Positions 1 through 64,000 of a stretch of DNA of 64,000 bases are shown here, in pieces. The DNA lies in contig NZ_JADOTX010000001.1 of the NCBI RefSeq assembly GCF_015751765.1, positions 2,232,001 to 2,296,000 of the forward strand. The letters are read 5' to 3'. The position numbers and the translations under genes are program-made. The DNA comes from Micromonospora ureilytica (GTDB lineage Bacteria; Actinomycetota; Actinomycetes; Mycobacteriales; Micromonosporaceae). Each line of letters begins with the position of its first letter. The stretch's first letter is position 1. The notes beneath the pieces were generated by a model, which saw only the letters and a program-made list of their open reading frames with translations, made no database searches and had not been told where the DNA came from.

Positions 1-344
1 GGCTGGCCGGGATCGCGCACGTGGACCTGGGCAACGGGGCCCGGGCGGCCAACCGCCGCTCGGGCCTCGGGCCGCTGATCGGTTACGGGCTGGGCATCGC
101 CGCGGGCGTCGGGTTCGCGCTGTACGCCGGTGGTAGGCGTCAGCCGTTGCCGGTGGCCACCGGCCTGCTCGGCGCGGGCGTCATGACCATGACCGACGGG
201 TCGATCACCGTGCTGGGGATCAGCGACCCGCGTACGTGGCGGCGCTCCGACTGGATCTCCGACATCATCCCGCACCTCGCGTACGGGCTGGCGGCCGCCG
301 CAACCTGGAACAGGTTGCGGCGGCCGCCAGGTCGCGGCCGCTAG
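1..344 (+). CDS. Hypothetical membrane protein, 5' end outside window
   Basis: The reading frame is open from the first bases, so the true start lies upstream and only about 114 C-terminal residues are seen. It shows a glycine/alanine-rich hydrophobic stretch (about residues 30-50 of the visible part, around GLGIAAGVGFALYAGG), a second around LPVATGLLGAGVMTM, then WISDIIPHLAYGLAAAATW near the end. The pattern suggests two or three membrane segments and a short basic tail RLRRPPGRGR. No catalytic motif is visible and I do not recognise the family. An internal ATG at 21 is possible, but the open frame upstream makes a longer gene more likely. Confidence 0.6.
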   Translation, partial: LAGIAHVDLGNGARAANRRSGLGPLIGYGLGIAAGVGFALYAGGRRQPLPVATGLLGAGVMTMTDGSITVLGISDPRTWRRSDWISDIIPHLAYGLAAAATWNRLRRPPGRGR

Positions 345-548
345 TCAGCGGGCGTCGCTGTCGTCCTCGGCCACCGGCTCACCGGCCGGGCCGTACGGCG
401 ACACCTGCCCCTTGGGCACCGGCCGACCGGCGTCGCCGCGCGACGTGCCACGGTTGGCCGGATGCCCGCCAGGGGCGGGGCCCTTGTTGTCCTGACTGGT
501 CGCGCCCAGTGCGTTGCGGCGCAACTCCGGTTGCTGCGGGTTCGTCAC
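345..548 (-). CDS. Small hydrophilic hypothetical protein (67 aa)
   Basis: This is a charged protein rich in Gly, Pro, Asn and Gln, beginning VTNPQQPELRRN and ending in the acidic tail AEDDSDAR. The GTG start at 548 is preferred over the ATG 30 nt upstream because GGAGG lies about 10 nt before it. It has no membrane segment, Cys pair or known domain and looks intrinsically disordered. It converges on the membrane protein gene that ends at 344. The function is unknown, and it could be a small stress-related protein only by analogy of composition. Confidence 0.55.
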   Translation of the reverse strand: MTNPQQPELRRNALGATSQDNKGPAPGGHPANRGTSRGDAGRPVPKGQVSPYGPAGEPVAEDDSDAR

Positions 549-679
549 GGGGTGTCTCCCTCCGGTACGGGGCGGCATCGACCGCCTCCACCGTCGGCAT
601 ACCCGCCCGCCCCGGTGGCATTCCGGCCGTGGTCACCGGCGCGAGGGCTAGCGGGGCCGCAAGTGGGTAACCCGTCCGG

Positions 680-1330
680 ATGGGCGATGATCGACGTGTG
701 GTGCGGGTCCTGCTCGACAGGCGTGGCAGCACGTACGCCGAGGAGGCCGGCATCCGGCTCGCCGACCGCCCCGGGCCGCTGTACCAACTGCTGGTGCTGA
801 CCACGCTGCTGAGCACCCGGATCCGGGCGTGCGTGGCGGTGGACGCCGCACGGGAGCTGTTCGCCGCCGGCTACCGCACCCCACAGGCCATGGAGGCGGC
901 CAGCTGGCAGGAGCGCGTCGACGCGCTGGGCCGGGGGCACTACCGCCGCTACGACGAGCGGACCGCCACCATGCTCGGCACCGGCGCCCGGCTGTGCCTG
1001 GACCGCTGGCACGGTGACCTGCGACGCCTGCACCGGGAGGCCCAGGGCGACCCGGCCGGGCTGCGGCGGCGGCTCACCGAGTTCCCCGGCATCGGCCCCA
1101 CCGGCGCCGACATCTACCTGCGCGAGGCGCAGGCGGTCTGGGCGGACGTACGCCCGTACGTCGACCGTAGGGCCCTGGCCGGGGCGAAGCGGCTGGGTCT
1201 GCCGGGGTCTCCGGACCGGCTCGCCGGTCTCGTCGACGGGCCGGACTTCGGCCGGCTCGCCTCAGCGCTGGTACGCGTGGCGCTGGGTGAGGAGTCCGCC
1301 GGTGAGGTCACCCGCGTCGCCGCCCGCTGA
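680..1330 (+). CDS. HhH-GPD (endonuclease III-like) protein lacking catalytic Lys and Fe-S cluster
   Basis: The 216-aa protein has the architecture of the HhH-GPD DNA glycosylase superfamily. A helical N-terminal half contains LLVLTTLLSTRI. The helix-hairpin-helix loop FPGIGPTGADIYL lies at about residues 133-145, and an aspartate follows in PYVDRRAL at about 161-168, at the place of the catalytic Asp of endonuclease III (D138 in E. coli). The Lys that follows the hairpin glycines in bifunctional Nth (LPGVGRKTA) is replaced by Thr, and the C-terminal Cys cluster is absent. It may therefore be monofunctional, have an altered substrate, or serve only for DNA binding. The start at 680 lacks a strong ribosome binding site; a GTG a few codons downstream is possible. 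Confidence 0.75.
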   Translation: MGDDRRVVRVLLDRRGSTYAEEAGIRLADRPGPLYQLLVLTTLLSTRIRACVAVDAARELFAAGYRTPQAMEAASWQERVDALGRGHYRRYDERTATMLGTGARLCLDRWHGDLRRLHREAQGDPAGLRRRLTEFPGIGPTGADIYLREAQAVWADVRPYVDRRALAGAKRLGLPGSPDRLAGLVDGPDFGRLASALVRVALGEESAGEVTRVAAR

Positions 1331-1335
1331 GGCGC

Positions 1336-1530
1336 TCACTTGACCGTCTTGTCCCCCGGGCGGGTCAGGTGCCACACCAGCAACGCGGCGAGCAACGCCA
1401 GCACCACCACCCCGCCGGAGATGCCACGGCCCTCCTCGGGGCTGCGGCCGGCGCTGCCGAAGTAGATCACCGCGAGACCGGCCAGCACCGTGACGAACGT
1501 ACGCAACCCTCGGTCCTTCACGTCTGGCAC
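1336..1530 (-). CDS. Small membrane protein (64 aa)
   Basis: Two hydrophobic segments are visible, TFVTVLAGLAVIYFG near residues 11-25 and ISGGVVVLALLAALLVWHL near 37-55. They are separated by a short charged loop (SAGRSPEEGRG), and the tail is basic. The start is GTG and no clear Shine-Dalgarno sequence is seen, so the start may be three codons further in. The gene lies between the endonuclease-like gene and the CNNM transporter gene. The family is not recognised; small double-spanning proteins like this are common in actinobacteria. Confidence 0.5.
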   Translation of the reverse strand: MPDVKDRGLRTFVTVLAGLAVIYFGSAGRSPEEGRGISGGVVVLALLAALLVWHLTRPGDKTVK

Positions 1531-1594
1531 CGTAGGCGGACCGCGATCGCCGCCTCGTCGATTTGGAGCTTTTGTCAGCCTTCTGGGTGAATGG

Positions 1595-2872
1595 TCAGCG
1601 CTCGGTGACGAACCCGCAGAGCCGCACCCGGCGCACCGCCCGATCGGCGACCTCCACCACCTGCAGGGTCAGCCCGGGCAGCCGCACCGTCTCACCCGGG
1701 GAGTCCGGCAGGTGCCGCAGCCGGGCCAGCACCAGACCAGCCACAGTCGTGTAGTCCCGGGACAACGGGAAGCTCAGCCGCACCCCCAGGTCGGGCAGGT
1801 CGTGCAGCGGGAAGTCACCGGGCACCAGCAGCGACCCGTCCGGTTCCCGGACGACCCCGCGCACGTCACGGTCTGTCTCGTCGTACAACTCGCCGACCAC
1901 CTCGGCCAGCAGATCCTCCATGGTGATCATGCCGTCGATACCTCCGTGCTCGTCGACGACCAAAGCCAGTTGGTGATGTTCCTGCCGCAGTTGACGCATC
2001 GCGTCGGCCACCGGCAGGGTCACCGGCAGCAGCAGCGGCGGCCGAACCCGCTCGCCCACCGGGGCGGTGCCGGCGCGCACCAGGTCGCGGATGTGCACCA
2101 CACCGAGCACCTCGTCCAGGCCGCCGGGACCGGTGACCGGAGCACGAGAGCGCCCGGCGGCGGCCAGCCGCCGAACACCCTCGTCGGAGGCCAGACCGGC
2201 CGGCAGCGTGGTCACCTCCCGCCGGGCCACCAGGATCTCCCGCAGGGTCCGGCCGGCGATGTCGAACGCGCCGGTCAGGATCTCCCGCTGCTGGGCCGAC
2301 AGGCCGCGCTGGCTGGCCAACATCTCCCGCAGCTCCTCCTCGGTCATCTCCTCCCGGTTGGCCCGCGGGTCACCGCCGGCGAGCCGCACGATCGCGTCGG
2401 TGGCCCGGCTGAGCAGCCACACCGCCGGCCGGGACACCCGGGCCAGCAGATTCAACGGGCCGGCGCTCAGCAGCGCCCAGCGCTCGGCCCGCTGCATGGC
2501 CAGCCGCTTCGGGGCCAACTCGCCGAACACCAGCGTGACGAACGTCAGCAGCACGGTCACCAGCAGCACCGCGGCGGGACGCGCCGCCCCGCCGAGGAAA
2601 CCCAACGGGCCGACCAGCGGGCTGGCCAACGACACCGCGGCCGCCGCCGAGGCGAGGAACCCGGCCAGGGTGATGCCGAGCTGAATGGTGGCCAGGTAGC
2701 GGTTCGGGTCGCGGGACAGCTGCACCAACCGGTCACCGGCGCGGCTGCGCCGGCCCAGCCGCCGCAACTGCCCCTCCCGCAGGGTCACCAGCGCCATCTC
2801 ACTGCCGGAGAGGGCGGCGTTGACCAGCACCAGCACGGCCACCAACGCCAACTGCCCGAGCTGACCGCCCAT
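1595..2872 (-). CDS. CNNM/CorC-type transporter (DUF21 + CBS pair + CorC_HlyC)
   Basis: This 425-aa integral membrane protein belongs to the hemolysin-C/CorC/CNNM family, associated with Mg2+/Co2+ efflux or Na+-coupled Mg2+ transport. The N-terminal DUF21 domain (about residues 1-185) has three or four membrane helices and the conserved SGSEMALV and VFGELAPKRLA motifs. A linker carrying MTEEELREML follows. A CBS-pair region contains GVVHIRDLV and the signature GMITMEDLLAEVVGEL, and the C-terminal CorC_HlyC domain runs from about 345 to the end. The ATG at 2872 is preferred over a GTG 30 nt upstream because a G-rich ribosome binding site precedes it. Substrate specificity cannot be read from sequence. 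Confidence 0.88.
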   Translation of the reverse strand: MGGQLGQLALVAVLVLVNAALSGSEMALVTLREGQLRRLGRRSRAGDRLVQLSRDPNRYLATIQLGITLAGFLASAAAAVSLASPLVGPLGFLGGAARPAAVLLVTVLLTFVTLVFGELAPKRLAMQRAERWALLSAGPLNLLARVSRPAVWLLSRATDAIVRLAGGDPRANREEMTEEELREMLASQRGLSAQQREILTGAFDIAGRTLREILVARREVTTLPAGLASDEGVRRLAAAGRSRAPVTGPGGLDEVLGVVHIRDLVRAGTAPVGERVRPPLLLPVTLPVADAMRQLRQEHHQLALVVDEHGGIDGMITMEDLLAEVVGELYDETDRDVRGVVREPDGSLLVPGDFPLHDLPDLGVRLSFPLSRDYTTVAGLVLARLRHLPDSPGETVRLPGLTLQVVEVADRAVRRVRLCGFVTER

Positions 2873-2952
2873 CGCGTACCCCCGTCCGCCGCCTGAGGTC
2901 ACTCAACCGCAGCGGGGCGCGGCGCGGGCGCGGTTTGCGACCGCGCCACCGC

Positions 2953-3150
2953 TCAGTCGACCTCCAGGTCGTCCAGCGAGATGGCGTGGGTCATCAACCA
3001 CCGGGCCAGCGCCGACATCCCGAACAGCCACAGCGGCACGGACTCGGTGGGGCCATTTGTGGCGTAGATGGCGAAGCGCAGGTCCGGCGCGCGGTACGCC
3101 TCGATGCGCCACCGGTGCTGCCGGTCCCGCCAGACCGCCGAAGGGTCCAT
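2953..3150 (-). CDS. Hypothetical protein (65 aa)
   Basis: The likely mature frame begins MDPSAVWRDRQHRWRIEAYRAP and ends ISLDDLEVD. It is rich in Trp and Arg, with a hydrophobic patch (VPLWLFGMSALARWLM). The family is not recognised. The ATG at 3150 has a weak GGTGA upstream; a GTG 33 nt further upstream is an alternative. The gene is followed by the CNNM gene on the same strand about 80 bp later, but no functional link is evident. Confidence 0.5.
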   Translation of the reverse strand: MDPSAVWRDRQHRWRIEAYRAPDLRFAIYATNGPTESVPLWLFGMSALARWLMTHAISLDDLEVD

Positions 3151-3208
3151 GGCGTCACCGTAGGTGACCACCGCCGACCTCGGGGCCGGTTGGCCGGGCA
3201 GCACCGAC

Positions 3209-3949
3209 TCAGCCCGGCACCACAGTCGTCCCGAACACGATGCGGGCAACGGCCACCACGAGGCTGACGCCGACTGCGGCGAGGATCAACCAGCCGAACC
3301 CCCGCCACCCCGAGCCACGGCCGGGCACCGGCGCTGGCGGTGGCCTCCACAGCTCCCGGTAGGTCCAGGCCAGCACACCCAAGCCGAACGGCAGGAGCCC
3401 GACCCAGAACCAGAACCACCGGGTGCCGACCACGGGCGGCGCGCCACCGATCAACCGGCCCAGCCAGAGCACGGTCAGCACACCAGCGAGCAGAGCCACG
3501 GCGTTCCCGATCCGGTACGCGGTGCTGCCACCTGCCTGCCTCGCGTCGGCGAGCGCGGCACGCCGCGCCTCCTGCTCGGCCCTCGCGGACGAGTCCGGCT
3601 CGGCGGGGTACGACTCGAAGGCGAGCGGCGTGCCGGAGGCGTAACGGTGCTGGCCGTTCGACACGGTCCAGGTCAGCATCCCGCCGTCGGGCGCGTACTG
3701 CGCACGCGGCCGGCTCCCCCAGTACGCGCCGTCGTCGGCCCAGCCGGACGACCGCTGGAAGGCCACCACCTGGCCAGTCGCGAGATCCCGGTCGAGCTGC
3801 GCCTCGGTGGACTCACGCGGCTCGACCCACCACGCGAGGGACGCCCACAGCACCCACAGCACCGGCAGCGCCCAGCGCAGCACCACCGGGACGACCGCAC
3901 GCCACCGGCGGCGGGAGGCCCGTGACCGCGTGGGGATCGCCTCGACCAT
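3209..3949 (-). CDS. Hypothetical four-helix membrane protein (246 aa)
   Basis: It begins MVEAIPTRSRASRRRW, a positively charged cytoplasmic tail. A first membrane helix follows (AVVPVVLRWALPVLWVLWAS at about residues 17-36). Next comes an extracytoplasmic domain of about 120 residues with WTVSNGQHRYASGTP. Three more helices occupy the C-terminal third (YRIGNAVALLAGVLTVLWLG, FWFWVGLLPFGLGVLAW, FGWLILAAVGVSLVVAV). GGTGAG precedes the ATG at 3949. The frame stays open much further upstream, but that extension runs through a TetR gene in another frame and is not credible. The function is unknown. Confidence 0.6.
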   Translation of the reverse strand: MVEAIPTRSRASRRRWRAVVPVVLRWALPVLWVLWASLAWWVEPRESTEAQLDRDLATGQVVAFQRSSGWADDGAYWGSRPRAQYAPDGGMLTWTVSNGQHRYASGTPLAFESYPAEPDSSARAEQEARRAALADARQAGGSTAYRIGNAVALLAGVLTVLWLGRLIGGAPPVVGTRWFWFWVGLLPFGLGVLAWTYRELWRPPPAPVPGRGSGWRGFGWLILAAVGVSLVVAVARIVFGTTVVPG

Positions 3950-4019
3950 CAGCTCACCGTCGCACCTCGGCGCACTGTTGTCAGCCCCGGATCGGCCGCG
4001 ACTGACGGCCGTGCGGCGG

Positions 4020-4649
4020 TCAACGGTCCGGTTGATCCTTGTCCGACGGCACAGTGGCTCCGTCCGACGGCACAGTGGCTCGCCGGACGCAGTCGCGCAG
4101 CAGGGCGCGGCGTTGATCATGAACGTCGTCGGGTTCCAGGCTGCTGGCCGCGTAGACGTTGCTGACCGGCGACCAGGCCATGGACATGGCGATGACCAGA
4201 GCCATGAGGTCGAACGGGTCGCCCGCGCGCACCCGCCCGGCGGCCTGCGCCTCGGCGATGGCCGTGAGCTTGCGATCGTCGTAGTGCTGGTGGGTCTCGA
4301 CGAGGTGCCCGACGGGCCGGCGCTCCAGTCGCGTCCAGGTCGCGAGGCGGATGAGGTCGGGGCGGCGCAGGTATTCGTCGTAGAGGCGAACGGCCCAGTC
4401 GGCAAGATCGTCAGCGTCGATCGACACCACGTTCGTGATGCGCTCGAGTGAGCTGAGGAAGATCGCGTCGAAGAGCCGTTCCTTGTCGCCGAAGTAGGCG
4501 TAGAGCTGCGCCTTGTTGGTGCGCGCCGCCGTCACGATGCGTTCGATGCGCGCTCCGGCGATGCCGTGCTGGGCGAACTCCGCGGTGGCGGCGTCCAGGA
4601 TGCGCTGGTAGGTCGCGGTGCCGCGCGAGGTCAGGGGCTGCTCCGGCAT
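4020..4649 (-). CDS. TetR-family transcriptional regulator
   Basis: The 209-aa protein has an N-terminal TetR helix-turn-helix (about residues 12-60). It includes YQRILDAATAEFAQHGIAGA and recognition-helix residues around AARTNKAQLYAYFGDKERLF. A ligand-binding C-terminal domain follows. It is divergently oriented to the zinc alcohol dehydrogenase gene at 4742 with a 92-bp intergenic region, so control of that gene and of itself is likely. The last 25 residues contain the duplication ATVPSDG-ATVPSDK. It comes from a 21-bp tandem DNA repeat (4041-4061 and 4062-4082) and suggests a recently extended C-terminus. The inducer is unknown. Confidence 0.87.
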   Translation of the reverse strand: MPEQPLTSRGTATYQRILDAATAEFAQHGIAGARIERIVTAARTNKAQLYAYFGDKERLFDAIFLSSLERITNVVSIDADDLADWAVRLYDEYLRRPDLIRLATWTRLERRPVGHLVETHQHYDDRKLTAIAEAQAAGRVRAGDPFDLMALVIAMSMAWSPVSNVYAASSLEPDDVHDQRRALLRDCVRRATVPSDGATVPSDKDQPDR

Positions 4650-4717
4650 GCCGCCACTCTAGCAACAGAACAGTTGGTTTGCCTCCCCCCGTGACCGGAG
4701 CTATGGTCGGCAGACCG

Positions 4718-4728
4718 AACAGTCTGTT
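4718..4728. promoter_or_regulatory. Candidate TetR operator between divergent genes
   Basis: AACAG-T-CTGTT is a palindrome with a one-base centre, 14 bp before the alcohol dehydrogenase start. A related half site (GAACAGTT) lies near 4669-4676, closer to the TetR start. This arrangement fits a TetR dimer site repressing both divergent promoters. The assignment rests on symmetry and position only. Confidence 0.45.
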
Positions 4729-4741
4729 TAAGGATGTGTGT

Positions 4742-5782
4742 ATGCGAACGACCATCGGATGGCGGGCGAGCGGCCCGACGGCGCTACGGCGTACGTCGCT
4801 GGAACGCCGTAACCTGCGCTCAGACGATCTGGCGGTGCGAGTCGACTACAGCGGCGTGTGCCACACCGACCTGCACTCCCTGCGCGACCACGACCAGCGT
4901 GCGATAGCGCCTCTGGTGCCCGGTCACGAATGCACAGGTGTGGTGACCGGGACCGGGGCCGAGGTGACCGCCTTCTCGGTCGGCGACCGCGTCGCGGTGG
5001 GCAACATCGTCGACTCCTGCGGCACGTGTGCGATGTGCCGAGCAGGACAGGAGAACTTCTGCCGCTCCTTCCCGACTCTCACCTACGGCGGCACCGACCG
5101 GCGGGACGGGTCGACCACCTTGGGCGCTTTCTCCCGCGAGTACGTCGTGCGGGACCGCTTCGCCTACCCGCTCCCCTCCGGCCTCGACCCGGCCGCAGCC
5201 GCCCCGCTGATGTGCGCCGGCGTCACCGTCTGGGAACCGCTGCGTGCCCTCGGTGTGGGCCCTGGCAGTCGCGTCGCCGTGGCCGGGCTCGGCGGCCTGG
5301 GTCACCTCGCGGTCAAGCTGGCCGTCGCACTCGGTGCCACCACGACCGTCATCAGCCGCACCCAGGAGAAGCGCGACGACGCGCTCCGGCTCGGCGCACA
5401 CGATTTCCTGGACTCCACCGACACCCGCCAGATGGCAGCGACACGCGACACCTTCGACGTCGTCATCGACACCATCTCCGCTCCGCACGACCTCGCCCCG
5501 TACCTGAAGGTGGTGGCGATGGACGGCACCCTCAGCCTGCTCGGATACCTGGGCCCGGTCACCGTCGAGGCGATGGACCTGCTTGTCGGCCGCAAGAGGC
5601 TCAGCTCCGCCGGCAGCGGAGGCCGCCGCTCGACAGCCGAGATGCTCCAGTTCTGCGCCGACAACGGCATCGCCGCCGACGTCGAGGTGCTCCCGTCGGC
5701 GCAGGTGGAGACGGCACTCGACCGCCTCCGGCGAAACGACGTCCGCTACCGCTTCGTGCTCGACATGTCCGACCTGGACTGA
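4742..5782 (+). CDS. Zinc-dependent NAD(P) alcohol dehydrogenase (MDR family)
   Basis: This 346-aa medium-chain dehydrogenase/reductase probably oxidises or reduces alcohols and aldehydes. The catalytic zinc ligands appear in SGVCHTDLHS (Cys) and PGHECTGVV (His-Glu). The structural zinc cysteines form the four-Cys cluster DSCGTCAMCRAGQENFC at about residues 95-111. The Rossmann motif is GLGGLGH near 180. The organisation is closest to cinnamyl-alcohol-dehydrogenase/YahK-type enzymes. The ATG at 4742 has AAGGA upstream; an in-frame ATG at 4679 would read through the TetR promoter region and is rejected. The divergent TetR gene is the likely regulator. The physiological substrate is unknown. 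Confidence 0.88.
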   Translation: MRTTIGWRASGPTALRRTSLERRNLRSDDLAVRVDYSGVCHTDLHSLRDHDQRAIAPLVPGHECTGVVTGTGAEVTAFSVGDRVAVGNIVDSCGTCAMCRAGQENFCRSFPTLTYGGTDRRDGSTTLGAFSREYVVRDRFAYPLPSGLDPAAAAPLMCAGVTVWEPLRALGVGPGSRVAVAGLGGLGHLAVKLAVALGATTTVISRTQEKRDDALRLGAHDFLDSTDTRQMAATRDTFDVVIDTISAPHDLAPYLKVVAMDGTLSLLGYLGPVTVEAMDLLVGRKRLSSAGSGGRRSTAEMLQFCADNGIAADVEVLPSAQVETALDRLRRNDVRYRFVLDMSDLD

Positions 5783-5810
5783 CAGCGGTTGACCCGGTCG
5801 TGGCGCCCGC

Positions 5811-7610
5811 TCAGGTGACGACGATCCGGGCGTCGTCGGGCAACCGGCGGGTCGCGCCCCGCCGGTCCAGCAGCTCCAGCAGGGGCACCGCCACCCGGCG
5901 GGTGGTGTCCAACGCCTGCCGGGCCGCGGAGAGGGTGAACGGCTGCGGCAGCCCGGCCAGCACCCGGACCGCGTCGTCGAGCGCGTCGGGCAGCAGCACC
6001 ACGTTGTCGGCCAGCCGCAGCAGAGCGCCGGCCCGCACGGCGGCGCCGATCTCCCGGGGGCCCAGACCGAGATCGACGAGACGGTCCGCCTCGGGGGCGC
6101 GGAACGGCCGGTCGCCGTACTCGGCGCGGACCCGCTGCACGGCCCGGGCCACCGGCTCGGGCAACGCGTCGGCGCTCGCCGCCCCGACCCGACCGGCGTG
6201 GATCCGCAGCGGCGGCCGGACCAGCGCCTCGACCAGCACCCGGTCGGGCAGGGCGAGGCGCTGCCGCAGCGCGTCCACCGGCATCCCGGGCGCCAACGGG
6301 TGCTCCCGCGCGTGCCGGGCGACCTCCTCGGTCAACTGCTCGCCGAGCCGCCGCCAGTGTGCGGGGTCGGCCAACCAGTCACCGGCCACCGGCTCGGCGT
6401 ACGCCGGCCCGTCTCCCATCGGCTCGGCGTGCACCGGCAGGTCTTGCACCGGCACACCCATCCGGATCAACGCGCCGGCCCGGATCAGTCGGCGACGGCG
6501 CAGCTCCCCCGCCAGGTCGGGTCGACCGTCCAACTCGGCGAGGACCTGGGCGCGGGCGGCGGCCGCACCCCGTCGGGCCAGCGGTGGGGGCGCCACGTCC
6601 AGCACCCGCACCCCACCGCTGACGTGGTGGCGACCCGGGTCCCGTAGCAGCGCCCGATCGCCCACCAGCAACGGCAGTGGGCGGGCCAGCCGCAGCCGGA
6701 CGGTGTCCGGGCCGAGCGGGCGCAGCCGCACCGGCACCGCCGCCGACCCGACGTGCAGGGTGAGGGTGGCCGGCAGGTCGGCGGCCGGGTCGCCGGCGAG
6801 CCGGACGTCGACCAGGTCGGTGTGGTGGAACCGGCCCGGGGTGAGCAACGCGTCGCCCCGGCCCAGCCGGTCGCGGGGCGTACCGCGCAGGTTGACCGCC
6901 ACCCGGGCGACCGCCGCCGCCTCCGCTCGGGCCTCGCCCAGGGAGTGCAGGCCACGGACCCGGACCGGTTCGTCGGTGCCGGCCAGCTCCAGTTCGTCGC
7001 CCACCCGCATCCGGCCGGCGCCGAGGGTGCCGGTGACGACGGTGCCGCTGCCCCGCACGGTGAAGCTGCGGTCCACCCACAGCCGGACCGGGTCGTCGAG
7101 CGTCGGCGCGGGCAGTTGGGCGGCGAGCCGGTCCAGGGCGGCCCGCAGCTCCGACAGGCCGGCCCCGGTCAGGCCACTGACCGCCACCGCCGGCACCACG
7201 CCGAGGCTGGTCGCGGCGATCTCGGCGCGGGCGCGGGCCGTCGCGGGCCCCGGGTCGGCCAGGTCCGCGCGGGTCACCGCCAGCAGGCCGTACGCGACAC
7301 CGAGCGCGTCGAGCGCGGCCAGGTGCTCGGCGGACTGCGGCATCCAGCCCTCGTCGGCGGCCACCACGATCAGCGCCGCCGGCACCGGGCCGACCCCGGC
7401 GAGCATGTTCGGCACGAACCGCTCGTGCCCGGGTACGTCGACGAAGGCGACGGTCCCGCCGGACGGCAACGTCGTCCAGGCGAAACCCAGGTCGATGGTC
7501 ATCCCCCGGCGTCGTTCCTCGGCCCACCTGTCGGGTTCCATGCCGGTCAACGCCCGGACCAGCGTCGACTTACCGTGGTCGACGTGCCCGGCGGTCGCGA
7601 CGACGAACAC
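5811..7610 (-). CDS. selB: Selenocysteine-specific elongation factor SelB
   Basis: This 599-aa GTPase delivers Sec-tRNA(Sec) to UGA codons marked by a SECIS hairpin. The G domain shows G1 GHVDHGKST (8-16), the switch region MTIDLGFAW, G3 DVPGHE (58-63) and G4 VTRAD near residue 115. EF-Tu-like domains 2 and 3 follow, with RGSGTVVTGTLGAG. The C-terminal third consists of winged-helix repeats that would bind the SECIS RNA. The GTG start at 7610 lies 2 bp beyond the selA stop, implying translational coupling. It ends 28 bp from the convergent alcohol dehydrogenase stop. Together with selA, tRNA-Sec and the UGA-containing fdhA upstream, the assignment is firm. Confidence 0.95.
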   Translation of the reverse strand: MFVVATAGHVDHGKSTLVRALTGMEPDRWAEERRRGMTIDLGFAWTTLPSGGTVAFVDVPGHERFVPNMLAGVGPVPAALIVVAADEGWMPQSAEHLAALDALGVAYGLLAVTRADLADPGPATARARAEIAATSLGVVPAVAVSGLTGAGLSELRAALDRLAAQLPAPTLDDPVRLWVDRSFTVRGSGTVVTGTLGAGRMRVGDELELAGTDEPVRVRGLHSLGEARAEAAAVARVAVNLRGTPRDRLGRGDALLTPGRFHHTDLVDVRLAGDPAADLPATLTLHVGSAAVPVRLRPLGPDTVRLRLARPLPLLVGDRALLRDPGRHHVSGGVRVLDVAPPPLARRGAAAARAQVLAELDGRPDLAGELRRRRLIRAGALIRMGVPVQDLPVHAEPMGDGPAYAEPVAGDWLADPAHWRRLGEQLTEEVARHAREHPLAPGMPVDALRQRLALPDRVLVEALVRPPLRIHAGRVGAASADALPEPVARAVQRVRAEYGDRPFRAPEADRLVDLGLGPREIGAAVRAGALLRLADNVVLLPDALDDAVRVLAGLPQPFTLSAARQALDTTRRVAVPLLELLDRRGATRRLPDDARIVVT

Positions 7611-7612
7611 GC

Positions 7613-8917
7613 TCAGTCGTCCCCGGGTACGCGCAGCACGGCAGCGCGGACGGCCTCGTCGGCGTCGGCGGGCACACAGCGCAGGTCGAGCAGGAGCCGC
7701 CCGCGCACCACCCGACCGAGGACCGGCGGGTCTCCGACGCGCAGCGGCGCCGCGTACCGCTCGGGCAGGCTCAACGCCCAGGAGTCCAACTCCACCCCGG
7801 GGGCGCCGCCGCCGCCGACCACCGCGACGGCCGGCACCACCTCCGCCTTGCGGCCGTCCGCGCCGAGCCGGTCCCGCAGCCGCTCCACCCGTTCGCGCAG
7901 GGCACCCGGGTCGGCGTGCAGCGCCACCCGGGTCGGGGTCTCCGGTTGATTCACTGTGGCGGTCAGCGCGGCCAGGGTGAGCTTGTCCACCCGCAGCGCC
8001 CGGGCCAGCGGGTGGCGACGCAGCCGGTCGATCACCTCGACGTCACCCAGCAGCAGCCCCGCCTGCGGCCCGCCGAGCAGCTTGTCGCCACTGGCGGTGA
8101 CCAGCGCGGCACCCGCGCGCAGGGTGCTGGCCGCGTCCGGTTCGTCGGGCAGCAGCGGGTCCGCGCCGAGCAGCCCGGAGCCGATGTCCACGACGACCGG
8201 CACCCCGAGCGTGGCCAGTTGCCGTACGCCGACGGCGGAGGTGAAGCCGGTGACCCGGAAGTTCGACGGGTGCACCTTGAGCACGAAGCCGGTCTGCGGG
8301 CCGAGCGCGGCGGCGTAGTCCGCGAGGGTGGTGCGGTTGGTGGTGCCCACCTCCCGCAGCCGCGCGCCGGTGCTCTCCAACAGGTCGGGCAGGCGGAAAC
8401 CGTCGCCGATCTCGACCAGCTCGCCTCGGCTGACCACGATCTCCCGACCGGCGGCCAACGCGGTGGCGGCCAGCACCAGCGCGGCGGCGCCGTTGTTGAC
8501 CACGTGCACGGCGCCCGCGTCGGGCACGGCGGCGGCCAGCGCGTCGAGCGCGCCCCGGCCGCGTCGGGCCCGCCGGCCGGTGGCCAGGTCCAACTCGACG
8601 TCGGTGTGCCCGGCGGCGGCCACCACCGCGGCGACCGCGGCGGACGACAACGGCGCCCGACCCAGGTTGGTGTGCAGCACGACACCAGTGGCGTTGAGGA
8701 CCAACCGGGGGCCGGGGGTGGGTAGCGCGGCGACGGCCGCGTCGCGTACCTCGTCGGGGTTGAGCTCACCGCGGCGGGCGCGGCCCTGCGCGTGGGAGAC
8801 GATCGCCTTGACCTGCTCCCGGCCGAGGGTCGCGGTGGCGGCGGCCAGCACCGGGTCGGCGAGCAGCGTGTCCGTACGGGGCACCCGACGTCGCGGGTCC
8901 ACCGGGCCGTCGCCCAT
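7613..8917 (-). CDS. selA: L-seryl-tRNA(Sec) selenium transferase SelA
   Basis: This PLP enzyme of about 434 aa converts Ser-tRNA(Sec) to Sec-tRNA(Sec) using selenophosphate. Recognisable features are the N-terminal tRNA-binding region (PRTDTLLADPVL), the family motif NATGVVLHTNLGRAPLS, NNGAAALVLA, EIGDGFRLPD, and the PLP-lysine motif TASGDKLLGGPQAG near residue 285. AGGAG lies 8 nt before the ATG at 8917; a GTG one codon upstream is possible. It follows tRNA-Sec by 23 bp and is coupled to selB, so all three probably come from one transcript. Selenophosphate synthetase (selD) is needed for function but is not in the window. Confidence 0.95.
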   Translation of the reverse strand: MGDGPVDPRRRVPRTDTLLADPVLAAATATLGREQVKAIVSHAQGRARRGELNPDEVRDAAVAALPTPGPRLVLNATGVVLHTNLGRAPLSSAAVAAVVAAAGHTDVELDLATGRRARRGRGALDALAAAVPDAGAVHVVNNGAAALVLAATALAAGREIVVSRGELVEIGDGFRLPDLLESTGARLREVGTTNRTTLADYAAALGPQTGFVLKVHPSNFRVTGFTSAVGVRQLATLGVPVVVDIGSGLLGADPLLPDEPDAASTLRAGAALVTASGDKLLGGPQAGLLLGDVEVIDRLRRHPLARALRVDKLTLAALTATVNQPETPTRVALHADPGALRERVERLRDRLGADGRKAEVVPAVAVVGGGGAPGVELDSWALSLPERYAAPLRVGDPPVLGRVVRGRLLLDLRCVPADADEAVRAAVLRVPGDD

Positions 8918-8940
8918 CACGTCATCTCCTGCAAGCGATG

Positions 8941-9036
8941 TGGCGGAGACGGACGGGAATCGAACCCGCCTGGCCCGGGTCCCGGACCACTCCGGTTTTG
9001 AAGACCGGGAGGGGCACCAGCCGCCTGAACGCCTCC
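8941..9036 (-). tRNA. selC: tRNA-Sec (anticodon UCA)
   Basis: The 96-nt minus-strand gene has the anticodon stem-loop CCGGT-CTTCAAA-ACCGG, which reads UGA. It has the tRNA-Sec hallmarks. The acceptor is 8 nt (GGAGGCGT opposite CCGTCTCC, last pair mismatched) on a 5-bp T stem with loop TTCGATT. The D stem has 6 pairs (AGG..GGC with GCC-CCT, one bulged C) and a 4-nt loop. The variable arm is long, with stem TGGTCC/GGGCCA. The discriminator is G and CCA is encoded. It sits 14 bp after the NrfD-type gene and just before selA, so it is probably processed from the fdh-sel transcript. Confidence 0.95.
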
Positions 9037-9049
9037 ACCGGACATTCGA

Positions 9050-10201
9050 TCACACCGCGGGCGGGACCGCCCGATCAGATGGAAGATCCATGCCGGTTCG
9101 GCGGGCTTCGACCCGTTCGCGCTGCGGCACCACCGTGTAGCGGGGGTCGCGGGCCGAGGCGACGCCGCCGTAGAAGATGCCGAACCGGGTCAGCACCGAC
9201 GCGGCCAGCAGCGCGGTCCCGGAGAGCGCCCCGACCACCCGGCTGCGCCGGCCCAGCAGCGCACCCGCCACCCCGCCGACGGTCAACAACCGCCCGGCGC
9301 GCAGCAACCGACCCGGCCGACCCAACCGGTAGGGCTCGCTGAGCAGGCCGAGGCGGGTCTCCACCCGATGCGCGCCGTACAGCTCCAGGGCCGCGCCGGC
9401 CACCGCCATCCGGCGGGCCGGCCCGGCCTGGGCCGGCGGCGCGGCGAGCAGACCCACGCCGGCGCCGCTGGCCAGCGCGCTGCCCGCGAAGATCACCGGC
9501 AGCTCCGGGTACGCCTCATGCCACGACGGCACCGCCGTGTCGGCCAACAACACCCCGGTGTACGTGGCCAGGGCCGGCGCGGTGCCGGCGGCGACCAGCC
9601 CAGCGGCGTGCCCGATCGACGGCAACGCGCGGCCGGCCAGCCCGAGCAGACCGTGCCGGGGCAGCACACCGGCCGCCTCGGCGATCGCGGCGACGCCCGC
9701 CGCCGGCCCGTACACGGTGAGGATCCACGTGCCCACCGACATCGGCGAGGTCAGCTTGGCCACCCGCAGCATGTGGTGGAACCGCGCCGGCCGGCCCAGG
9801 TCCCTCACCAGGAAGACGGCGCTGGCGCTGACGGCCGCCAACGCGGTGACCCGACCGGCGCGCCGCAGCGCGGGCCGCCCGGTCAGCTGCCCGCCCGCGG
9901 CCAGCAGCGACGAACCGGCCGCCAACCCGCCGGTGAACAGGTACGCGGCGATGTCCCACTTCCAGACCGGCCCCTTCAGAACCGGCCGACCGTAGTACGA
10001 CGTGAACTCGGCCTCCGGCACCCGCAGTTCCTCACCGCCGCCACGCCGCCTGCCCCGCCGGCCCTGCCGGCCCCCGGCTTCCCTGCTGCCGCTGGCGGTA
10101 CTGGGGCGGTCGTCGCTCACCGGTGATCGGTCGAGGCTCTCGGCGGCGAGCCGCTCCCGGAAGCGACGGAACCGGTCGCCCACGGGGCCCGGTGGGGTCA
10201 T
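9050..10201 (-). CDS. nrfD: NrfD/PsrC-type membrane subunit of formate dehydrogenase
   Basis: This 383-aa protein is polytopic after a charged N-terminal extension of about 80 residues (repeated Arg/Gly such as GRRGRRRGGG). The membrane part starts near KWDIAAYLFTGGLAAGSSLLA, typical of the NrfD family of quinone-reactive membrane subunits, and continues with about eight hydrophobic helices. VRDLGRPARFHHMLRV matches the conserved DLGRP loop of this family. The ATG overlaps the fdhB stop (ATGA at 10198-10201), showing coupling to the Fe-S subunit. It probably accepts electrons from FdhA-FdhB and passes them to the quinone pool. The tRNA-Sec gene follows directly. Confidence 0.85.
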   Translation of the reverse strand: MTPPGPVGDRFRRFRERLAAESLDRSPVSDDRPSTASGSREAGGRQGRRGRRRGGGEELRVPEAEFTSYYGRPVLKGPVWKWDIAAYLFTGGLAAGSSLLAAGGQLTGRPALRRAGRVTALAAVSASAVFLVRDLGRPARFHHMLRVAKLTSPMSVGTWILTVYGPAAGVAAIAEAAGVLPRHGLLGLAGRALPSIGHAAGLVAAGTAPALATYTGVLLADTAVPSWHEAYPELPVIFAGSALASGAGVGLLAAPPAQAGPARRMAVAGAALELYGAHRVETRLGLLSEPYRLGRPGRLLRAGRLLTVGGVAGALLGRRSRVVGALSGTALLAASVLTRFGIFYGGVASARDPRYTVVPQRERVEARRTGMDLPSDRAVPPAV

Positions 10202-11226
10202 GAGGAACCTCCGACGAACGCGGCGACGGTCGCCGCCGCCATGGCGAGCGCGGCGAGGCCGGCACGTTTCCACATCTTCGGCAGGTCCCGGGTCGTCACG
10301 ACCGGGTCGGGCGGCAGCCCGTACACCTCCGGCTCGTCGAGCAGCAGGAAGAACGCACCGTCACCGCCGACGCCGTCGTTCGGGTCGTGCCCATACAGGC
10401 GCGCCTCGGGAACGCCACGGTCGTGCAGCGTCTCCACCCGGGCGGCGGCGCGTTCGCGCAGCTCGTCGAGGGGCCCGTACTGGATCGACTCGGTCGGGCA
10501 CGCCTGCGCACAGGCCGGGGTCATCCCCGCACCCAACCGGTCGTAGCACAGCGTGCACTTCCACGCCCGACCATCGTCCTTACGCTGATCGATCACCCCG
10601 TACGGGCAGGCGGAGATGCAGTACCCACACCCGTTGCAGATGTCCTCCTGCACCACCACCGTGCCGAACTCCGTCCGGAACAACGAACCCGTCGGACACA
10701 CATCCAGGCACGCCGCGTGGGTGCAGTGCTTACAGACGTCCGACATCATCAACCAGCGGAAATCCGTGCGCTCCTCGACGCCAGTGCCCCGGCCCGGCGG
10801 CTGCGCCCCCGGCATCCCGAGGAACTGCGGTCCCGCGCCCGCGTCGGCCGGTCGGGTCGGGCCGGCGTCGGCCGGTCGGGTCGGGCCGGCGTCGGCCGGT
10901 CGGGTCGGGCCGGCGTCGGCCGGTCGGGTCGGGCCGAGGACGTCCGTCGGCGAGGCGCCATGCCCGGCCGGGCGCGGCTGCTCGATGAACGCCACATGGC
11001 GCCACGAGTTCGCGGTCAACGCGCCTGTGTTGTCGTACGACATCCCGAGCAGGTCCAGCCCGTTCTCCGGGACGCCGTTCCACTCCTTGCAGGCGACCTC
11101 GCAGGCCTTGCAGCCGATGCAGACGCTGGTGTCGGTGAAGAACCCCATCCGGGGTGGCGCGTTCTCATAGCCCGCGTCGGGCGCCGGGTCCAGCGGACCG
11201 TAGAGGCTGTTCGGGTCAGGAAGCAC
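10198..11226 (-). CDS. fdhB: Formate dehydrogenase Fe-S subunit (beta), with internal tandem repeat
   Basis: This 342-aa electron-transfer subunit carries four [4Fe-4S] cysteine clusters: CIGCKACEVAC near residue 36, CKHCTHAACLDVC near 166, CNGCGYCISAC near 199, and CTLC with CAQAC near 225-245. A C-terminal hydrophobic helix (AGLAALAMAAATVAAFVGG) can anchor it to the membrane. Between the first and second clusters lies an insert of four GPTRPADA octapeptides, encoded by perfect 24-bp repeats. The GTG start overlaps the fdhA stop by 11 bp and has GGAAGGA upstream. It transfers electrons from the Sec/Mo subunit to the NrfD-type subunit. Confidence 0.93.
   Translation of the reverse strand: MLPDPNSLYGPLDPAPDAGYENAPPRMGFFTDTSVCIGCKACEVACKEWNGVPENGLDLLGMSYDNTGALTANSWRHVAFIEQPRPAGHGASPTDVLGPTRPADAGPTRPADAGPTRPADAGPTRPADAGAGPQFLGMPGAQPPGRGTGVEERTDFRWLMMSDVCKHCTHAACLDVCPTGSLFRTEFGTVVVQEDICNGCGYCISACPYGVIDQRKDDGRAWKCTLCYDRLGAGMTPACAQACPTESIQYGPLDELRERAAARVETLHDRGVPEARLYGHDPNDGVGGDGAFFLLLDEPEVYGLPPDPVVTTRDLPKMWKRAGLAALAMAAATVAAFVGGSS
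10841..10936 (-). repeat. Four perfect 24-bp tandem repeats inside fdhB
   Basis: Four identical copies of a 24-bp unit (10841-10864, 10865-10888, 10889-10912, 10913-10936) encode the octapeptide GPTRPADA. The period is a multiple of three, so copy-number change keeps the frame. The identity of the copies suggests recent slippage expansion. The segment lies in a Pro-rich linker between Fe-S clusters and is probably a disordered loop. Confidence 0.95.
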
Positions 11227-14200
11227 CGTGTTCCTTCCCCTCGTTGTCGGTGGTCACGGCCGGGGCGTGTTGGCCCGGGGTGATGCCGGCGCGCCGCTGG
11301 TAGTCGGCCACCAGGTCGAGCAACGCCGGGCCGGTGGGACGGCGACCCGGCCGCACGTCGCAGGTGCCGACCTTGCTCTCCTGGATCAGCACGTTCGGGT
11401 CCAGGCTGATGCCGAACAGATCGTTGGCCGAGTCGCCGGTGACGAGCCCCTCAAAACCGAAGTGGTACGGCAACCACACCTGGTGGATGATCCGACCGTC
11501 CACCCGCAGCGGGGTGAGCCGGTCGGTGACCAGCACCTTCGCCTCGATCACCGCGCGGCCGCTGACCAGGTGCGCCCAGCCCAGATGCGTCAGCCCCACC
11601 TCGTCGGCAAGGGCCGGGGACACCTCGACGAACATCTCCGGTTGCAGCTCGGCCAACGGTGACACCGTCCGGCTCATCCCGCCGGCGGTGTGGTGCTCGG
11701 TGAGCCGGCTGACCGTGAACACGTACGGGAACACCTGACCGTGCTCCTGCGGAGGGCTCGGGTTCACCGAGTTCACCGGATGCGCGTACATCTTGCGGGT
11801 CGGGTTGGCCTGCTGACCGTAGAGCGGGTTACGCACCGGCGACTCCACCGGCTCGTAGTGCGTCGGCAACGGCCCGTCCAGGACACCGCTGGGCGCGTAC
11901 AGCCAACCCTTGCCGTCGCCCTGCATGACGAACGGGTCGTCGCCCGCGATGCCCTCCGTCCCGGACGCGCCGGGCGGCGGCCGGTACGACGGCGGCTTGG
12001 TCTTCTCGAAGTCCGGCACGTCGTAACCGGTCCACTCGGCCTTGTCCGCATCCCACCACACGTAACGCTTGCGCTCACTCCACGGGTTGCCGTCCGGGTC
12101 GGCGGACGCACGGTTGTAGAGGATGCGCCGGTTCGCCGGCCACGCCCAGCCCCACTCGGCGGCCACCCAGTCCTGCTCGTGCCGGGACCTGCGCCGGGCC
12201 GCCTGGTTCACGCCGTCGGCGTACACCCCGCTGTAGATCCAACAACCGATCGCGGTGGAGCCGTCCGCGCGGGCCTCGGCGAAACCGGACAGCGGACGGC
12301 CGGTCGTCACGTCGTACCCGTTGATCTCGCGCAGCACCGCCTCGGCGCTCGGCTCCGCGTGCGGGCCGTGCGTGGGGTAGTCCCAGGTGAGGTCGAGCAG
12401 CGCCCGGTCGCGCGGCAGCGGCGAGTCGGCCAGCCTCTCCCGCAACTTGCGGCCCAGGTGATAGAAGAACCACAACTCGGAGCGGGCGTCGCCCGGCGGC
12501 TCGACGGCCTTCTCCCGCCACTGCAACAACCGCTGCGTCTGGGTGAACGTGCCCTCCTTCTCCACATGCGACGCGGCGGGCAGGAAGAACACCTCAGTGC
12601 GGCACTCCTCCGGCACGATCTCCCCGGTGGCGACCTCGGGGCCGTTCTGCCAGAACGTCGCGCTCTCGATCATGAACAGGTCCCGGACCACCAACCAGTC
12701 CAGGTTGGCCATCCCGAGCCGCTGCGCCCGACCGTGCGCCGACCCGACCGCCGGGTTCTGCCCCAGCAGGAAGTACCCCTTGATCTTTCCGTCGATCATG
12801 TTGAGCACCTGCTGGTATGTGCCATGATCACCGGTCAGCCGGGGCAGGTAGCCGTAGCAGAAGTCGTTCTCCGGCGTCGCCGCGTCACCCCAGTACGCCT
12901 TGAGCAGGCTGGCCGCGAACGACCGCGCGTTGCCCCAGAACCCCTTCTGCCCGGGGTGGCGGATGCTGTCCACCCACTCGTCGAAGCTCGGGTGCTCGGC
13001 GTGGTGCGGCATTGGCAGATAGCCGGGCAACAGGTTGAACAGCGTCGGGATGTCGGTCGAGCCCTGGATGCTGGCGTGCCCCCGCAGGGCCATGACGCCA
13101 CCACCAGGACGGCCCATGTTGCCCAGCAACAACTGGATGATCGCGCCGGTACGGATGTACTGCACACCCACACTGTGCTGCGTCCACCCGACGGAGTAGA
13201 TCAGCATGCCGGTGCGGTCCCGGCCGGAGTTCGCCGTCCACGCCCGCGCCAACTCCAGGAACTGCGCCTGCGAAATACCGCACACCCGCTCCACCATCTC
13301 CGGGGTGTAGCGGGCGAAGTGTCGCTTGAGGATCTGGTAGACGCAGCGCGGATGCTGCAACGTCTCGTCACGCCGGGTCTGCCCGCCGACCGGCGCGCCG
13401 TGCGACTCGTGCGTCAACCCTGCGGCGCTGTCCCGCTCCTGGGCGGTGTGCCCACTGCCCGACGAACCCTCATGCCCCTCGTACTGCCAGCTGTCCTGCA
13501 CATACGTGCCGGTCTCCGGGTCGAAGCCGGAGAAGAAGCCGTCGCCGTCCTCGGTGTCGCTGAACTCTGCACTGACGATCGTCGCCGCGTTGGTGTACGA
13601 GAGCACGTACTCCCGGAAGTCCAGGTCGTTGTCGAGGATGTAGCGCACCACCCCACCGAGCAACGCGATGTCGGTGCCCGCCCGGATCGGCAGGTACGCA
13701 TCAGCGACCGCGCTCGTCCGGGTGAACCGCGGGTCGACGTGGAAAACCTTCGCGCCTTTGCGCTTGGCCTCCATCACCCACTGGAAACCCACCGGGTGCG
13801 CCTCAGCCATGTTCGAACCCTGGATGACGATCACGTCAGCGTTGGCGATGTCCTGCTGGAAATCCGTCGCACCGCCACGACCGAAGCTGGCCCCCAGACC
13901 GGGGACAGTGGCGGAGTGTCAAATACGGGCCTGGTTCTCGATCTGGAGCGCCCCCATCGCGGTGAACAACTTCTTGATGAGGTAGTTCTCCTCGTTGTCC
14001 AGCGTCGCCCCACCCAGACTGGAGATACCCAGCGTCCGGTTCAGCGGTCGACCCTGCGTGTCGACGTCCTCCCAGGTCTGCTCGCGGGCGGCGAGGATCC
14101 GGTCCGCGATCATGTCGAGCGCGGTGTCGAGCTCCAGATCCTCCCACTGCGTCGAGTACGGCCGGCGGTAGCGGACCGTGGTCTGCCGCAACGGACTCGT

Positions 14201-14488
14201 GACCAGGCTCTTGCTCGCCGAGCCCTTCGGGCAGAGCCGACCCCGCGAGATCGGACTGTCCGGATCACCCTCGATCTGACTGACCTGCCCATCCTTCACG
14301 AACACCCGCTGACCACAACCCACCGCGCAGTACGGGCACACCGAACGGGCCACGCTGTCGGCGTCCTCGGTACGAGCGGTGAGCGCGCGGGACCCGTCGG
14401 ACTTCGCCGCCGCACCCCGACCCAACGGGTCCGTGCCGGTGAGCTGGCGGTAGACCGGCCAACCCTCGACAAAGGTCCGCAGACCCAT
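11216..14488 (-). CDS. fdhA: Selenocysteine-containing formate dehydrogenase catalytic subunit
   Basis: This molybdopterin oxidoreductase of 1090 residues oxidises formate. The N-terminal [4Fe-4S] site is CPYCAVGCG (Cys 51, 54, 58) with LCPKG near 85. The frame is interrupted only by TGA at 13919-13921, codon 190, in the context ENQARI-U-HSATVPG. This is the Sec-His pair of known formate dehydrogenases, and a SECIS hairpin follows. After the UGA the same frame runs uninterrupted through the Mo-bisMGD domains to a C-terminal molybdopterin-dinucleotide-binding domain. The ATG at 14488 is preferred because GGGAGGGGG precedes it and MGLRTFVEGWPVYRQLTG resembles family N-termini; a start 39 nt upstream is possible. 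A conventional gene caller would split this gene or start it after the UGA. Confidence 0.95.
13871..13921 (-). promoter_or_regulatory. Bacterial SECIS element with UGA-Sec codon
   Basis: The UGA codon (13921-13919) is followed by a hairpin. Its outer stem is CCGCCAC (13914-13908) with GTGGCGG (13878-13872). Its upper stem is CCCC/GGGG (13904-13901 and 13895-13892), closing a loop GGUCU. The E. coli fdhF SECIS has the same GGUCUG loop at the same distance, 18 nt after the UGA. SelB bound here would direct Sec insertion at residue 190 of FdhA. Confidence 0.92.
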
Positions 14489-14542
14489 CCCCGGCACCCC
14501 CTCCCACGCGAGCGACCCCCTGAACATAGGTCAACTGAGACA

Positions 14543-14554
14543 GGTTCGCGAACC
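14543..14554. promoter_or_regulatory. 12-bp perfect palindrome upstream of fdhA
   Basis: GGTTCGCGAACC is a perfect palindrome 55 bp upstream of the chosen fdhA start, in the region expected to hold its promoter. TTGACC, a plausible -35-like hexamer on the minus strand, lies just downstream of it. It could be an operator for the selenoprotein operon. The evidence is symmetry and position only. Confidence 0.35.
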
Positions 14555-14566
14555 CGGGACGCAGAC

Positions 14567-14603
14567 AGCGCCGCCCCCGGCCTTGTGGGCCGGGGGCGGC
14601 GCT
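14567..14603. terminator. Strong GC hairpin upstream of fdhA
   Basis: A perfect 16-bp stem (left arm 14567-14582, right arm 14588-14603) closes the 5-nt loop TTGTG. No gene ends here on the plus strand, and the minus-strand gene upstream already has its own hairpin at 15213-15253. It may isolate the fdh operon from upstream transcription or act as an attenuator in its leader. There is no clear U tract. Confidence 0.5.
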
Positions 14604-15026
14604 GGTGTCGGTGTGCAGGTCGCCTCTCGGCGAGTGGCACGACGCGGCTCCAGCCGAACGGTATTCCGCGAGGGCGATATTAGGTGAGGCCCGGGGACAC
14701 TGAGTCACACCGACACTGTCCACAACCAGCCCACCGCCGCCGTTGTTCCCGCACCCCACCCCGGCCGCCGCACCCTGGCGGCGGGGATGGGGTGCGGTGG
14801 CCCGGTGAGGAGGCGGCCCGGTGGCCCGGCAAGGCCGTGGCCCGGCAAGGCCGGGGGCCGGGGGCCGTGGCCCGGCAAGGCCGGGGGCCGGGGGCCGGGG
14901 GCCGGGGGCAACGCGTTGCCGCACCGTCGGATGTTCCGCCGGGTTCCATCGCTGTACCGCGCGGATCGCCCTCATCACCACGACACCCCACCGCCACGCC
15001 ACGCCGCGCTTCGGCCCTGTTCCGCG
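14604..15026. other. Intergenic GC-rich low-complexity region, no gene seen
   Basis: No convincing coding region exists on either strand. At about 14812-14913 the plus strand alternates GGCCCGGCAAGGCCG and GGGGGCC blocks several times, a low-complexity repeat. Frames that stay open across it are composition artefacts with Pro/Gly/Arg-only translations. Confidence 0.6.
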
Positions 15027-15075
15027 AGATCTTGGACAGTTTCCGTTCGCGCCGAACGGAAACTGTCCAAGATCT
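15027..15075. repeat. Perfect 23-bp inverted repeat with 3-nt loop
   Basis: The left arm (15027-15049) and right arm (15053-15075) are exact reverse complements separated by CGC. The arms begin AGATCTTGGACAG. No T tract follows on either side, and it is about 140 bp from the hairpin that ends the neighbouring gene, so a simple terminator role is unlikely. A cruciform-type dispersed element or large operator is possible. Confidence 0.85.
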
Positions 15076-15212
15076 ACGGGCAACGACCAACCGAACCGCG
15101 CCACCCGCTCCCACCGGACACCGGACACCGGGCTGCGCGGCACGGGCCGCGCGGCACGGGCCGCGCGGCATCCGCAGCCAGCAGCCTGTGCCTGCCGCAG
15201 GAAGCGGAAAGG

Positions 15213-15253
15213 CCGCTGGCCGGCACCCCGGGTTGCGGAGTGCCGGCCAGCGG
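15213..15253. terminator. Hairpin terminator after the first lysozyme-like gene
   Basis: A long near-perfect hairpin (CCGCTGGCCGGCAC / GTGCCGGCCAGCGG) lies 46 bp after the stop of the secreted protein gene at 15300. The same hairpin recurs at 23940-23979 after the paralogue, and the sequence between hairpin and stop is also conserved. Confidence 0.75.
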
Positions 15254-15299
15254 TCGGTGTCCTGCTGATGCTGCTGGTTGCGGTGGTGTCGTTGGGTGG

Positions 15300-15857
15300 T
15301 CAGCTGTTCCAGTGCTGGCCGACCAGGTCGGCGGCCTGCTGCTCCCACTGGGCGTACGCGTCCGGGTACGCCGACACCTGCACCGTCTGCGCGGCCTTGG
15401 TCAGCGGCATGTCCTGCCAGCCGTCGACCTGCTTGAGGCCCTTCAGGAACGCGGTCGTGGAGTACTCAGGGTCGGTGATCTGCTCCGGGGTGCCCCAACC
15501 GCTGGACGGGCGCTGCTGGAACAGGCCCAGCGAGTCGTGGTCGTTCATGTCGCCGAGGTGGCCCAGGTTCTCCAGCTTCGACTCCTGCAGGCTCGTGGCG
15601 ATGGAGATGACCGCGGCCCGCTCAGGCAGACCGGCCTTCTTCGTCGCGGCGATGATCGCCTTGACGTTCGCGGTCTGCTCGTCATTCAGGGTGATCCGGG
15701 ACTGGTCGCCCTGCGGCTTCGACGCCTGTACGGCCACGGCGGCGGGCTTGGCGTCGACGGCCGGGTTGGCGTGGGCGGCGATCGGGCCGGCGAAGACACC
15801 GCCGGCGAACGCGAGACCCGCAACGGACAGCATGCTCTTACGGAAGATCGTGTTCAT
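15300..15857 (-). CDS. Secreted lysozyme/transglycosylase-like protein, copy 1
   Basis: The 185-aa protein begins with a signal peptide (MNTIFRKSMLSVAGLAFAGG, cleavage probably after AAHA near residue 31). A single domain of about 130 residues follows, with AAVISIATSLQESKLENLGH, DHDSLGLFQQRPSSGWGTPE and the C-terminal YPDAYAQWEQQAADLVGQHW. The Glu in QESKL and the LGLFQQRPS motif resemble goose-lysozyme/SLT folds common in exported actinobacterial proteins, so a muralytic or wall-binding role is inferred. AGGAG precedes the ATG at 15857; longer in-frame starts run through a structured leader. It is nearly identical to the gene at 24026-24580, including its flanks. Confidence 0.85.
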   Translation of the reverse strand: MNTIFRKSMLSVAGLAFAGGVFAGPIAAHANPAVDAKPAAVAVQASKPQGDQSRITLNDEQTANVKAIIAATKKAGLPERAAVISIATSLQESKLENLGHLGDMNDHDSLGLFQQRPSSGWGTPEQITDPEYSTTAFLKGLKQVDGWQDMPLTKAAQTVQVSAYPDAYAQWEQQAADLVGQHWNS

Positions 15858-15935
15858 GGGGGTAGCTCCTTCGGGGGTAGGACACCCCAACCGCCAGGGG
15901 GCGGCGGCAGGGTGTGAGCACCTCGTCCGGCGCTG
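15858..15935 (-). promoter_or_regulatory. Structured 5' leader, shared with paralogue
   Basis: The leader contains a hairpin ACACCC/GGGTGT (15882-15915) with an inner stem CCGCC/GGCGG. In the paralogue the inner stem is CACCG/CGGTG, so both arms changed together and pairing is kept. The conserved upstream GGTGCTC could pair, with one bulge, to GAGCTACC overlapping the ribosome binding site, suggesting possible translational control. The ligand or trigger is unknown. Confidence 0.55.
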
Positions 15936-16018
15936 CATAAAAAGTCTTTGGGGGGTGACGCCCACGGGGCGTCGGGGTCGGCGGCCTACGGGCGGGGGCT
16001 CGTGGCGCCGGGTCCATG

Positions 16019-16330
16019 TGTAACGACCGGGGGCCGGGGGTCATTCCGGGGTCGGCCCATCCGTTGGCACCCGCATCGCGGCGGTGCCGTGGTCGTTCGT
16101 GGGGACTGCAACGACCGGGGGCCGGGAGTCATTCCGGGTCGGCCCACCTGCCGGCACCCTCTCGTGAAGGCGGTGCCGTGGTCGTTCGTGGGGACTGTAA
16201 CGACCGGGTGGAGGCTGGCATTCCCACCTGCGCTACCGGCCCGGGGGGCCGGGCGGTGGGTCGGTGGTGCTGCGATCGTCAGGGTATGTAACGACCCCGG
16301 CCTGGCCATGATTCCGGCCCACGGGTGCGA
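16019..16330. repeat. Four tandem ~88-91-bp units upstream of copy 1
   Basis: Units begin TGTAACGACC (or TGCAACGACC) at 16019, 16107, 16196 and 16287 and share GGGGGTCATTCCGGG-like cores. At two of the junctions GGTCGTT pairs with AACGACC across 12 nt. The first and last units recur upstream of the paralogue at 24753 and 24848, so copy 1 has gained internal units or copy 2 lost them. No coding region is seen in this stretch. Confidence 0.8.
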
Positions 16331-16417
16331 CCGGTCACCACCCACAAAAACCCACCACCGGACAAACCACCCACCCACGCCGGACCCACGGCGACGCGAA
16401 CCGCCCCACACCCACAC

Positions 16418-16492
16418 GATCCACTCGGGTTCACGGAAGTCGCGGTGTCCCGGACGCCCGGACACCGCGACCTCATGAAACCCGAGTCGATC
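16418..16492. repeat. 75-bp imperfect palindrome (repeat element)
   Basis: Two 36-nt arms (16418-16453 and 16457-16492) match at 29 positions when one is reverse-complemented, with a 3-nt spacer. The outer arms read GATCCACTCGGGTT. A related element lies at 24978-25050 in the duplicated module. It resembles REP or MITE-like palindromes dispersed in actinobacterial genomes. Confidence 0.8.
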
Positions 16493-16615
16493 ACGATTCG
16501 CTGACAGGCACCGGCTCGCATGAAACGGACAAACCTCGCGGGGATCAGGGTCATGCGGGAGTCATGGGGCAGCTCGTTAAGGTCGTCCTGAGCGACACCG
16601 GCTTGGGTGGGCGTT

Positions 16616-16626
16616 ACCCTGACACC
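16616..16626 (+). promoter_or_regulatory. Candidate -10 of a leaderless promoter
   Basis: TACCCT followed by exactly 6 nt (GACACC) before the ATG at 16627 fits the actinobacterial leaderless arrangement. No Shine-Dalgarno sequence is present before that ATG. Confidence 0.45.
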
Positions 16627-16968
16627 ATGCAGGCCGTCTCCACCACCGCGACCGGCGTGGCTTTCCTGGCCCGCCCGGGTCGCCCGGCTGTGGTGGCGCG
16701 GACGCTCGCCGAGTTGGCCGGGCCCACCCGAGGTGTGGTGGAGCTGCCGGTACGGCTGATGTGGAACGCCGAGCGCACCTTCGACCTCGGTGACCCGGAC
16801 CAGCTGCTCTGGATGTATGAGAACGTGCTCCGCGAAACCACCCGGGCAGAGGATCTGCGCGCTCTGATCAATGGGCGGACGCTGCGTCGGGTGTGGCGAC
16901 CGCTCAACCTGCCCCGAGGCGTACGCCAGGCGTGGGAGAGCCGGCACCGCGGCCTGCGCGCGGCGTGA
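16627..16968 (+). CDS. Partner protein of AbiEii-like nucleotidyltransferase
   Basis: The 113-aa protein begins MQAVSTTATGVAFLARPGRP and continues with a helical charged region ending in RQAWESRHRGLRAA. It overlaps the next gene by GTGA, so the two are translationally coupled. Its family is not recognised. Its position before an AbiEii-type nucleotidyltransferase suggests an antitoxin or regulator, but the sequence does not show the AbiEi wing-helix clearly. An upstream ATG at 16564 would add 21 residues and lacks a ribosome binding site; the start at 16627 fits a leaderless promoter. Confidence 0.65.
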   Translation: MQAVSTTATGVAFLARPGRPAVVARTLAELAGPTRGVVELPVRLMWNAERTFDLGDPDQLLWMYENVLRETTRAEDLRALINGRTLRRVWRPLNLPRGVRQAWESRHRGLRAA

Positions 16969-17624
16969 TCGAGCCTCATCTGCACGACTTCTACCGGGAG
17001 GTGGCCCGGGTGGCGCTGGCCGCCGCCGGGCCGTACCGGTTCGTGCTGGGTGGTGGGGTGGCGTGGGCGGCGCACGGGCTGGTTGCCCGACCGACGGAGG
17101 ACGTCGACCTCTTCGCGGACGTGGAGGGTGCCGCGGCGGCGGCGTCCGCCGGGGTGCGCGTGGCCCTGGAGCGGGCCGGTTTCATCGTCAGCGATGCCGA
17201 CCCGGACAGTGAGCTGGCGGAGCTGTTCGACGGGTACGAGCAGGACATGAAGGACTTCGTGGTGAGCCGCGACGGACGGCAGATCCGGCTCAGCCTCGCC
17301 CGGTTGGACCGTCAGCAGAGCCCGGTGGTGATGGACCTCGGCCCGGTGATGGACGTCCGTGACCTGGTGGCCAACAAGATCGCCGCCCTGGTCAACCGGC
17401 GGGAGGTTCGCGACTTCATCGACGTGGCGGCGGCCCTCGACCACTATGACGTGACCGAGCTGCTGGTCCTGGCGCGGCAGGTCGATCCCGCACTGGACCC
17501 GGACGACGTGCGCGCCGCCGGCCGTTACCTGGACCGGCTGTCCGATCAGCGCTTCGGGCGGTACGGCCTGGGGGCCGCCGACGTCGCCGAGATCCGGCGA
17601 CGCTTCGCCGCCTGGCCACGCTGA
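16965..17624 (+). CDS. AbiEii/AbiGii-type nucleotidyltransferase (toxin-like)
   Basis: The 219-aa protein belongs to the DUF1814/AbiEii nucleotidyltransferase group. The catalytic signature is FVLGGGVAWAAHG (the glycine pair) followed by RPTEDVDLF, the metal-binding DxD. A later LVANKIAALVNRREVRDFIDVAA matches the conserved KL.A...R...RD...D motif of the family. AbiEii proteins nucleotidylate RNA and act as the toxin of type IV toxin-antitoxin and abortive-infection systems. The GTG start overlaps the stop of the partner gene. It ends at a strong hairpin. A housekeeping role cannot be excluded, as such pairs are frequent in actinobacteria. Confidence 0.78.
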   Translation: MIEPHLHDFYREVARVALAAAGPYRFVLGGGVAWAAHGLVARPTEDVDLFADVEGAAAAASAGVRVALERAGFIVSDADPDSELAELFDGYEQDMKDFVVSRDGRQIRLSLARLDRQQSPVVMDLGPVMDVRDLVANKIAALVNRREVRDFIDVAAALDHYDVTELLVLARQVDPALDPDDVRAAGRYLDRLSDQRFGRYGLGAADVAEIRRRFAAWPR

Positions 17625-17656
17625 CCGGGTGGGCATCCGCGCGGATGCCCACCCGG
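17625..17656. terminator. Bidirectional hairpin terminator
   Basis: A perfect 14-bp stem (17625-17638 with 17643-17656) and loop GCGC lies between the nucleotidyltransferase stop and the convergent SDR stop at 17664. It can terminate both transcripts. Confidence 0.85.
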
Positions 17657-17663
17657 CGGCGGA

Positions 17664-18566
17664 TCACTTGGTCGGTCGACCGCCGGTGACCCCCAGGATC
17701 TCGCCTGTCACGTAGCTGGACTCCTGCGAGGCGAAGAAGACATACGCGGGCGCCAGCTCGGCCGGCTGCCCGGGGCGTCCCTCCGGGGTGTCGGTGCCGA
17801 ACTGCTTCACCTTCTCCTCCGGCATGGTGGACGGGATCAGCGGCGTCCACACCGGGCCCGGTGCGACCGCGTTGACCCGGATGCCGTGCTCGGCCAGGTC
17901 GGCGGCGAGTGCCTTGGTGAAGTTGGCGATCCCCGCCTTCGTGGTGGCGTAGTCCAGCAGCTGCGGCGACGGGTCGAACGCCTGGATCGACGACGTGTTG
18001 ATGATCGCCGACCCCTCGGCCAGGTGGGGAATGGCGGCCTTGCAGAGCCAGAACATCGCGTACAGGTTGGTCTTGAACACCCGGTCGAACTGCTCGGTGC
18101 TGATCCCGAGGATTCCCTTGTCCTGCGACATCTGGTACGCCGCGTTGTTGACCAGGATGTCGAGGCCGCCCAGGTCCCGCACCGCCCGATCGACCAGTTC
18201 CTGGCAGTGCGCCTCGTCGGTGATGTCACCGCGTACCGCGACGCCCCGCCGTCCGGCGGCCTCGACCAGCCGGATGGTCTCCCGGGCGTCGGCGTCCTCC
18301 TCCTCGCCGAGGTAGGAGATGAGCACGTCGGCGCCCTCCCGGGCGAAGGCGATCGCGACCGCCCGGCCGATCCCCGAGTCACCGCCGGTGATCAGCGCCC
18401 GCTTGCCGTCGAGTTTGCCGCTGCCCCGGTACGACTCCTCGCCGTGGTCCGGCCTCGGGGTCATCTCCCTGGTCGACCCGGGCGCCGACTGTTGCTGTGC
18501 GGGTTGACCGGACTGCTGGCCGTACTGGCTGGTCGGGTCCTGCTGGGTGTGCTGGTCCTCGCTCAC
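17664..18566 (-). CDS. SDR-family oxidoreductase (general-stress type)
   Basis: This 300-aa short-chain dehydrogenase has a Gln/Ser-rich N-terminal extension of about 50 residues (QQDPTSQYGQQSGQPAQQQ). The Rossmann motif TGGDSGIGRAVA follows, then NNAA near 140 and the catalytic YATTK (Tyr-x3-Lys). The length, extension and the KLDGKRALITGGDSGIG context match the Bacillus general-stress-protein-39 (YdaD) group, whose substrate is not established. It converges on the nucleotidyltransferase gene and is divergent from the 5'-nucleotidase gene, with about 190 bp between. Confidence 0.88.
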   Translation of the reverse strand: MSEDQHTQQDPTSQYGQQSGQPAQQQSAPGSTREMTPRPDHGEESYRGSGKLDGKRALITGGDSGIGRAVAIAFAREGADVLISYLGEEEDADARETIRLVEAAGRRGVAVRGDITDEAHCQELVDRAVRDLGGLDILVNNAAYQMSQDKGILGISTEQFDRVFKTNLYAMFWLCKAAIPHLAEGSAIINTSSIQAFDPSPQLLDYATTKAGIANFTKALAADLAEHGIRVNAVAPGPVWTPLIPSTMPEEKVKQFGTDTPEGRPGQPAELAPAYVFFASQESSYVTGEILGVTGGRPTK

Positions 18567-18753
18567 CGATATCTCCTCGCGCCGCGCGGGAAGCGGGGGC
18601 TGTCCCGCGAGTTCTCGTTCCTCATCGGCCTACCCCGCCTCGGCCTGCGGAAACCGCTGCGACGCTTGGGGCTGGCGTGGCGGGAGCGCCGGCTGCTGGT
18701 TATGGTGCGCAAGGCGCTCACGAGGCGCGTCCACCCCCATGGAAAGGCACGTC

Positions 18754-20544
18754 ATGACCTCTCCCTCCGGCCCGTCGCGCCGCCAGGTGCTCGTCGCCGC
18801 GGCGTCCGCGGCGACCACCCCGCTGATCGCCGCCGCGCCCGCGCAGGCGGCCGGCGCGGCCCGGCCGCGCACCTGGGACCTCACCCTCCTGGGCACGTCG
18901 GACACGCACGGCAACGTCTACAACTGGGATTACTACCGCGACGCCGAGTACGACGACAGCAAGCAGAACGACATCGGCGTGGCGAAGCTGGCGACCTTGA
19001 TCAACCAGATCCGTCGGGAGCGGCGCGGCAAGGCGACGCTGGTGCTCGACGCCGGCGACACGATCCAGGGCACGCCGCTGGCCACGTACTACGCCAAGCA
19101 GGAGCCGATCACCGCCACCGGGGAGAAGCACCCGATGGCACGGGCCATGAACGTCATCGACTACGACGCGGTGACCCTGGGCAACCACGAGTTCAACTAC
19201 GGTCTGCCGTTGCTGGACCTGTGGATCCGTCAGCTCGGCTTCCCGGCGCTCGCCGCGAACGCCGTGAACGCGAGGACCGGCAAGCCGGCCTTCCTCCCGT
19301 ACGTCATCAAGAAGGTCTCGCTCGGTTTCGCCGCGCCGACCCTGCGGGTCGGCATCCTGGGGTTGACCAACCCCGGTGTGGCCATCTGGGACAAGGGCAA
19401 CGTCGAGGGCAGGCTGCGCTTCGACGACATGATCGCGACCGCCGCGAAGTGGGTGCCGATCATGCGGGCCCGGGGCGCGGACCTCGTGCTGATCTCCGCG
19501 CACGGCGGTGACAGCGGCACCTCCAGCTACGGCCCCGAGTTGCCGAACGAGAACCCGGTGGCGCTGATCGCCCAGCAGGTGCCGGGGATCGACGCGATCC
19601 TCTTCGGTCACGCGCACAACGAGGTGGTCGAGCGGTTCGTCACCAACGAGCGCACCGGCACGCAGGTGCTGCTCTCGGAGCCGTCGAAGTGGGGCCAGCG
19701 GCTCACCCGGATGGACTTCACCCTCGCCCGTGAGCGTGGCCGGTGGACGATCACCAAGAAGGCCGCCACCATGCTGAACACCAACACGGTGGTCGAGGAT
19801 CCGAAGGTGCTCGCCGCCGTGCGGGCCCAACACCAAAAGACCGTGGCGTACGTCAACCAGGTCGTCGCGACGTCCACTGTGGAGTTGTCGGCGGCGGAGT
19901 CACGGTACAAGGACACGCCGATCCTGGACTTCATCAACCACGTGCAGACCGAGGTGGTGGGCGCGGCACTGGCCGGCACCGCGTACGCGGATCTGCCGGT
20001 GCTGTCGATCGCGGCGCCGTTCAGCCGGACCGCAGTCTTCCCCGCCGGTGACGTCAAGATCCGCGATGTGGCCGGCCTGTACGTGTACGACAACACCCTC
20101 GAGGCGGTCGTGCTCAGCGGGGCCGAGGTCCGCGCGTACCTGGAGTACTCGGCGAAGTTCTTCCGCACTGTCGCGCCGGGCGCGCCGGTAGACCCGGAGC
20201 AGATCAGTGACCCGGCCGTGCCGGACTACAACTACGACGTCTTCTCCGGCGTGGACTACGACATCGACATCTCCAGGCCGGTCGGGCAGCGGATCACCCG
20301 CCTGGTGCTGGCCGGCACCGACACTCCGGTGGCCGACAACGCCCAGTTCGTGGTGGCGGTGAACAACTACCGGCGCAGCGGCGGCGGCAACTTCCCCGGC
20401 ATCGTGAAGACCCAGGTCTACAACGCGCAGCAGGAGATCCGTCAGCTGCTCATCGACTGGGCGCAGGCCAAGGGGACGATCGACCCGGCCGACTTCTTCC
20501 AGCCCAACTGGCGTCTCGTCCGCGAGGGCGTGCCGGTCTTCTGA
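18754..20544 (+). CDS. Tat-exported bifunctional metallophosphatase/5'-nucleotidase
   Basis: The 596-aa protein begins with a Tat signal (SRRQVLVAAASAATTPLIAA, then an AQA site near residue 33). The N-terminal metallophosphoesterase domain shows GTSDTHGN, DAGDTIQGTPL, TLGNHEFNYGL, ISAHGGDSG and FGHAHNE, the dinuclear metal ligands of the UshA/CpdB family. The C-terminal nucleotidase domain has AAPFSRTAVFPAGD and VVAVNNYRRSGGGNFPG. It likely hydrolyses extracellular nucleotides or nucleotide cyclic phosphates to recover phosphate or nucleosides. GGAAAGG lies before the ATG at 18754; an ATG at 18739 is possible. Confidence 0.9.
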   Translation: MTSPSGPSRRQVLVAAASAATTPLIAAAPAQAAGAARPRTWDLTLLGTSDTHGNVYNWDYYRDAEYDDSKQNDIGVAKLATLINQIRRERRGKATLVLDAGDTIQGTPLATYYAKQEPITATGEKHPMARAMNVIDYDAVTLGNHEFNYGLPLLDLWIRQLGFPALAANAVNARTGKPAFLPYVIKKVSLGFAAPTLRVGILGLTNPGVAIWDKGNVEGRLRFDDMIATAAKWVPIMRARGADLVLISAHGGDSGTSSYGPELPNENPVALIAQQVPGIDAILFGHAHNEVVERFVTNERTGTQVLLSEPSKWGQRLTRMDFTLARERGRWTITKKAATMLNTNTVVEDPKVLAAVRAQHQKTVAYVNQVVATSTVELSAAESRYKDTPILDFINHVQTEVVGAALAGTAYADLPVLSIAAPFSRTAVFPAGDVKIRDVAGLYVYDNTLEAVVLSGAEVRAYLEYSAKFFRTVAPGAPVDPEQISDPAVPDYNYDVFSGVDYDIDISRPVGQRITRLVLAGTDTPVADNAQFVVAVNNYRRSGGGNFPGIVKTQVYNAQQEIRQLLIDWAQAKGTIDPADFFQPNWRLVREGVPVF

Positions 20545-20560
20545 CCGCAGCGCAGCACAT

Positions 20561-20592
20561 ACGGGCCGTGGGTGGCGTCACCTGCGGCCCGT
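20561..20592 (+). terminator. Terminator of the 5'-nucleotidase gene
   Basis: ACGGGCCG pairs with CGGCCCGT, and GGTG/CACC form an inner stem, 17 bp after the stop codon. It lies just before the convergent small gene ending at 20602. Confidence 0.65.
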
Positions 20593-20601
20593 CGCGCGTT
20601 C

Positions 20602-20775
20602 TCAGCCCTGCACGTTCCAGCGGATCGGGTCCTCGGACTCCTCTGGCCGGTCGCGCCCGGGATCGGTCTCGGTCAGCGCCACCCGCTCGTCGGGACGGAC
20701 GGCGGGCGGCAACTCCCCGAACCGCGCGTGGCGCAGAAACGCGTACTCGTCGTCGGTGAACGGCTGCTCGTCCAT
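20602..20775 (-). CDS. Small acidic hypothetical protein (57 aa)
   Basis: It begins MDEQPFTDDEYAFLRHARFG and is strongly acidic, ending DPIRWNVQG. CAGGAGGAGG precedes the ATG at 20775, which is why the longer in-frame start is rejected. There is no known domain, and it is probably a small helical cytoplasmic protein. It lies downstream of the flavoprotein gene on the same strand with an 84-bp gap, and its role is unknown. Confidence 0.55.
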   Translation of the reverse strand: MDEQPFTDDEYAFLRHARFGELPPAVRPDERVALTETDPGRDRPEESEDPIRWNVQG

Positions 20776-20859
20776 CAGCGCCTCCTCCTGCTCCCCTGCG
20801 ATTGTCCGGCGACCCGGTCGCTCGGCGCCAGTAGCCGCGCGCACACCCTGTAAGGCATC

Positions 20860-22020
20860 CTAGGATCCTGGGTGAGCGGTGGTGGGCTGGCGCGATCGGT
20901 GCGGTAACCGGTCGAGCACCGCGAGGGCAGCCCGGATGGGACGGCGGCGCAGCATCTCGTCGAAGCTCGCCCGCCCCTGGCAGAACTGAACGAACATCCG
21001 CCAGCCCGGCGGGGTAGCCAACAGGGCGTGGAACACATCCGGGCGGCGGGTGAACACGTCGAGCAGCCGGAACCCCGCCCGCATCTCCGGCAGCAGACTC
21101 GCGGCCACCGCCCGTTCGTACCCGGCCAGATCACCGCCCGCGACCGCCGCTCCGGCCAGACCGCCGGAACGCAACGCGAAGCTGATGCCCTCCCGACTCC
21201 ACGGCTCCAACAGCCCCGCCGCATCCCCCACGACCAGCACCCGGCCGTTACGCAACGGTGAATCCTCCGTCCGGCAACGGGTCAGGTGACCGGAGTCGTG
21301 CTCCGCCGGCAACCCGGTCAGACCCAACCGGTCGACGAACCGCCGCAGGTACTCACGGGTCCCCTCCCCCGCGCCCCGACCGGCGATCACGCCGACGGTC
21401 AGCCGATCACCCTTCGGAAAGACCCAGGCGTACGACCCCGGCATGGCGCCCCAGTCCAGCAGCAGCCGACCCCGCCACCGCTCCTGCTCGACAGGGGCCA
21501 CCGGAATCTCCAACTCCAGACCCAGATCCACCTGCCGATACCGGACCCCGACGTGCCGGGCGGTCACCCCCGACGAGCCGTCCGCCCCGATCACGGCACG
21601 AGCCGCGATCGTCGTACCGTCGGCCAGCCGCAGGCGTACCCCCTCGGGGTCCTGCTCGATCGCGCGAACCGCGACCCGCTCCCGCACCTGCGCGCCGGCG
21701 GCGACCGCCGCCGCGCGCAGCCGGTCGTCGAACTCCTCGCGGCGCACCATCGTCACCACCGGACTGTCGTTGCGGCGGGTGAACTCCCGACCGCCGTCAC
21801 GGGTGAACGTCACCCGGTCCACCCGGTCGTGCGCGGGCACCTCGATCCGACCCTGGACGGCCGCCAGAGACGTGCCGATCAGGCCACCGCCGCAGGTCTT
21901 GTACCGCGGGTGCGCGGCGCGCTCGACAACAAGTGTGGAGACGCCCGCACGGGCAGCGGCGTGCGCCGCGGACAGCCCGGCGGGGCCAGCGCCGACGACG
22001 ACGAGATCCCAAATGATCAC
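20860..22020 (-). CDS. Geranylgeranyl reductase-family FAD oxidoreductase
   Basis: The 386-aa flavoprotein has the N-terminal dinucleotide fold VVVGAGPAGLSAAHAAARAG (residues 7-26), the motif PRYKTCGGGLIG typical of the group, GADGSSGVTARHVG, and the second FAD motif LVVGDAAGLLEPWSREGISFAL. The geranylgeranyl-reductase family saturates isoprenoid chains of menaquinones, lipids or carotenoids. The neighbours do not reveal the substrate. It is divergent from a small wHTH-like gene at 22168. Confidence 0.88.
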   Translation of the reverse strand: MIIWDLVVVGAGPAGLSAAHAAARAGVSTLVVERAAHPRYKTCGGGLIGTSLAAVQGRIEVPAHDRVDRVTFTRDGGREFTRRNDSPVVTMVRREEFDDRLRAAAVAAGAQVRERVAVRAIEQDPEGVRLRLADGTTIAARAVIGADGSSGVTARHVGVRYRQVDLGLELEIPVAPVEQERWRGRLLLDWGAMPGSYAWVFPKGDRLTVGVIAGRGAGEGTREYLRRFVDRLGLTGLPAEHDSGHLTRCRTEDSPLRNGRVLVVGDAAGLLEPWSREGISFALRSGGLAGAAVAGGDLAGYERAVAASLLPEMRAGFRLLDVFTRRPDVFHALLATPPGWRMFVQFCQGRASFDEMLRRRPIRAALAVLDRLPHRSRQPTTAHPGS

Positions 22021-22167
22021 GGAAGCAGCCTAGGGCACCGCCGCCGCGCGACCGGCGGACCCGCCCGCCGCCACGACCGCCCGATCGGGTGTGCATCTTC
22101 GGGCACCGAGGGGGTAACCGGCGCACGGCAACCGCTACCGCGGTGGCGGACGAGCAGAGGAGGAACC

Positions 22168-22404
22168 ATGCAGCAGGTGCAACTGTCGGAGGCCGAGCAA
22201 CGGGTGTACCAGGCGGTCACCACCCTTGAGGCACGCGGGCAGGTGCCCTACCCGGACCTGATCGCCGAGGAATCCGGGCTGACCGCTGAGCAGGTGAACA
22301 GCCCCCTGCACCTGCTCACCGAGAAGGGCCTGCTGCACCGCGAGGACTCACCGATGGCCGGCCTCGACTTCGGTCCCCGGTTCTGCGCCCGCCAGATGGC
22401 GTGA
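22168..22404 (+). CDS. Small winged-helix-like protein (78 aa)
   Basis: The protein MQQVQLSEAEQRVYQAVTTL... has a helix-turn-helix-like middle (YPDLIAEESGLTAEQVNSPL) and a strand-like end (HLLTEKGLLHRED), compatible with a winged-helix DNA-binding fold. AGAGGAGG precedes the ATG by 6 nt. It lies immediately before the MFS transporter gene on the same strand, so a regulatory role for that gene is conceivable. The family is not identified. Confidence 0.6.
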   Translation: MQQVQLSEAEQRVYQAVTTLEARGQVPYPDLIAEESGLTAEQVNSPLHLLTEKGLLHREDSPMAGLDFGPRFCARQMA

Positions 22405-22489
22405 CCGACGGAACCAGCCGGCACGGTTCGCCCCCCGAAGACCCGGGTAGCGGTCAACCATGGATGATCGAGGGTCGACGGGGGGCACG

Positions 22490-23929
22490 ATGAGCGCGGC
22501 GCAGCCGCCGCAACCGGTCACCGCGGCCGAGAACCGACGACGCTGGCAGGCGGTCGGCGTCGGACTCGTCGCCGCGTTCATGACGCTGCTCGACGTGAGC
22601 ATCGTCAACGTCGCAGTGCCGTCCATCGACCGGGCGCTGCACGCGTCGCCGAGCGACCTGCAGTGGATCCTCTCCGGGTACGCGCTCACCTTCGGCCTGG
22701 CACTGGTGCCCGCCGGCCGCTTCGGCGACGCCCGCGGTCGACGCAACGCGTTCGTCTTCGGCATCGCGCTGTTCACCGTCACCAGCGCGCTCGCCGGCCT
22801 CGCCACCACCCCGACGTGGCTGGTCATCACCCGACTGCTGCAGGGCGCCGCCGCCGGCATCGTCAACCCGCAGGTCATCGGGCTGATCCAACAACTGTTC
22901 CGCGGGCCCGAACGCGCCCGCCCATTCGGGCTGCTCGGCGCCACCATCGGCATCTCCACAGCCGTCGGGCCGCTGCTCGGCGGGCTGCTCATCGCCATCG
23001 GCGGCCAGGAACACGGCTGGCGCTGGGTCTTCTTCGTCAACGTGCCGGTCGGTGTCCTCGCGGTGATCCTCGGCTGGCGGCTGCTGCCCGGCCGCCCCGC
23101 CGGTCAACCCGGCTGGCGTCGACTCGACCCCGTCGGCGTCCTGCTCCTCGGCATCGGTGTCGTCCTGGTCCTGCTGCCACTGGTGCAGGAACAGCAGTGG
23201 CGGACCCCCTGGAAGTGGGCGCTCATCCCGGCCGGCCTGGCAGTGCTGGTCGCCTTCGGGCTCTGGGAACGACGGTACGCACGCCACCACCAGCCCCTGT
23301 TCGACCTTCGCCTGTTCAGCCTCCAGTCGTACACCCTGGGCTCGATCCTGGCGCTCGTCTACTTCGGCGGCTTCACCGCGATCTTCTTCATCTTCACCCT
23401 GTTCCTGCAGATGGGTCTCCACTACAGCGCCCTCGTCGCCGGCCTGGCCATCACCCCCTTCGCCCTGGGTTCGGCGGCCGCCGCCGTGCTCGGAGGCCGC
23501 ATCGTCAACCGCTTCGGCCGCCCACTGGTCGCCATCGGACTGCTCACCGTCGTCGTCGGGCTGGCCGCGACGGTGATCGCGCTGCACCTCGCGCCGGACG
23601 CCCCAGCGCCCTGGGTCGCCGCCGGGCCCCTGCTCGTCGCCGGCATCGGCAGCGGACTGGTGATCGCCCCGAACCAGACGATCACCCTCTCCGAGGTGCC
23701 GGTGGACCAAGCGGGCAGCGGGGCGGGCATGCTCCAGACCGGTCAGCGGATCGGCGCCGCAGCCGGTATCGCCGCCGTCGGCTCGGTTTTCTTCTCATCC
23801 CTGGCCGACAGCCGAGGTGACTGGACCAGCGCCTTCGAACGGTCCCTCATGCTGGCCACCGGCATCATCGCGCTCGCGCTGATCGCCGCGCTGATCGACA
23901 TCTGGCGCACCCACAATCACAAGAACTGA
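22490..23929 (+). CDS. DHA2-type MFS multidrug exporter (14 TM)
   Basis: This transporter of about 479 aa belongs to the EmrB/QacA family. Motif C/D1-like LDVSIVNVAVPSI is in the first helix, DLQWILSGYALTFGLALVPAGRFGD (motif A) follows, and RLLQGAAAGIVNPQVI and VGPLLGGLLIA are motif C regions. About 14 hydrophobic segments are countable. It would export hydrophobic drugs or metabolites by proton antiport. The ATG at 22490 follows GGGGGGC; a start at 22460 is less supported. It ends 10 bp before the hairpin shared with the duplicated secreted-protein module. Confidence 0.88.
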   Translation: MSAAQPPQPVTAAENRRRWQAVGVGLVAAFMTLLDVSIVNVAVPSIDRALHASPSDLQWILSGYALTFGLALVPAGRFGDARGRRNAFVFGIALFTVTSALAGLATTPTWLVITRLLQGAAAGIVNPQVIGLIQQLFRGPERARPFGLLGATIGISTAVGPLLGGLLIAIGGQEHGWRWVFFVNVPVGVLAVILGWRLLPGRPAGQPGWRRLDPVGVLLLGIGVVLVLLPLVQEQQWRTPWKWALIPAGLAVLVAFGLWERRYARHHQPLFDLRLFSLQSYTLGSILALVYFGGFTAIFFIFTLFLQMGLHYSALVAGLAITPFALGSAAAAVLGGRIVNRFGRPLVAIGLLTVVVGLAATVIALHLAPDAPAPWVAAGPLLVAGIGSGLVIAPNQTITLSEVPVDQAGSGAGMLQTGQRIGAAAGIAAVGSVFFSSLADSRGDWTSAFERSLMLATGIIALALIAALIDIWRTHNHKN

Positions 23930-23939
23930 TCGGGGTACG

Positions 23940-23979
23940 CCGCTGGCCGGCACCCCGGGTTGCGGGTGCCGGCCAGCGG
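23940..23979. terminator. Hairpin terminator after second lysozyme-like gene
   Basis: Near-identical to the hairpin at 15213-15253. It also sits just after the MFS gene stop, so it can serve both convergent transcripts. Confidence 0.75.
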
Positions 23980-24025
23980 TCGGTGTCCTGCTGATGCTGC
24001 TGGTTGCGGTGGTGTCGTTTGGTGG

Positions 24026-24580
24026 TCAGCTGTTCCAGTGCTGGCCGACCAGGTCGGTGGCCTGCTGCTCCCACTGGGCGTACGCGTCCGGGTACGCGGA
24101 AACCTGGACGGTCTGCGCGGCCTCGGTCAGCGGCATGTCCTGCCAACCATCAACCTGCTTCAGACCCTTCAGGAACGCGGTCGTCGAGTAGGCCGGGTCG
24201 GTGATCTGCTCCGGCGTACCCCAACCGCTGGACGGGCGCTGCTGGAACAGGCCCAGCGAGTCGTGGTCGTTCATGTCACCGAGGTGGCCCAGGTTCTCCA
24301 GCTTCGACTCCTGCAGGCTCGTCGCGATCGAGATGACCGCGGCCCGCTCCGGCAGACCGGCCTTCTTCGTCGCGGCAATGATCGCCTTCACGTTGGTGGT
24401 CTGCTCGTCGTTCAGGCTGATGTGGGACTGGTCGCCCTGCGGCTTCGCGCCCTGTACGGCCACGGCGACCGGCTTGGCATCCACGGGGTTGGCGTGGGCG
24501 GCGATCGGGCCGGCGAAGACACCGCCGGCGAACGCGAGACCAGCAACGGACAGCATGCTCTTACGGAAGATCGTGTTCAT
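24026..24580 (-). CDS. Secreted lysozyme/transglycosylase-like protein, copy 2
   Basis: The 184-aa paralogue of the gene at 15300-15857 has the same signal peptide start (MNTIFRKSMLSVAGLAFAGG) and the same domain (SLQESKLENLGH, LGLFQQRPSSGWGTPE). It differs by one missing residue near 34 and a handful of substitutions (for example PEYSTT to PAYSTT and LTKAAQ to LTEAAQ). The leader, repeat units, palindrome and downstream hairpin are also duplicated. The conservation of both copies argues that both are functional. The inferred role is cell-wall remodelling. Confidence 0.85.
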   Translation of the reverse strand: MNTIFRKSMLSVAGLAFAGGVFAGPIAAHANPVDAKPVAVAVQGAKPQGDQSHISLNDEQTTNVKAIIAATKKAGLPERAAVISIATSLQESKLENLGHLGDMNDHDSLGLFQQRPSSGWGTPEQITDPAYSTTAFLKGLKQVDGWQDMPLTEAAQTVQVSAYPDAYAQWEQQATDLVGQHWNS

Positions 24581-24660
24581 GGGGGTAGCTCCTTCGGGGG
24601 TAGGACACCCGCCTCGCACCGATCGGGGGAACGGCGGTGACGGGTGTGAGCACCTCGTCC
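24581..24660 (-). promoter_or_regulatory. Structured 5' leader of copy 2
   Basis: The hairpin ACACCC/GGGTGT (24605-24647) is conserved with copy 1, while the inner stem is CACCG (24617-24621) with CGGTG (24635-24639). The loops differ completely in sequence. This is the compensatory change that supports an RNA structure. Confidence 0.55.
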
Positions 24661-24752
24661 GGCGCTGCACAAAAGTCTTTGGGGGTGACGCCTACGGGGC
24701 GGGCGTCGGGGTCGGCGGCCTACGGGCGGGGGCTCGTGGCGCCGGGTCCATG

Positions 24753-24900
24753 TGTAACGACCGGGGGCCGGGGGTCATTCCGGGGTCGGCCCATCCACTG
24801 GCACCCGCATCGGGGCGGCGCCGGCAGGTGCTGCGATCGTCAGGGTATGTAACGACCCCGGCCCGGCCATGATTCCGGCCCAAGGGTGCGACCGGTCACC
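24753..24900. repeat. Two ~95-bp units matching those at 16019-16330
   Basis: Units start TGTAACGACC at 24753 and 24848 and correspond to the first and last of the four units upstream of copy 1. No gene is seen between 24661 and 24977. Confidence 0.75.
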
Positions 24901-24977
24901 ACCCAGAACCGCCCACGACCGGACAAACCCCTTACCCAACGCCCGGAACGCGGCGTCAAATCGCCTCACACTCGCAT

Positions 24978-25050
24978 GATCCACTCGGGTTCCCGGAAGT
25001 CGGGGTGTCCCGGACTCCCGGACCGCGACTTCATAAAACCTGAGTCGATC
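24978..25050. repeat. Second copy of the long imperfect palindrome
   Basis: It begins GATCCACTCGGGTTC and ends TGAGTCGATC, matching the 75-bp palindrome at 16418-16492 with substitutions and a 2-bp shorter centre. It closes the duplicated module on the upstream side of the gene. The following 25051-25253 shows no gene. Confidence 0.75.
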
Positions 25051-25253
25051 ACACATGGGCTGGTCGCATCAAAGCTACAAAACGGACACGGCGTCGACGT
25101 CGGGTATCGGCGGGCATCGGCCCGTACGGTGGCGGTCGGTCGGAGGCGGCCGTGCTGGAGGGGTCTGCGTCTTTCTGGACGGGCTGGCGCCCGTCGGAGT
25201 GTTCCGACGGGCGCCAGCTTGCGTGCGATCCGGGCGCGGCCCGGTGGTGTTGA

Positions 25254-25883
25254 TTAGTGCGCCGCACCACCGAAGCGCTGGCGGCGACGCCAGGCCAGGG
25301 TCAGCAGCAGCATGACCGCTCCGGCGCCGACCAGGCCGCCGCCGAGCTTCATGGGTGTGCCGAGGCTGTCACCCGTGACGGGCAGCGGCTGCTTCTTGTG
25401 CAGCACCCGCAGCTCGGTGGTGGCGGTCCGGCCGGACTCCCGGCCGGTGGCGGTGAAGGTCAGCAGACCCGTCACCGACGGCTTGTAGCTCTTGGTGAAG
25501 CGACCCTGGGCGTTGGTGTACGCCGTGAAGTTCAGGGGCGCGCTCGCCTGGTACGCCACCGGGGTCATGGCCACGGTGCTGCCGTCGCTCCGGCGGGCCG
25601 GAGCCTGACCGCCGGCCGGGGCGGCCAGCGGAGTCACCGTCACCGAGATGTCGACGGTCTCGTTCGGGCCGAAGCCGGTGCCGGTCAGCAGTACCGTCTC
25701 GCCGAGGAAGATCGTCGGCCGGTTGACGGTCAGTGAAGCGGCTGCCGGCGGGTACGGCGGCGGCTGGGGCGGGTCGGTGGTCGCGCTGGGCGCCGGCTGC
25801 GGCTGTGCCGCCCCCGCTGCCGTCGGCACGGCCACCACGGCCAGGCCGACCGTGAGCGCCATGATGATGCGGGATAGCCGCAT
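25254..25883 (-). CDS. Sortase-anchored surface protein (LPVTG)
   Basis: The 209-aa protein has a signal peptide (MRLSRIIMALTVGLAVVAVP, ending near GAAQ) and a Pro-rich linker. A beta-sandwich-like domain follows with LTVNRPTIFLGETVLLTGTG and LLTFTATGRESGRTATTELRV. The C-terminal sorting signal is LPVTG, then a hydrophobic helix (LVGAGAVMLLLTLAW) and the RRRQR tail. GTAGGAGGG lies before the ATG at 25883. It is 13 bp downstream of the DUF4012 gene and probably co-transcribed, so it may be a surface component of that system. Confidence 0.82.
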   Translation of the reverse strand: MRLSRIIMALTVGLAVVAVPTAAGAAQPQPAPSATTDPPQPPPYPPAAASLTVNRPTIFLGETVLLTGTGFGPNETVDISVTVTPLAAPAGGQAPARRSDGSTVAMTPVAYQASAPLNFTAYTNAQGRFTKSYKPSVTGLLTFTATGRESGRTATTELRVLHKKQPLPVTGDSLGTPMKLGGGLVGAGAVMLLLTLAWRRRQRFGGAAH

Positions 25884-25896
25884 GATTGGTTCCCTC

Positions 25897-27681
25897 CTAC
25901 TGGTCACAGCTTGGTGCGGAATGAACTTGGGTGGTCCAGGGGCTGGCGGTGGGGGTCAGCCACAGCTCGGCCTGTCCGACGCCGGTCTTGGCCGTCAGCA
26001 CGGTGACCTCCAGCGCCCTCTCGGCGCCGGGGCCGACATCCACGCTGGCCGTCGCCACCTGGCGGCGGCGTTCGGTGCCGCTGCCAAGTGCCGTCTCGAC
26101 CCCGTCGAGCCGGGCCTCGAGCACCGCTCCACCAGCCGGGCTGAAGATCGACACCAACGTGCGTGCGGTGTACGGATCACCAGCCAGGCCGAGGCCGAGG
26201 ACCGACTCGCTGAGTCCGGACTTCGGCGCCGTCGAGCGGAGGGTCACCCGCAGCCGGAGCTCGCGGCGGCCGTCGGGCCGGCATTCGCCGACCGTCAGGT
26301 TCGCCGTCGGCCGCAGGTAGTAGCCGAGCTTCGCGCCGCTGCCGTCGTTGAGGAACACTCCGACCGTCGGCACGGTGTCCTGTTCCGGAAGCGTCCCGGC
26401 CATCCGGCTGTCGCCGAATGTCCGCTGTTCCTCAGGTCGGGCACTCCAGAACAATATCCGCCGTTCGGTGATAGCACGGTCAAATGCGGACAACAACACC
26501 TTCGGGTTGACATTCTTCTTGAAGAAGGCGTCGAAGACCGCCGACGCCGACGCCGCGAAGAACTCGTCCTGCTGCTTGATGTCCAGCCGCTGGTAGCTGT
26601 CGTTGAGCAGCGTCTGCACGACCTTCTCGCTGGCGAGCGGCACACCACCGGGCACGAGCACCGGGCCGGTCGCCTTGAGCAGGTAGGACAGCACCACCGG
26701 GTCGACGGCGAGCACGCCGTCGACAGTGGTGCCGGTCTTGCGCCGGAACATCTCGCGGTAGAGCGCGGCGGCGGTCGGGAAGTGCGGGGACAGATTGACG
26801 TCGGCGGGGTAGATGCCGGGCAGGTCGGTCCAGAGGGCACGGGTCTCGGCGGGCAGCTTCAACGCCGGGGTGAACTGACCGAGCGAGGCACTGCTGCCCT
26901 GCTTACCCATCTTGACCTTGCCGTTCTCGGCCTCGATCATCGCGTACGCGCCGAACATGCCGCCGGTCGCACGCAGTTCGGCGAGGTTCTGCGAGACGAG
27001 CAGGTAGCGGCGTGGGCCGTTCGCGCCGAGCAGCGGCGGTAGCAGGCGGGCTCCCTGGTCGGCGGCCGTGGTGAGGCTGGCCAGCCGGTCGATCTCGTCA
27101 CGCAGGTCGGTCAGCGCCTGCCGGATCTGGCTGACGAGCCGGTCGGCGGGCACCGCGGCCAGGTCCTGGCGCGTGCGCTGCACCGACTCGTCCACCCGGG
27201 TCAGCTCGGCGGAGACGGCGGTGAGTCGGGCCAGGTCCAGCCGGCCGCCGGTCGGCACCAGGCTGGTCAGGTCCGTGCGGAGCAGGGTCGGGAACGCCTG
27301 CCGGGCCAGGTCGTCGATGGCGACGGCGATCTGCCGGACGGCGTCGAGGTCGTCGCCGGCGATCGGCGTACGCCGGCCGAGCTGCCAGCTCGGGTCTGTC
27401 GTCGCGGTTCGGGCAGCGCCGGCCTGCTCCTGAAGGGCGGCGAGCGTCCGCAGGGCACGGTCGGTGTCCCCACCGACGACCTGGGCGCTCAACTCTCGGG
27501 CCAGTCCAGCGGCGTTGATCAGGTGAGCGCGCGCCTGCCAGCCGCGGAAGCCGATCCACCCGCCGGTCGCCAGCAGCAGCGAGCCGACCACCAGGGCGCC
27601 TAGGAGGGCCCGTCGCAGTCGGGCACGCCGACGACGCCGGGACCGGCTCCGCCGCCGGATCGGTCGTTCGCTCACCGTCAC
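25897..27681 (-). CDS. DUF4012-domain membrane protein
   Basis: The 594-aa protein has a basic N-terminus (RRRSRSRRRRRARLRR), one membrane helix (LLGALVVGSLLLATGGWIGF at about residues 28-47) and a large extracytoplasmic part. The DUF4012 core is recognisable from RYLLVSQNLAELRATGGMFG through DLPGIYPADVNLSPHFPTAA and DGVLAVDPVVLSYLLKATGP. DUF4012 proteins lie in exopolysaccharide and capsule loci and are related to LytR-CpsA-Psr-like modules by context, but their reaction is not established. The GTG at 27681 has GGAAG upstream. Neighbours are a GT4 glycosyltransferase and an LPVTG protein. Confidence 0.85.
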   Translation of the reverse strand: MTVSERPIRRRSRSRRRRRARLRRALLGALVVGSLLLATGGWIGFRGWQARAHLINAAGLARELSAQVVGGDTDRALRTLAALQEQAGAARTATTDPSWQLGRRTPIAGDDLDAVRQIAVAIDDLARQAFPTLLRTDLTSLVPTGGRLDLARLTAVSAELTRVDESVQRTRQDLAAVPADRLVSQIRQALTDLRDEIDRLASLTTAADQGARLLPPLLGANGPRRYLLVSQNLAELRATGGMFGAYAMIEAENGKVKMGKQGSSASLGQFTPALKLPAETRALWTDLPGIYPADVNLSPHFPTAAALYREMFRRKTGTTVDGVLAVDPVVLSYLLKATGPVLVPGGVPLASEKVVQTLLNDSYQRLDIKQQDEFFAASASAVFDAFFKKNVNPKVLLSAFDRAITERRILFWSARPEEQRTFGDSRMAGTLPEQDTVPTVGVFLNDGSGAKLGYYLRPTANLTVGECRPDGRRELRLRVTLRSTAPKSGLSESVLGLGLAGDPYTARTLVSIFSPAGGAVLEARLDGVETALGSGTERRRQVATASVDVGPGAERALEVTVLTAKTGVGQAELWLTPTASPWTTQVHSAPSCDQ

Positions 27682-27717
27682 ACCACACTTCCGTTCACGG
27701 AACCGGACAGAAGGTCG

Positions 27718-27750
27718 ATTCCCTGACGTTCTTAGCACGGCTCAGGGAAT
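27718..27750. promoter_or_regulatory. 9-bp inverted repeat between GT4 and DUF4012 genes
   Basis: ATTCCCTGA (27718-27726) pairs with TCAGGGAAT (27742-27750) across a 15-nt loop, in a locally AT-richer gap of 78 bp. It could be a weak terminator or an operator preceding the DUF4012 gene. Confidence 0.4.
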
Positions 27751-27759
27751 TTCGTACTG

Positions 27760-29025
27760 TTATTGCGTTTGTCGCCCTTTAAGTAAGTTTTCTTCGTGAC
27801 TCCGTGCGGGCTGCGCCTCTCGTCCGGCCGCCTCGTGCAACAGCCGTTCGATCTGGTCCACGCCGGCGGGCAACGACATCTCGCGCAGGTACGCGGCCCG
27901 CCCCCGGCGACCCATTTCGGCACGGGTCGGCGGCGGAATGGTGGCGGCCAACCAGAACCGGTCGGCCAACGCCGCCCAGTCCTCCGGTGGGCAGGACAGT
28001 CCAGCCCGAGCCCGTTCGACCAGCTCGGCCGTGTCCCCGCCGGCCGACGCGATCACCGGTGCGGCACAGGAGAGCGCGGCCTGGAGCTTGCCGGGCACCG
28101 TGCCGCGCAGCTCCGGGAGGTCGCGCAACATGACCAGCTGGTAGTCGGCGGCGGCGTACAGCTCGGGCATGTCGACAGGCGACCGCCGCTCCAGGAAGCG
28201 GACGTTGTTCGCGCCCAACTCGGCGGCGAGCCCCCGCACCCGCCGCTCCGCCGTGCCCGAACCGACCAGGACCAGATCCATCGTCCGGTCCAGCGCCGCG
28301 GCCGCCCGGACCGCGGTCTCCAACCCCTGCCGCGCCCCGATGGTCCCGGCGTGCATCACCACGCACCGACCGTCTCGACGGACCAGCTGACGGGCCGCCG
28401 CGTTGGGCGTCGCCGGGTGGAAGATCCGCTCGTCGGTCCAGTTCAGCACCAGCCGGACCCGGGCCGGGTCGGCGCCGGCGGCGACCACCAGGTCCCGCAT
28501 CGACGGCGCGGCGACCGCGATTCGCGCCGCGGTGCGGTAGATCCGGGTCATCGTGCTGCCCATCCGCGCCGCCCAGCGCCCCTCGCCCCCCTCGTCCGCG
28601 CCGTCGCGGGCCCAGACGTCCTGTACGTGCAGCACCGCCGGCACTCGCCCGAGCAACCGGAGCACCCCGGCGGCGGCGAACGTCGTCGCCGGCAGTTGGA
28701 ACACGTAGAGCACGTCCACGTCGCCGAGGAACCGGCGTGCGACCAGCCCCGCGCTGCCGGCGAAGGAGAGGTAGCTGGCCATCCGGCCGCGGATCGACGC
28801 GCCGCCCCCGGGGTACCGGGGCACCCGTCGGACGCTCAACCGCTCACTGTGGGTCTCGTGGTGCCACCGCTGTCGCCAGCCGGGATAGACGTGCCCGCCG
28901 GGGTAGTCCGGGAAGCCGGTGAGAACCCGTACCTCGTGCCCGCGCGCGGCCAACTCCTCGGCGAGGCTCCCGGGGATGAACGCCGGCTCGGGTGGAAAGT
29001 GGTACGACAGGATGCCGATCTTCAC
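27760..29025 (-). CDS. GT4-family glycosyltransferase
   Basis: This 421-aa GT-B glycosyltransferase begins VKIGILSYHFPPEPAFIPGS with the sugar-acceptor-side glycine/proline signature. It continues with FPDYPGG and a C-terminal nucleotide-sugar domain: MHAGTIGARQGLETAV, FLERRSPVDMPELYAAAD and a late EXXEX-like acidic stretch. The group resembles WbuB/colanic-acid-type transferases. The GTG at 29025 with GGGGGCGGAC upstream is preferred; the frame stays open far upstream through the oppositely oriented phosphatase gene. It probably builds the surface polysaccharide handled by the neighbouring Wzz/BY-kinase and DUF4012 protein. Confidence 0.85.
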   Translation of the reverse strand: MKIGILSYHFPPEPAFIPGSLAEELAARGHEVRVLTGFPDYPGGHVYPGWRQRWHHETHSERLSVRRVPRYPGGGASIRGRMASYLSFAGSAGLVARRFLGDVDVLYVFQLPATTFAAAGVLRLLGRVPAVLHVQDVWARDGADEGGEGRWAARMGSTMTRIYRTAARIAVAAPSMRDLVVAAGADPARVRLVLNWTDERIFHPATPNAAARQLVRRDGRCVVMHAGTIGARQGLETAVRAAAALDRTMDLVLVGSGTAERRVRGLAAELGANNVRFLERRSPVDMPELYAAADYQLVMLRDLPELRGTVPGKLQAALSCAAPVIASAGGDTAELVERARAGLSCPPEDWAALADRFWLAATIPPPTRAEMGRRGRAAYLREMSLPAGVDQIERLLHEAAGREAQPARSHEENLLKGRQTQ

Positions 29026-29193
29026 CGGTCCGCCCCCGTCCCGCAGGGATTGGCGCCGGTCGGCGCGGCACCACGGCCGGTGAGCGCGCGGCCCGCGTAC
29101 GATGCCGACAACCCCTCCCCGCACGGCCACCGGCGTCGACGCACCGCCCTCGCGGTGCGAGCGCCCGTGTCCGTACCGATGAGAGGGGCACCG

Positions 29194-29748
29194 ATGGCTG
29201 ATCGCGTGCTGTTCGTCTGCCACGCCAATCTGTGCCGGTCGCCGATGGCCGAGTACCTGGCCCGCCGGTTGCTGGCCGACCAACCCGTCGAGGTGGCCAG
29301 CGCCGGTACCGACGCGATCGACGGGCTGGTCATGCACCCGTACGCCATGGAGGTCGCGACCGAGAGCGGCGCGGACGCGGCGGCGTTCCGGACCCGGGGT
29401 TTGCGCCCCGAGTACCTGGTCGACGCGACGCTCGTGCTGACCGCGACCCGACGCCAACGCTCGGTCTGCACCTCGTTGGCGCCGGGAGCGCTGCACCGGA
29501 CGTTCACGCTGCGCCAGTTCGGCCGGCTGGCCGCTGCGGCCGAGCCGCCCGCCGACTCGACCGACGACCCGTTGCGGGCGGCGATCGCCGCCGCCGCCCA
29601 GGCCCGGGGACGGCTGCAACCCGCCGCCCCGGACGAGGACGATCTTCGGGATCCGATCGGCGGTACCGAGGCCGACTTCCGACGCTGCGCCGAGGAGATC
29701 GAACGGTCGCTGCGACCCCTCGCCGCGCTCATCGGGGCAGCCGGGTGA
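29194..29748 (+). CDS. Low-molecular-weight protein-tyrosine phosphatase
   Basis: The 184-aa protein carries the P-loop CHANLCRS (Cys9 nucleophile, Arg15). The general-acid Asp in the Asp-Pro motif (DDLRDPIG) is near residue 150. In exopolysaccharide loci such enzymes (Wzb/Ptp) dephosphorylate the cognate BY-kinase, and the convergent gene here encodes exactly such a kinase. GAGAGGGG precedes the ATG at 29194. Its 3' end overlaps the kinase gene by 20 bp. Confidence 0.88.
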   Translation: MADRVLFVCHANLCRSPMAEYLARRLLADQPVEVASAGTDAIDGLVMHPYAMEVATESGADAAAFRTRGLRPEYLVDATLVLTATRRQRSVCTSLAPGALHRTFTLRQFGRLAAAAEPPADSTDDPLRAAIAAAAQARGRLQPAAPDEDDLRDPIGGTEADFRRCAEEIERSLRPLAALIGAAG

Positions 29749-31192
29749 GTTCCTGGGTGTGGTCGGGGACGCCGTTGACCCCGTCGGCGGTCGCGCTGTG
29801 CCGGCCGGACGCGGCCCGGTCGGCCGGCACCGATGCCCCGGCCGTCGTGGCGACCACCCGGTAGGCCTCGTACTGGTACGCCTCGGCCTTGGCCACCTTG
29901 GCCATGTTCAGCACACAGCCGAGCAGCCGGACCGAGACCGAGTGCAGTGACCGGGCCGCCGCGGCCACCTGGGTCCGCGACGTACGGCCCTGCTGGGTCA
30001 CCAGCAGCGCGCCGTCGGCCTGCACGGCCACGACCACGCCGTCGGTCACCGCGAGCAGCGGCGCGGTGTCGATGATCACGATGTCCGCCGACTCCCGCAG
30101 CGTCAGCAGCAGGTCCGACATGGCCTTGGAGCCGAGCAGTTCGCTCGGGTTCGGCGGGGCCGACCCGCTGGGCAACACCAGCAGCGACTTGTCGCCCCAG
30201 CGCTGCACGACGTCGCCCACCTTCACGTCGCCGACCAGCACGTCGGTGAGGCCGACGCCGGCGTCCAGGCCCAGGTAGTCGTCGACCTTCGGGCGGCGCA
30301 GATCCGCGTCGACCAGCAGCACCCGCCAGCCCGCCTCGGCCAGCGCGATGGCCAGGTTGCAGGAGAGCGTGGTCTTGCCCTCGCCCTGCAGAGCGCTGGT
30401 CACCGCGATGACCCGGGCCGGCTCGTGGACGTCCACGAAGCGCAGGTTGGTCCGCAGCTTGCGGACCGCCTCGGCGCGTGCCGAGGTCGCGGCGTCGCCC
30501 ACGATCAGCGGGGCGCTGCGGGCGTTGGCCTCGAACGGAATCTCACCGAGCAGCGGGCTGCCGGTGGCGCGTTGCAGGCCGGCGGCGTCGCGCAGCCGGA
30601 CGTCGGCGACGCCCCGCAGGATCGCCAGGCCGATGCCGAGGATCAGGCCGACCAGGCCACCGAGGGCGAGGTTGCGGACCGGCTGCGGCGAGACGGGGCT
30701 GGCGGTGACCCGCGGGCCACTGACCACCTCGATCTTGATGGGCGCCTTGCCCTCCGGCGTCGTCTCGACCTTCTGGACGAGTTCGACGAACTTGTTGGCG
30801 AGGCTCTCCGTCACGCGCAACGCGCGAGTCTGGTCGGTGTCGGTGACCGTCGCCCGCAACAGAACGGTGCCTGTCTCGGTGGTGGTGCTCACCCGGCGCT
30901 GCACCTCGTCCGCGGTGAGGCCAACCGGAGTTTCGGCCACCACGCTCTGCGCCAGCCGGTCGCTGCTGAGCAGGTCGGCGTACGACTTGACGCGCTGCTG
31001 GAGGAAGAGCCCGCCCTGGTAGGCGTCGGTGACGCCGGTGTTGGGGGTGGTGACGAAGAAGGTCACCGAGGCGACGTACCGAGGTTGGGCCCGTACGGTC
31101 AGAAACGCCGAGACGCCGAGAGCCACCATGACCGTGACCAGCGCGACCCACCAGTGCCGACGCACGTGGCGCAATTGGCGGAGCAGGTCCAT
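29729..31192 (-). CDS. Wzz/BY-kinase polysaccharide co-polymerase
   Basis: The 487-aa protein combines an N-terminal chain-length-determinant domain with a cytoplasmic bacterial tyrosine kinase. Membrane helices lie at about 15-33 (WWVALVTVMVALGVSAFLTV) and 170-190 (LALGGLVGLILGIGLAIL). The kinase has Walker A ALQGEGKTTLS, Walker A' VLLVDADLRRP and Walker B IVIIDTAPLL. A short Tyr cluster (EAYQYEAYR) near residue 440 is the probable autophosphorylation site. It would control polysaccharide chain length, with the convergent phosphatase as its partner. The gene reads away from nhaA. Confidence 0.9.
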   Translation of the reverse strand: MDLLRQLRHVRRHWWVALVTVMVALGVSAFLTVRAQPRYVASVTFFVTTPNTGVTDAYQGGLFLQQRVKSYADLLSSDRLAQSVVAETPVGLTADEVQRRVSTTTETGTVLLRATVTDTDQTRALRVTESLANKFVELVQKVETTPEGKAPIKIEVVSGPRVTASPVSPQPVRNLALGGLVGLILGIGLAILRGVADVRLRDAAGLQRATGSPLLGEIPFEANARSAPLIVGDAATSARAEAVRKLRTNLRFVDVHEPARVIAVTSALQGEGKTTLSCNLAIALAEAGWRVLLVDADLRRPKVDDYLGLDAGVGLTDVLVGDVKVGDVVQRWGDKSLLVLPSGSAPPNPSELLGSKAMSDLLLTLRESADIVIIDTAPLLAVTDGVVVAVQADGALLVTQQGRTSRTQVAAAARSLHSVSVRLLGCVLNMAKVAKAEAYQYEAYRVVATTAGASVPADRAASGRHSATADGVNGVPDHTQELTRLPR

Positions 31193-31532
31193 CAGGCGCG
31201 CCCCCGTGCCGGTCCGGTTACGGCAAAGAACTTCACGAAAACCCCCAAGGTCGTCTCTAAACTCGTGAAACCATTAAAGCGGCTCATACGGCTTATGTCC
31301 GGAGTTATGTATTTTCCGGCGGCGAGATGTGCGCCCGCATGACCAACCCGACAAACGTCCATTCGGCTGCGGCGTGACAACGGGGAAAAAGTCGAAGGCC
31401 GATCGGACAGCGTCCGATCGGCCCAGCGGTCCCCGTCGACCGCGCCGCCGGATAGGGTCGACAGCGGTGTGCCGGGAAGTCTGGTCGGCGAGTGGATTCC
31501 GGCCGTCCCGACTCTCTTAGGTGAGCCCGCAG
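31193..31532. other. Divergent intergenic region with operator-like repeat
   Basis: No gene is seen. The part near 31200-31330 is locally AT-richer and probably holds the BY-kinase promoter. A perfect 12-bp inverted repeat (31397-31408 and 31412-31423, loop AGC) lies in the middle. Both flanking genes point away, so a terminator is unlikely and an operator or structural element is more plausible. Confidence 0.5.
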
Positions 31533-32906
31533 ATGACCTCCCAGACCCCACCACCGGGGCAGCGCCCGCCGAGGATGCGGCTGTTCTCGCGATCATCCTG
31601 GCCGGAGGCCCGGCACCTGGCCGACGTGCTGCGTACCGAGACCGTCGGTGGCGTGCTGCTGCTGTCGGGCGCCGTGATCGCGCTGATCTGGGCAAACTCC
31701 CCGTGGTCCGACTCGTACACCCGGCTCGGCGACGTCGTGCCGTGGCCCGGCGCGCCCTGGCACCTCGACCTGGACGTGGCCACCTGGGCGGCGGACGGCC
31801 TGCTGGCGATCTTCTTCTTCGTGGTGGGCCTGGAGCTCAAACGGGAGTTCGTCGCCGGTGACCTCCGCGACCCGCGCCGCGCCGCGCTGCCGGTGGCGGC
31901 CGCACTCGGCGGGATGCTGCTGCCGGCGCTGATCTACGTGGCGGTGGTGCTCGGCGCGGGCGGGGAGGGCCTGCGGGGTTGGGCCATTCCGACGGCCACC
32001 GACATCGCTTTCGCGCTCGCCGTGCTCGCGGTGGTCAGCTCACATCTGCCCCAGGGCCTACGCGCATTCCTGCTCACCCTGGCGGTGGTCGACGATCTGT
32101 TCGCGATCACCATCATCGCGATCTTCTACACCGCCGACTTCCATCCCCTACCGTTGCTCGCCGCGTTGGCGCCGATCGGGCTCTTCGCGGTGCTGGTGCA
32201 GCGGGGGCGTACCTGGTGGTGGGCTCTCATCCCCCTCGCGGTCACCGCCTGGGCCCTGATGCACGCCTCGGGCGTGCACGCCACGGTGGCCGGTGTCCTG
32301 CTCGGCTTCACGGTCCCGGTGCTCGCCCGCCGACCGGCGGGCGGCGACCAGCCGGCCACCGGCGACGCGGCGGCGAGCGCTGCGGGGGCGGGCGAGGGAG
32401 GTCTCGCCGCGCGCCTGGAGCACCGCTGGCGGCCGGTGTCGGCCGGCGTCGCAGTGCCGATCTTCGCCCTGTTCGCCGCCGGGGTCACCCTGCGCGGCAC
32501 CGACCTGGGCGCCCTGCTGAGCGACCCGATGGTGATCGCCATCGCCGCCGCCCTGGTGCTCGGCAAGAGCATCGGCATCTTCGGCTCGACGTACCTGCTG
32601 GCCCGGTTCACCCGCGCCGAACTGGACGAGGACATCACCTGGGCCGACCTGCTCGGGATCGCCCTGCTGGCCGGCGTCGGGTTCACCGTCTCGCTGCTCA
32701 TCGGCGACCTGGCCTTCGGAGCGGACAGCACGGCCGACGACCGGGTCAAGGCGGCCGTGCTGCTCGGCTCGGCGATCTCCGCCGGACTGGCCGCCACCGT
32801 GCTCAGCCGCCGCAACGCGGCGTACCGGAGGGTGGCCGAGCGGGAGCGGCTGGACGCCGACGGGGACGGCGTACCCGACGTCTACCAGCACCCCGACGTC
32901 CGCTGA
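31533..32906 (+). CDS. nhaA: Na+/H+ antiporter NhaA with Ca-loop-like tail
   Basis: This 457-aa antiporter has the conserved [21 protein letters not shown] and [10 protein letters not shown], containing the paired aspartates equivalent to D163/D164 of E. coli Nha[14 protein letters not shown] is in an early helix and [15 protein letters not shown] near the C-terminal end of the transport domain. A loop of about 35 Ala/Gly residues separates the central helices. The cytoplasmic tail ends [17 protein letters not shown], resembling a thrombospondin-type calcium loop. AGGTGAG lies 7 nt before the ATG at 31533; a GTG at 31521 lacks a ribosome binding site. Confidence 0.92.
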
Positions 32907-32928
32907 CCGCGTCGGGGCCGGCCTACGC

Positions 32929-33126
32929 TCAGTGGCGACGTTCGGCGGGCGGCAGGTCCTCGGTCTCCTCGACCAGCGCCTCGGCCGCCGGCCCGGTGAG
33001 GTCGTCACCCGGCACCGCCACCTCCTCGACGCGGTCCTGCTCGTCGGTCTTCCCGCCGGGCGGCGGCTCCGGAGCGGTGCCGTCGCCGGCGAAGCCGTAC
33101 TCATTCGGTTCGTCGTGCCGGCCCAT
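32929..33126 (-). CDS. Small acidic hypothetical protein (65 aa)
   Basis: MGRHDEPNEYGFAGDGTAP is followed by a Glu/Asp-rich disordered sequence ending DLPPAERRH. GGAGG lies 8-9 nt before the ATG at 33126. There is no domain or Cys. It ends 23 bp after the nhaA stop, on the opposite strand. The function is unknown. Confidence 0.5.
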   Translation of the reverse strand: MGRHDEPNEYGFAGDGTAPEPPPGGKTDEQDRVEEVAVPGDDLTGPAAEALVEETEDLPPAERRH

Positions 33127-33130
33127 GTGG

Positions 33131-33451
33131 TCATCCTCCCGCTTTTCCCGTTTCACCTGTTGAGGCCAACGGTAGGTGGTGATCGTCGTCGGCGCAGGGC
33201 GCCGAAGATTGTCGGCCGGACCACGGTGGTGGTTTGCTCAGCGCCGCCCCGAGCAGTTGACGCAGGGCGATGATCGCCACCGCGCCGGCCAGGCCGTTCC
33301 AACCCGGCTCGCCGACGAGCCGGAGCAGGCCGGCCGCGGTGAGCAGGTCCAGCAGTACGCGGACGCCGCTCCGTAACGCCCCGGTGCTGAGGGTGGTGAC
33401 CACCCCGGCGACCAGCGCCAGGGCGGTGACCGCAGTGACCAGGGTGTCCAT
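33131..33451 (-). CDS. Small membrane protein coupled to DUF1622-like gene
   Basis: The 106-aa protein starts MDTLVTAVTALALVAGVVTT, with three hydrophobic segments and a hydrophilic tail (SSAPCADDDHHLPLASTGE). Its ATG overlaps the upstream stop (ATGA at 33449-33453), so the two proteins are made together and may interact. The family is not recognised. Confidence 0.55.
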   Translation of the reverse strand: MDTLVTAVTALALVAGVVTTLSTGALRSGVRVLLDLLTAAGLLRLVGEPGWNGLAGAVAIIALRQLLGAALSKPPPWSGRQSSAPCADDDHHLPLASTGETGKAGG

Positions 33452-33813
33452 CACTGACGACGCTGCCCCTCGGCCACCTGATGCTGCTCCTGGCGGATCT
33501 CGCGGCCCAGGAAGTAGTTCAACGCCGTTCGGATCGTCGCGATGGCGGCCAGTTGGCCGATCTGCGCGAACGACGGGGACACCGCCGTGCGCAGCACGTC
33601 GGCCGCCAGCTGGAATTCCAGGCCGAGGGTCAGAAACCGACCCAGCGAGAGCCGGATCGACGTGAAGCGGGCGGCGGTGCGGTGTCGCAGCCCCTCGACC
33701 ACGAACCGCGCCGCCGCCCACACCGCGCCAACGAAGATCACCAGCGCGCCGGCCACCTCCACCACGGCAACCAGCACCTGGTCGCCCTGGCGCAACAACT
33801 CGGCCGGCTCCAC
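33451..33813 (-). CDS. DUF1622-like membrane protein
   Basis: The 120-aa protein begins MEPAELLRQGDQVLVAVVEVAGALVIFVGA, with a helix at about 13-35. RLSLGRFLTLGLEFQLAADVLRTAVSP follows, then AAIATIRTALNYFLGREI, which resembles the conserved R.AL.YFL..E pattern of DUF1622. Two or three membrane helices are likely. The function is not established. It is the first gene of a two-gene unit. Confidence 0.7.
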   Translation of the reverse strand: MEPAELLRQGDQVLVAVVEVAGALVIFVGAVWAAARFVVEGLRHRTAARFTSIRLSLGRFLTLGLEFQLAADVLRTAVSPSFAQIGQLAAIATIRTALNYFLGREIRQEQHQVAEGQRRQ

Positions 33814-33852
33814 CCAGGGCCGTTACCCGCCCTCCGGGCAGCTAGTCGGTGC

Positions 33853-34440
33853 TCAGGTCAGCTCGTTCACCGCCTCCAGGATCAGCCAGAGACCGGAGAT
33901 GGCGAAGAGGATCGCGGCACCGTACTTGATGGTCTTCTCCGGCAGCCGCCGACCGAGCATCCGGCCGACCAGAATGGCCAACGCGTCCGCGGCCACCATG
34001 CCGATGGTGGAGCCGAGCCAGGTGCCGAACCAGCCGTACTTGGTGGCGAGCGTGATCGTGGCGAGCATCGTCTTGTCGCCCAACTCGGCCAGGAAGAACG
34101 CCACCGAGACCGCCACGATCGCGGTCTTGCTGGTCTTCTCCGCCTTGCGCTTCTCCTCCTCGGTGAGCTTGTCACCGCGCAGCGTCCACGCGCCGAAGCC
34201 GAGGAACGCCACACCGGCCACCAGGGAGATCCACTCGGTCGGCAGCACCGCCCCGAGACCCACGCCGATGGCGACCGACGCCAGGTGCACCACAGCGGTG
34301 GCGACAGTGATGCCGATCAGCACCGGGATCGGTTTGAACCGCGTGGCGAAGGTCAGCGCCATCAGCTGGGACTTGTCCCCCAGCTCGGCGACGAAGATGA
34401 CGCCGAAGCTGATCACCAGCGCGGCGAAAAATCCCTCCAT
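33853..34440 (-). CDS. TMEM165/GDT1-family Mn2+/Ca2+ transporter
   Basis: The 195-aa protein has six hydrophobic segments and two copies of the hallmark motif, FVAELGDKSQLMAL near residue 17 and FLAELGDKTMLATI near 122. These are the UPF0016/GDT1 cation-binding signatures. Family members export or exchange Mn2+ and Ca2+. GAAGGA lies before the ATG at 34440. The leader carries a yybP-ykoY manganese riboswitch, which agrees with a Mn2+ homeostasis role (MntP/MneA-like function). Confidence 0.92.
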   Translation of the reverse strand: MEGFFAALVISFGVIFVAELGDKSQLMALTFATRFKPIPVLIGITVATAVVHLASVAIGVGLGAVLPTEWISLVAGVAFLGFGAWTLRGDKLTEEEKRKAEKTSKTAIVAVSVAFFLAELGDKTMLATITLATKYGWFGTWLGSTIGMVAADALAILVGRMLGRRLPEKTIKYGAAILFAISGLWLILEAVNELT

Positions 34441-34484
34441 GACATCCTTCCCGTTCACGCCGGGAGGAGGTACAGGGGCGCCCT

Positions 34485-34612
34485 CGACCCGGCTGCAACA
34501 GCCTGAGTCGAAGGTCTCGCCCGCCCCGGGAAAGACCGGGGCCGCGTGGCCGGGTGCGGAACGCACCAGTATGTCGACCACGACATTGGGGGCTACTCCC
34601 CTTCGCGCGATC
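34485..34612 (-). promoter_or_regulatory. yybP-ykoY Mn2+ riboswitch
   Basis: The minus-strand leader contains the diagnostic elements in order: AAGGGGAGTAGCC (34605-34593), GACATAC in the first loop region, and CGAGACCTTCGACTC near 34520-34506. It ends in a helix with CTGTTGCAGCC. These match the conserved loops of the manganese-sensing yybP-ykoY family, and the gene controlled is a typical target. Exact boundaries are approximate. Confidence 0.9.
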
Positions 34613-34658
34613 AGCCTATCGGATCACCACCCGGCCCGACCGAGGCGGGTGAACAGGC

Positions 34659-35624
34659 TCACCGCGCCCGTGCCAGCGTGACGCCGAAGAGCGCGTCCGG
34701 GTCGGTCCAGAACTCCGCCGTGGCGAAACCGGCAGTGGCCAGCTCGGCGGCGATCCCCTCCGGGTGGAACTTCGCCGAGACCTCGGTACGCAGCTCCTCC
34801 CCCGCCGCGAAATCGACTGTCAACCCCAGCACCCGCACGGTCATCGACCGGGTCGCCCGCAACCGCATCTCGATCCACTCGTGATCGGAATCCCACACGG
34901 CGACGTGCTCGAAGGCGGCCGGGTCGAAGTCGGCGCCCAACTCGCGATTGATCACGTGCAGCACGTTGCGGTTGAACTCGGCGGTGACCCCGGCGGCGTC
35001 GTCGTACGCGGGCACGATCACCGACGGGTCCTTCACCAGGTCCGTGCCGAGCAACAACCAGTCACCGACCTCCAGCGCGGCGCGCATCGCCATGAGGAAC
35101 TCGGCCCGCTCGGCGGGCAACAGGTTGCCGATGGTCCCACCGAGGAACACCACCAACCGCCGGCCGCCGGTGGGCAGCCGGTCCAGTTGCCGGGTGAAGT
35201 CCCCCACGATGCCCCGGACCCGCAGGCGGGGATAGTCGGCGGCGATCTGGGCGGTGGACCCCCGCAACGCGCTGACCGACACGTCCAGGGGAACGAACGT
35301 GCCCAGCCCACCCCGGCGGGTGAAGGCGTCCAGCAGCAGCCGGGTCTTCTCCGACGAACCGGAACCCAACTCGATGAGCGTCTTGGCCCCGGTCAGTGCC
35401 GCGATGTCGGGAGCGTGCGCGGCCAGCACGGCCCGCTCGGCCCGGGTCGGGTAGTACTCGGGCAGTCGGGTGATCTCCTCGAAAAGCTCGCTGCCCCGGG
35501 CGTCGTAGAACCACTTCGGCGGCAGCCACTTCCGCCCGGCGCTCAGCCCCGCCCGGACGTCGTCGCGCAGGCCGCGCTCCAGGTCACCCTCTTCGAGGTA
35601 GATCTCCAGTGGTTCCGCGGTCAT
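34659..35624 (-). CDS. egtD: L-histidine N-alpha-methyltransferase EgtD
   Basis: The 321-aa SAM-dependent enzyme trimethylates histidine to hercynine, the first step of ergothioneine synthesis. Recognised features are PKWFYDARGSELFEEIT with LPEYYPTRAE (DUF2260 N-terminal signature), the SAM-binding ELGSGSSEKTRLLLDA, and FLGGTIGNLLPAE. AAAGGAGCG precedes the ATG. It is the last gene of egtA-egtB-egtC-egtD, 21 bp after egtC. Confidence 0.95.
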   Translation of the reverse strand: MTAEPLEIYLEEGDLERGLRDDVRAGLSAGRKWLPPKWFYDARGSELFEEITRLPEYYPTRAERAVLAAHAPDIAALTGAKTLIELGSGSSEKTRLLLDAFTRRGGLGTFVPLDVSVSALRGSTAQIAADYPRLRVRGIVGDFTRQLDRLPTGGRRLVVFLGGTIGNLLPAERAEFLMAMRAALEVGDWLLLGTDLVKDPSVIVPAYDDAAGVTAEFNRNVLHVINRELGADFDPAAFEHVAVWDSDHEWIEMRLRATRSMTVRVLGLTVDFAAGEELRTEVSAKFHPEGIAAELATAGFATAEFWTDPDALFGVTLARAR

Positions 35625-35645
35625 CGGTTCGCTCCTTTCGTTCGA

Positions 35646-36422
35646 TCAACCGTTGCGTGCCTGGCCGACGTGGCGCACCGGGGCCGGCAGTGGACGTACC
35701 CGCACCTCGCCCGCGGTGGCGACGACCAGATGCCCCTCCGGCACCGACCGCCACCCCGGATCGTCGTCGTGTGGCTCGGAGGCGAGCAGCACCGAACCCG
35801 GCGTCTCGCGGACCGACAACGCGTGCCCCGCCACGCTGGCCACCACCCGGTGCCCGTCGGTGAGCAGCAGGTTGAGCCGCGACCCGGGTGCGGCGGCGGC
35901 GACGGCGGTCACCGTCCGCCCGACCGCCTCGGCCGGGTCGGCGCCAGCTCGGAGCAGATGCCGCACCAACGCCCACAGCAGCGCCGAGTCGGTGGCGGCG
36001 TCCAGGGTGAGCAGGTCCCGCACCGGCAGCTCGGCGGCGAGCGGCACCACGGCGTCCGGCCAGCCGCGGATTACCCCGTTGTGGCTGAACAGCCACCGCC
36101 CCTCGGCGAAGGGCGCCGCCGCGCCGTCGAGCACCGCCATCCCGACCGTGGCCGAGCGCACCGCCGCCACCACCGCCGCGCTGCGGGTCACCGCCGCGAG
36201 CTGGGCGATGGTCGGGTCGCTCCAGATCGGCTGCGCCCGCCGGTACCGCACCGGCTCACCCTCACCCGGGTACCAGCCGACACCGAACCCGTCGGCGTTG
36301 ATCGTGCCGCCGCCACGCATGTCGCGGGGCGCCCAGGACTGCCGCACCAGCGAGTGCGGAGGGTCGAACAACAGCTCGGCAATGGTGACCGGCGGCCCCA
36401 GGTAGGCCAGGTGGCGACACAT
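35646..36422 (-). CDS. egtC: Ergothioneine amidohydrolase EgtC
   Basis: This 258-aa class-II glutamine-amidotransferase-type Ntn hydrolase starts MCRHLAYLG, with Cys2 as nucleophile after Met removal. GGGTINADGFGVGWY and FSHNGVIRGW are further family motifs. EgtC removes the glutamyl group from the gamma-glutamyl hercynylcysteine sulfoxide made by EgtB. It sits 43 bp after the egtB stop. The frame extends upstream but the Cys2 rule fixes the start. Confidence 0.92.
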   Translation of the reverse strand: MCRHLAYLGPPVTIAELLFDPPHSLVRQSWAPRDMRGGGTINADGFGVGWYPGEGEPVRYRRAQPIWSDPTIAQLAAVTRSAAVVAAVRSATVGMAVLDGAAAPFAEGRWLFSHNGVIRGWPDAVVPLAAELPVRDLLTLDAATDSALLWALVRHLLRAGADPAEAVGRTVTAVAAAAPGSRLNLLLTDGHRVVASVAGHALSVRETPGSVLLASEPHDDDPGWRSVPEGHLVVATAGEVRVRPLPAPVRHVGQARNG

Positions 36423-36465
36423 CAGCGCCCCCGGCCCGCCGCCGGGCCGCCGGTCGTGCGGTGGC

Positions 36466-37908
36466 TCACCGGTACGACTCGTCCGGTCGCACGTCCCGGG
36501 CGCAGCGGAACCCGCTGAAGATCTGCCGGCGGATCGGATAGTCCCAGTTGCGGAAGGTGCCCCGACAGGCAGAGCGGTCGGTGCCGAACGAGCCGCCGCG
36601 CAACACCCGGTAGTCGTCGCCGAAGAAGACCTCCGAGTATTCGCGGTAGGGAAACGCGGCGAACCCCGGATGCCCGTCGAACGCCGTCGACGTCCACTCC
36701 CAGACGTCGCCGATGAGCTGGTGCACACCCAACGGCGACACGCCGGCCGGGTACGCGCCCACCGGTGCCGGCCGCAGATGGCGCTGGCCGAGGTTGGCGT
36801 GCGCCTCGGTCGGGTCGTCGTCCCCCCAGGGGTAACGGCGCGACCGCCCCGTCGTCGGATCCCACCGGGCCGCCTTCTCCCACTCCGCCTCGGTCGGCAG
36901 CCGCTTGCCGGCCCACGCCGCGTACGCCTGCGCCTCGTACCAGCACACATGCACCACCGGCTCGTCGGCGCGGACCCGAGCCCACTGACCGAAGCGCCGA
37001 TACGACCAGTCGTCGCCGTCGGAACGCCAGTGCATCGGCGCGCTGAGCTGCTCCCGAACCCGATGCTCCCAACCGGCCGGGCTCCACCAGCGGCGCTCGG
37101 TGTAACCGCCGTCAGCGATGAAGGCCGCGTACTGGCCGTTGGTCACCGGGGCGGCGTCGATGACGTACGCCGGCAGGTCGACCCGGTGCGCCGGACGTTC
37201 GTTGTCCAACGCCCACGGATCGGTGTCGGTGCCCATGGTGAACTCGCCCGCCGGCACCAGCACCTCCGCGCCGACCCGGACCGACGGCTCGGGCGGCGCC
37301 GGGGCGTGCAGCACCGCCGGACCCGAACGCAACTGGTGGGTGGCGAGCATGGTCTCGTCGTGCTGCTGCTCGTGCTGCACGATCATGCCGAAGGCGAACC
37401 CGTCGGCGACCAGCGGCCGTTCGGTGAAGGCCACCGCGTCGAGCAGGTCGTGCACCTTGTCCCGAACGGTGGCCAGGTAGGCGCGCGCCTCCGCGGGCGG
37501 CAACAGCGGCAGCGCGGGGCGGTCCCGGCGCGGCTGCTTGAACGCGTCGTACAACTCGTCGATGTCACACCGGACCGGCTCCCGGCCCCCGACGTCACGG
37601 ACCAACCAGAGCTCCTCCTGATTACCCACGTGAGCGAGGTCCCAGACCAGCGGCGACATCAGCGGTGAGTGTTGGCGCGTCAGGTCGGCGTCGTCGACCA
37701 CCTCGGTCAACAACGTGGTACGAGCCCGGGCCCGCGCCAACTCCACAGCGATGCAATCGCGCAACCCCGGCTCACTCCTCGCGCTCACTGAACCGCCCTC
37801 CGTTCGCGACTGCGAGGCTCGCAACCCCGGCTCACTCCTCGCGCTCACTGAACCGCCCTCCGTTCGCGACTGCGAGGCTCGCAACCCCGGCTCACTCCTC
37901 GCGCTCAC
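36466..37908 (-). CDS. egtB: Hercynine oxygenase EgtB with repeated N-terminus
   Basis: This non-haem iron sulfoxide synthase couples hercynine with gamma-glutamylcysteine and O2. An N-terminal DinB-like domain carries the iron site HEQQHDE (H-x3-H-x-E). A C-terminal FGE/sulfatase-modifying domain has RLPTEAEWEKAARW, YPWGDD, DVWEWTSTAF and VLRGGSF. The N-terminus is made of VSARSEPGLRASQSRTEGGS repeats. Three in-frame GTG starts (37908, 37848, 37788) each follow a GGAGGG ribosome binding site. The first overlaps the egtA stop (GTGA), and the last gives a protein of about 440 aa, the usual family length. Confidence 0.93.
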   Translation of the reverse strand: MSARSEPGLRASQSRTEGGSVSARSEPGLRASQSRTEGGSVSARSEPGLRDCIAVELARARARTTLLTEVVDDADLTRQHSPLMSPLVWDLAHVGNQEELWLVRDVGGREPVRCDIDELYDAFKQPRRDRPALPLLPPAEARAYLATVRDKVHDLLDAVAFTERPLVADGFAFGMIVQHEQQHDETMLATHQLRSGPAVLHAPAPPEPSVRVGAEVLVPAGEFTMGTDTDPWALDNERPAHRVDLPAYVIDAAPVTNGQYAAFIADGGYTERRWWSPAGWEHRVREQLSAPMHWRSDGDDWSYRRFGQWARVRADEPVVHVCWYEAQAYAAWAGKRLPTEAEWEKAARWDPTTGRSRRYPWGDDDPTEAHANLGQRHLRPAPVGAYPAGVSPLGVHQLIGDVWEWTSTAFDGHPGFAAFPYREYSEVFFGDDYRVLRGGSFGTDRSACRGTFRNWDYPIRRQIFSGFRCARDVRPDESYR

Positions 37909-37912
37909 TGGT
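37761..37912 (-). repeat. 2.5 tandem 60-bp repeats containing RBS and start of egtB
   Basis: Copies 37761-37820 and 37821-37880 are identical, and 37881-37910 is a partial third. Each unit carries a GTG start codon and a GAGCCGGGGTTGCGAG core that is itself partly palindromic. The period keeps the reading frame. The result is three stacked translation-initiation sites at the egtA-egtB junction. Confidence 0.95.
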
Positions 37913-39137
37913 CCCTCCTCGCTGTGGCGGCCAGCCGCCGCCGTACACCTCTCTGAATCTCGTCGTGAGTGCTGGCCGGCAGCTCCAGTCGGGGTAGCGC
38001 GGTCAGGGCCAGGTCGAGCAGGGCCGCCGCGGCCGCGGCCAGCGTCGGGTCGGCCAGGCCGTGCCGGGCGGCGGCGGACCAGCGCTGCGCCACAGGCGTG
38101 GCGATCGTGTACGCCGCACGGACGGTGCGCGGGTCGCCGAACAGGGCGGTCAGCACCGCCAGCGGCAGCCGCCAGTCCCGATCGGGTTGCGCGTCCAGGT
38201 AACGCAGCTCCAGGTAGCCGCGTGGTCGCACCGGCGGGAAGAGGGTGCTGACGTGGTAGTCGAGGTCATCGGTGGTGGGCGGTTGTGGCAGCGCGCCGTC
38301 GAGCCAGTCGGCGAAGGTCACGCCGGGTGGCGCGGCCCAGTCGGCGTTGTGCCGGCGCAGACAGATCAGCGGCGCGGCGAGCACGTAGCTGGTCCAGGCG
38401 TCGATCGGGTCGTCCCCGGCACGGGCGGGCGACCAGACCGGGCGGGTCCGGGCCGGGTCGATGGCCAGCCAGGCGGCCATCCGGGCGGAAGCCCAACCGG
38501 TGCGCCGCCCCGCGTGTCGAGCGGCGGAGGCGAACGCCGCGAGCAGTGGGGGCCCGACCGCGTGGGCCGCGGCCCAACGGTCGGCGACCTGGTCCGGTTC
38601 ACCGGCGTCGAGGCAGATCTGCAGGCCGGCGGTGCTGTACATCATCGTGCGGCCGGCCGGGCCATGGCGGTCGAAGGCCCCGCGCATCGCGCGGTAGCGG
38701 GGGGTTTCCACCACCGGGCGAGGCCGTCGGTGGGGGTCGATGCCGCTGCGGCCGAGGACCAGCCCGGCGGCGGCCAGCAGGTCGGTGACCTGGGCGATGT
38801 CGGCCTCGATGGCGCGGATCAACACGGCGACCGAGGGGCGGGGCGGGGTGGAGATCTCCAACTGGCCACCCGGCTCCAGGGTGACCACGCCGCCGTGTCG
38901 CAGCGGCTCGGCCGGGCTGGTGGCGTCCAGCGTGGCGGGGCTGTGCCGCCCGAGCGCCGTCCGCAGCCGCGTCGCGTCGACGGGTCGGGCGGGATCGGCG
39001 GCGTCGTGCACGGTCCATTCCAGTTCGACGCCGGTGTGGGTGGGTGGGCCGGTCTTGAAGCAGATCCGGGCCAGGTGTCGGACTGCGGCTGCGGACTCGC
39101 GCAGGATGGCGCTGCGGTCCAGGTCGGATGACGTCAC
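37905..39137 (-). CDS. egtA: Glutamate-cysteine ligase EgtA
   Basis: This protein of about 410 aa of the GCS2 glutamate-cysteine ligase family makes gamma-glutamylcysteine, the sulfur donor for EgtB. Seen features are TGVELEWTVHD (substrate Glu region), GGVVTLEPGGQLEISTPP, MMYSTAGLQICLD and RGYLELRYLDAQPD. The GTG start at 39137 is chosen for family-like N-terminal length; the Shine-Dalgarno is weak and an upstream start at 39197 is possible. It leads the egt operon. egtE is not found after egtD. Confidence 0.92.
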   Translation of the reverse strand: MTSSDLDRSAILRESAAAVRHLARICFKTGPPTHTGVELEWTVHDAADPARPVDATRLRTALGRHSPATLDATSPAEPLRHGGVVTLEPGGQLEISTPPRPSVAVLIRAIEADIAQVTDLLAAAGLVLGRSGIDPHRRPRPVVETPRYRAMRGAFDRHGPAGRTMMYSTAGLQICLDAGEPDQVADRWAAAHAVGPPLLAAFASAARHAGRRTGWASARMAAWLAIDPARTRPVWSPARAGDDPIDAWTSYVLAAPLICLRRHNADWAAPPGVTFADWLDGALPQPPTTDDLDYHVSTLFPPVRPRGYLELRYLDAQPDRDWRLPLAVLTALFGDPRTVRAAYTIATPVAQRWSAAARHGLADPTLAAAAAALLDLALTALPRLELPASTHDEIQRGVRRRLAATARRDQ

Positions 39138-39297
39138 CAAGGGTCGGGCCCCCTCTCCGTGCGCCGGGTCCGGCGCACCGTGCCACCGTAAACTCACCCA
39201 CCGACACCGTCGGGGGCGTGCACGGTGCCACCAACCTCTGTCTAACAGAGGAATTTCCGATCCAGGGCGGAACCAACGGGCTCCGGCCGGCGACCGT

Positions 39298-40122
39298 TCA
39301 GCCGGCGGCGGGGTGGCCCGGCCGCGGCGGTGACGGCGGGGCCTTCGCCGACGGGGACGGCCCGCCCTTCGCCGACTCGGAGGGCTTGACCTTCGCCGAC
39401 TCGGTGGGCTTCGCCTCGGGCACCAGCCGCTGGCAGTACGCCTCGACCTCGGCGGGGCCGCCGGCGGCGGTCACCAGCCGCTGGAAGGCCGGCGTGCGCA
39501 GTGCCTTCTCCCGCTGGTCGGGCTTCTTGGCCCGCCACGCGCGGCACAGTCCGTGCAGTTGGTCGGCGGGGTCGGGAACGGCGGGCGGTGTGGCGGTGAC
39601 GGGCGACGGCGCGACTGGCGACGGCACGCCGGGGATCACCGACCGACCGGGCTCGGCCGACCGGGGTACGCCCTGATGCGGTGTGGGCGACGGGCGCGAC
39701 GGGGCCGGCGCGACCGGGTCTGGCGCCCGGTCGCGGGTGACCGCGGCGAAGGCGGCCCCCGCGGTGGCGGTAGCGGCCACCGCGCCGATCCAGGCCACCG
39801 CGCCGGTGGTCACCCGACGACGGCGTGGCCGCTGCGGCACGGCCGGCACCGGGTTGGCCCGGGCGGCCCGGAACGCGGCCAACGCGGCCTCCTCGCCGGC
39901 CAACTCGCCGGGGCGGACGGGGCCGGTCGCCGCGGCGAGCAACGCGGCCACCGGCTCGGGCGGGGGGACGTTCGGGACGGCCAGGTGCGCCTCGGGTGAT
40001 GTCGCGACCGCTTCCGTGGGCGTCGCGGAGTGCCAGTGGTCCGGCGTGTTGTCCATCCGGGCGTGGGCCGAGTCGAGCAGCCGCTCGGTGTCGGCGTGGT
40101 CGGCCCGCCGGAACGGGTTCAT
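39298..40122 (-). CDS. Membrane partner of ECF sigma factor (anti-sigma-like)
   Basis: This 274-aa protein has a cytoplasmic N-terminal region of about 110 residues, including NPFRRADHADTERLLDSAHAR, one membrane helix (TTGAVAWIGAVAATATAGAAFAAVTR), and a long Pro/Ser-rich external part. A small predicted domain contains LCRAWRAKKPDQREKALRTPAFQRLV with two Cys, and the tail ESAKVKPSESAKGGPS is repetitive. It starts 17 bp after the sigma-factor stop, so the topology and position suggest an anti-sigma or sensor, although no canonical zinc (HxxxCxxC) motif is visible. Confidence 0.7.
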   Translation of the reverse strand: MNPFRRADHADTERLLDSAHARMDNTPDHWHSATPTEAVATSPEAHLAVPNVPPPEPVAALLAAATGPVRPGELAGEEAALAAFRAARANPVPAVPQRPRRRRVTTGAVAWIGAVAATATAGAAFAAVTRDRAPDPVAPAPSRPSPTPHQGVPRSAEPGRSVIPGVPSPVAPSPVTATPPAVPDPADQLHGLCRAWRAKKPDQREKALRTPAFQRLVTAAGGPAEVEAYCQRLVPEAKPTESAKVKPSESAKGGPSPSAKAPPSPPRPGHPAAG

Positions 40123-40138
40123 CGGGAGTCCCCTCACG

Positions 40139-40771
40139 TCAGCCGTCCGCCGCTTCGGCGTGCGGTGCTCGCAGGGCGGGGCCGCTCCCCGTGCGCGGCG
40201 GCGGCACCCCCTCGACCCCGACTGGCGACCCGGCCGGGCTCTGCCGCTCCAACAGGACCGCGAGCCGGCGTAGACCTCGGTGAGCGGCGGTCCGCACGGC
40301 CCCGGCCCGACGGCCCAGCACCCGGCCGGCGGATCCCGCGTCCAACCCGATCACCGCCCGCAGCAGGACCGCTTCGGCCTCCCGTGGCGGGAGGGTGGCG
40401 ATCAGCGCGAGAGCGGTTTCGGTACCGATCGTCTCGCTGGCTCGCTCGGCGGTGTCCGCGTCGCTGGCCAGATCGACGAGCGCCTGCACCGGGACCGGCA
40501 GCGAGGGGCGACGGCGCATCCGACGCAGGTGGTCCATCGCGCGGTTACGGGCGATGGTGACCGTCCAGGCGCGGAACTCGCCCCCGGTGAAGCCGGGCAG
40601 GTCACGGGAGATCTGAAGCCAGGTCTCGGAGGCGACGTCCTCGGCGTCCGCCCCGACCAGGGCGGTCAGATAGCGCAGCAGCCCGGGCTGGAGGCTGCGG
40701 TAGAGGAAACGGAACGCCTCCTCGTCTCCGGCCTGCGCGGCGCTCACCACCTCCGACAGATCGGCGGTCAT
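40139..40771 (-). CDS. ECF-type RNA polymerase sigma factor
   Basis: The protein is about 210 aa. Region 2 is seen in EEAFRFLYRSLQPGLLRYLTA through AEDVASETWLQISRDL and RAWTVTIARNRAMDHLRR. Region 4 is LALIATLPPREAEAVLLRAVIGL and GRRAGAVRTAAHRGLRRL. The start at 40771 (MTADLS) or 40786 cannot be decided as neither has a good ribosome binding site. It is followed by a single-pass membrane protein gene, its probable regulator. The upstream 40787-41308 holds the divergent promoter of the kinase gene. Confidence 0.87.
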   Translation of the reverse strand: MTADLSEVVSAAQAGDEEAFRFLYRSLQPGLLRYLTALVGADAEDVASETWLQISRDLPGFTGGEFRAWTVTIARNRAMDHLRRMRRRPSLPVPVQALVDLASDADTAERASETIGTETALALIATLPPREAEAVLLRAVIGLDAGSAGRVLGRRAGAVRTAAHRGLRRLAVLLERQSPAGSPVGVEGVPPPRTGSGPALRAPHAEAADG

Positions 40772-40786
40772 TGGCGGCCCACGCAT

Positions 40787-41308
40787 GACCCGAGGCGAGC
40801 CGGCCCGCCCCGGCGCACGGAGGCGCGCCACGCGGCACGAGTCGTCCGCCCGATCAGCACCCGCACCGCACCGCCCTCCGCCGCTCTGAATTGTCCCCGC
40901 GACCACGATTGTCGGGGCGGCGTGTCCGGGGCCAACGCCAGGGTGGTCGATCGGCGCGCTGCCCGCCGAGGTAGCCGGGCGGCCCGAGCCGGGCTAACGC
41001 TAAAAGGGGGCTCACGACGCGACAAGTCGGCGTCGCGTCACGGAAGAGTGACAATTATCAACCGTGCGGAACGACGCGTCGTCGTAACGGGATGTGAGCA
41101 GGGGACGCCAACCGGGGCTGAAGGCGCTTTCTTGCCGCCATCGAGGACCCGGACGACGGAAATTGTCGCTTTTCGTGACACCGCACATCCGCAGCGTCAC
41201 CGAGACCGATCGTCCACACAGGTCAAGCCGGATCAGCCGGTCCGAACCACCCGCCCGGCGGCCCTGCCACGGCGCGCCGCCCCGCGCCACTCTAGGTACG
41301 GTAATGCG
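40787..41308. other. Divergent intergenic region, no gene
   Basis: No coding region is supported. The stretch contains a perfect 12-bp palindrome ACGACGCGTCGT (41071-41082) and an AT-richer patch near 41050-41060. At its end, TACGGT (41297-41302) lies 6 nt before the kinase GTG and is a likely leaderless -10. Confidence 0.5.
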
Positions 41309-42682
41309 GTGTTGTCATCGGAGGTCGTGCTCAGCGGTCGCTACCGCTTGGACGAACGTGTCGCCACGGGCGGCATGGGCGACGTTTGGCGTGCCTCCGA
41401 CCTGATCCTCGGCCGGCAGGTCGCGGTCAAGGTTCTGCTGCCGGCGCTGGTGTCCGATCCCGACTTCATCGCCCGGTTCCGCGCCGAGGCCCGGATCATG
41501 GCGGCGCTGCGGCACCCCGGCATCGTGCAGGTCTTCGACTGCGGCGAGGACGACCTTCCCGGCGGTGGCCGGGCTGACTACCTCGTCATGGAGTTCGTCG
41601 CCGGCGAGCCGTTGTCCAAGCGGATCGAGGCGGCCGGGCGGCTCGACGTGGCCGAGACGATGTCGATCGTGGCCCAGGCGGCCGCGGCGCTCAACGCGGC
41701 GCATCGCGGGGGCATCGTGCACCGCGACGTCAAACCCAGCAACCTGCTGGTGCAGGAGGACGGCACTGTCGTCCTGGTGGACTTCGGCGTGGCCCGCTCC
41801 ACCGACATCACCAGCATCACCAGCACCAACGCGGTTCCGGGCACCGCGCTCTACATGGCTCCCGAGCAGGCCGCCGGCCGGCCGGTCAGCGGTGCCACCG
41901 ACATCTACGCCCTGGGCGCGGTCACCTACTGCTGCCTCACCGGCAGTCCGCCGTTCACGGGTGACAATCCGCTTCAGGTCGCCGTCCGGCACCTGGACGA
42001 CGAGCCGCCGGAGCTGCCGCACGACATTCCGGAGGCGGTCCGCGCCCTGGTGTCGCGTGCCCTGGCGAAGGATCCGCTGGAGCGGTTCTCCAGCGGATCG
42101 GCGATGTCCGAGGCCGCTCGGACGGCGGTCACCGGCGGCGAGCCACCGACGGCGATGGCCACGCCGGTCGCGCTGCGCGACGCTGGGCCGGGCACCCGCA
42201 CGGACGTGCCGGCCGGCGCGGCGGTGGCGAACAGGTCGCAGGCCGCGCGACGGCGAGGCCCGCTGGTCGGCGCGGCCGCAGCCATGCTTGTCGCGCTGGT
42301 CGGGCTCGGCGCGGCACTGGCCGCGACGCGCGACGCCGGCGGCGAGGACCCGGCGGTCAATCTGCCGACCACGTCGCCGACTGTGGCGCCGAGCGGCCCC
42401 GTCGAACTGCCCGCGGCGAACGAGCAGATCACCAGCGTCGAGCCGGGCCGGCCGAACCGGCCGAACGCCCCCGGCAACTCCCCGTCGGCCTCGGTCTCCG
42501 TGACGCCGAGCCTGCAGCCGAGCGAGACCGCCACCTCGCCGACGCCGACGGCGGCCGTCACCACGGGGGCGCCGACCGGTGCGCCGACGGCCACTGCGAC
42601 GGCGAGTGAACCTCCGCCGCCGTCCGACCCGCCCACCACCACTGGCGCGCCGGTCGAGCCGGAGGTGCCGGCCGGCGACTGA
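41309..42682 (+). CDS. Transmembrane Ser/Thr protein kinase
   Basis: The 457-aa Hanks-type kinase has the glycine loop VATGGMGDVW (18-27), Lys41 in VAVKVLLP, the catalytic HRDVKPSN near 137, DFG in VLVDFGVAR, and the APE motif in ALYMAPEQAAG. One membrane helix (LVGAAAAMLVALVGLGAALAA) near residue 320 is followed by a Pro/Thr/Ser-rich extracellular tail without PASTA repeats. The GTG at 41309 fits a leaderless promoter; a second GTG at 41327 is too close to GGAGG. It is divergent from the ECF sigma gene. Confidence 0.9.
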   Translation: MLSSEVVLSGRYRLDERVATGGMGDVWRASDLILGRQVAVKVLLPALVSDPDFIARFRAEARIMAALRHPGIVQVFDCGEDDLPGGGRADYLVMEFVAGEPLSKRIEAAGRLDVAETMSIVAQAAAALNAAHRGGIVHRDVKPSNLLVQEDGTVVLVDFGVARSTDITSITSTNAVPGTALYMAPEQAAGRPVSGATDIYALGAVTYCCLTGSPPFTGDNPLQVAVRHLDDEPPELPHDIPEAVRALVSRALAKDPLERFSSGSAMSEAARTAVTGGEPPTAMATPVALRDAGPGTRTDVPAGAAVANRSQAARRRGPLVGAAAAMLVALVGLGAALAATRDAGGEDPAVNLPTTSPTVAPSGPVELPAANEQITSVEPGRPNRPNAPGNSPSASVSVTPSLQPSETATSPTPTAAVTTGAPTGAPTATATASEPPPPSDPPTTTGAPVEPEVPAGD

Positions 42683-42807
42683 GCCGCCCCCCGGTCATCG
42701 ACCCCGGCAACCCCAACAGCACCGATATCCCCAAAACGGACTTACGTCGCCGAAGGCGCCTCTAGGCTCTCAGCAGGCCATTTACACCATCTGCTGCGGG
42801 AGCCTGG

Positions 42808-44070
42808 GTGAGCGCTGAAAAGCTGGTCGTCATCGGTCAGGGGTATGTCGGACTGCCACTGGCCATGCGGGCCGTCGAGGCGGGGTTCGACGTGATCGGC
42901 CTCGACGTCGACGTCGACCGGGTGAAGCGTCTCGCCTCCGGCGAATCGTTCGTCGAGGACATCCCGGCTGATCGGCTGGGCCGGGCGTTGGGCAGCGGCC
43001 GCTACCACCCCAGCACGGAGTACACCGACGCCGACGGGTTCGACATCTGCGTCATCACGGTGCCGACCCCGCTGCGCGACGGCACCCCGGACCTGAGCTT
43101 CGTCGAACAGGCCGGCATCGGTATCGGCCCGTACGTGCGCTCGGGCTGCACGGTGATCCTGGAATCGACCACGTACCCGGGCACCACCGAGGAACTGCTG
43201 CGCCCGCTTTTGGAGTCGGCCAGCGGTCTGACCAGCCCCGGCGACTTCCATCTCGGCTACAGCCCCGAGCGGATCGACCCGGGCAACCCGACCTGGCGAC
43301 TGGAGAACACCCCGAAGGTGGTCTCCGGTGTGGACCAGGCGTCGCTGGCCCGGGTGGACGAGTTCTACAAGCGCCTCGTGGAACAGACCGTACCTGTGGA
43401 CTCCACCCGCGTCGCCGAGCTGACCAAGCTGATCGAGAACACCTTCCGCCAGGTCAACATCGCACTGATCAACGAGCTGACCATGCTCTCGCATCACCTC
43501 GACATCGACGTCTGGCAGGCGATCGACGCCGCCTCGACCAAACCGTTCGGCTTCCTGCCGTTCCGGCCCGGCCCCGGCGTTGGCGGGCACTGCCTGCCGA
43601 TCGACCCGTGCTACCTGTCGTGGCAGGTCAAGCGCCGCCTCGGTCGGCAGTTCCGGTTCATCGAGCTGGCCAACGACGTCAACCACGAGATGCCCGAACA
43701 CGTCGCGCAGCGGATCATGGGAGGGCTGAACCGGGACGGCCGGGCCGTCAGCGGCGCCCGACTGCTGCTGCTCGGTCTGGCGTACAAGAAGAACACCGGC
43801 GACATGCGCGACTCCCCCGCCGTCGACGTGGCGCGCCGACTGCAGGCCCTCGGTGCCGAGGTGCACGCCGTCGAGCCCTACGCGGAGGCGCACCAGATCC
43901 CCGCCGGGGTCACAGTGGTCGGGCTCACCGAGCGGGAGGTGCGGGCGGCCGACGCGGTGGTGGTGGTCACCGACCATGACACCTTCGACTACGACCTGGT
44001 GGTCAAGCACGCCCGCTACGTCTTCGACACCCGCAACCGGTGCGTCGGCCCGATGGTCGAACGCCTGTAG
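42808..44070 (+). CDS. Nucleotide-sugar dehydrogenase (UDP-ManNAc/UDP-Glc type)
   Basis: The 420-aa NAD-dependent enzyme oxidises a UDP-sugar C6 hydroxyl to the uronic acid. The N-terminal Rossmann motif is VIGQGYVGLPLA. The central dimer helix contains ELTKLIENTFRQVNIALINE, and the catalytic cysteine is in GPGVGGHCLPIDP near residue 262. The C-terminal domain has LLLLGLAYKKNTGDMRDSP. The PIDPCYLSW wording resembles UDP-N-acetylmannosamine dehydrogenases (WecC) more than UDP-glucose dehydrogenase. It probably supplies a precursor for surface polysaccharide. The start is GTG. Confidence 0.88.
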   Translation: MSAEKLVVIGQGYVGLPLAMRAVEAGFDVIGLDVDVDRVKRLASGESFVEDIPADRLGRALGSGRYHPSTEYTDADGFDICVITVPTPLRDGTPDLSFVEQAGIGIGPYVRSGCTVILESTTYPGTTEELLRPLLESASGLTSPGDFHLGYSPERIDPGNPTWRLENTPKVVSGVDQASLARVDEFYKRLVEQTVPVDSTRVAELTKLIENTFRQVNIALINELTMLSHHLDIDVWQAIDAASTKPFGFLPFRPGPGVGGHCLPIDPCYLSWQVKRRLGRQFRFIELANDVNHEMPEHVAQRIMGGLNRDGRAVSGARLLLLGLAYKKNTGDMRDSPAVDVARRLQALGAEVHAVEPYAEAHQIPAGVTVVGLTEREVRAADAVVVVTDHDTFDYDLVVKHARYVFDTRNRCVGPMVERL

Positions 44071-44081
44071 ACCCGGCACCG

Positions 44082-44124
44082 CTGGCCGGTCCCGCCGCCC
44101 GGGGAAGATGGCGGGGCCGGCCGG
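44082..44124. terminator. Convergent terminator hairpin
   Basis: CTGGCCGGTCCCGCC (44082-44096) pairs with GGCGGGGCCGGCCGG (44110-44124) using G-U pairs. It lies between the dehydrogenase stop and the convergent permease stop at 44183. Confidence 0.7.
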
Positions 44125-44182
44125 CGGATGTCCGTCCGGTCGCCGGGCTCAGGCCCGGTCACGGTCGCCGACGGCGACCGGA

Positions 44183-46657
44183 TCACTGGTCGGCGAGCGC
44201 CTCGACGACCGGGCGGGACAGCGCCCGACGGGCCGGCAGCACCGAGCCGAGCAGGGCGGCCAGCACCGCGACGCCGAGGATCAGCCCGAGCTGACCGAGC
44301 GGCAGCACCACGTGGAAGTCGCCGCCGAGGCGGTCCAGCAGGGCCATCGTGGACGCGCTGACTCCGGTGCCGAGCCCGATGCCGAGCACCGCGCCGACCA
44401 GCGCCATCAGCACCGCCTCGACGGCGAGCACCGCCCGCATCCGCCCTCGGGTGAGCCCGACCGCCCGCAGCACGGCGTTCTCCCTGGTCCGTTCGACCAC
44501 CGACAGGCTCAGGGTGTTCGCCACGCCGACCAGGGCGATGACCACGGCCAGGCCGAGGAGCGCGGTGACCAGGGCGAGCAGCATGTCGACGGTGCCGGTG
44601 AGCATCTTCTTGTACGCGCCCTGGTCCATGAGGTTCACCGTCGGGTAACGGCCCAGCACGGCGGCGATCGCGTCGCGGGCCCGGTCGGGGCTCACCCCGG
44701 CGGCCGGGTCGATCTCGGCCAGGTAGCCCCGCTGGGCGGGGAAGAGCGCGGCGAAGTCCTGGTCGGACAAATCGATGACGTGACCTGCGGTCACCTCGCC
44801 GCCAGGGGTGTCGTCGGTGACCACGGCGGCCACCCGGAACGACAGGCCTTTGACGGTCACCGGGGAGCCGACCTGCCAGCCGCGTGCCCGTGCCAACTCG
44901 CGGTGTACCAGCACCTCCCCCGGCCCGACCCGGCCGGCGTCGCCGGCCAGCACCCCGCTCAGCGTCCGACCGACCAGCGCCGGGTGGGCCGCGCGGATCT
45001 CGACGTCGTCGACGACAGTCCTGCGTTGCTCGTGCACCACACCCAACTCGGGGCGGGAGGCGAGCTCACCGACAAGCGCGGCCGGCAGGTCCTGACCGAT
45101 TCCGCTGACCACGAAGTCGGTCCCGATCTGGGCGTCCACGCTGCGTTCGATGCCGTCCTTGGTGCTGCGCGCGCCAACCATGAACGCCGAAACCAGTCCG
45201 ATACCGATTACCAGCGCGGTGGCGGTCGCGGCGACCCGCCGCGGATTGCGCACCGTGTTGGAGACCGCCAGCTCACCGATGGTGCCGAGCGCGCGTCGTA
45301 GCGGCCAGCCGAACACCCGGGCCAGCGCCGGGACGAGCACCGGCCCGAACAGCACGATCCCGAAGAAGGTGAGCACCCCGCCGAGCGCCACCAGCAGCAA
45401 CTGACCGGCGCTGGCGGCGCCGGCCAGCGCGGCGACACCGACGGCGAGCACCACCGCGCCGACGATCAGTCGACCTCGGCCCGCACCCCGGCTCGGCTGC
45501 ACCGCGGCGTCGGTGAGCGCCGCCACCGGGGCGATCCGTGTGCCCCGCCAGGCCGGCAGCAGGGCGGAGCACACGGTGAGCCCGGTGCCCAGCAGCAGGC
45601 CGGTCAGCACTGTCGAACCGGTCACGGCCAGGCCACCGGTGATCGGCACGTCCAGTCGGGACAGCAGCAGCCGCAACCCGCCGGCGAGGGCCACCCCGAG
45701 CAGCACCCCGAGCGCGGAGGCGACCAGCCCCAGCACCGCCGACTCCAGCACTGTGGACCGGAAGACCTGTCCCCGGGTGGCGCCGATCAGACGCAGCAGC
45801 GCGGTCCGTCGGGTGCGCTGGGCCAGCACGATCGCGAAGGTGTTGGCGATCACGAAGCCGGCCACCACGATCGCGACCCCCACGAAGATCAACAAAAGCA
45901 TGCGGAACTGGTCCACGTTGCGGACCGCGTCCTCCACTGCCTCGTCGAGGATCTGCTGACGACTCTTCACTGTGGCTTCGGCGCCGGCCACGGCGCGTAC
46001 CTTCTCGGTCAGCGCCGCGACGTCGGCGCCCGGTCGGGCCGCCACCATGACGCGGCCGTAGCCCCGCTCGCCGGTGAGGGCCAACGCGTCCGGCCCGACC
46101 AGGCCGACGAACGGACCGCCGACATCGCGGGAGGTGCCTGCCACGTCCACGGTGCCGACCAGGGTGTACGGACGGGCCGCCCCGCCGGTGGCGCCGACCC
46201 GGACCGCCGCGCCGAGCGAAAAGCCCTGCTCGGCCGCCGTCGGCGCGTCGAGCACCACCTCCCCGGCCCGGTCGGGCAACCGGCCGGCCACCACGTCGTA
46301 CGAGCGCAGCGCGTCCTCGGTGGGGATGGCGACGAGCATGGTGAAGCCGAGCACCGGCCGACCGTCGGCGCCGACGATCCCGGCGGTGTTGGTCAGCTCA
46401 CCGGCTGCGGCGGCCACCCCGTCGACAGCCCGCACCCGGTCGACCAGGGCCGGGGGCAACACCTCGCGGCCGGCCGAGTAGACACCCAGGTCGGTGTGAC
46501 GGTCGAAGGTGCCGGCCCGCTCGTACGCCCCGGTCCGCATCCCGTCGACGAAGATCATCGTGCCGGCGACGAACGCGACGCCGAGCACGACGGCGAGCGC
46601 CGAGAGCAGCATGCGCACCGCCTCGGCACGCAACGAGCGCAGGGTCAGGCGGATCAT
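44183..46657 (-). CDS. FtsX-family ABC transporter permease (824 aa)
   Basis: The protein has a membrane helix near residues 15-35, then an external MacB-type domain, three helices, and the same arrangement again in the C-terminal half, ending PARRALSRPVVEALADQ. This is the double FtsX layout of lipoprotein-release or antimicrobial-resistance (MacB/LolC-like) permeases. No ATP-binding subunit gene adjoins it in the window; the next minus-strand genes upstream are a response regulator and histidine kinase. The ATPase must be encoded elsewhere or shared. The two-component pair is a plausible regulator. Confidence 0.87.
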   Translation of the reverse strand: MIRLTLRSLRAEAVRMLLSALAVVLGVAFVAGTMIFVDGMRTGAYERAGTFDRHTDLGVYSAGREVLPPALVDRVRAVDGVAAAAGELTNTAGIVGADGRPVLGFTMLVAIPTEDALRSYDVVAGRLPDRAGEVVLDAPTAAEQGFSLGAAVRVGATGGAARPYTLVGTVDVAGTSRDVGGPFVGLVGPDALALTGERGYGRVMVAARPGADVAALTEKVRAVAGAEATVKSRQQILDEAVEDAVRNVDQFRMLLLIFVGVAIVVAGFVIANTFAIVLAQRTRRTALLRLIGATRGQVFRSTVLESAVLGLVASALGVLLGVALAGGLRLLLSRLDVPITGGLAVTGSTVLTGLLLGTGLTVCSALLPAWRGTRIAPVAALTDAAVQPSRGAGRGRLIVGAVVLAVGVAALAGAASAGQLLLVALGGVLTFFGIVLFGPVLVPALARVFGWPLRRALGTIGELAVSNTVRNPRRVAATATALVIGIGLVSAFMVGARSTKDGIERSVDAQIGTDFVVSGIGQDLPAALVGELASRPELGVVHEQRRTVVDDVEIRAAHPALVGRTLSGVLAGDAGRVGPGEVLVHRELARARGWQVGSPVTVKGLSFRVAAVVTDDTPGGEVTAGHVIDLSDQDFAALFPAQRGYLAEIDPAAGVSPDRARDAIAAVLGRYPTVNLMDQGAYKKMLTGTVDMLLALVTALLGLAVVIALVGVANTLSLSVVERTRENAVLRAVGLTRGRMRAVLAVEAVLMALVGAVLGIGLGTGVSASTMALLDRLGGDFHVVLPLGQLGLILGVAVLAALLGSVLPARRALSRPVVEALADQ

Positions 46658-46804
46658 GCGGAGCTCCCGGTGCAGGTGGCGGATCAGACCCCTCCGACGC
46701 TAGGGCCGGCACCGGTCAGTCGATCTCCACCTGCGCGCTCGACCTGCCTGCGCCCCGGGTCGCGGTGCGCCCGCCGGCGGCTACGACCCAGGTCGTACGC
46801 GGTG

Positions 46805-47470
46805 TCATCCGCCGGGCGTGACCAGCCCGCTCTCGTACGCCAGGACCACCGCCTGGACCCGGTCGCGCAGCTGGAGCTTCGCCAGGATCCGTCCGACGTG
46901 GGTCTTCACCGTCGCGTCGGCCACGTGCACCCGGGCGGCGATCTCCGCGTTGGACAGCCCCTGGGCGACAAGCAGCAGCACCTCCCGTTCCCGTTCGGTG
47001 AGCTGCGCGAGCCGAGGGTCGGCGCTCGGGGCGGCGCCGAGCTGCCCCGCGAACCGGTCCAGCAGGCGTCGGGTGATCGACGGGGCCACCACCGAGTCGC
47101 CCTGGGCCACCACCCGGATCGCGGCCAGCAGCTCCTCCGGCGGGACGTTCTTGAGTAGGAAGCCGCTCGCCCCGGCCTGCAGGGCCGCGAACGCGTCCGC
47201 CTCGGTGTCGAAGGTGGTCAGCACCAGCACGCGGGGGCCACCCGCGGGTCGCTCGGCGCACAGTCGCCGGGTCGCCTCCACCCCGTCCATGGTGGGCATC
47301 CGGATGTCCATCACGACCACGTCGGCCTCGGTGCGGGCGAGCACCCGCAGGGCGTCCGCGCCGTCGATCGCCTCCCCGACGACCTCCAGGTCGGGCTGGG
47401 AGTCCAGCACCATTCGGAACCCGGCGCGGACCAGCGCCTGGTCGTCCACGATCACTACCCGGACCGTCAT
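46805..47470 (-). CDS. NarL/FixJ-type response regulator
   Basis: The 221-aa regulator has a receiver domain with the acidic pair DD (9-10), phospho-acceptor Asp55 in VVMDIRMP, Thr in VLTTFD and Lys in FLLKNVPPE. The LuxR-type helix-turn-helix is LTEREREVLLLVAQGLSNAEIA near residues 150-170. Its start overlaps the histidine kinase stop, so they form a coupled pair. It probably regulates the adjacent FtsX-type permease. Confidence 0.93.
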   Translation of the reverse strand: MTVRVVIVDDQALVRAGFRMVLDSQPDLEVVGEAIDGADALRVLARTEADVVVMDIRMPTMDGVEATRRLCAERPAGGPRVLVLTTFDTEADAFAALQAGASGFLLKNVPPEELLAAIRVVAQGDSVVAPSITRRLLDRFAGQLGAAPSADPRLAQLTEREREVLLLVAQGLSNAEIAARVHVADATVKTHVGRILAKLQLRDRVQAVVLAYESGLVTPGG

Positions 47471-48687
47471 GCCGCGATCACCTCCGTTGCCGGCTCTGAC
47501 GGTAGCGGCAGCCGAACCTCGACCTGCCAGCCCCCGGTCAGCCGGGGACCGGCGGCGAGGCTGCCGTCGTACACCGTCACCCGTTCCCGCATGCCGAGCA
47601 GGCCGTGACCGCCGGACGGCGCCGGGCTGACCAGCGGGCGGCCGCGACCGTCGTCGACCACCCGGACCACGACGGCCTCGGCGGTGTACGACAGGACGAC
47701 CTCGACGCGGGCTCCGACGCCGGCGTGCTTGAGCGCGTTGGTCAGCGCCTCCTGCACCACCCGGTAGACGGTCAGCTCCAGGCCCGGCGGCAGGGCCGGT
47801 GGCGTATCGGTGACAGTGCTGCGGATGTGCAGGCCGGCGTCGTCGAACCGGGCCAGCAGGTCCGGCAACTCGGCCAGGGCGAGGCGCCGGTGCTCGGGGT
47901 CGGCCGCCACCGCCAACCCGTCGGCCCCGTCCGCGCCGGACGGCCCGGCGTCGCGCAGGACGCCGACCAGCCGGCGCATCTCCTCCAGCGCCTGCCGGCC
48001 GGTGTCCGCGACCACCTTCACGGCGGTACGGGCCTGGGCGGGGTCGCGGTCGAGCATGAACCGGGCGCCGTCCGCCTGGACGATCATCACGGCCATGCTG
48101 TGGGCGACCACGTCGTGCAGCTCACGAGCGATCCGGGTGCGTTCCTCGGCGACCGCCGCCCGGGACTCGGCCTCCCGCTCGCGTTCCAGGGTCGTGGCCC
48201 GCTCCTCGAGGCTGAGCACGTAGAGCCGGCGGGTCCGCACGTTCAGCGCGACCAACCACACCGCGCCGGTGACCAGCGCGTACCACAGCGCGGTCACCCA
48301 CCACTGGATGACGTTGGGGGTCTGCGCGGCGGCCAGCAGCACACCGACGGCCGCGACCGCGCCGGCCAGTACGCCGTCGCGAAGCCGTTCGCCGTACTTC
48401 ACCACGCTGTAGAGCGCGATCAGGACGGCGACGTCGTAGACGAGCGGGCCCCACTCGGCGATCACCTGGATCAGGGCGAGCGCCGCGACCGCCACCGTCA
48501 CCACGCTCGGGTGGGTGCGGCGGAACAGCAGCGCCACCGCCATTCCCACACCGACCAGGGTGGCCGCCCAGCCGCCGGGTTGGCTCACCGCCGCGGTCAG
48601 GCTGACCAGCGCCACCAGGGCGGCGACGGCCACGTCGAAGGCGACGCCGCGCAGCGGGCGACCGAACAGGGTGCGTCTCACGGTCAC
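47467..48687 (-). CDS. HisKA_3-type sensor histidine kinase
   Basis: The 406-aa kinase has four or five membrane helices in the first 150 residues and a short coiled linker (EREREAESRAAVAEERTR). The phosphorylation site His191 is in RIARELHDVVAHSM. The ATPase domain has VVQEALTNALKHA and VVRVVDDGRG, then GHGLLGMRERV. It lacks an extended extracellular domain, typical of intramembrane-sensing actinobacterial kinases. It overlaps the response regulator gene by 4 bp. Confidence 0.92.
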   Translation of the reverse strand: MTVRRTLFGRPLRGVAFDVAVAALVALVSLTAAVSQPGGWAATLVGVGMAVALLFRRTHPSVVTVAVAALALIQVIAEWGPLVYDVAVLIALYSVVKYGERLRDGVLAGAVAAVGVLLAAAQTPNVIQWWVTALWYALVTGAVWLVALNVRTRRLYVLSLEERATTLEREREAESRAAVAEERTRIARELHDVVAHSMAVMIVQADGARFMLDRDPAQARTAVKVVADTGRQALEEMRRLVGVLRDAGPSGADGADGLAVAADPEHRRLALAELPDLLARFDDAGLHIRSTVTDTPPALPPGLELTVYRVVQEALTNALKHAGVGARVEVVLSYTAEAVVVRVVDDGRGRPLVSPAPSGGHGLLGMRERVTVYDGSLAAGPRLTGGWQVEVRLPLPSEPATEVIAA

Positions 48688-48730
48688 CCAGCGTACGTGG
48701 CGGGTGGGCGGACGCCTGTCGCGTGACCGG

Positions 48731-49438
48731 TCAGGGTGGGGTGAGTTCGCGCAGGCGGGCGATCTCGACGGCCTGCTCGGTGGCGAGCGAGGTGGCGAGC
48801 TCGTTGAGGGTGGGGTCGAGGCCGACCGAGAGCAGGTCGGTGGCCATGGTCACCGCGCCCTGGTGGTGCTCGCTCATCATGCGCACGAAGAGCCTGTCGA
48901 ACTCCGTGCCACGGGCGTCGGTCAGCTGGCGCATCGCCTCGGGCGACTGCATGCCGCGCATCCCGCTGTGGTCGTGCCCGGGCGCCGACGGCGGCAGACC
49001 GCGGGTGCTGAGCCAGGTGCGCAGGACGGCGATCTCCGGGCCCTGCCCGGCCCTGATCCGGTCGGCGTAGGCCCGGATGCGGGGATCGGACGCCCGCTCG
49101 TCGGCCAGCGCGGTCATCTCCAGCGCCTGTTCGTGGTGCGGGATCATCATCTGGACGTAGACGGTGTCCAGGGCGTTGAAGCGGGGCGGGCTGTCGTCGC
49201 GGACCTCGTGGGCGGGCCGGGTGACAGCTGCCTCCCCCGGTCGGCCGGGAACGATCACCGGCGGCGGCTCGGGGCCGGTCGGGGTGGGCGACGGGCTGGC
49301 CGACGCCGGGCTGGGCGACGTCGTCGCGGCAGCCGATCGGGGCGAGTCGCCGGTGGCCCGGACGGCCACCACCACGAACACCGTAAGGACGACCATCGTT
49401 ATGACGACGATCAGTAACCGGCCACGTCGGACAGTCAT
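48731..49438 (-). CDS. DUF305-domain exported protein
   Basis: The 235-aa protein has an N-terminal membrane anchor or signal (LLIVVITMVVLTVFVVVAV) and a Ser/Pro linker. A DUF305 (ferritin-like four-helix) domain carries the paired MMIPHHEQALEMT and MMSEHHQGAVTMA motifs, with DHSGM between. The His-His and Met residues are typical of this family, in which copper or other metal binding is often suspected. It is divergent from an LVIVD-repeat gene around a CRP-like site. Confidence 0.9.
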   Translation of the reverse strand: MTVRRGRLLIVVITMVVLTVFVVVAVRATGDSPRSAAATTSPSPASASPSPTPTGPEPPPVIVPGRPGEAAVTRPAHEVRDDSPPRFNALDTVYVQMMIPHHEQALEMTALADERASDPRIRAYADRIRAGQGPEIAVLRTWLSTRGLPPSAPGHDHSGMRGMQSPEAMRQLTDARGTEFDRLFVRMMSEHHQGAVTMATDLLSVGLDPTLNELATSLATEQAVEIARLRELTPP

Positions 49439-49497
49439 GCCGCACCCCCCTCAGGTCGAGGTCGCAGCGATCTTATCGATTGATGAGTCCACTTTAA

Positions 49498-49513
49498 TGT
49501 GACCCAGGTCACA
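49498..49513. promoter_or_regulatory. CRP/FNR-family operator (TGTGA-N6-TCACA)
   Basis: TGTGACCCAGGTCACA is a perfect match to the CRP consensus TGTGA-N6-TCACA and is itself a perfect inverted repeat. It lies between the divergent DUF305 and LVIVD genes, about 60 bp from one start and 66 bp from the other. A Crp/GlxR-type regulator could control both. Confidence 0.75.
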
Positions 49514-49578
49514 TCGATGAAGTCCGACGGTCGGTAAGGTACCGGACATCGCCATCCCCCTTTCGAAGGGCGTCGCCG

Positions 49579-51027
<1,449 letters not shown>

Positions 51028-51043
51028 AACCGACGCGCCATCC

Positions 51044-51074
51044 GGGCCCGGTCCCTCGTCGAGGGGCCGGGCCC
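51044..51074 (+). terminator. Terminator of the LVIVD gene
   Basis: GGGCCCGGTCCCTC pairs with GAGGGGCCGGGCCC around the loop GTC, 17 bp after the stop, with one G-U pair. Confidence 0.85.
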
Positions 51075-51176
51075 GACCGCGTCGGCCGCCGCTCGGCCGC
51101 ACACCGTCGGTGGGGCCCGTCACCTGGGCGGGGGTTGCGGTCCGGCTGGTCGGAGGCTGTGCCAACGTGAGCAGAT

Positions 51177-52388
51177 GTGAAGACCGCAGCCCCGCCCGAG
51201 CCCAGCGTGCGCTGGCGCCCGCACCCGCTCGACCTGGTGGCGGTCGTCCTCGCCGTGGCCGGGGCCGCCTGCGCGCTGAGCGGGCTGCTGCCCCACGCGG
51301 AGACCACCGCGACCCTGCACCGGATCCTGCCGCTGCTGCTCTTCCTCGGCACCGTGATCGTGCTCGCCGAGCTGACCGCCGTCGCCGGTGTCTTCGACGT
51401 GCTGGCCAGCCGGCTGGCCATCGCCACCCGGGGCAGTTGGGTGGCCCTGTTCCTGCTCTGCGGCGGCCTGGCCACGGTGACCACCCTCGTGCTCAACCTC
51501 GACACCACCGCCGTGCTGCTCACCCCGGTGCTGCTCGCGCTGGCCCGTAACCTGCGCGTCCCCGCCGCCCCGCTCGCGGTCACCACCGTCTGGCTGGCGA
51601 ACACCGCCAGCCTGCTGCTGCCGGTGTCGAACCTGACCAACCTGCTGGCCGCCGACCGGGTCGGACTGTCACCCCTGGCGTACGCCGAGCGGATGGCACT
51701 ACCGCAGCTCGCCGCGGTGGCGGTCACCATGGCGCTGCTCTGGTACGCCTGGTGGCGGCGCGAGCGGCCGGTCGGAGGACGATTCGTCCCGCCGGCCCGG
51801 CACGTGCCGGCCGATCCGGTGCTGCACCGCACCGCCCTCGCCGGCTGCCTGCTCTTCGTCGCCGGCATCCTCGCCGGGGTGGAGATCGAGTTCGCCTCCA
51901 CCGTCGCGCTCGCGTTGGTGCTGCTCGGCTTCGTGGTCCGGTCCCCCGCCGCGCTGCGCCCCGGGCTGGTGCCCGTACGGCTGCTGCTCTTCGTCACCGG
52001 GCTCTTCCTCGTCGTGCAGACCCTCGGCCGGCACGGGCTGGACGACCTGGTGGGCGGCCTGCTCGGCGCCGACGGCGGGGCGCTGGGCGCGCTGCGCGCG
52101 GGTAGCACGGGCGCGCTGCTGTCCAACACGGTGAACAACCTCCCCGCCTACCTGGCCGGCGAGTCGGTGCTGCCGTCCGGCGACCACACCCGCCTGCTGG
52201 CCCTGCTGATCGGCACCAATGTCGGCCCGCTGGCGGCCCCCTGGGCGTCACTGGCCACCCTGCTGTGGTTCGAGCGGTGCCGGGCGGCCGGGGTGAGCGT
52301 GCCGGTGACCCGGTTCGTGCTGACCAGCACCGTGCTCGCGATCACCGGCACGCTCGCCGCGGTCGGCGCGTTGCTGCTGGTGAGCTGA
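51177..52388 (+). CDS. SLC13/ArsB-type membrane permease
   Basis: The 403-aa protein has about ten hydrophobic helices. The signature stretches LNLDTTAVLLTPVLLALAR and LLSNTVNNLPAYLAGE correspond to the two helical-hairpin/re-entrant motifs (with SNLTN and NTVNN) of the ion-transporter superfamily that includes ArsB and citrate carriers. The substrate is not deducible. The start is GTG at 51177. The next gene, on the opposite strand, ends 80 bp after it. Confidence 0.82.
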   Translation: MKTAAPPEPSVRWRPHPLDLVAVVLAVAGAACALSGLLPHAETTATLHRILPLLLFLGTVIVLAELTAVAGVFDVLASRLAIATRGSWVALFLLCGGLATVTTLVLNLDTTAVLLTPVLLALARNLRVPAAPLAVTTVWLANTASLLLPVSNLTNLLAADRVGLSPLAYAERMALPQLAAVAVTMALLWYAWWRRERPVGGRFVPPARHVPADPVLHRTALAGCLLFVAGILAGVEIEFASTVALALVLLGFVVRSPAALRPGLVPVRLLLFVTGLFLVVQTLGRHGLDDLVGGLLGADGGALGALRAGSTGALLSNTVNNLPAYLAGESVLPSGDHTRLLALLIGTNVGPLAAPWASLATLLWFERCRAAGVSVPVTRFVLTSTVLAITGTLAAVGALLLVS

Positions 52389-52468
52389 GTACCCACCGGC
52401 GACGCAGGCCACTGCGCGGCGGCCGACTCGGCCCGGCTCAGCGGCGAGCGTGGTGTGCGGGGCAGCCG

Positions 52469-54058
52469 TCAGTGGCGGGCCGGGCGCGGGCCGACCAGCC
52501 GGCGGACCATCGGCGCGGCGTTCCACTTGGCCGCGCCGACCAGGTCGCGGGCATGTTCCAGGACTGTGTAGTCGGGTCGGGTCAGCCCGTCGGCGATGGC
52601 TCGGTCCAGGTCGTTGCCGCAGCGGCTCAGGACGGTGTCGAAGTCCCGACGGACCGGCTCCTGCAGGTCGTAGCCGAACGCGCGGTGCAGGCGGGCGAAG
52701 AGCGGCTTGTACAGCCGGACCCGCTCGTGCAATCCCGACGAGTACGACATCGGGTTCTTCGGGCGACGCAGGATGTAGTCGGGCAGCACGTCGGCGAACG
52801 CCCGCCGGACGATCCACTTCTCCTGCCCGTCACGCAGCTTCAGATCAACCGGCAACCGCATCGCCAGCTCCACCACGCTGAGGTCGAGGAACGGCACCCG
52901 TGCCTCCACGCCGTGTGCCATGGCGGCCCGGTCGACCCGCTGCAACTCGGTGCGGCACAGGTTGCGGATCCGGTGCAGGAACAGCCGGCGGGCCGCCGCC
53001 GGACCGACCTGGTGGTACATCGGGTACCCGCCGAACAGCTCGTCGGAGCCGTCACCGGTCAGCACCACCTTGATGCCCAGGTCGCGAAGCCGCCGGAAGA
53101 TCGGCACCGAGACGACCGCGTTGATGATGTCGCCGTACTCGGTCAGCTCGGAGATCCGGATGGCCTCGCGGACGTCGGCGAGCCGGATGTCGCGCGGACG
53201 CAGCTCGACCACCACGTGCGGCACGTCGAGGTCGGCGGCGAGCCGCCGGGCGTACGCCACGTCGGGGCTGTCCGCCACTCCGACCGTCACCGCGACGCAG
53301 TCCGGGTGGATGTCCCGCACCTGGCGCAGGGTCAGCGAACTGTCCAGGCCACCGGAGAGCACCACCCCGACGGTCAGGTCGGTCTCCACGCGCATCCGAA
53401 TAGCGTCGCTCAGCGCGGCGCGGACCAGCAGCGCGGCCTCGTCCGGGTCGTCGACGACCGGCAGGCCGTCGCCGATGGTGAGCAGGTCGACGTACGGGCT
53501 CAGACGCACGTGCCCGTCCGCCTCCGCCCAGCCGTGGTGCCCGGGAGGCACCTCGGCGATCGGGGCGCCGTGCCCGACGAGCGCCTTGACCTCGGAGGCG
53601 AGATACAGGCAGCCGGGCCGACGGGACCAGTACAACGGCTTGACGCCGAGCGGGTCCCGGGCCAGGTACGCCCTCCCGGTGGCCCGTTCGACGGCCGCGA
53701 AGGCGTACTCACCGCGCAGCCGGGTCACGGCTGCCTCACCCCACTGCTGGAACGCGGCGAGCAGCACCTCGGTGTCGCTCTCGGTGCGGAAGGCCTGCCC
53801 CAGGCGGGTCAGCTGCGCCCGTAACTCCCGGTAGTTGAAGATCTCGCCGTTGAAGCAGAGCAGCCAACGCTCGTCGGTCGACGTCCACGGCTGCACCGCC
53901 CGGTCCCGGTCCACGACCCGCAGCCGTCGGGTGCCGGCGAGCAGCCCGTTCTCGGACCGGGTCTCGGTGACCTCACCGCGTGGGGCCAGGGCGGCGAGCA
54001 TCCGCCGGAAGGTCGCCGGGTCGGCCTCGGGACCGATGCTCAACGCGATGCCGCACAC
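52469..54058 (-). CDS. asnB: AsnB-type glutamine-hydrolysing amidotransferase
   Basis: The 529-aa enzyme begins with Cys2 (VCGIALSIG; start GTG at 54058), the nucleophile of the glutaminase domain, then FNGEIFNYRELR. The synthetase half carries the PP-loop VVLSGGLDSSLTLRQ, TGDGSDELFGGYPMY and GVEARVPFLDLSVVE. The family makes asparagine or amidates other carboxylates, including diaminopimelate of peptidoglycan. Its start lies 4 bp after the preceding gene's stop, which encodes an M15-peptidase-like protein. A cell-wall amidation role is therefore possible. Confidence 0.88.
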   Translation of the reverse strand: MCGIALSIGPEADPATFRRMLAALAPRGEVTETRSENGLLAGTRRLRVVDRDRAVQPWTSTDERWLLCFNGEIFNYRELRAQLTRLGQAFRTESDTEVLLAAFQQWGEAAVTRLRGEYAFAAVERATGRAYLARDPLGVKPLYWSRRPGCLYLASEVKALVGHGAPIAEVPPGHHGWAEADGHVRLSPYVDLLTIGDGLPVVDDPDEAALLVRAALSDAIRMRVETDLTVGVVLSGGLDSSLTLRQVRDIHPDCVAVTVGVADSPDVAYARRLAADLDVPHVVVELRPRDIRLADVREAIRISELTEYGDIINAVVSVPIFRRLRDLGIKVVLTGDGSDELFGGYPMYHQVGPAAARRLFLHRIRNLCRTELQRVDRAAMAHGVEARVPFLDLSVVELAMRLPVDLKLRDGQEKWIVRRAFADVLPDYILRRPKNPMSYSSGLHERVRLYKPLFARLHRAFGYDLQEPVRRDFDTVLSRCGNDLDRAIADGLTRPDYTVLEHARDLVGAAKWNAAPMVRRLVGPRPARH

Positions 54059-54062
54059 CGGC

Positions 54063-55031
54063 TCAGACCCCCATCTCGGCCTCGTACGCCCGGCGTAGGC
54101 GACGCCGTGCGGTGGGCGCGACACACAGGTGCCAGGCCTGCCCCTCGTCGATCACGTTCAGCTCGCCGGCCTCCTGCCGGCTCAGCAGCAGCTCCGCCAG
54201 GGCGTCCCGCGCGCCGAAGCGCTCGAACCAGGCCAACTCGACGTCGACGGAGTAGCCGAGGCAGTGCCCACTGGGCAGCATCGCCGCGTAGCCCAGGCGG
54301 CGCAGCCGGTACTGGTGCTCCGCGCTGCGGACCAGGCTGGTCACCCACAGCGGCGGGGTGGCCGGCGGCGCGATGGCGGTGAACTCACGTCCGATCTCGT
54401 TGAGCAGCGCCACCACCTCACGCCGGGCGCGGCGGAACAGCAGTCCAGCGGTGTGCGGGGTGGCGTCGGGTCGCAGTCGGCGACGCAGCCCGCGTGCGGC
54501 CCGGCCCAGTATCGTGGCGGGCTGCTCCTGGTAGCGGAAGCGCAGCAGATCGCGGCGGCGCAACCACTCCAGGTCGACCAGTTCGGCGCTGCCGTTGACC
54601 TGATCGTCGGTGACGAAGGTCGGCGCGTCCTGCCACCACAGCACGTCGATGCGGGAGAGCAGGTAGATCCGGACCAGCGCGCCAAGGTCACGCGCCGAGG
54701 TGCGGTCGTTCGGCTGGTAGCGGGCCATCTCCAGCAGCAGCGTCTCGCGCGCGCCGATCAGCCCCTGCGGGGTGGCGTCGAGGACCGCCGCGAGCGCCGG
54801 CTCCCGCAGCCGCTCGTCGATGAGCACCTGCCGGGCACGGGTGCTCGCCGCGTCGGCCAGGGCGCCGACCTCGACCAGCAGTTCGGCGACGGCCGCCCGG
54901 TACGCGGCCAGGTCGGGCGCGGGGGCGGGAGGGCGGCGGTGGGTCGCGCCGGAGGGTCGACGGCGGGCCGGAGCGGTGGGCGACGGAGGCGAACCGGGCT
55001 GCTGTCCCGGGCTACGGCTGGGCACTCGCAT
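54063..55031 (-). CDS. M15-peptidase-like protein coupled to asnB
   Basis: The 322-aa protein has a basic Pro-rich N-terminus and a helical middle (DLAAYRAAVAELLVEVGALA). The C-terminal domain contains SAEHQYRLRRLGYAA, SGHCLGYSVDVE and DEGQAWHLCV. The order S-x-H-x3-G-x2-V-D then E-x2-W-H matches the zinc site of M15 D-Ala-D-Ala carboxypeptidases, so zinc peptidase activity is inferred. No signal peptide is clear, which is unusual for a wall enzyme. The family name (DUF5715-like) is uncertain. The ATG at 55031 is preferred over a start 51 nt upstream. Confidence 0.65.
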   Translation of the reverse strand: MRVPSRSPGQQPGSPPSPTAPARRRPSGATHRRPPAPAPDLAAYRAAVAELLVEVGALADAASTRARQVLIDERLREPALAAVLDATPQGLIGARETLLLEMARYQPNDRTSARDLGALVRIYLLSRIDVLWWQDAPTFVTDDQVNGSAELVDLEWLRRRDLLRFRYQEQPATILGRAARGLRRRLRPDATPHTAGLLFRRARREVVALLNEIGREFTAIAPPATPPLWVTSLVRSAEHQYRLRRLGYAAMLPSGHCLGYSVDVELAWFERFGARDALAELLLSRQEAGELNVIDEGQAWHLCVAPTARRRLRRAYEAEMGV

Positions 55032-55170
55032 GACGGGGTCCCTTTCTCCGGTCACGGCACTGGGTGGTTCGCCCTGAAACACACCGTAATCATCGGGACC
55101 GGAACGGACCGAACATTCCTCCTATCTCCCCCCTAACGGAGCGTGGGCGTCGCACTCGTCTGGGGGTGTG

Positions 55171-55300
55171 ACCAGTTGGGTGGGGTGCCTTTGGAGCTGA
55201 TGTCGTCAACGAATCACCGCCGCCGGCTTCGCAAGAGCGGGCCCGTGATGTCACAAACGACTCAGCTCCAAAGGCACCGACCCCAACACAGTCACCCCAC
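55171..55300. repeat. Palindromic repeat element (~130 bp)
   Basis: GGTGCCTTTGGAGCTGA (55184-55200) reappears as its reverse complement at 55262-55278. Further matches outward (GGGGTGTGAC with GTCACCCC) and inward (TGTCGT, ACGACT) support a long imperfect stem. The region 55083-55355 holds no gene. The composition differs from the neighbours. Confidence 0.7.
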
Positions 55301-55355
55301 CGGCGACCGCCGACCGGGCCGCCCCGCCCGAGCCGCCGAGCGGCGGCCGCGACCG

Positions 55356-56153
55356 TCAGTCACCGCCCGTCGGCACCAGGGCCTGCACCTCCGCGTACGA
55401 CGGCAGCCCCGCCGGTGCGGCGGGCCCGCCGAGGCGGACGGCGTCGGCGGCGGCGAGCGCGGCGCCCAGGGCGGCCCGGAACAGCAGCGAGCCGGTGCTG
55501 ACCCGGGCCACCCCGGCGGCGCCCAACTCAGCCAGCCCTGGGCCGCCCGGCTGGTACAGCGCGTTCACCGGAGCGTCGATCCGCTCGGTGAGGACGCGCA
55601 GGGTGGCCAGGTCGACAGTCCCGGGCACGAAGATCCCGTCGGCACCGGCCACCCGGTAGGCACGCGCGCGAGCGAGGGTCTGCGGCAGTGGGTCGTCCAC
55701 CCCCAGCCACCAGGTGTCGGTGCGGGCGTTGACGAACAGTTCCGGCACCGCCGCCTTCACGGCCGTGACCTTGGCAGCGGTGATCTCGGTGTCGGCGAGG
55801 GTGCCATCGGCGCGCCCGTCCTCCAGGTTGATCCCGACCACGCCCAGCCCGGCCAACTCCGCCACGTACTCGGCGACCTCCGCCGGGTCGTCGCTGAACC
55901 CGGCCTCGACGTCCACGCTGAGCAGCACCGGCAACCGGGCCAGCCGGCCGGCCAGGGCGAGGGTCTCCCCCGCGGTGGCCGCCGCGCCGTCGGGAAGGCC
56001 GGCGGTCGCGGCGACCCCGAGGCTGGTGGTGCCGATGGCCGGATGTCCCCCCGCGGCGAGCGCCGCCGCCGAGGCGTGGTCCCACGCGTTGGGCAACAGC
56101 AGCGGGCGGCCGGCGCGGTGCAGGGCGTGGAACGCGGCACGACGGTCGATCAT
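55356..56153 (-). CDS. Isocitrate lyase/PEP-mutase family protein
   Basis: The 265-aa TIM-barrel protein is seen in RPLLLPNAWDHASAAAL, IGTTSLGVAATAGLPDG, LLSVDVEAGFSDDP, GINLEDG, FVNARTDTWW and ADGIFVPG. The DVEAGF and NLEDG motifs carry the metal-binding Asp/Glu of the superfamily. Small members of this group can be carboxyphosphonoenolpyruvate-mutase-like or lyases; the reaction is not assignable. Its ATG overlaps the P450 stop (ATGA), with CTGGAGG as ribosome binding site. Confidence 0.85.
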   Translation of the reverse strand: MIDRRAAFHALHRAGRPLLLPNAWDHASAAALAAGGHPAIGTTSLGVAATAGLPDGAAATAGETLALAGRLARLPVLLSVDVEAGFSDDPAEVAEYVAELAGLGVVGINLEDGRADGTLADTEITAAKVTAVKAAVPELFVNARTDTWWLGVDDPLPQTLARARAYRVAGADGIFVPGTVDLATLRVLTERIDAPVNALYQPGGPGLAELGAAGVARVSTGSLLFRAALGAALAAADAVRLGGPAAPAGLPSYAEVQALVPTGGD

Positions 56154-57184
56154 CGGACGCTCACCTCCAGACTCGTCGGCACGCGCAGGGTCGGGTGCGG
56201 ATCGTGACGCAACGGGTTCCGACCACGCCGGCACCGTTCCCGCAGCACGTCGAGTACCCCGGTGGCCAGCGCCAGGGCGTGCCGGTCGCCGGGGCAACCC
56301 CGCTCCCCCGTCCCGAAGGTCACCATCCCGGCACCGGGTCGACCGGGCTGGAACGTCGCGGGCTCGGCGAATGCCTGCGGGTCACGGTTGGCCGCGTCGA
56401 AGCGCAGCAGGACGGGGCTGCCCGCCGGCAGATCGCGTCCGCCCAGCCGTACCCCGTCGACGGTGACCCGTCGGGTGGCCCGGACCGGCGGGTCGAGGCG
56501 CAGCACCTCGGCCAGCAGGTCGGCGGTCCCCGCCGTGGTCAACGCGCGCGCGGTGGCCGGAGACAGCAGGTGATGGGCGGCGGCGCCGATCAGACCGGCG
56601 GTCGCGTCGCACGCCTGGACCAGCAGACCGATCAGGTTCGCCCGTACCACCGGCGGACCCTGCGGCGCGAGCTCCAGCAGCGCCGCCACCGCCCGGTCGG
56701 CGCGCGAGGTCACCGCCGGGTCCACCCCCGGGTGGTACGCCGCCGCGACGACAGCGACCGCCGTCCCGGCGGCTGCCGGATCAGCGAAGCCGAGTCGATC
56801 GGCCAACGCCCGCAGCGGCACCGGCCGGGCCAGTTCCCGCATCACGTCGACGCGGTCGCCGGAGCGGTCGAGCACGGCCACGGTCAGCCGCGCCGCATCC
56901 TGTCGCAGGTCGTCCGGGTTCAGCGGGGTCAGCGCCGCCACCGCGACCGCCCGACGCTCGGCGTGCAATCGCGGTGGACTGAACCGGCTGACCGTGGCGC
57001 GCAGCCAGGCGAGGGTGCCGGGCGGACCGGTATCGACGGCCGGCACCTGGAACGCCCTGTCGGTCAGCGCCGCCCGCACGTCAGCGTTGCGTGTCACCGA
57101 CCAGCCGCGCTCCGGTTCGAACGAGGGCGGCCCACACGCCGGTGTTCCCGGGGCGGGCGCGATGTGCGGCCAGTTGTCAGTCAC
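56150..57184 (-). CDS. Short cytochrome P450 (344 aa)
   Basis: The heme motif FGTGERGCPGDRHAL (F-x2-G-x3-C-x-G), the ExxR helix EVLRLDPPVRATRR and the C-terminal Cys-ligand region are intact. The I-helix reads QACDATAGLIG, missing the usual (A/G)-G-x-(D/E)-T-T pattern. At 344 aa the protein is about 50 residues shorter than typical bacterial P450s. The GTG at 57184 is chosen. It is coupled by ATGA to the PEP-mutase-family gene, suggesting one pathway. The substrate is unknown. Confidence 0.85.
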   Translation of the reverse strand: MTDNWPHIAPAPGTPACGPPSFEPERGWSVTRNADVRAALTDRAFQVPAVDTGPPGTLAWLRATVSRFSPPRLHAERRAVAVAALTPLNPDDLRQDAARLTVAVLDRSGDRVDVMRELARPVPLRALADRLGFADPAAAGTAVAVVAAAYHPGVDPAVTSRADRAVAALLELAPQGPPVVRANLIGLLVQACDATAGLIGAAAHHLLSPATARALTTAGTADLLAEVLRLDPPVRATRRVTVDGVRLGGRDLPAGSPVLLRFDAANRDPQAFAEPATFQPGRPGAGMVTFGTGERGCPGDRHALALATGVLDVLRERCRRGRNPLRHDPHPTLRVPTSLEVSVR

Positions 57185-57256
57185 CGCCCGACCGTAGGGC
57201 GCGAACCGTTCGCCCCACACCGAACGATCCCGCCGCGGTCACCCACTGCTCGCCGG

Positions 57257-58000
57257 TCAGGCGCGGCCGCTTGTCGGCGCCGGGGCCACCGGCGGGTCGA
57301 GGGTGTGTTCGGGGATGGACAGTGCCGCGGCCAGGCCGGAACGGCCGGTGGGAGTGAGACGGACGGCGCGGCCGGTGCCCTGGCTGATCCAGCCGAGGTC
57401 GGTGAAGCGGCGGCAGAGCGCCGCGCCGAGCGCTCCGGCCAGGTGCGGGCGGCGTTCGGTCCAGTCCAGGCAGTCGCGGACCACCGGGCGGCGGGCGGCA
57501 CGCAGCACGTCCACGGGTACGCCGAGCCCTGCCACCCAGGCCCACCCGTCCGGCGTCAGCGCCAACCCGCTGGACCGGTCCAGTCGGCGCTCGCTCAGCA
57601 GCGCGTCGTACATCAGCACGCCCAGCCGCCCGGCGAGGTGGTCGTAGCAGGTCCTCGCGTACGCCAGGGAGGCGGCGGCGGTGGTCGCGCGCAGCGACCC
57701 GGTCGGTGTGGGCGCGAGCGGGGCGTGCCCGGCCAGGTCCTCGATCAGCTGGGCCACCGCCGGACCGGCCAGACGCAGGTAGCGGTGCCGGCCCTGCCGC
57801 TCCTCGACGAGCAGCCCACCGCGGACGAGTCGGGTGAGGTGGTCGCTGGCCGTCGACGGGGCGACACCGGCGCGTCGGGCCAGCTCACCTGCGGTCCATG
57901 CCCGCCCGTCGAGCAGCGCCAGGCACATCCCGGCGCGGGTGCCGTCGGCCAGCAGGGCCGCCAGCTCGGCCATCCCCCGACCGTCGGCGCCAACGCTCAT
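57257..58000 (-). CDS. ArsR-family helix-turn-helix regulator
   Basis: The 247-aa protein has an N-terminal winged helix (LLADGTRAGMCLALLDGRAW, ELARRAGVAPSTASDHLTRLVRGGLL, RQGRHRYLRLAG). A larger C-terminal domain of unknown fold contains DCLDWTERRPHLAGALGAAL. That extension is not a metal-sensing ArsR feature. It is the first gene before the P450 pair on the same strand (72-bp gap) and may regulate it. Confidence 0.85.
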   Translation of the reverse strand: MSVGADGRGMAELAALLADGTRAGMCLALLDGRAWTAGELARRAGVAPSTASDHLTRLVRGGLLVEERQGRHRYLRLAGPAVAQLIEDLAGHAPLAPTPTGSLRATTAAASLAYARTCYDHLAGRLGVLMYDALLSERRLDRSSGLALTPDGWAWVAGLGVPVDVLRAARRPVVRDCLDWTERRPHLAGALGAALCRRFTDLGWISQGTGRAVRLTPTGRSGLAAALSIPEHTLDPPVAPAPTSGRA

Positions 58001-58097
58001 CGCCCCAGTCTAGGAAGGCAGGCGCCGAGCCGGTGAACAGCGACCCGGGGGCCTCCGTCACGTGGACGAAGACCCCCGGGGTTGGTGGTGCCGAGAA

Positions 58098-60485
58098 TCA
58101 GGCCGGCGGCGTCGGGATGAGGTGCGCGGCGAAGCTGACCGCCGACGGGCTCACCTTCGCTGCCGCCATCCCGCCGGGGGCGGCGAACCGCCGGTCCAGC
58201 GCGATTGTGGTGTTGTTCCGGTTGCGGTAGACCACCACGAAGCCAACTCCACCGCTGTTCTGGATCTCGGCGATCGTGGGATCGGTGGCGGCGGTGGCGG
58301 CGCTCGGGTCGCCCGGGTTCTCGTACAGGCGCAACCACTCACCCCAGGTGCCCGAGCCCTGCTCGGTCTCGTACACCCGGTACATCTCGTTGTCGGGCCC
58401 ACGGGCGACAACGGCGATCCGGCCCAGCGCCGGGTCGACGATCGCGGCCGGGGACCCGGCAGCGGTGAACGTGCCCACCGTCTGCCAGGTGGTCGGCCAC
58501 GCCCCACCCAGTTCCTGCTTCTTCATGACCAGCGAACCATCGGCCGCACGAGCCACCACCGCGGTGCGGGGGCCCTGGATGAGGAAGGCAGCCGGTACGC
58601 CTGTCACGTTTCCGCCCAGGTCGGTCCAGCCGGTGAGTGCCCCATCGGTCGAGTAGACCGCGGTCTTGATGGTGCCGGTGCTGGTCGTGGCGACCAGCTG
58701 AACTCCGGCGTCAAGCCCGAGAGTGGCGAGGCCACCGGCCAGGTCGACGTCACCGAGGCTCTTCCACGACGCACCGGTCCCGGTCTGACGGTAGTGCCAG
58801 AGGCGACCGTCGACGTCCACCGCGAAGATCACGCTGCTGCCGTCGGCGAGGGTGACCGCGACCGGCGGGGCTGCCATGGTTCCGCCGAAGTTCCCGGTGG
58901 TGCCCCAGGTCGCGGCGTTCGCCGCCGTCTGGGCACCGGCCCAGACGGTGCCCGTGGTGTGCAGGGCGCTGATCTGCATCTGCTTGCTGGCGCCCAACAC
59001 GTTGAGCGCGGGCTGTCCGGTGAACGCCTCCGCGCCGAACAGAGGGGTGTGCTGGACGCTGGCGAAGTCGTCGGGGTTCTGCTGGTGGACGACCCGCACC
59101 TGACCGGTGTTGTCAGTGTGCGCGTAAACGATGGTCCCGAGCGCGCTGCCGTCGCTCGGCTTTCCCTGCCTCGCCGCCGACCGAGAGAAGGATTGCACCG
59201 GCAGGAACGGAAGCGGGTCGGCGAACCAGCCCTGCAGGTCGACAACTACGTGCACGGTCCCACTGCTGGCGTTCTTGATCCGTACCTTGCCCTCGGTGCC
59301 CAGCTTGGTCACCACGAGGCTGGACCGGGCGACGTGCGCGGCGGGGAAGTTGGTCGTCGACGCGGTGTTCGGGGAGCCGTCCAGCGGTGTGACGGTGAAG
59401 AACCCGTCGACCGTCGGTGCGACCGCGTGCACGTTGAGGACGGCGGCGGCGATGCCGCGGGTCGGCAGGCCGTTGGTGCCCGCGACGGCGACGTCGACGG
59501 TGCCGTTGGCGGGCACCGGCTGGGCGCCGGCGGGGAAACGGCTGTCGTACAGGGTGGTCGCCGGAACCATGCGCAGGCCGGCGCCGACGGTCGGGCTGCC
59601 GGTCCAGTAGCCCTGGACGGTGATGGCGATGTGCACGGCCGGCCCGCGGTTCTCCACCACCACGGTGCCGCCTGCGCTGGGGTTCAGCTTGACGACCATC
59701 CCCATCGAGGTGGCGCCCTTGGCGTAGTCGATGCCGGTCTCCGCGACCGCACTCGACCCGACGGTCACCCAGCCGTTGCTGGTCGCACCGATCACCACGA
59801 CGTCCAGCATGACTGCCGTCGCGGTGCTGGGCACCAGCCCGCCACCGGAGATGTTGGCGTTACGTGTGCCACGGGTTGGCAGGGTGCCGGCGGTGATCCC
59901 CTGACCGGTCCGGCTGTCCACCACCCGGGTGTGGTTCAGCGGCATGAAGCCGGAGCCGGTACTGCCGGTGGCGGTGGTGAAGTAGCCCACCACGTCCACT
60001 CTGATGTGGACATTGCCGCCCGCGTTGCGCACCGCGAGCTTGCCGTTCGTACCGGGCTTGACCACTGCCGAGTTGGTCATGACCTCACCGATCGAGGCGT
60101 TCATGGCCGAAGCCTTCGGTTCCGTGAGGTCTGAGTAGATGGACAGGAACGTGTTGGCGGTCGGGCTGATCGCCGTCACGTCGACCATCAGCGCGCTGAC
60201 GCCGCTGGACGGGATGCCAGCGATGCCGATGGCGTTGAACGTGGTGACGGACTTGGCGCCCCGAACACCTGTAGTGCCGCCGGTGCCGTCCCGGGTGTCC
60301 AGCAGGGTCACGCTGTCGATCGGGACGAAGTCACCACCCCTGCCGGCCGCGTCGGCGCGGACTGCCGTTGACGCGACAGCGATCAGTCCAACGGACAGTG
60401 TCGTAACGAGTAACGCCGCGACCATCTTATCGGGCAGCAGCCACACTCGGATTCGATGAATCAAGTTCCATCCCCCGTTTCGCAT
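58098..60485 (-). CDS. Large secreted repeat protein (three beta-repeats + propeller-like C-terminus)
   Basis: The 795-aa protein has a basic N-terminus and signal helix (MVAALLVTTLSVGLIAVAS) with a probable site near VRADA. The first part holds three repeats of about 130 residues, each beginning with an aromatic/basic DTR/DSR motif (LLDTRDGTGG, VVDSRTGQG, LYDSRFPAG) and ending VDVVGYF, VQGYW, VDLQGWF. The second half has blade-like units with tryptophans (GWTDLGGNVTG, TTWQTVGTF, RVYETEQGSG). No enzyme motif is seen, and carbohydrate binding or adhesion is inferred. A TTG start seven codons in, with GGGGGATGG upstream, is possible. It lies beside an Rhs toxin locus. Confidence 0.75.
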   Translation of the reverse strand: MRNGGWNLIHRIRVWLLPDKMVAALLVTTLSVGLIAVASTAVRADAAGRGGDFVPIDSVTLLDTRDGTGGTTGVRGAKSVTTFNAIGIAGIPSSGVSALMVDVTAISPTANTFLSIYSDLTEPKASAMNASIGEVMTNSAVVKPGTNGKLAVRNAGGNVHIRVDVVGYFTTATGSTGSGFMPLNHTRVVDSRTGQGITAGTLPTRGTRNANISGGGLVPSTATAVMLDVVVIGATSNGWVTVGSSAVAETGIDYAKGATSMGMVVKLNPSAGGTVVVENRGPAVHIAITVQGYWTGSPTVGAGLRMVPATTLYDSRFPAGAQPVPANGTVDVAVAGTNGLPTRGIAAAVLNVHAVAPTVDGFFTVTPLDGSPNTASTTNFPAAHVARSSLVVTKLGTEGKVRIKNASSGTVHVVVDLQGWFADPLPFLPVQSFSRSAARQGKPSDGSALGTIVYAHTDNTGQVRVVHQQNPDDFASVQHTPLFGAEAFTGQPALNVLGASKQMQISALHTTGTVWAGAQTAANAATWGTTGNFGGTMAAPPVAVTLADGSSVIFAVDVDGRLWHYRQTGTGASWKSLGDVDLAGGLATLGLDAGVQLVATTSTGTIKTAVYSTDGALTGWTDLGGNVTGVPAAFLIQGPRTAVVARAADGSLVMKKQELGGAWPTTWQTVGTFTAAGSPAAIVDPALGRIAVVARGPDNEMYRVYETEQGSGTWGEWLRLYENPGDPSAATAATDPTIAEIQNSGGVGFVVVYRNRNNTTIALDRRFAAPGGMAAAKVSPSAVSFAAHLIPTPPA

Positions 60486-60533
60486 CTAATCTCGTAGAAC
60501 GATCTCGTCAACAATGGTGTGGACTACACCACA

Positions 60534-61043
60534 CTACCAATTTCGCACAAACCGAAACCCACCCTCGTCGCCACTTTCTTCGTACCCCATGGCCTGGATC
60601 GTCTTGTCCGCAGGCGACCTGCGCAGGAAATCAAGCAGACCGTTTGCACGGCCTCCGGAAAGATCATTCGCCGTAGCGAACTCCGAATTGGGATCATGAC
60701 CAATGATCTCAGAGGCTCGATAGAGCAATGAGAGCGCAGCCAGCGGCTCTCGCGGATCACCCGTGATTGCCTGGGAAATCGCCGCAGCTAGTATGCCGGC
60801 ACGAAGCTCACGTGCACTCTGATGACGGACCGCAAGGGACGCGGCTCGCTCCGCGAACGCATTGAGCACCCGGTCAGCGCCACCTGGCATGAGCCGCTTG
60901 ATCTGTTCGAATTCGGCGCCGTCCGCCACCTCGAGGAGCAGGTCTTGAATCTGGCCGTCCCGGGCAGACGGCAGGCTGTCGCGGCCGTAGTTCACGTTGT
61001 TGTTCGGCTCAAAGATTGAGAATTCCTGCCCGTCGCGGTTCAC
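60534..61043 (-). CDS. Predicted Rhs immunity protein
   Basis: The 169-aa cytosolic protein begins VNRDGQEFSIFEPNNNVNYG and ends GGFRFVRNW, mainly helical (FEQIKRLMPGGADRVLNAFA, LLYRASEIIGHDP). Its start codon is 5 bp past the Rhs toxin stop, and AAGGAG lies 8 nt before the GTG at 61043. Polymorphic toxins are followed by their immunity gene, so that role is inferred. The base composition is visibly lower in GC than neighbours, with codons such as AAT and ATA. The family is not recognised. Confidence 0.7.
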   Translation of the reverse strand: MNRDGQEFSIFEPNNNVNYGRDSLPSARDGQIQDLLLEVADGAEFEQIKRLMPGGADRVLNAFAERAASLAVRHQSARELRAGILAAAISQAITGDPREPLAALSLLYRASEIIGHDPNSEFATANDLSGGRANGLLDFLRRSPADKTIQAMGYEESGDEGGFRFVRNW

Positions 61044-61048
61044 AACGA

Positions 61049-64000
61049 TCAACTCCTTGGAGGGCGCAGATAGCCCGCATCCCACTTGTAATCAGCATCT
61101 GCGAGCATCTTAAGTTCCCGAGCCATAACGGTCAATCGACCGTTGGTAGAGTCCCACAAATTCCCGCGTATCGGGGACGCTAGGTAAACATCCTGCTTGT
61201 TCTTTATAACCGCGTCTACCCATGCGTCGTTCTTTGCGATGGTCCAGTCCGGGATGTTGAGAACGTCGTGGCCAGCCCAGCCCTGGGCCACCTCGGTGTC
61301 CGGCAGACGACCGATAACTGCAATGTTTCCTGGCTTCGGAGCGCCAGCACCGAGGATTGAGCAATTATGGACCAATACCGGGCTACTGCCGGAGATTACA
61401 TAGTACGTATGGATGGCGTCGACGGTGAGGTTATAAACCTGGCGCTGCTCAGTCCACTCCCGAGTTGCAACCACAGACGCTGGCCGGTGGTCAGCCGTCT
61501 CGAAAACGTAACCATTAACCAGATCCTGCGCCTCGACCCAGCGGCTCTGATCCGCGACCCAGAACGGGTGGCCGCCCGTAGCGGTCAGCCTCTCCGTTCG
61601 ATCACCCTTCTTGCCGTCAGTGTCGATGGTGATCTCGACGAGGTCCTTGCTGCCCACACCGACGATCAGCGCCGTAACCGCACGCTTTTCGGTACGTCCG
61701 GTCGTGGGGTCCGTTGCCAGCACCCTTTCGCCGACCCGCACCTGGTCGATGCTCTTGGATCTGCCGTCCGCCATCAGCACCCGGGTTTCGCCGGTGAAGC
61801 TGTTACTGGCGCACTTGCCGAGCAGGCCCCGACCAATGCTGCGGGCCTCGCCCATACCCGCGTTCAGCGCCTTACTGCCGGCCGACCGGAGACCGCCGCC
61901 CAGGCCCCGGATGCCCGCACCCAGCGCCTGGCCGCCCATGGACCCGAGCGCACCACCCAGGGCGCCGGTGAGGCCGCCCATGGCGGTGGCGCCAGCGAGG
62001 TCCCAGCCGCGCTTGCCGTTCATGTAGCCGGTGACCGCCGAGCCGACCGCGCCGGCGAGCGCCCCGCAGGCCACCGCCCCGACACCGGTCCAGCCGATGG
62101 CCGCCCCGCAGCCCAGGCCGACGACCGCACCGACGGCGAACCCGGCGATCTCAGCGGCGTGGTCCTCGACGAACTGGGTCGCCTTGTCCCACATCTTCTC
62201 GGTGCCCTCGACGAGCGGCGCCAACTTCTGTGCGGCTGCCAGCCAGAGGTTCTGTTTGAACTTCTGTGGGTCCTGGATGGCCATTGTGGTGACCGCGACG
62301 ACGCTCGCCGCCATCTTGAAGCCGGTGGAGACCACCTTGCCGAGCGTGATGAGCGGCTTGGTCAGGGCCTGGATCACCGGCAGCTTGGTGAACTTGACAG
62401 CTTGTTTGATGGCCGACTTCGCGGCGGCTGTCACCGCGACCTTTGCCTGGTAGATGCGTTGCGCGACCATCTTGGCCTGTTGTTTGGCCCAGTCGGCGGC
62501 GCGGGCGACCTGGTTGAGTCCGGACTGGATCTTGTTGCCGACGTACTTGGCGGCGCTCACCGCCTTTTCGGCGATCCACTTCGCGCTGTTGGAGATCGCT
62601 CGGCCGACCGCCTTGATGCCGGACCACGCGTAGTGAGCGACAGTTGACACGAAGTTCCTGGCGTAGCTGTACGCCGTGTACGCGCCACTGACGACGTTGG
62701 AGACGGTGTTGCTCACCGCGCTCGCGGCACGCTTCATCCAGCGTGGCCAGTGGCCGTCCGGGTCGTCGAAGTCCAGTGGGGCGCCAGCACCGTAGGTGTA
62801 GCGGTTGGCCAGGATCGAGTCGCCGGAGGTGTAGTTGACGCTGTCCCGCGAGGTGAACGTGCCGGTGCCGGGCTGGTACCAGCGGGCACCCATGTCGACC
62901 TGCCCGGTGTCCGGGTCGGTCCAGTCCCCCTGGAAGCCCAGTCGGCCCGTGCTGCCGGTGCTTGTCACCTTCTTGCCGAACGGGTCGTACGCGGTGGAGT
63001 CGTTCAGCGTGGACAGTTGGGTGTCGGCCGGGTTGATGGCCGCCACCACGTCACCGTGGGCGTCGGTCAGCGACAGCCGCTTGTTGGCGGCCTGGGCGGT
63101 GGCGAGCAGCTCGTCGTTCGGGCCCCGGCCGTAGTACTCGTACCCGTCGTGCACGACCTCGTCGCCCAGACCCGCGTAGACGAAGGAGTTGCCGGTGCGA
63201 GACGCGACCCGGTCCAGGCCGTCGTAGGTGTAGGTCTGGTCCTGCGCCCCGGTGAGCCGGTCGAAGGCGTCGAACGAGAACTGCTCGGCCAACCCGGAGC
63301 TGGTGCGGGTCCGCAGGGTGCCCCGCGCGGTGTACGCGTAGGTGTAGTCGCCGTCGGAGAGCAACCGGTTGCGCTCGTCGAAGGTCGCGGACTTGGATCC
63401 GGCCCGTACCCGGTTTCCGCTGGCGTCCCAGGCGTACGTGACGGTCCCGGCCGGGCTGGTCCAGGAGATCAGCCGGCCGGCCTTGTCATAGTCGTAGGTG
63501 TTGTTGCCGGCACCGGCGGTGCCTGTGGTGTTCTTGCTGCTGAGGTGGCCGTTCAGGTCGAAGCCGTAGGTGACCGAGGCCACCGTCTGGCCACCTGCGT
63601 TGCGCAGCACGTCGCTGGCGACCCGCCCGTAGTCGTCGTACCCGAAGGTGCGGACGCGGCCGGCGCCGTAGTCGACGGTCTTGACGTCACCGGCGGCGTC
63701 GTAGCCAAGCTTCTGCTGCTGGCCGGTGATGCTGTCGGTGAGCGTGTCGAGGCGACCCTTGACGTAGCCGAAGCTGGCGGTGCCGGTCAGATCGGTGCGG
63801 CTGGTCACCCGGCCGTCGTCGTTGTAGTCGAAGCTCGCCGTGCCGGAGGGGCCGGCGGTGGACAGCAGCCCACCCCTGTCGTTCCAGCTGTACGTGTTGC
63901 TGCCACCGGGGGCATTGACGCTCTTCAGCCGGCCGTCTTGGTCGTAGTCCAGGGTCCGGGTCGCGGTCGGGGTGTCACCCCCGGAACCGGTCTCCACTGT
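61049..64000 (-). CDS. Rhs polymorphic toxin, 3' part (Rhs core, HINT, C-terminal toxin)
   Basis: At least 983 residues are visible and the frame runs off the window end, so the N-terminal delivery domains are missing. In order: YD/Rhs repeats (YDYDKAGRLISWTSPAG, FDERNRLLSDGDYTY); the Rhs core YDPFGKKVTSTG to RWYQPGTGTFTSRDSVNY with the DPDG end; and a basic helical linker. A glycine-rich segment follows (AIGWTGVGAVACGALAGAVG). The HINT domain (NSFTGETRVLMADG, TGGHPFWV, HTYYVISGSSPVLVHNC) spans about 61350-61810. The final ~100 residues (NIAVIGRLPDTEVAQGW, WVDAVIKNKQDVYLASP) are the presumed toxin, not assignable to a known activity. An immunity-like gene follows. Confidence 0.9.
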   Translation of the reverse strand, partial: TVETGSGGDTPTATRTLDYDQDGRLKSVNAPGGSNTYSWNDRGGLLSTAGPSGTASFDYNDDGRVTSRTDLTGTASFGYVKGRLDTLTDSITGQQQKLGYDAAGDVKTVDYGAGRVRTFGYDDYGRVASDVLRNAGGQTVASVTYGFDLNGHLSSKNTTGTAGAGNNTYDYDKAGRLISWTSPAGTVTYAWDASGNRVRAGSKSATFDERNRLLSDGDYTYAYTARGTLRTRTSSGLAEQFSFDAFDRLTGAQDQTYTYDGLDRVASRTGNSFVYAGLGDEVVHDGYEYYGRGPNDELLATAQAANKRLSLTDAHGDVVAAINPADTQLSTLNDSTAYDPFGKKVTSTGSTGRLGFQGDWTDPDTGQVDMGARWYQPGTGTFTSRDSVNYTSGDSILANRYTYGAGAPLDFDDPDGHWPRWMKRAASAVSNTVSNVVSGAYTAYSYARNFVSTVAHYAWSGIKAVGRAISNSAKWIAEKAVSAAKYVGNKIQSGLNQVARAADWAKQQAKMVAQRIYQAKVAVTAAAKSAIKQAVKFTKLPVIQALTKPLITLGKVVSTGFKMAASVVAVTTMAIQDPQKFKQNLWLAAAQKLAPLVEGTEKMWDKATQFVEDHAAEIAGFAVGAVVGLGCGAAIGWTGVGAVACGALAGAVGSAVTGYMNGKRGWDLAGATAMGGLTGALGGALGSMGGQALGAGIRGLGGGLRSAGSKALNAGMGEARSIGRGLLGKCASNSFTGETRVLMADGRSKSIDQVRVGERVLATDPTTGRTEKRAVTALIVGVGSKDLVEITIDTDGKKGDRTERLTATGGHPFWVADQSRWVEAQDLVNGYVFETADHRPASVVATREWTEQRQVYNLTVDAIHTYYVISGSSPVLVHNCSILGAGAPKPGNIAVIGRLPDTEVAQGWAGHDVLNIPDWTIAKNDAWVDAVIKNKQDVYLASPIRGNLWDSTNGRLTVMARELKMLADADYKWDAGYLRPPRS

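Follow-up and report, generated by a model that had tools for sequence, protein, structure and literature searches.

Clusters in which a formate dehydrogenase containing selenocysteine (Sec) is encoded beside sel genes are already known and have been described in print for related soil bacteria. According to the passages cited here, no other bacterial selenoproteins are as widespread as FdhA and SelD (PMC5029168; for FdhA also PMC13188914). In Actinomycetospora chiangmaiensis DSM 45062, formic acid accumulates without added selenite (molar ratio approx. 0.6) and is almost negligible with selenite; in the sections cited, this experiment ties a cluster closely similar to the one analysed below to selenium-dependent formate removal (PMC7176365). 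The FDH1 cluster of A. chiangmaiensis encodes a Sec-containing FdhA1 (1078 aa), FdhB1, and FdhC1, followed by SelA and SelB, and thus resembles our locus; as in our genome, SelD lies outside the cluster and a second, membrane-bound Sec-containing FdhA2 is present. Unlike our locus, the A. chiangmaiensis cluster has a permease between FdhC1 and SelA. The organism also has a third, cytoplasmic Sec formate dehydrogenase (PMC7176365).

The stretch of DNA analysed here (the window) comprises 64,000 nucleotides of Micromonospora ureilytica, whose genome is a single contig of 7,096,270 bases with a listed completeness of 100%. Judging from sequence, the window almost certainly carries a working selenoprotein formate dehydrogenase operon, with the minus-strand order fdhA-fdhB-nrfD-like-selC-selA-selB. 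Its features are as follows.

11216 to 14488, minus strand: fdhA, catalytic alpha subunit of formate dehydrogenase, 1090 residues with Sec190 (NF041513, TIGR01553)
13919 to 13921, minus strand: UGA codon predicted to be read as selenocysteine, residue 190 (from the sequence; aligned with Sec/Cys of relatives)
13890 to 13906, minus strand: predicted SECIS hairpin, nucleotides 16-32 from the U of UGA, with stem 16-21/27-32 and loop GGUCU at 22-26 (13896-13900)
10198 to 11226, minus strand: fdhB, iron-sulphur beta subunit (4Fe-4S dicluster; PF13247, 84.4 bits)
9050 to 10201, minus strand: NrfD-like integral membrane subunit (PF03916, 67.9 bits, cut-off 25.8, scored on the listed open reading frame 9050-10273)
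8945 to 9036, minus strand: tRNA-Sec (selC), anticodon UCA (RF01852, 72.3 bits, cut-off 47; placed by ARAGORN at 8941-9036)
7613 to 8920, minus strand: selA, selenocysteine synthase (TIGR00474, 404 bits, cut-off 267.9)
5811 to 7610, minus strand: selB, Sec-specific elongation factor (TIGR00475, 265.6 bits, cut-off 242.25; SelB winged helix PF09107)

The list of open reading frames divides fdhA into two pieces in the same frame, 13919-14527 (minus strand), which stops at the UGA, and 11216-13834 (minus strand) beyond it. If the TGA is translated, a single open frame of 1090 codons runs from the ATG at 14488 to 11216 and has U as residue 190; the sequence-only reading of a catalytic subunit continuous on both sides of TGA 13919-13921 was thus correct. 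The ATG at 14488 agrees with the conserved start of relatives (MG.R....GWPVYRQLTG); translation is less likely to begin at the in-frame ATG 14527. The joined FdhA scores 1953.1 bits against a cut-off of 1400 for NF041513, the NCBIfam model of actinobacterial formate dehydrogenases, in a match unbroken across the UGA (residues 20-1079, numbered from 14527; profile positions 3-1067 of 1067). Moreover, it aligns with the solved formate dehydrogenase 1h0h_A through the Sec position (ENQARICHSATV versus EHQARIXHSATV), and the proposed comparison of the joined translation with Sec and Cys formate dehydrogenases therefore gives an alignment across the UGA. The ENQARI-U-H motif, which had been put forward as the context of known Sec enzymes, was found as well, with its U in a column that holds TGA in 69 and a Cys codon in 12 of 81 copies.

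A table-11 ORF caller stops the frame at 13919, as it would if the UGA were a nonsense mutation and fdhA a pseudogene. However, 900 further open codons with full domain scores follow the UGA, the codon occupies the Sec/Cys column in 69 copies including that of the window, and Sec genes adjoin fdhA, so that a pseudogene is extremely improbable. Instead, fdhA combines an in-frame UGA, homology on both sides of it, and Cys at the same column in some relatives, the pattern of a bacterial selenoprotein, and its UGA very likely directs Sec insertion. The central claim of an intact Sec formate dehydrogenase is borne out by the unbroken frame, by the NF041513 match across the UGA, and by the adjoining tRNA-Sec, selA, and selB. 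A further expectation, that automated annotation would probably split such a gene or call it a pseudogene, was not supported: of 145 matching plasmid records two were opened, both from genera other than that of the window, and in both homologous RefSeq entries a single CDS spans the UGA over the full length of the gene (Arthrobacter pYA7-1a, 1110 codons; Tsukamurella plasmid 17, 1054 codons).

FdhA also passes TIGR01553 (formate dehydrogenase alpha) with 941 bits over a cut-off of 814.2, and the remaining 23 families listed in the profile search all fall under their own cut-offs. The top solved-structure matches are formate dehydrogenases, several of them named selenocysteine-containing. In particular, FdhA carries U190-H191 and RGH at 469-471, together with the 4Fe-4S motifs CPYCAVGC at 51 and CPKG at 86; Sec or Cys followed by His, as well as RGH, recurs in all 81 copies, that of the window counted. 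It thus has the marks of Mo/W-bisPGD formate dehydrogenases, namely Sec/Cys-His, a distant RG(H/Q), and N-terminal 4Fe-4S cysteines. Since the function of FdhA is assigned by homology, one may think of a Sec oxidoreductase with the same fold and a substrate other than formate; with two formate dehydrogenase models passed, 23 further families below their cut-offs, and formate dehydrogenases as the top solved matches, such an enzyme is nevertheless very unlikely. The fdhA gene almost certainly encodes an intact Sec formate dehydrogenase, one further, ordinary member of a family that is already catalogued and for which NCBI has a model (NF041513), and it leaves nothing novel open within the window.

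The genes fdhA and fdhB overlap, and fdhB shares ATGA with the NrfD-like gene, whose start was set at the ATG overlapping the fdhB stop (the listed open reading frame starts at 10273). FdhB scores 184 bits with the FDH-beta equivalog model TIGR01582, under its cut-off of 334.7. The genome (G000) contains one tRNA-Sec above the family cut-off and one SelB match. The selD gene lies outside the window at 3917738-3918646 (378 bits, no internal stop); SelA, SelB, SelC, and SelD, the set expected of a selenoprotein producer, are thus all found in this genome. Elsewhere the genome has fdhD (5602493-5603257) and a second fdhA (1702867-1706139) with an in-frame TGA, which is 85% identical to the window's gene; fdhB and NrfD genes of its own come after it, and the 19.5 kb around this second locus contain no tRNA gene.

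In the proposed working of the operon, SelD and SelA would make Sec on the UCA tRNA, and SelB, bound to the hairpin immediately after UGA 13919-13921, would deliver the Sec-tRNA to this codon. The site of formate oxidation would be a bis-pyranopterin centre with Mo (or W), held by Sec190 together with His191 and Arg469; from family knowledge, we take Sec190 to bind Mo or W and His191 and Arg469 of RGH to act at the site. The 4Fe-4S centres of FdhA and FdhB may then carry the electrons to the NrfD-like membrane subunit, from which they would reach the quinone pool. A search for a Tat-like pattern ([ST]RRx[FLVI]) in the 70 residues that precede the 4Fe-4S motif gave no hit in 81 copies, which points to a likely cytoplasmic site for FdhA. 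Along with this side of the membrane, we infer co-transcription, Sec incorporation, the metal, the direction of the reaction, and quinone coupling.

The same family as that of the window's genome was surveyed in 121 genomes, 63 of which have an NF041513 match above the cut-off. The 81 distinct fdhA copies fetched include that of the window; copies identical around the codon were merged, and the fdhA of G005, which lies on two contig pieces with no stop in the N-terminal one, was left out. The active-site codon is TGA in 69 copies, TGC in 11, and TGT in 1, and never TAA or TAG. SelB is found in 58 and tRNA-Sec in 57 of the 59 genomes with UGA copies, whereas SelB is absent from 51 of the 62 genomes without one and present in 11. 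The misses concern G089, which has no SelB match for its UGA copy, yet has a tRNA-Sec, and G025 and G063, which have no tRNA-Sec; these assemblies are 86%, 80%, and 77% complete, respectively. The count of SelB genomes is 69, from 70 matching genomes minus G033, whose match was rejected as it looks like EF-Tu (206.6 bits, model from position 1, 428-codon frame); G093 (207.7 bits) and G114 (213.8 bits) were retained, as the match has tRNA-Sec and selD beside it. In a quick tree, all 12 Cys copies fall into a single group nested among the UGA copies (SH-aLRT 99). A change from Sec to Cys is therefore the likely direction, not proven because the tree was rooted at its midpoint.

In the bacterial SECIS model, as described in the section cited, the loop lies 16-37 nt past the UGA and has a G in its first two positions (PMC13188914). 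The fdhA hairpin of the window, numbered from the U of UGA, fits this description, with 18 nt to GGUCU; its support is comparative. Folded as a single sequence at three lengths, the hairpin showed no gain in stability over shuffled sequence (z -0.60, -0.27, and -0.22). A hairpin with loop NGUCU 18 nt past the UGA occurs in all 69 UGA-bearing copies (GGUCU in 65, AGUCU in 4). Pairs 16-32, 17-31, 19-29, 20-28, and 21-27 form in 69 of 69, the last three always as C-G, and pair 18-30 in 68 of 69; the outer pair 15-33 forms in just 8 and fails in 61. The window's copy has a U-G wobble at 17-31, a state seen in 6 of the 69 copies. In the 12 Cys copies the hairpin is broken throughout: pair 19-29 forms in none of them, 21-27 in 3, and the loop GGUCU in 1. 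Pairs 16-32, 17-31, and 20-28 form in all 12 Cys copies as well and therefore say little about a SECIS.

The variable pair 18-30 is C-G in 53 UGA copies, U-A in 11, U-G in 3, G-C in 1, and an unpaired C-A in 1. Its two bases, the third ones of a Val and a Gly codon, are synonymous sites, and the pair changed 8 times on the tree; as the copies are related sequences, these are few events. The conservation of codons 5 and 9 past the UGA is not above the gene median, as is expected if they covary. All 69 copies have T as the last base of the loop codon (GGT accounts for 745 of 7024 Gly codons of these genes), and the paired Val codon is GTT in 14 of 69, compared with 58 of 4736 Val codons overall. 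The value of the window's fdhA is that of a clean example, in which 12 Cys versions with a broken hairpin serve as a check on UGA, hairpin, and machinery.

The sequence-only reading also took the gene as a marker of selenium-dependent formate metabolism. This holds only in part: 8 of the 69 SelB genomes lack both this and a second UGA-bearing formate dehydrogenase, and in this family Sec machinery is not always a sign of formate metabolism. Three SelB genomes without a UGA fdhA (G019, G042, and G054) have a second formate dehydrogenase of the TIGR01553 type with one TGA. The eight with neither UGA enzyme are G004, G030, G041, G066, G078, G083, G093, and G114; the search for a second formate dehydrogenase covered seven of them, and G078 was judged on the NF041513 survey, in which it has a Cys copy and weak matches. 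SelD has no internal stop in the seven searched.

Six of these eight genomes have a gene with one in-frame TGA for an integral membrane protein of approx. 250 residues, and it is very probable, as far as sequence comparison can tell, that actinomycetes make this protein as a second, unlisted selenoprotein that maintains the Sec trait in genomes without a Sec formate dehydrogenase (G093 and G114 have SelB and neither the membrane gene nor a UGA formate dehydrogenase). Its motif is near AGYxxSGS[V/T]-U-[S/T]xNS. In the family survey, 12 of 121 genomes together gave 16 matches with E values of 2.1e-23 or better. Each match has one TGA, in the same column, and all 12 genomes have SelB (Fisher p 0.001). 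The window's own genome has no match, and four weak matches in its genus (E 4e-4 to 8e-4) were set aside as unrelated because they cover 54 query residues within frames of more than 1500 codons and have His at the Sec position.

Among named genomes, 130 loci of the membrane family were confirmed, of which 80 were kept and examined, in genera such as Streptomyces, Actinomadura, and Micromonospora; all 80 have TGA at the Sec codon, and no Cys version occurs among them or the 16 survey matches. SelB was sought in the genomes of 40 of these loci, and 39 have a match of at least 225 bits, the single exception being G128, the genome of locus L186; 32 of the 40 are above the curated cut-off. The weaker matches, of at most 209.5 bits, are read as EF-Tu-like factors. 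A GC-rich hairpin, CG[CU]C-loop-GGCG, follows the UGA at nucleotides 32-44, and all 80 loci keep its four pairs (U-G in 2), with the loops AGGUU (67), CGGGU (5), AGGCU (3), CGGGC (2), GGGUC (2), and GGGGC (1). In both sets the loop lies 32 nt past the UGA; among the 16 survey members it is GGUCU, as in the fdhA hairpin, in 9. The stems hardly vary and so are without the covariation seen in fdhA.

Among the best 120 of 343 matches in a protein search, record lengths run from 151 to 191 residues, below that of the query, and the named ones are mostly called 'hypothetical protein'; the eight records aligned all start past the UGA. One member tested against Pfam and NCBIfam had no match at E 0.1, and the family table of a 2026 review, in the part cited, lists nothing resembling the protein (PMC13188914). 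The predicted structure is confident (pLDDT 85, pTM 0.86), and a MauE gene stands upstream of the membrane gene, in one gene run with it, in the Streptomyces locus L189. Our guess is a membrane thiol/selenol redox protein of the cell envelope. The survey thus points to an unannotated membrane protein whose records, where examined, begin past the UGA; unlike the ordinary formate dehydrogenase finding, it may be out of the ordinary, and the wider survey of Sec machinery and this protein matters more than the formate dehydrogenase itself.

With regard to known enzymes, the catalytic subunits of Escherichia coli FDH-N (1kqf) and of the formate dehydrogenase of 1h0h resemble FdhA in sequence and Sec position. 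E. coli FDH-N has a Tat signal, is periplasmic, and has a cytochrome b membrane subunit. The enzymes analysed here differ: a twin-arginine pattern on alpha is found in 0 of 81 copies, and instead of a cytochrome b gamma subunit the third gene in both clusters of the window's genome encodes NrfD (PF03916). Arthrobacter sp. YA7-1 plasmid pYA7-1a (NZ_CP110115.1) and Tsukamurella tyrosinosolvens plasmid 17 (NZ_LR134459.1) have the order fdh-4Fe4S-nrfD-selD-tRNA-Sec-selA-selB, with one CDS through the UGA and a tRNA-Sec found by ARAGORN. Unlike the window's locus, these clusters are plasmid-borne, encode an FdhA 62% identical to that of the window, and have selD within the cluster on the opposite strand. 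Streptomyces incarnatus NRRL8089, in the sections cited, differs from the window in that selABCD, including selD, lies inside the cluster, and its Sec-containing FDH-O shares with FdhA the in-frame UGA followed by a SECIS, with the sel genes nearby (PMC4498112).

The genome from which the window is taken (G000) carries a second UGA-bearing fdhA, 85% identical to the window's copy and accompanied by its own fdhB and NrfD genes; no tRNA-Sec lies within the surrounding 19.5 kb. The 12 Cys versions of fdhA form a single group in which the SECIS-like hairpin is broken, and in several genomes (e.g., G032, G048, and G058) Cys and UGA copies coexist. Moreover, five genomes of the window's family encode a formate dehydrogenase of another type, TIGR01553, each gene with one in-frame TGA followed downstream by a possible hairpin.

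G000:C1:1702867-1706139 (loci L036 and L050), second UGA-bearing fdhA
L005, L007, L008, L010, L011, L013-L015, L017, L021, L034, L062, Cys fdhA versions
L139-L143, TIGR01553-type formate dehydrogenase, motif QQARV-U-HGP

In two genomes, G055 and G075 (loci L127, L128, L151, and L152), SelB matches, tRNA-Sec, and SelD genes each occur twice, and either genome may harbor two separate Sec systems. A SelB match, SelD, and tRNA-Sec are also all present in G093 (L123) and G114 (L124), where searches found no UGA-bearing formate dehydrogenase, UGA-bearing SelD, or member of the membrane protein group described below.

This group comprises integral membrane proteins of approx. 250 residues whose genes contain an in-frame UGA.

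L121, 15333-16082, + strand, membrane selenoprotein candidate, UGA at 15492
L117, L118, L122, L157-L168, L173-L176, L177-L256, further loci of the candidate

The UGA column is identical in both sets, 16/16 matches from the family survey and 80/80 loci of named genera, none of which has a Cys form, and a conserved hairpin lies downstream of the UGA. In all eight protein records aligned, the start lies past the UGA. The one member tested matched nothing in Pfam or NCBIfam, and the window's genome yielded no match to the group. This actinomycete protein is put forward as an unlisted candidate selenoprotein.
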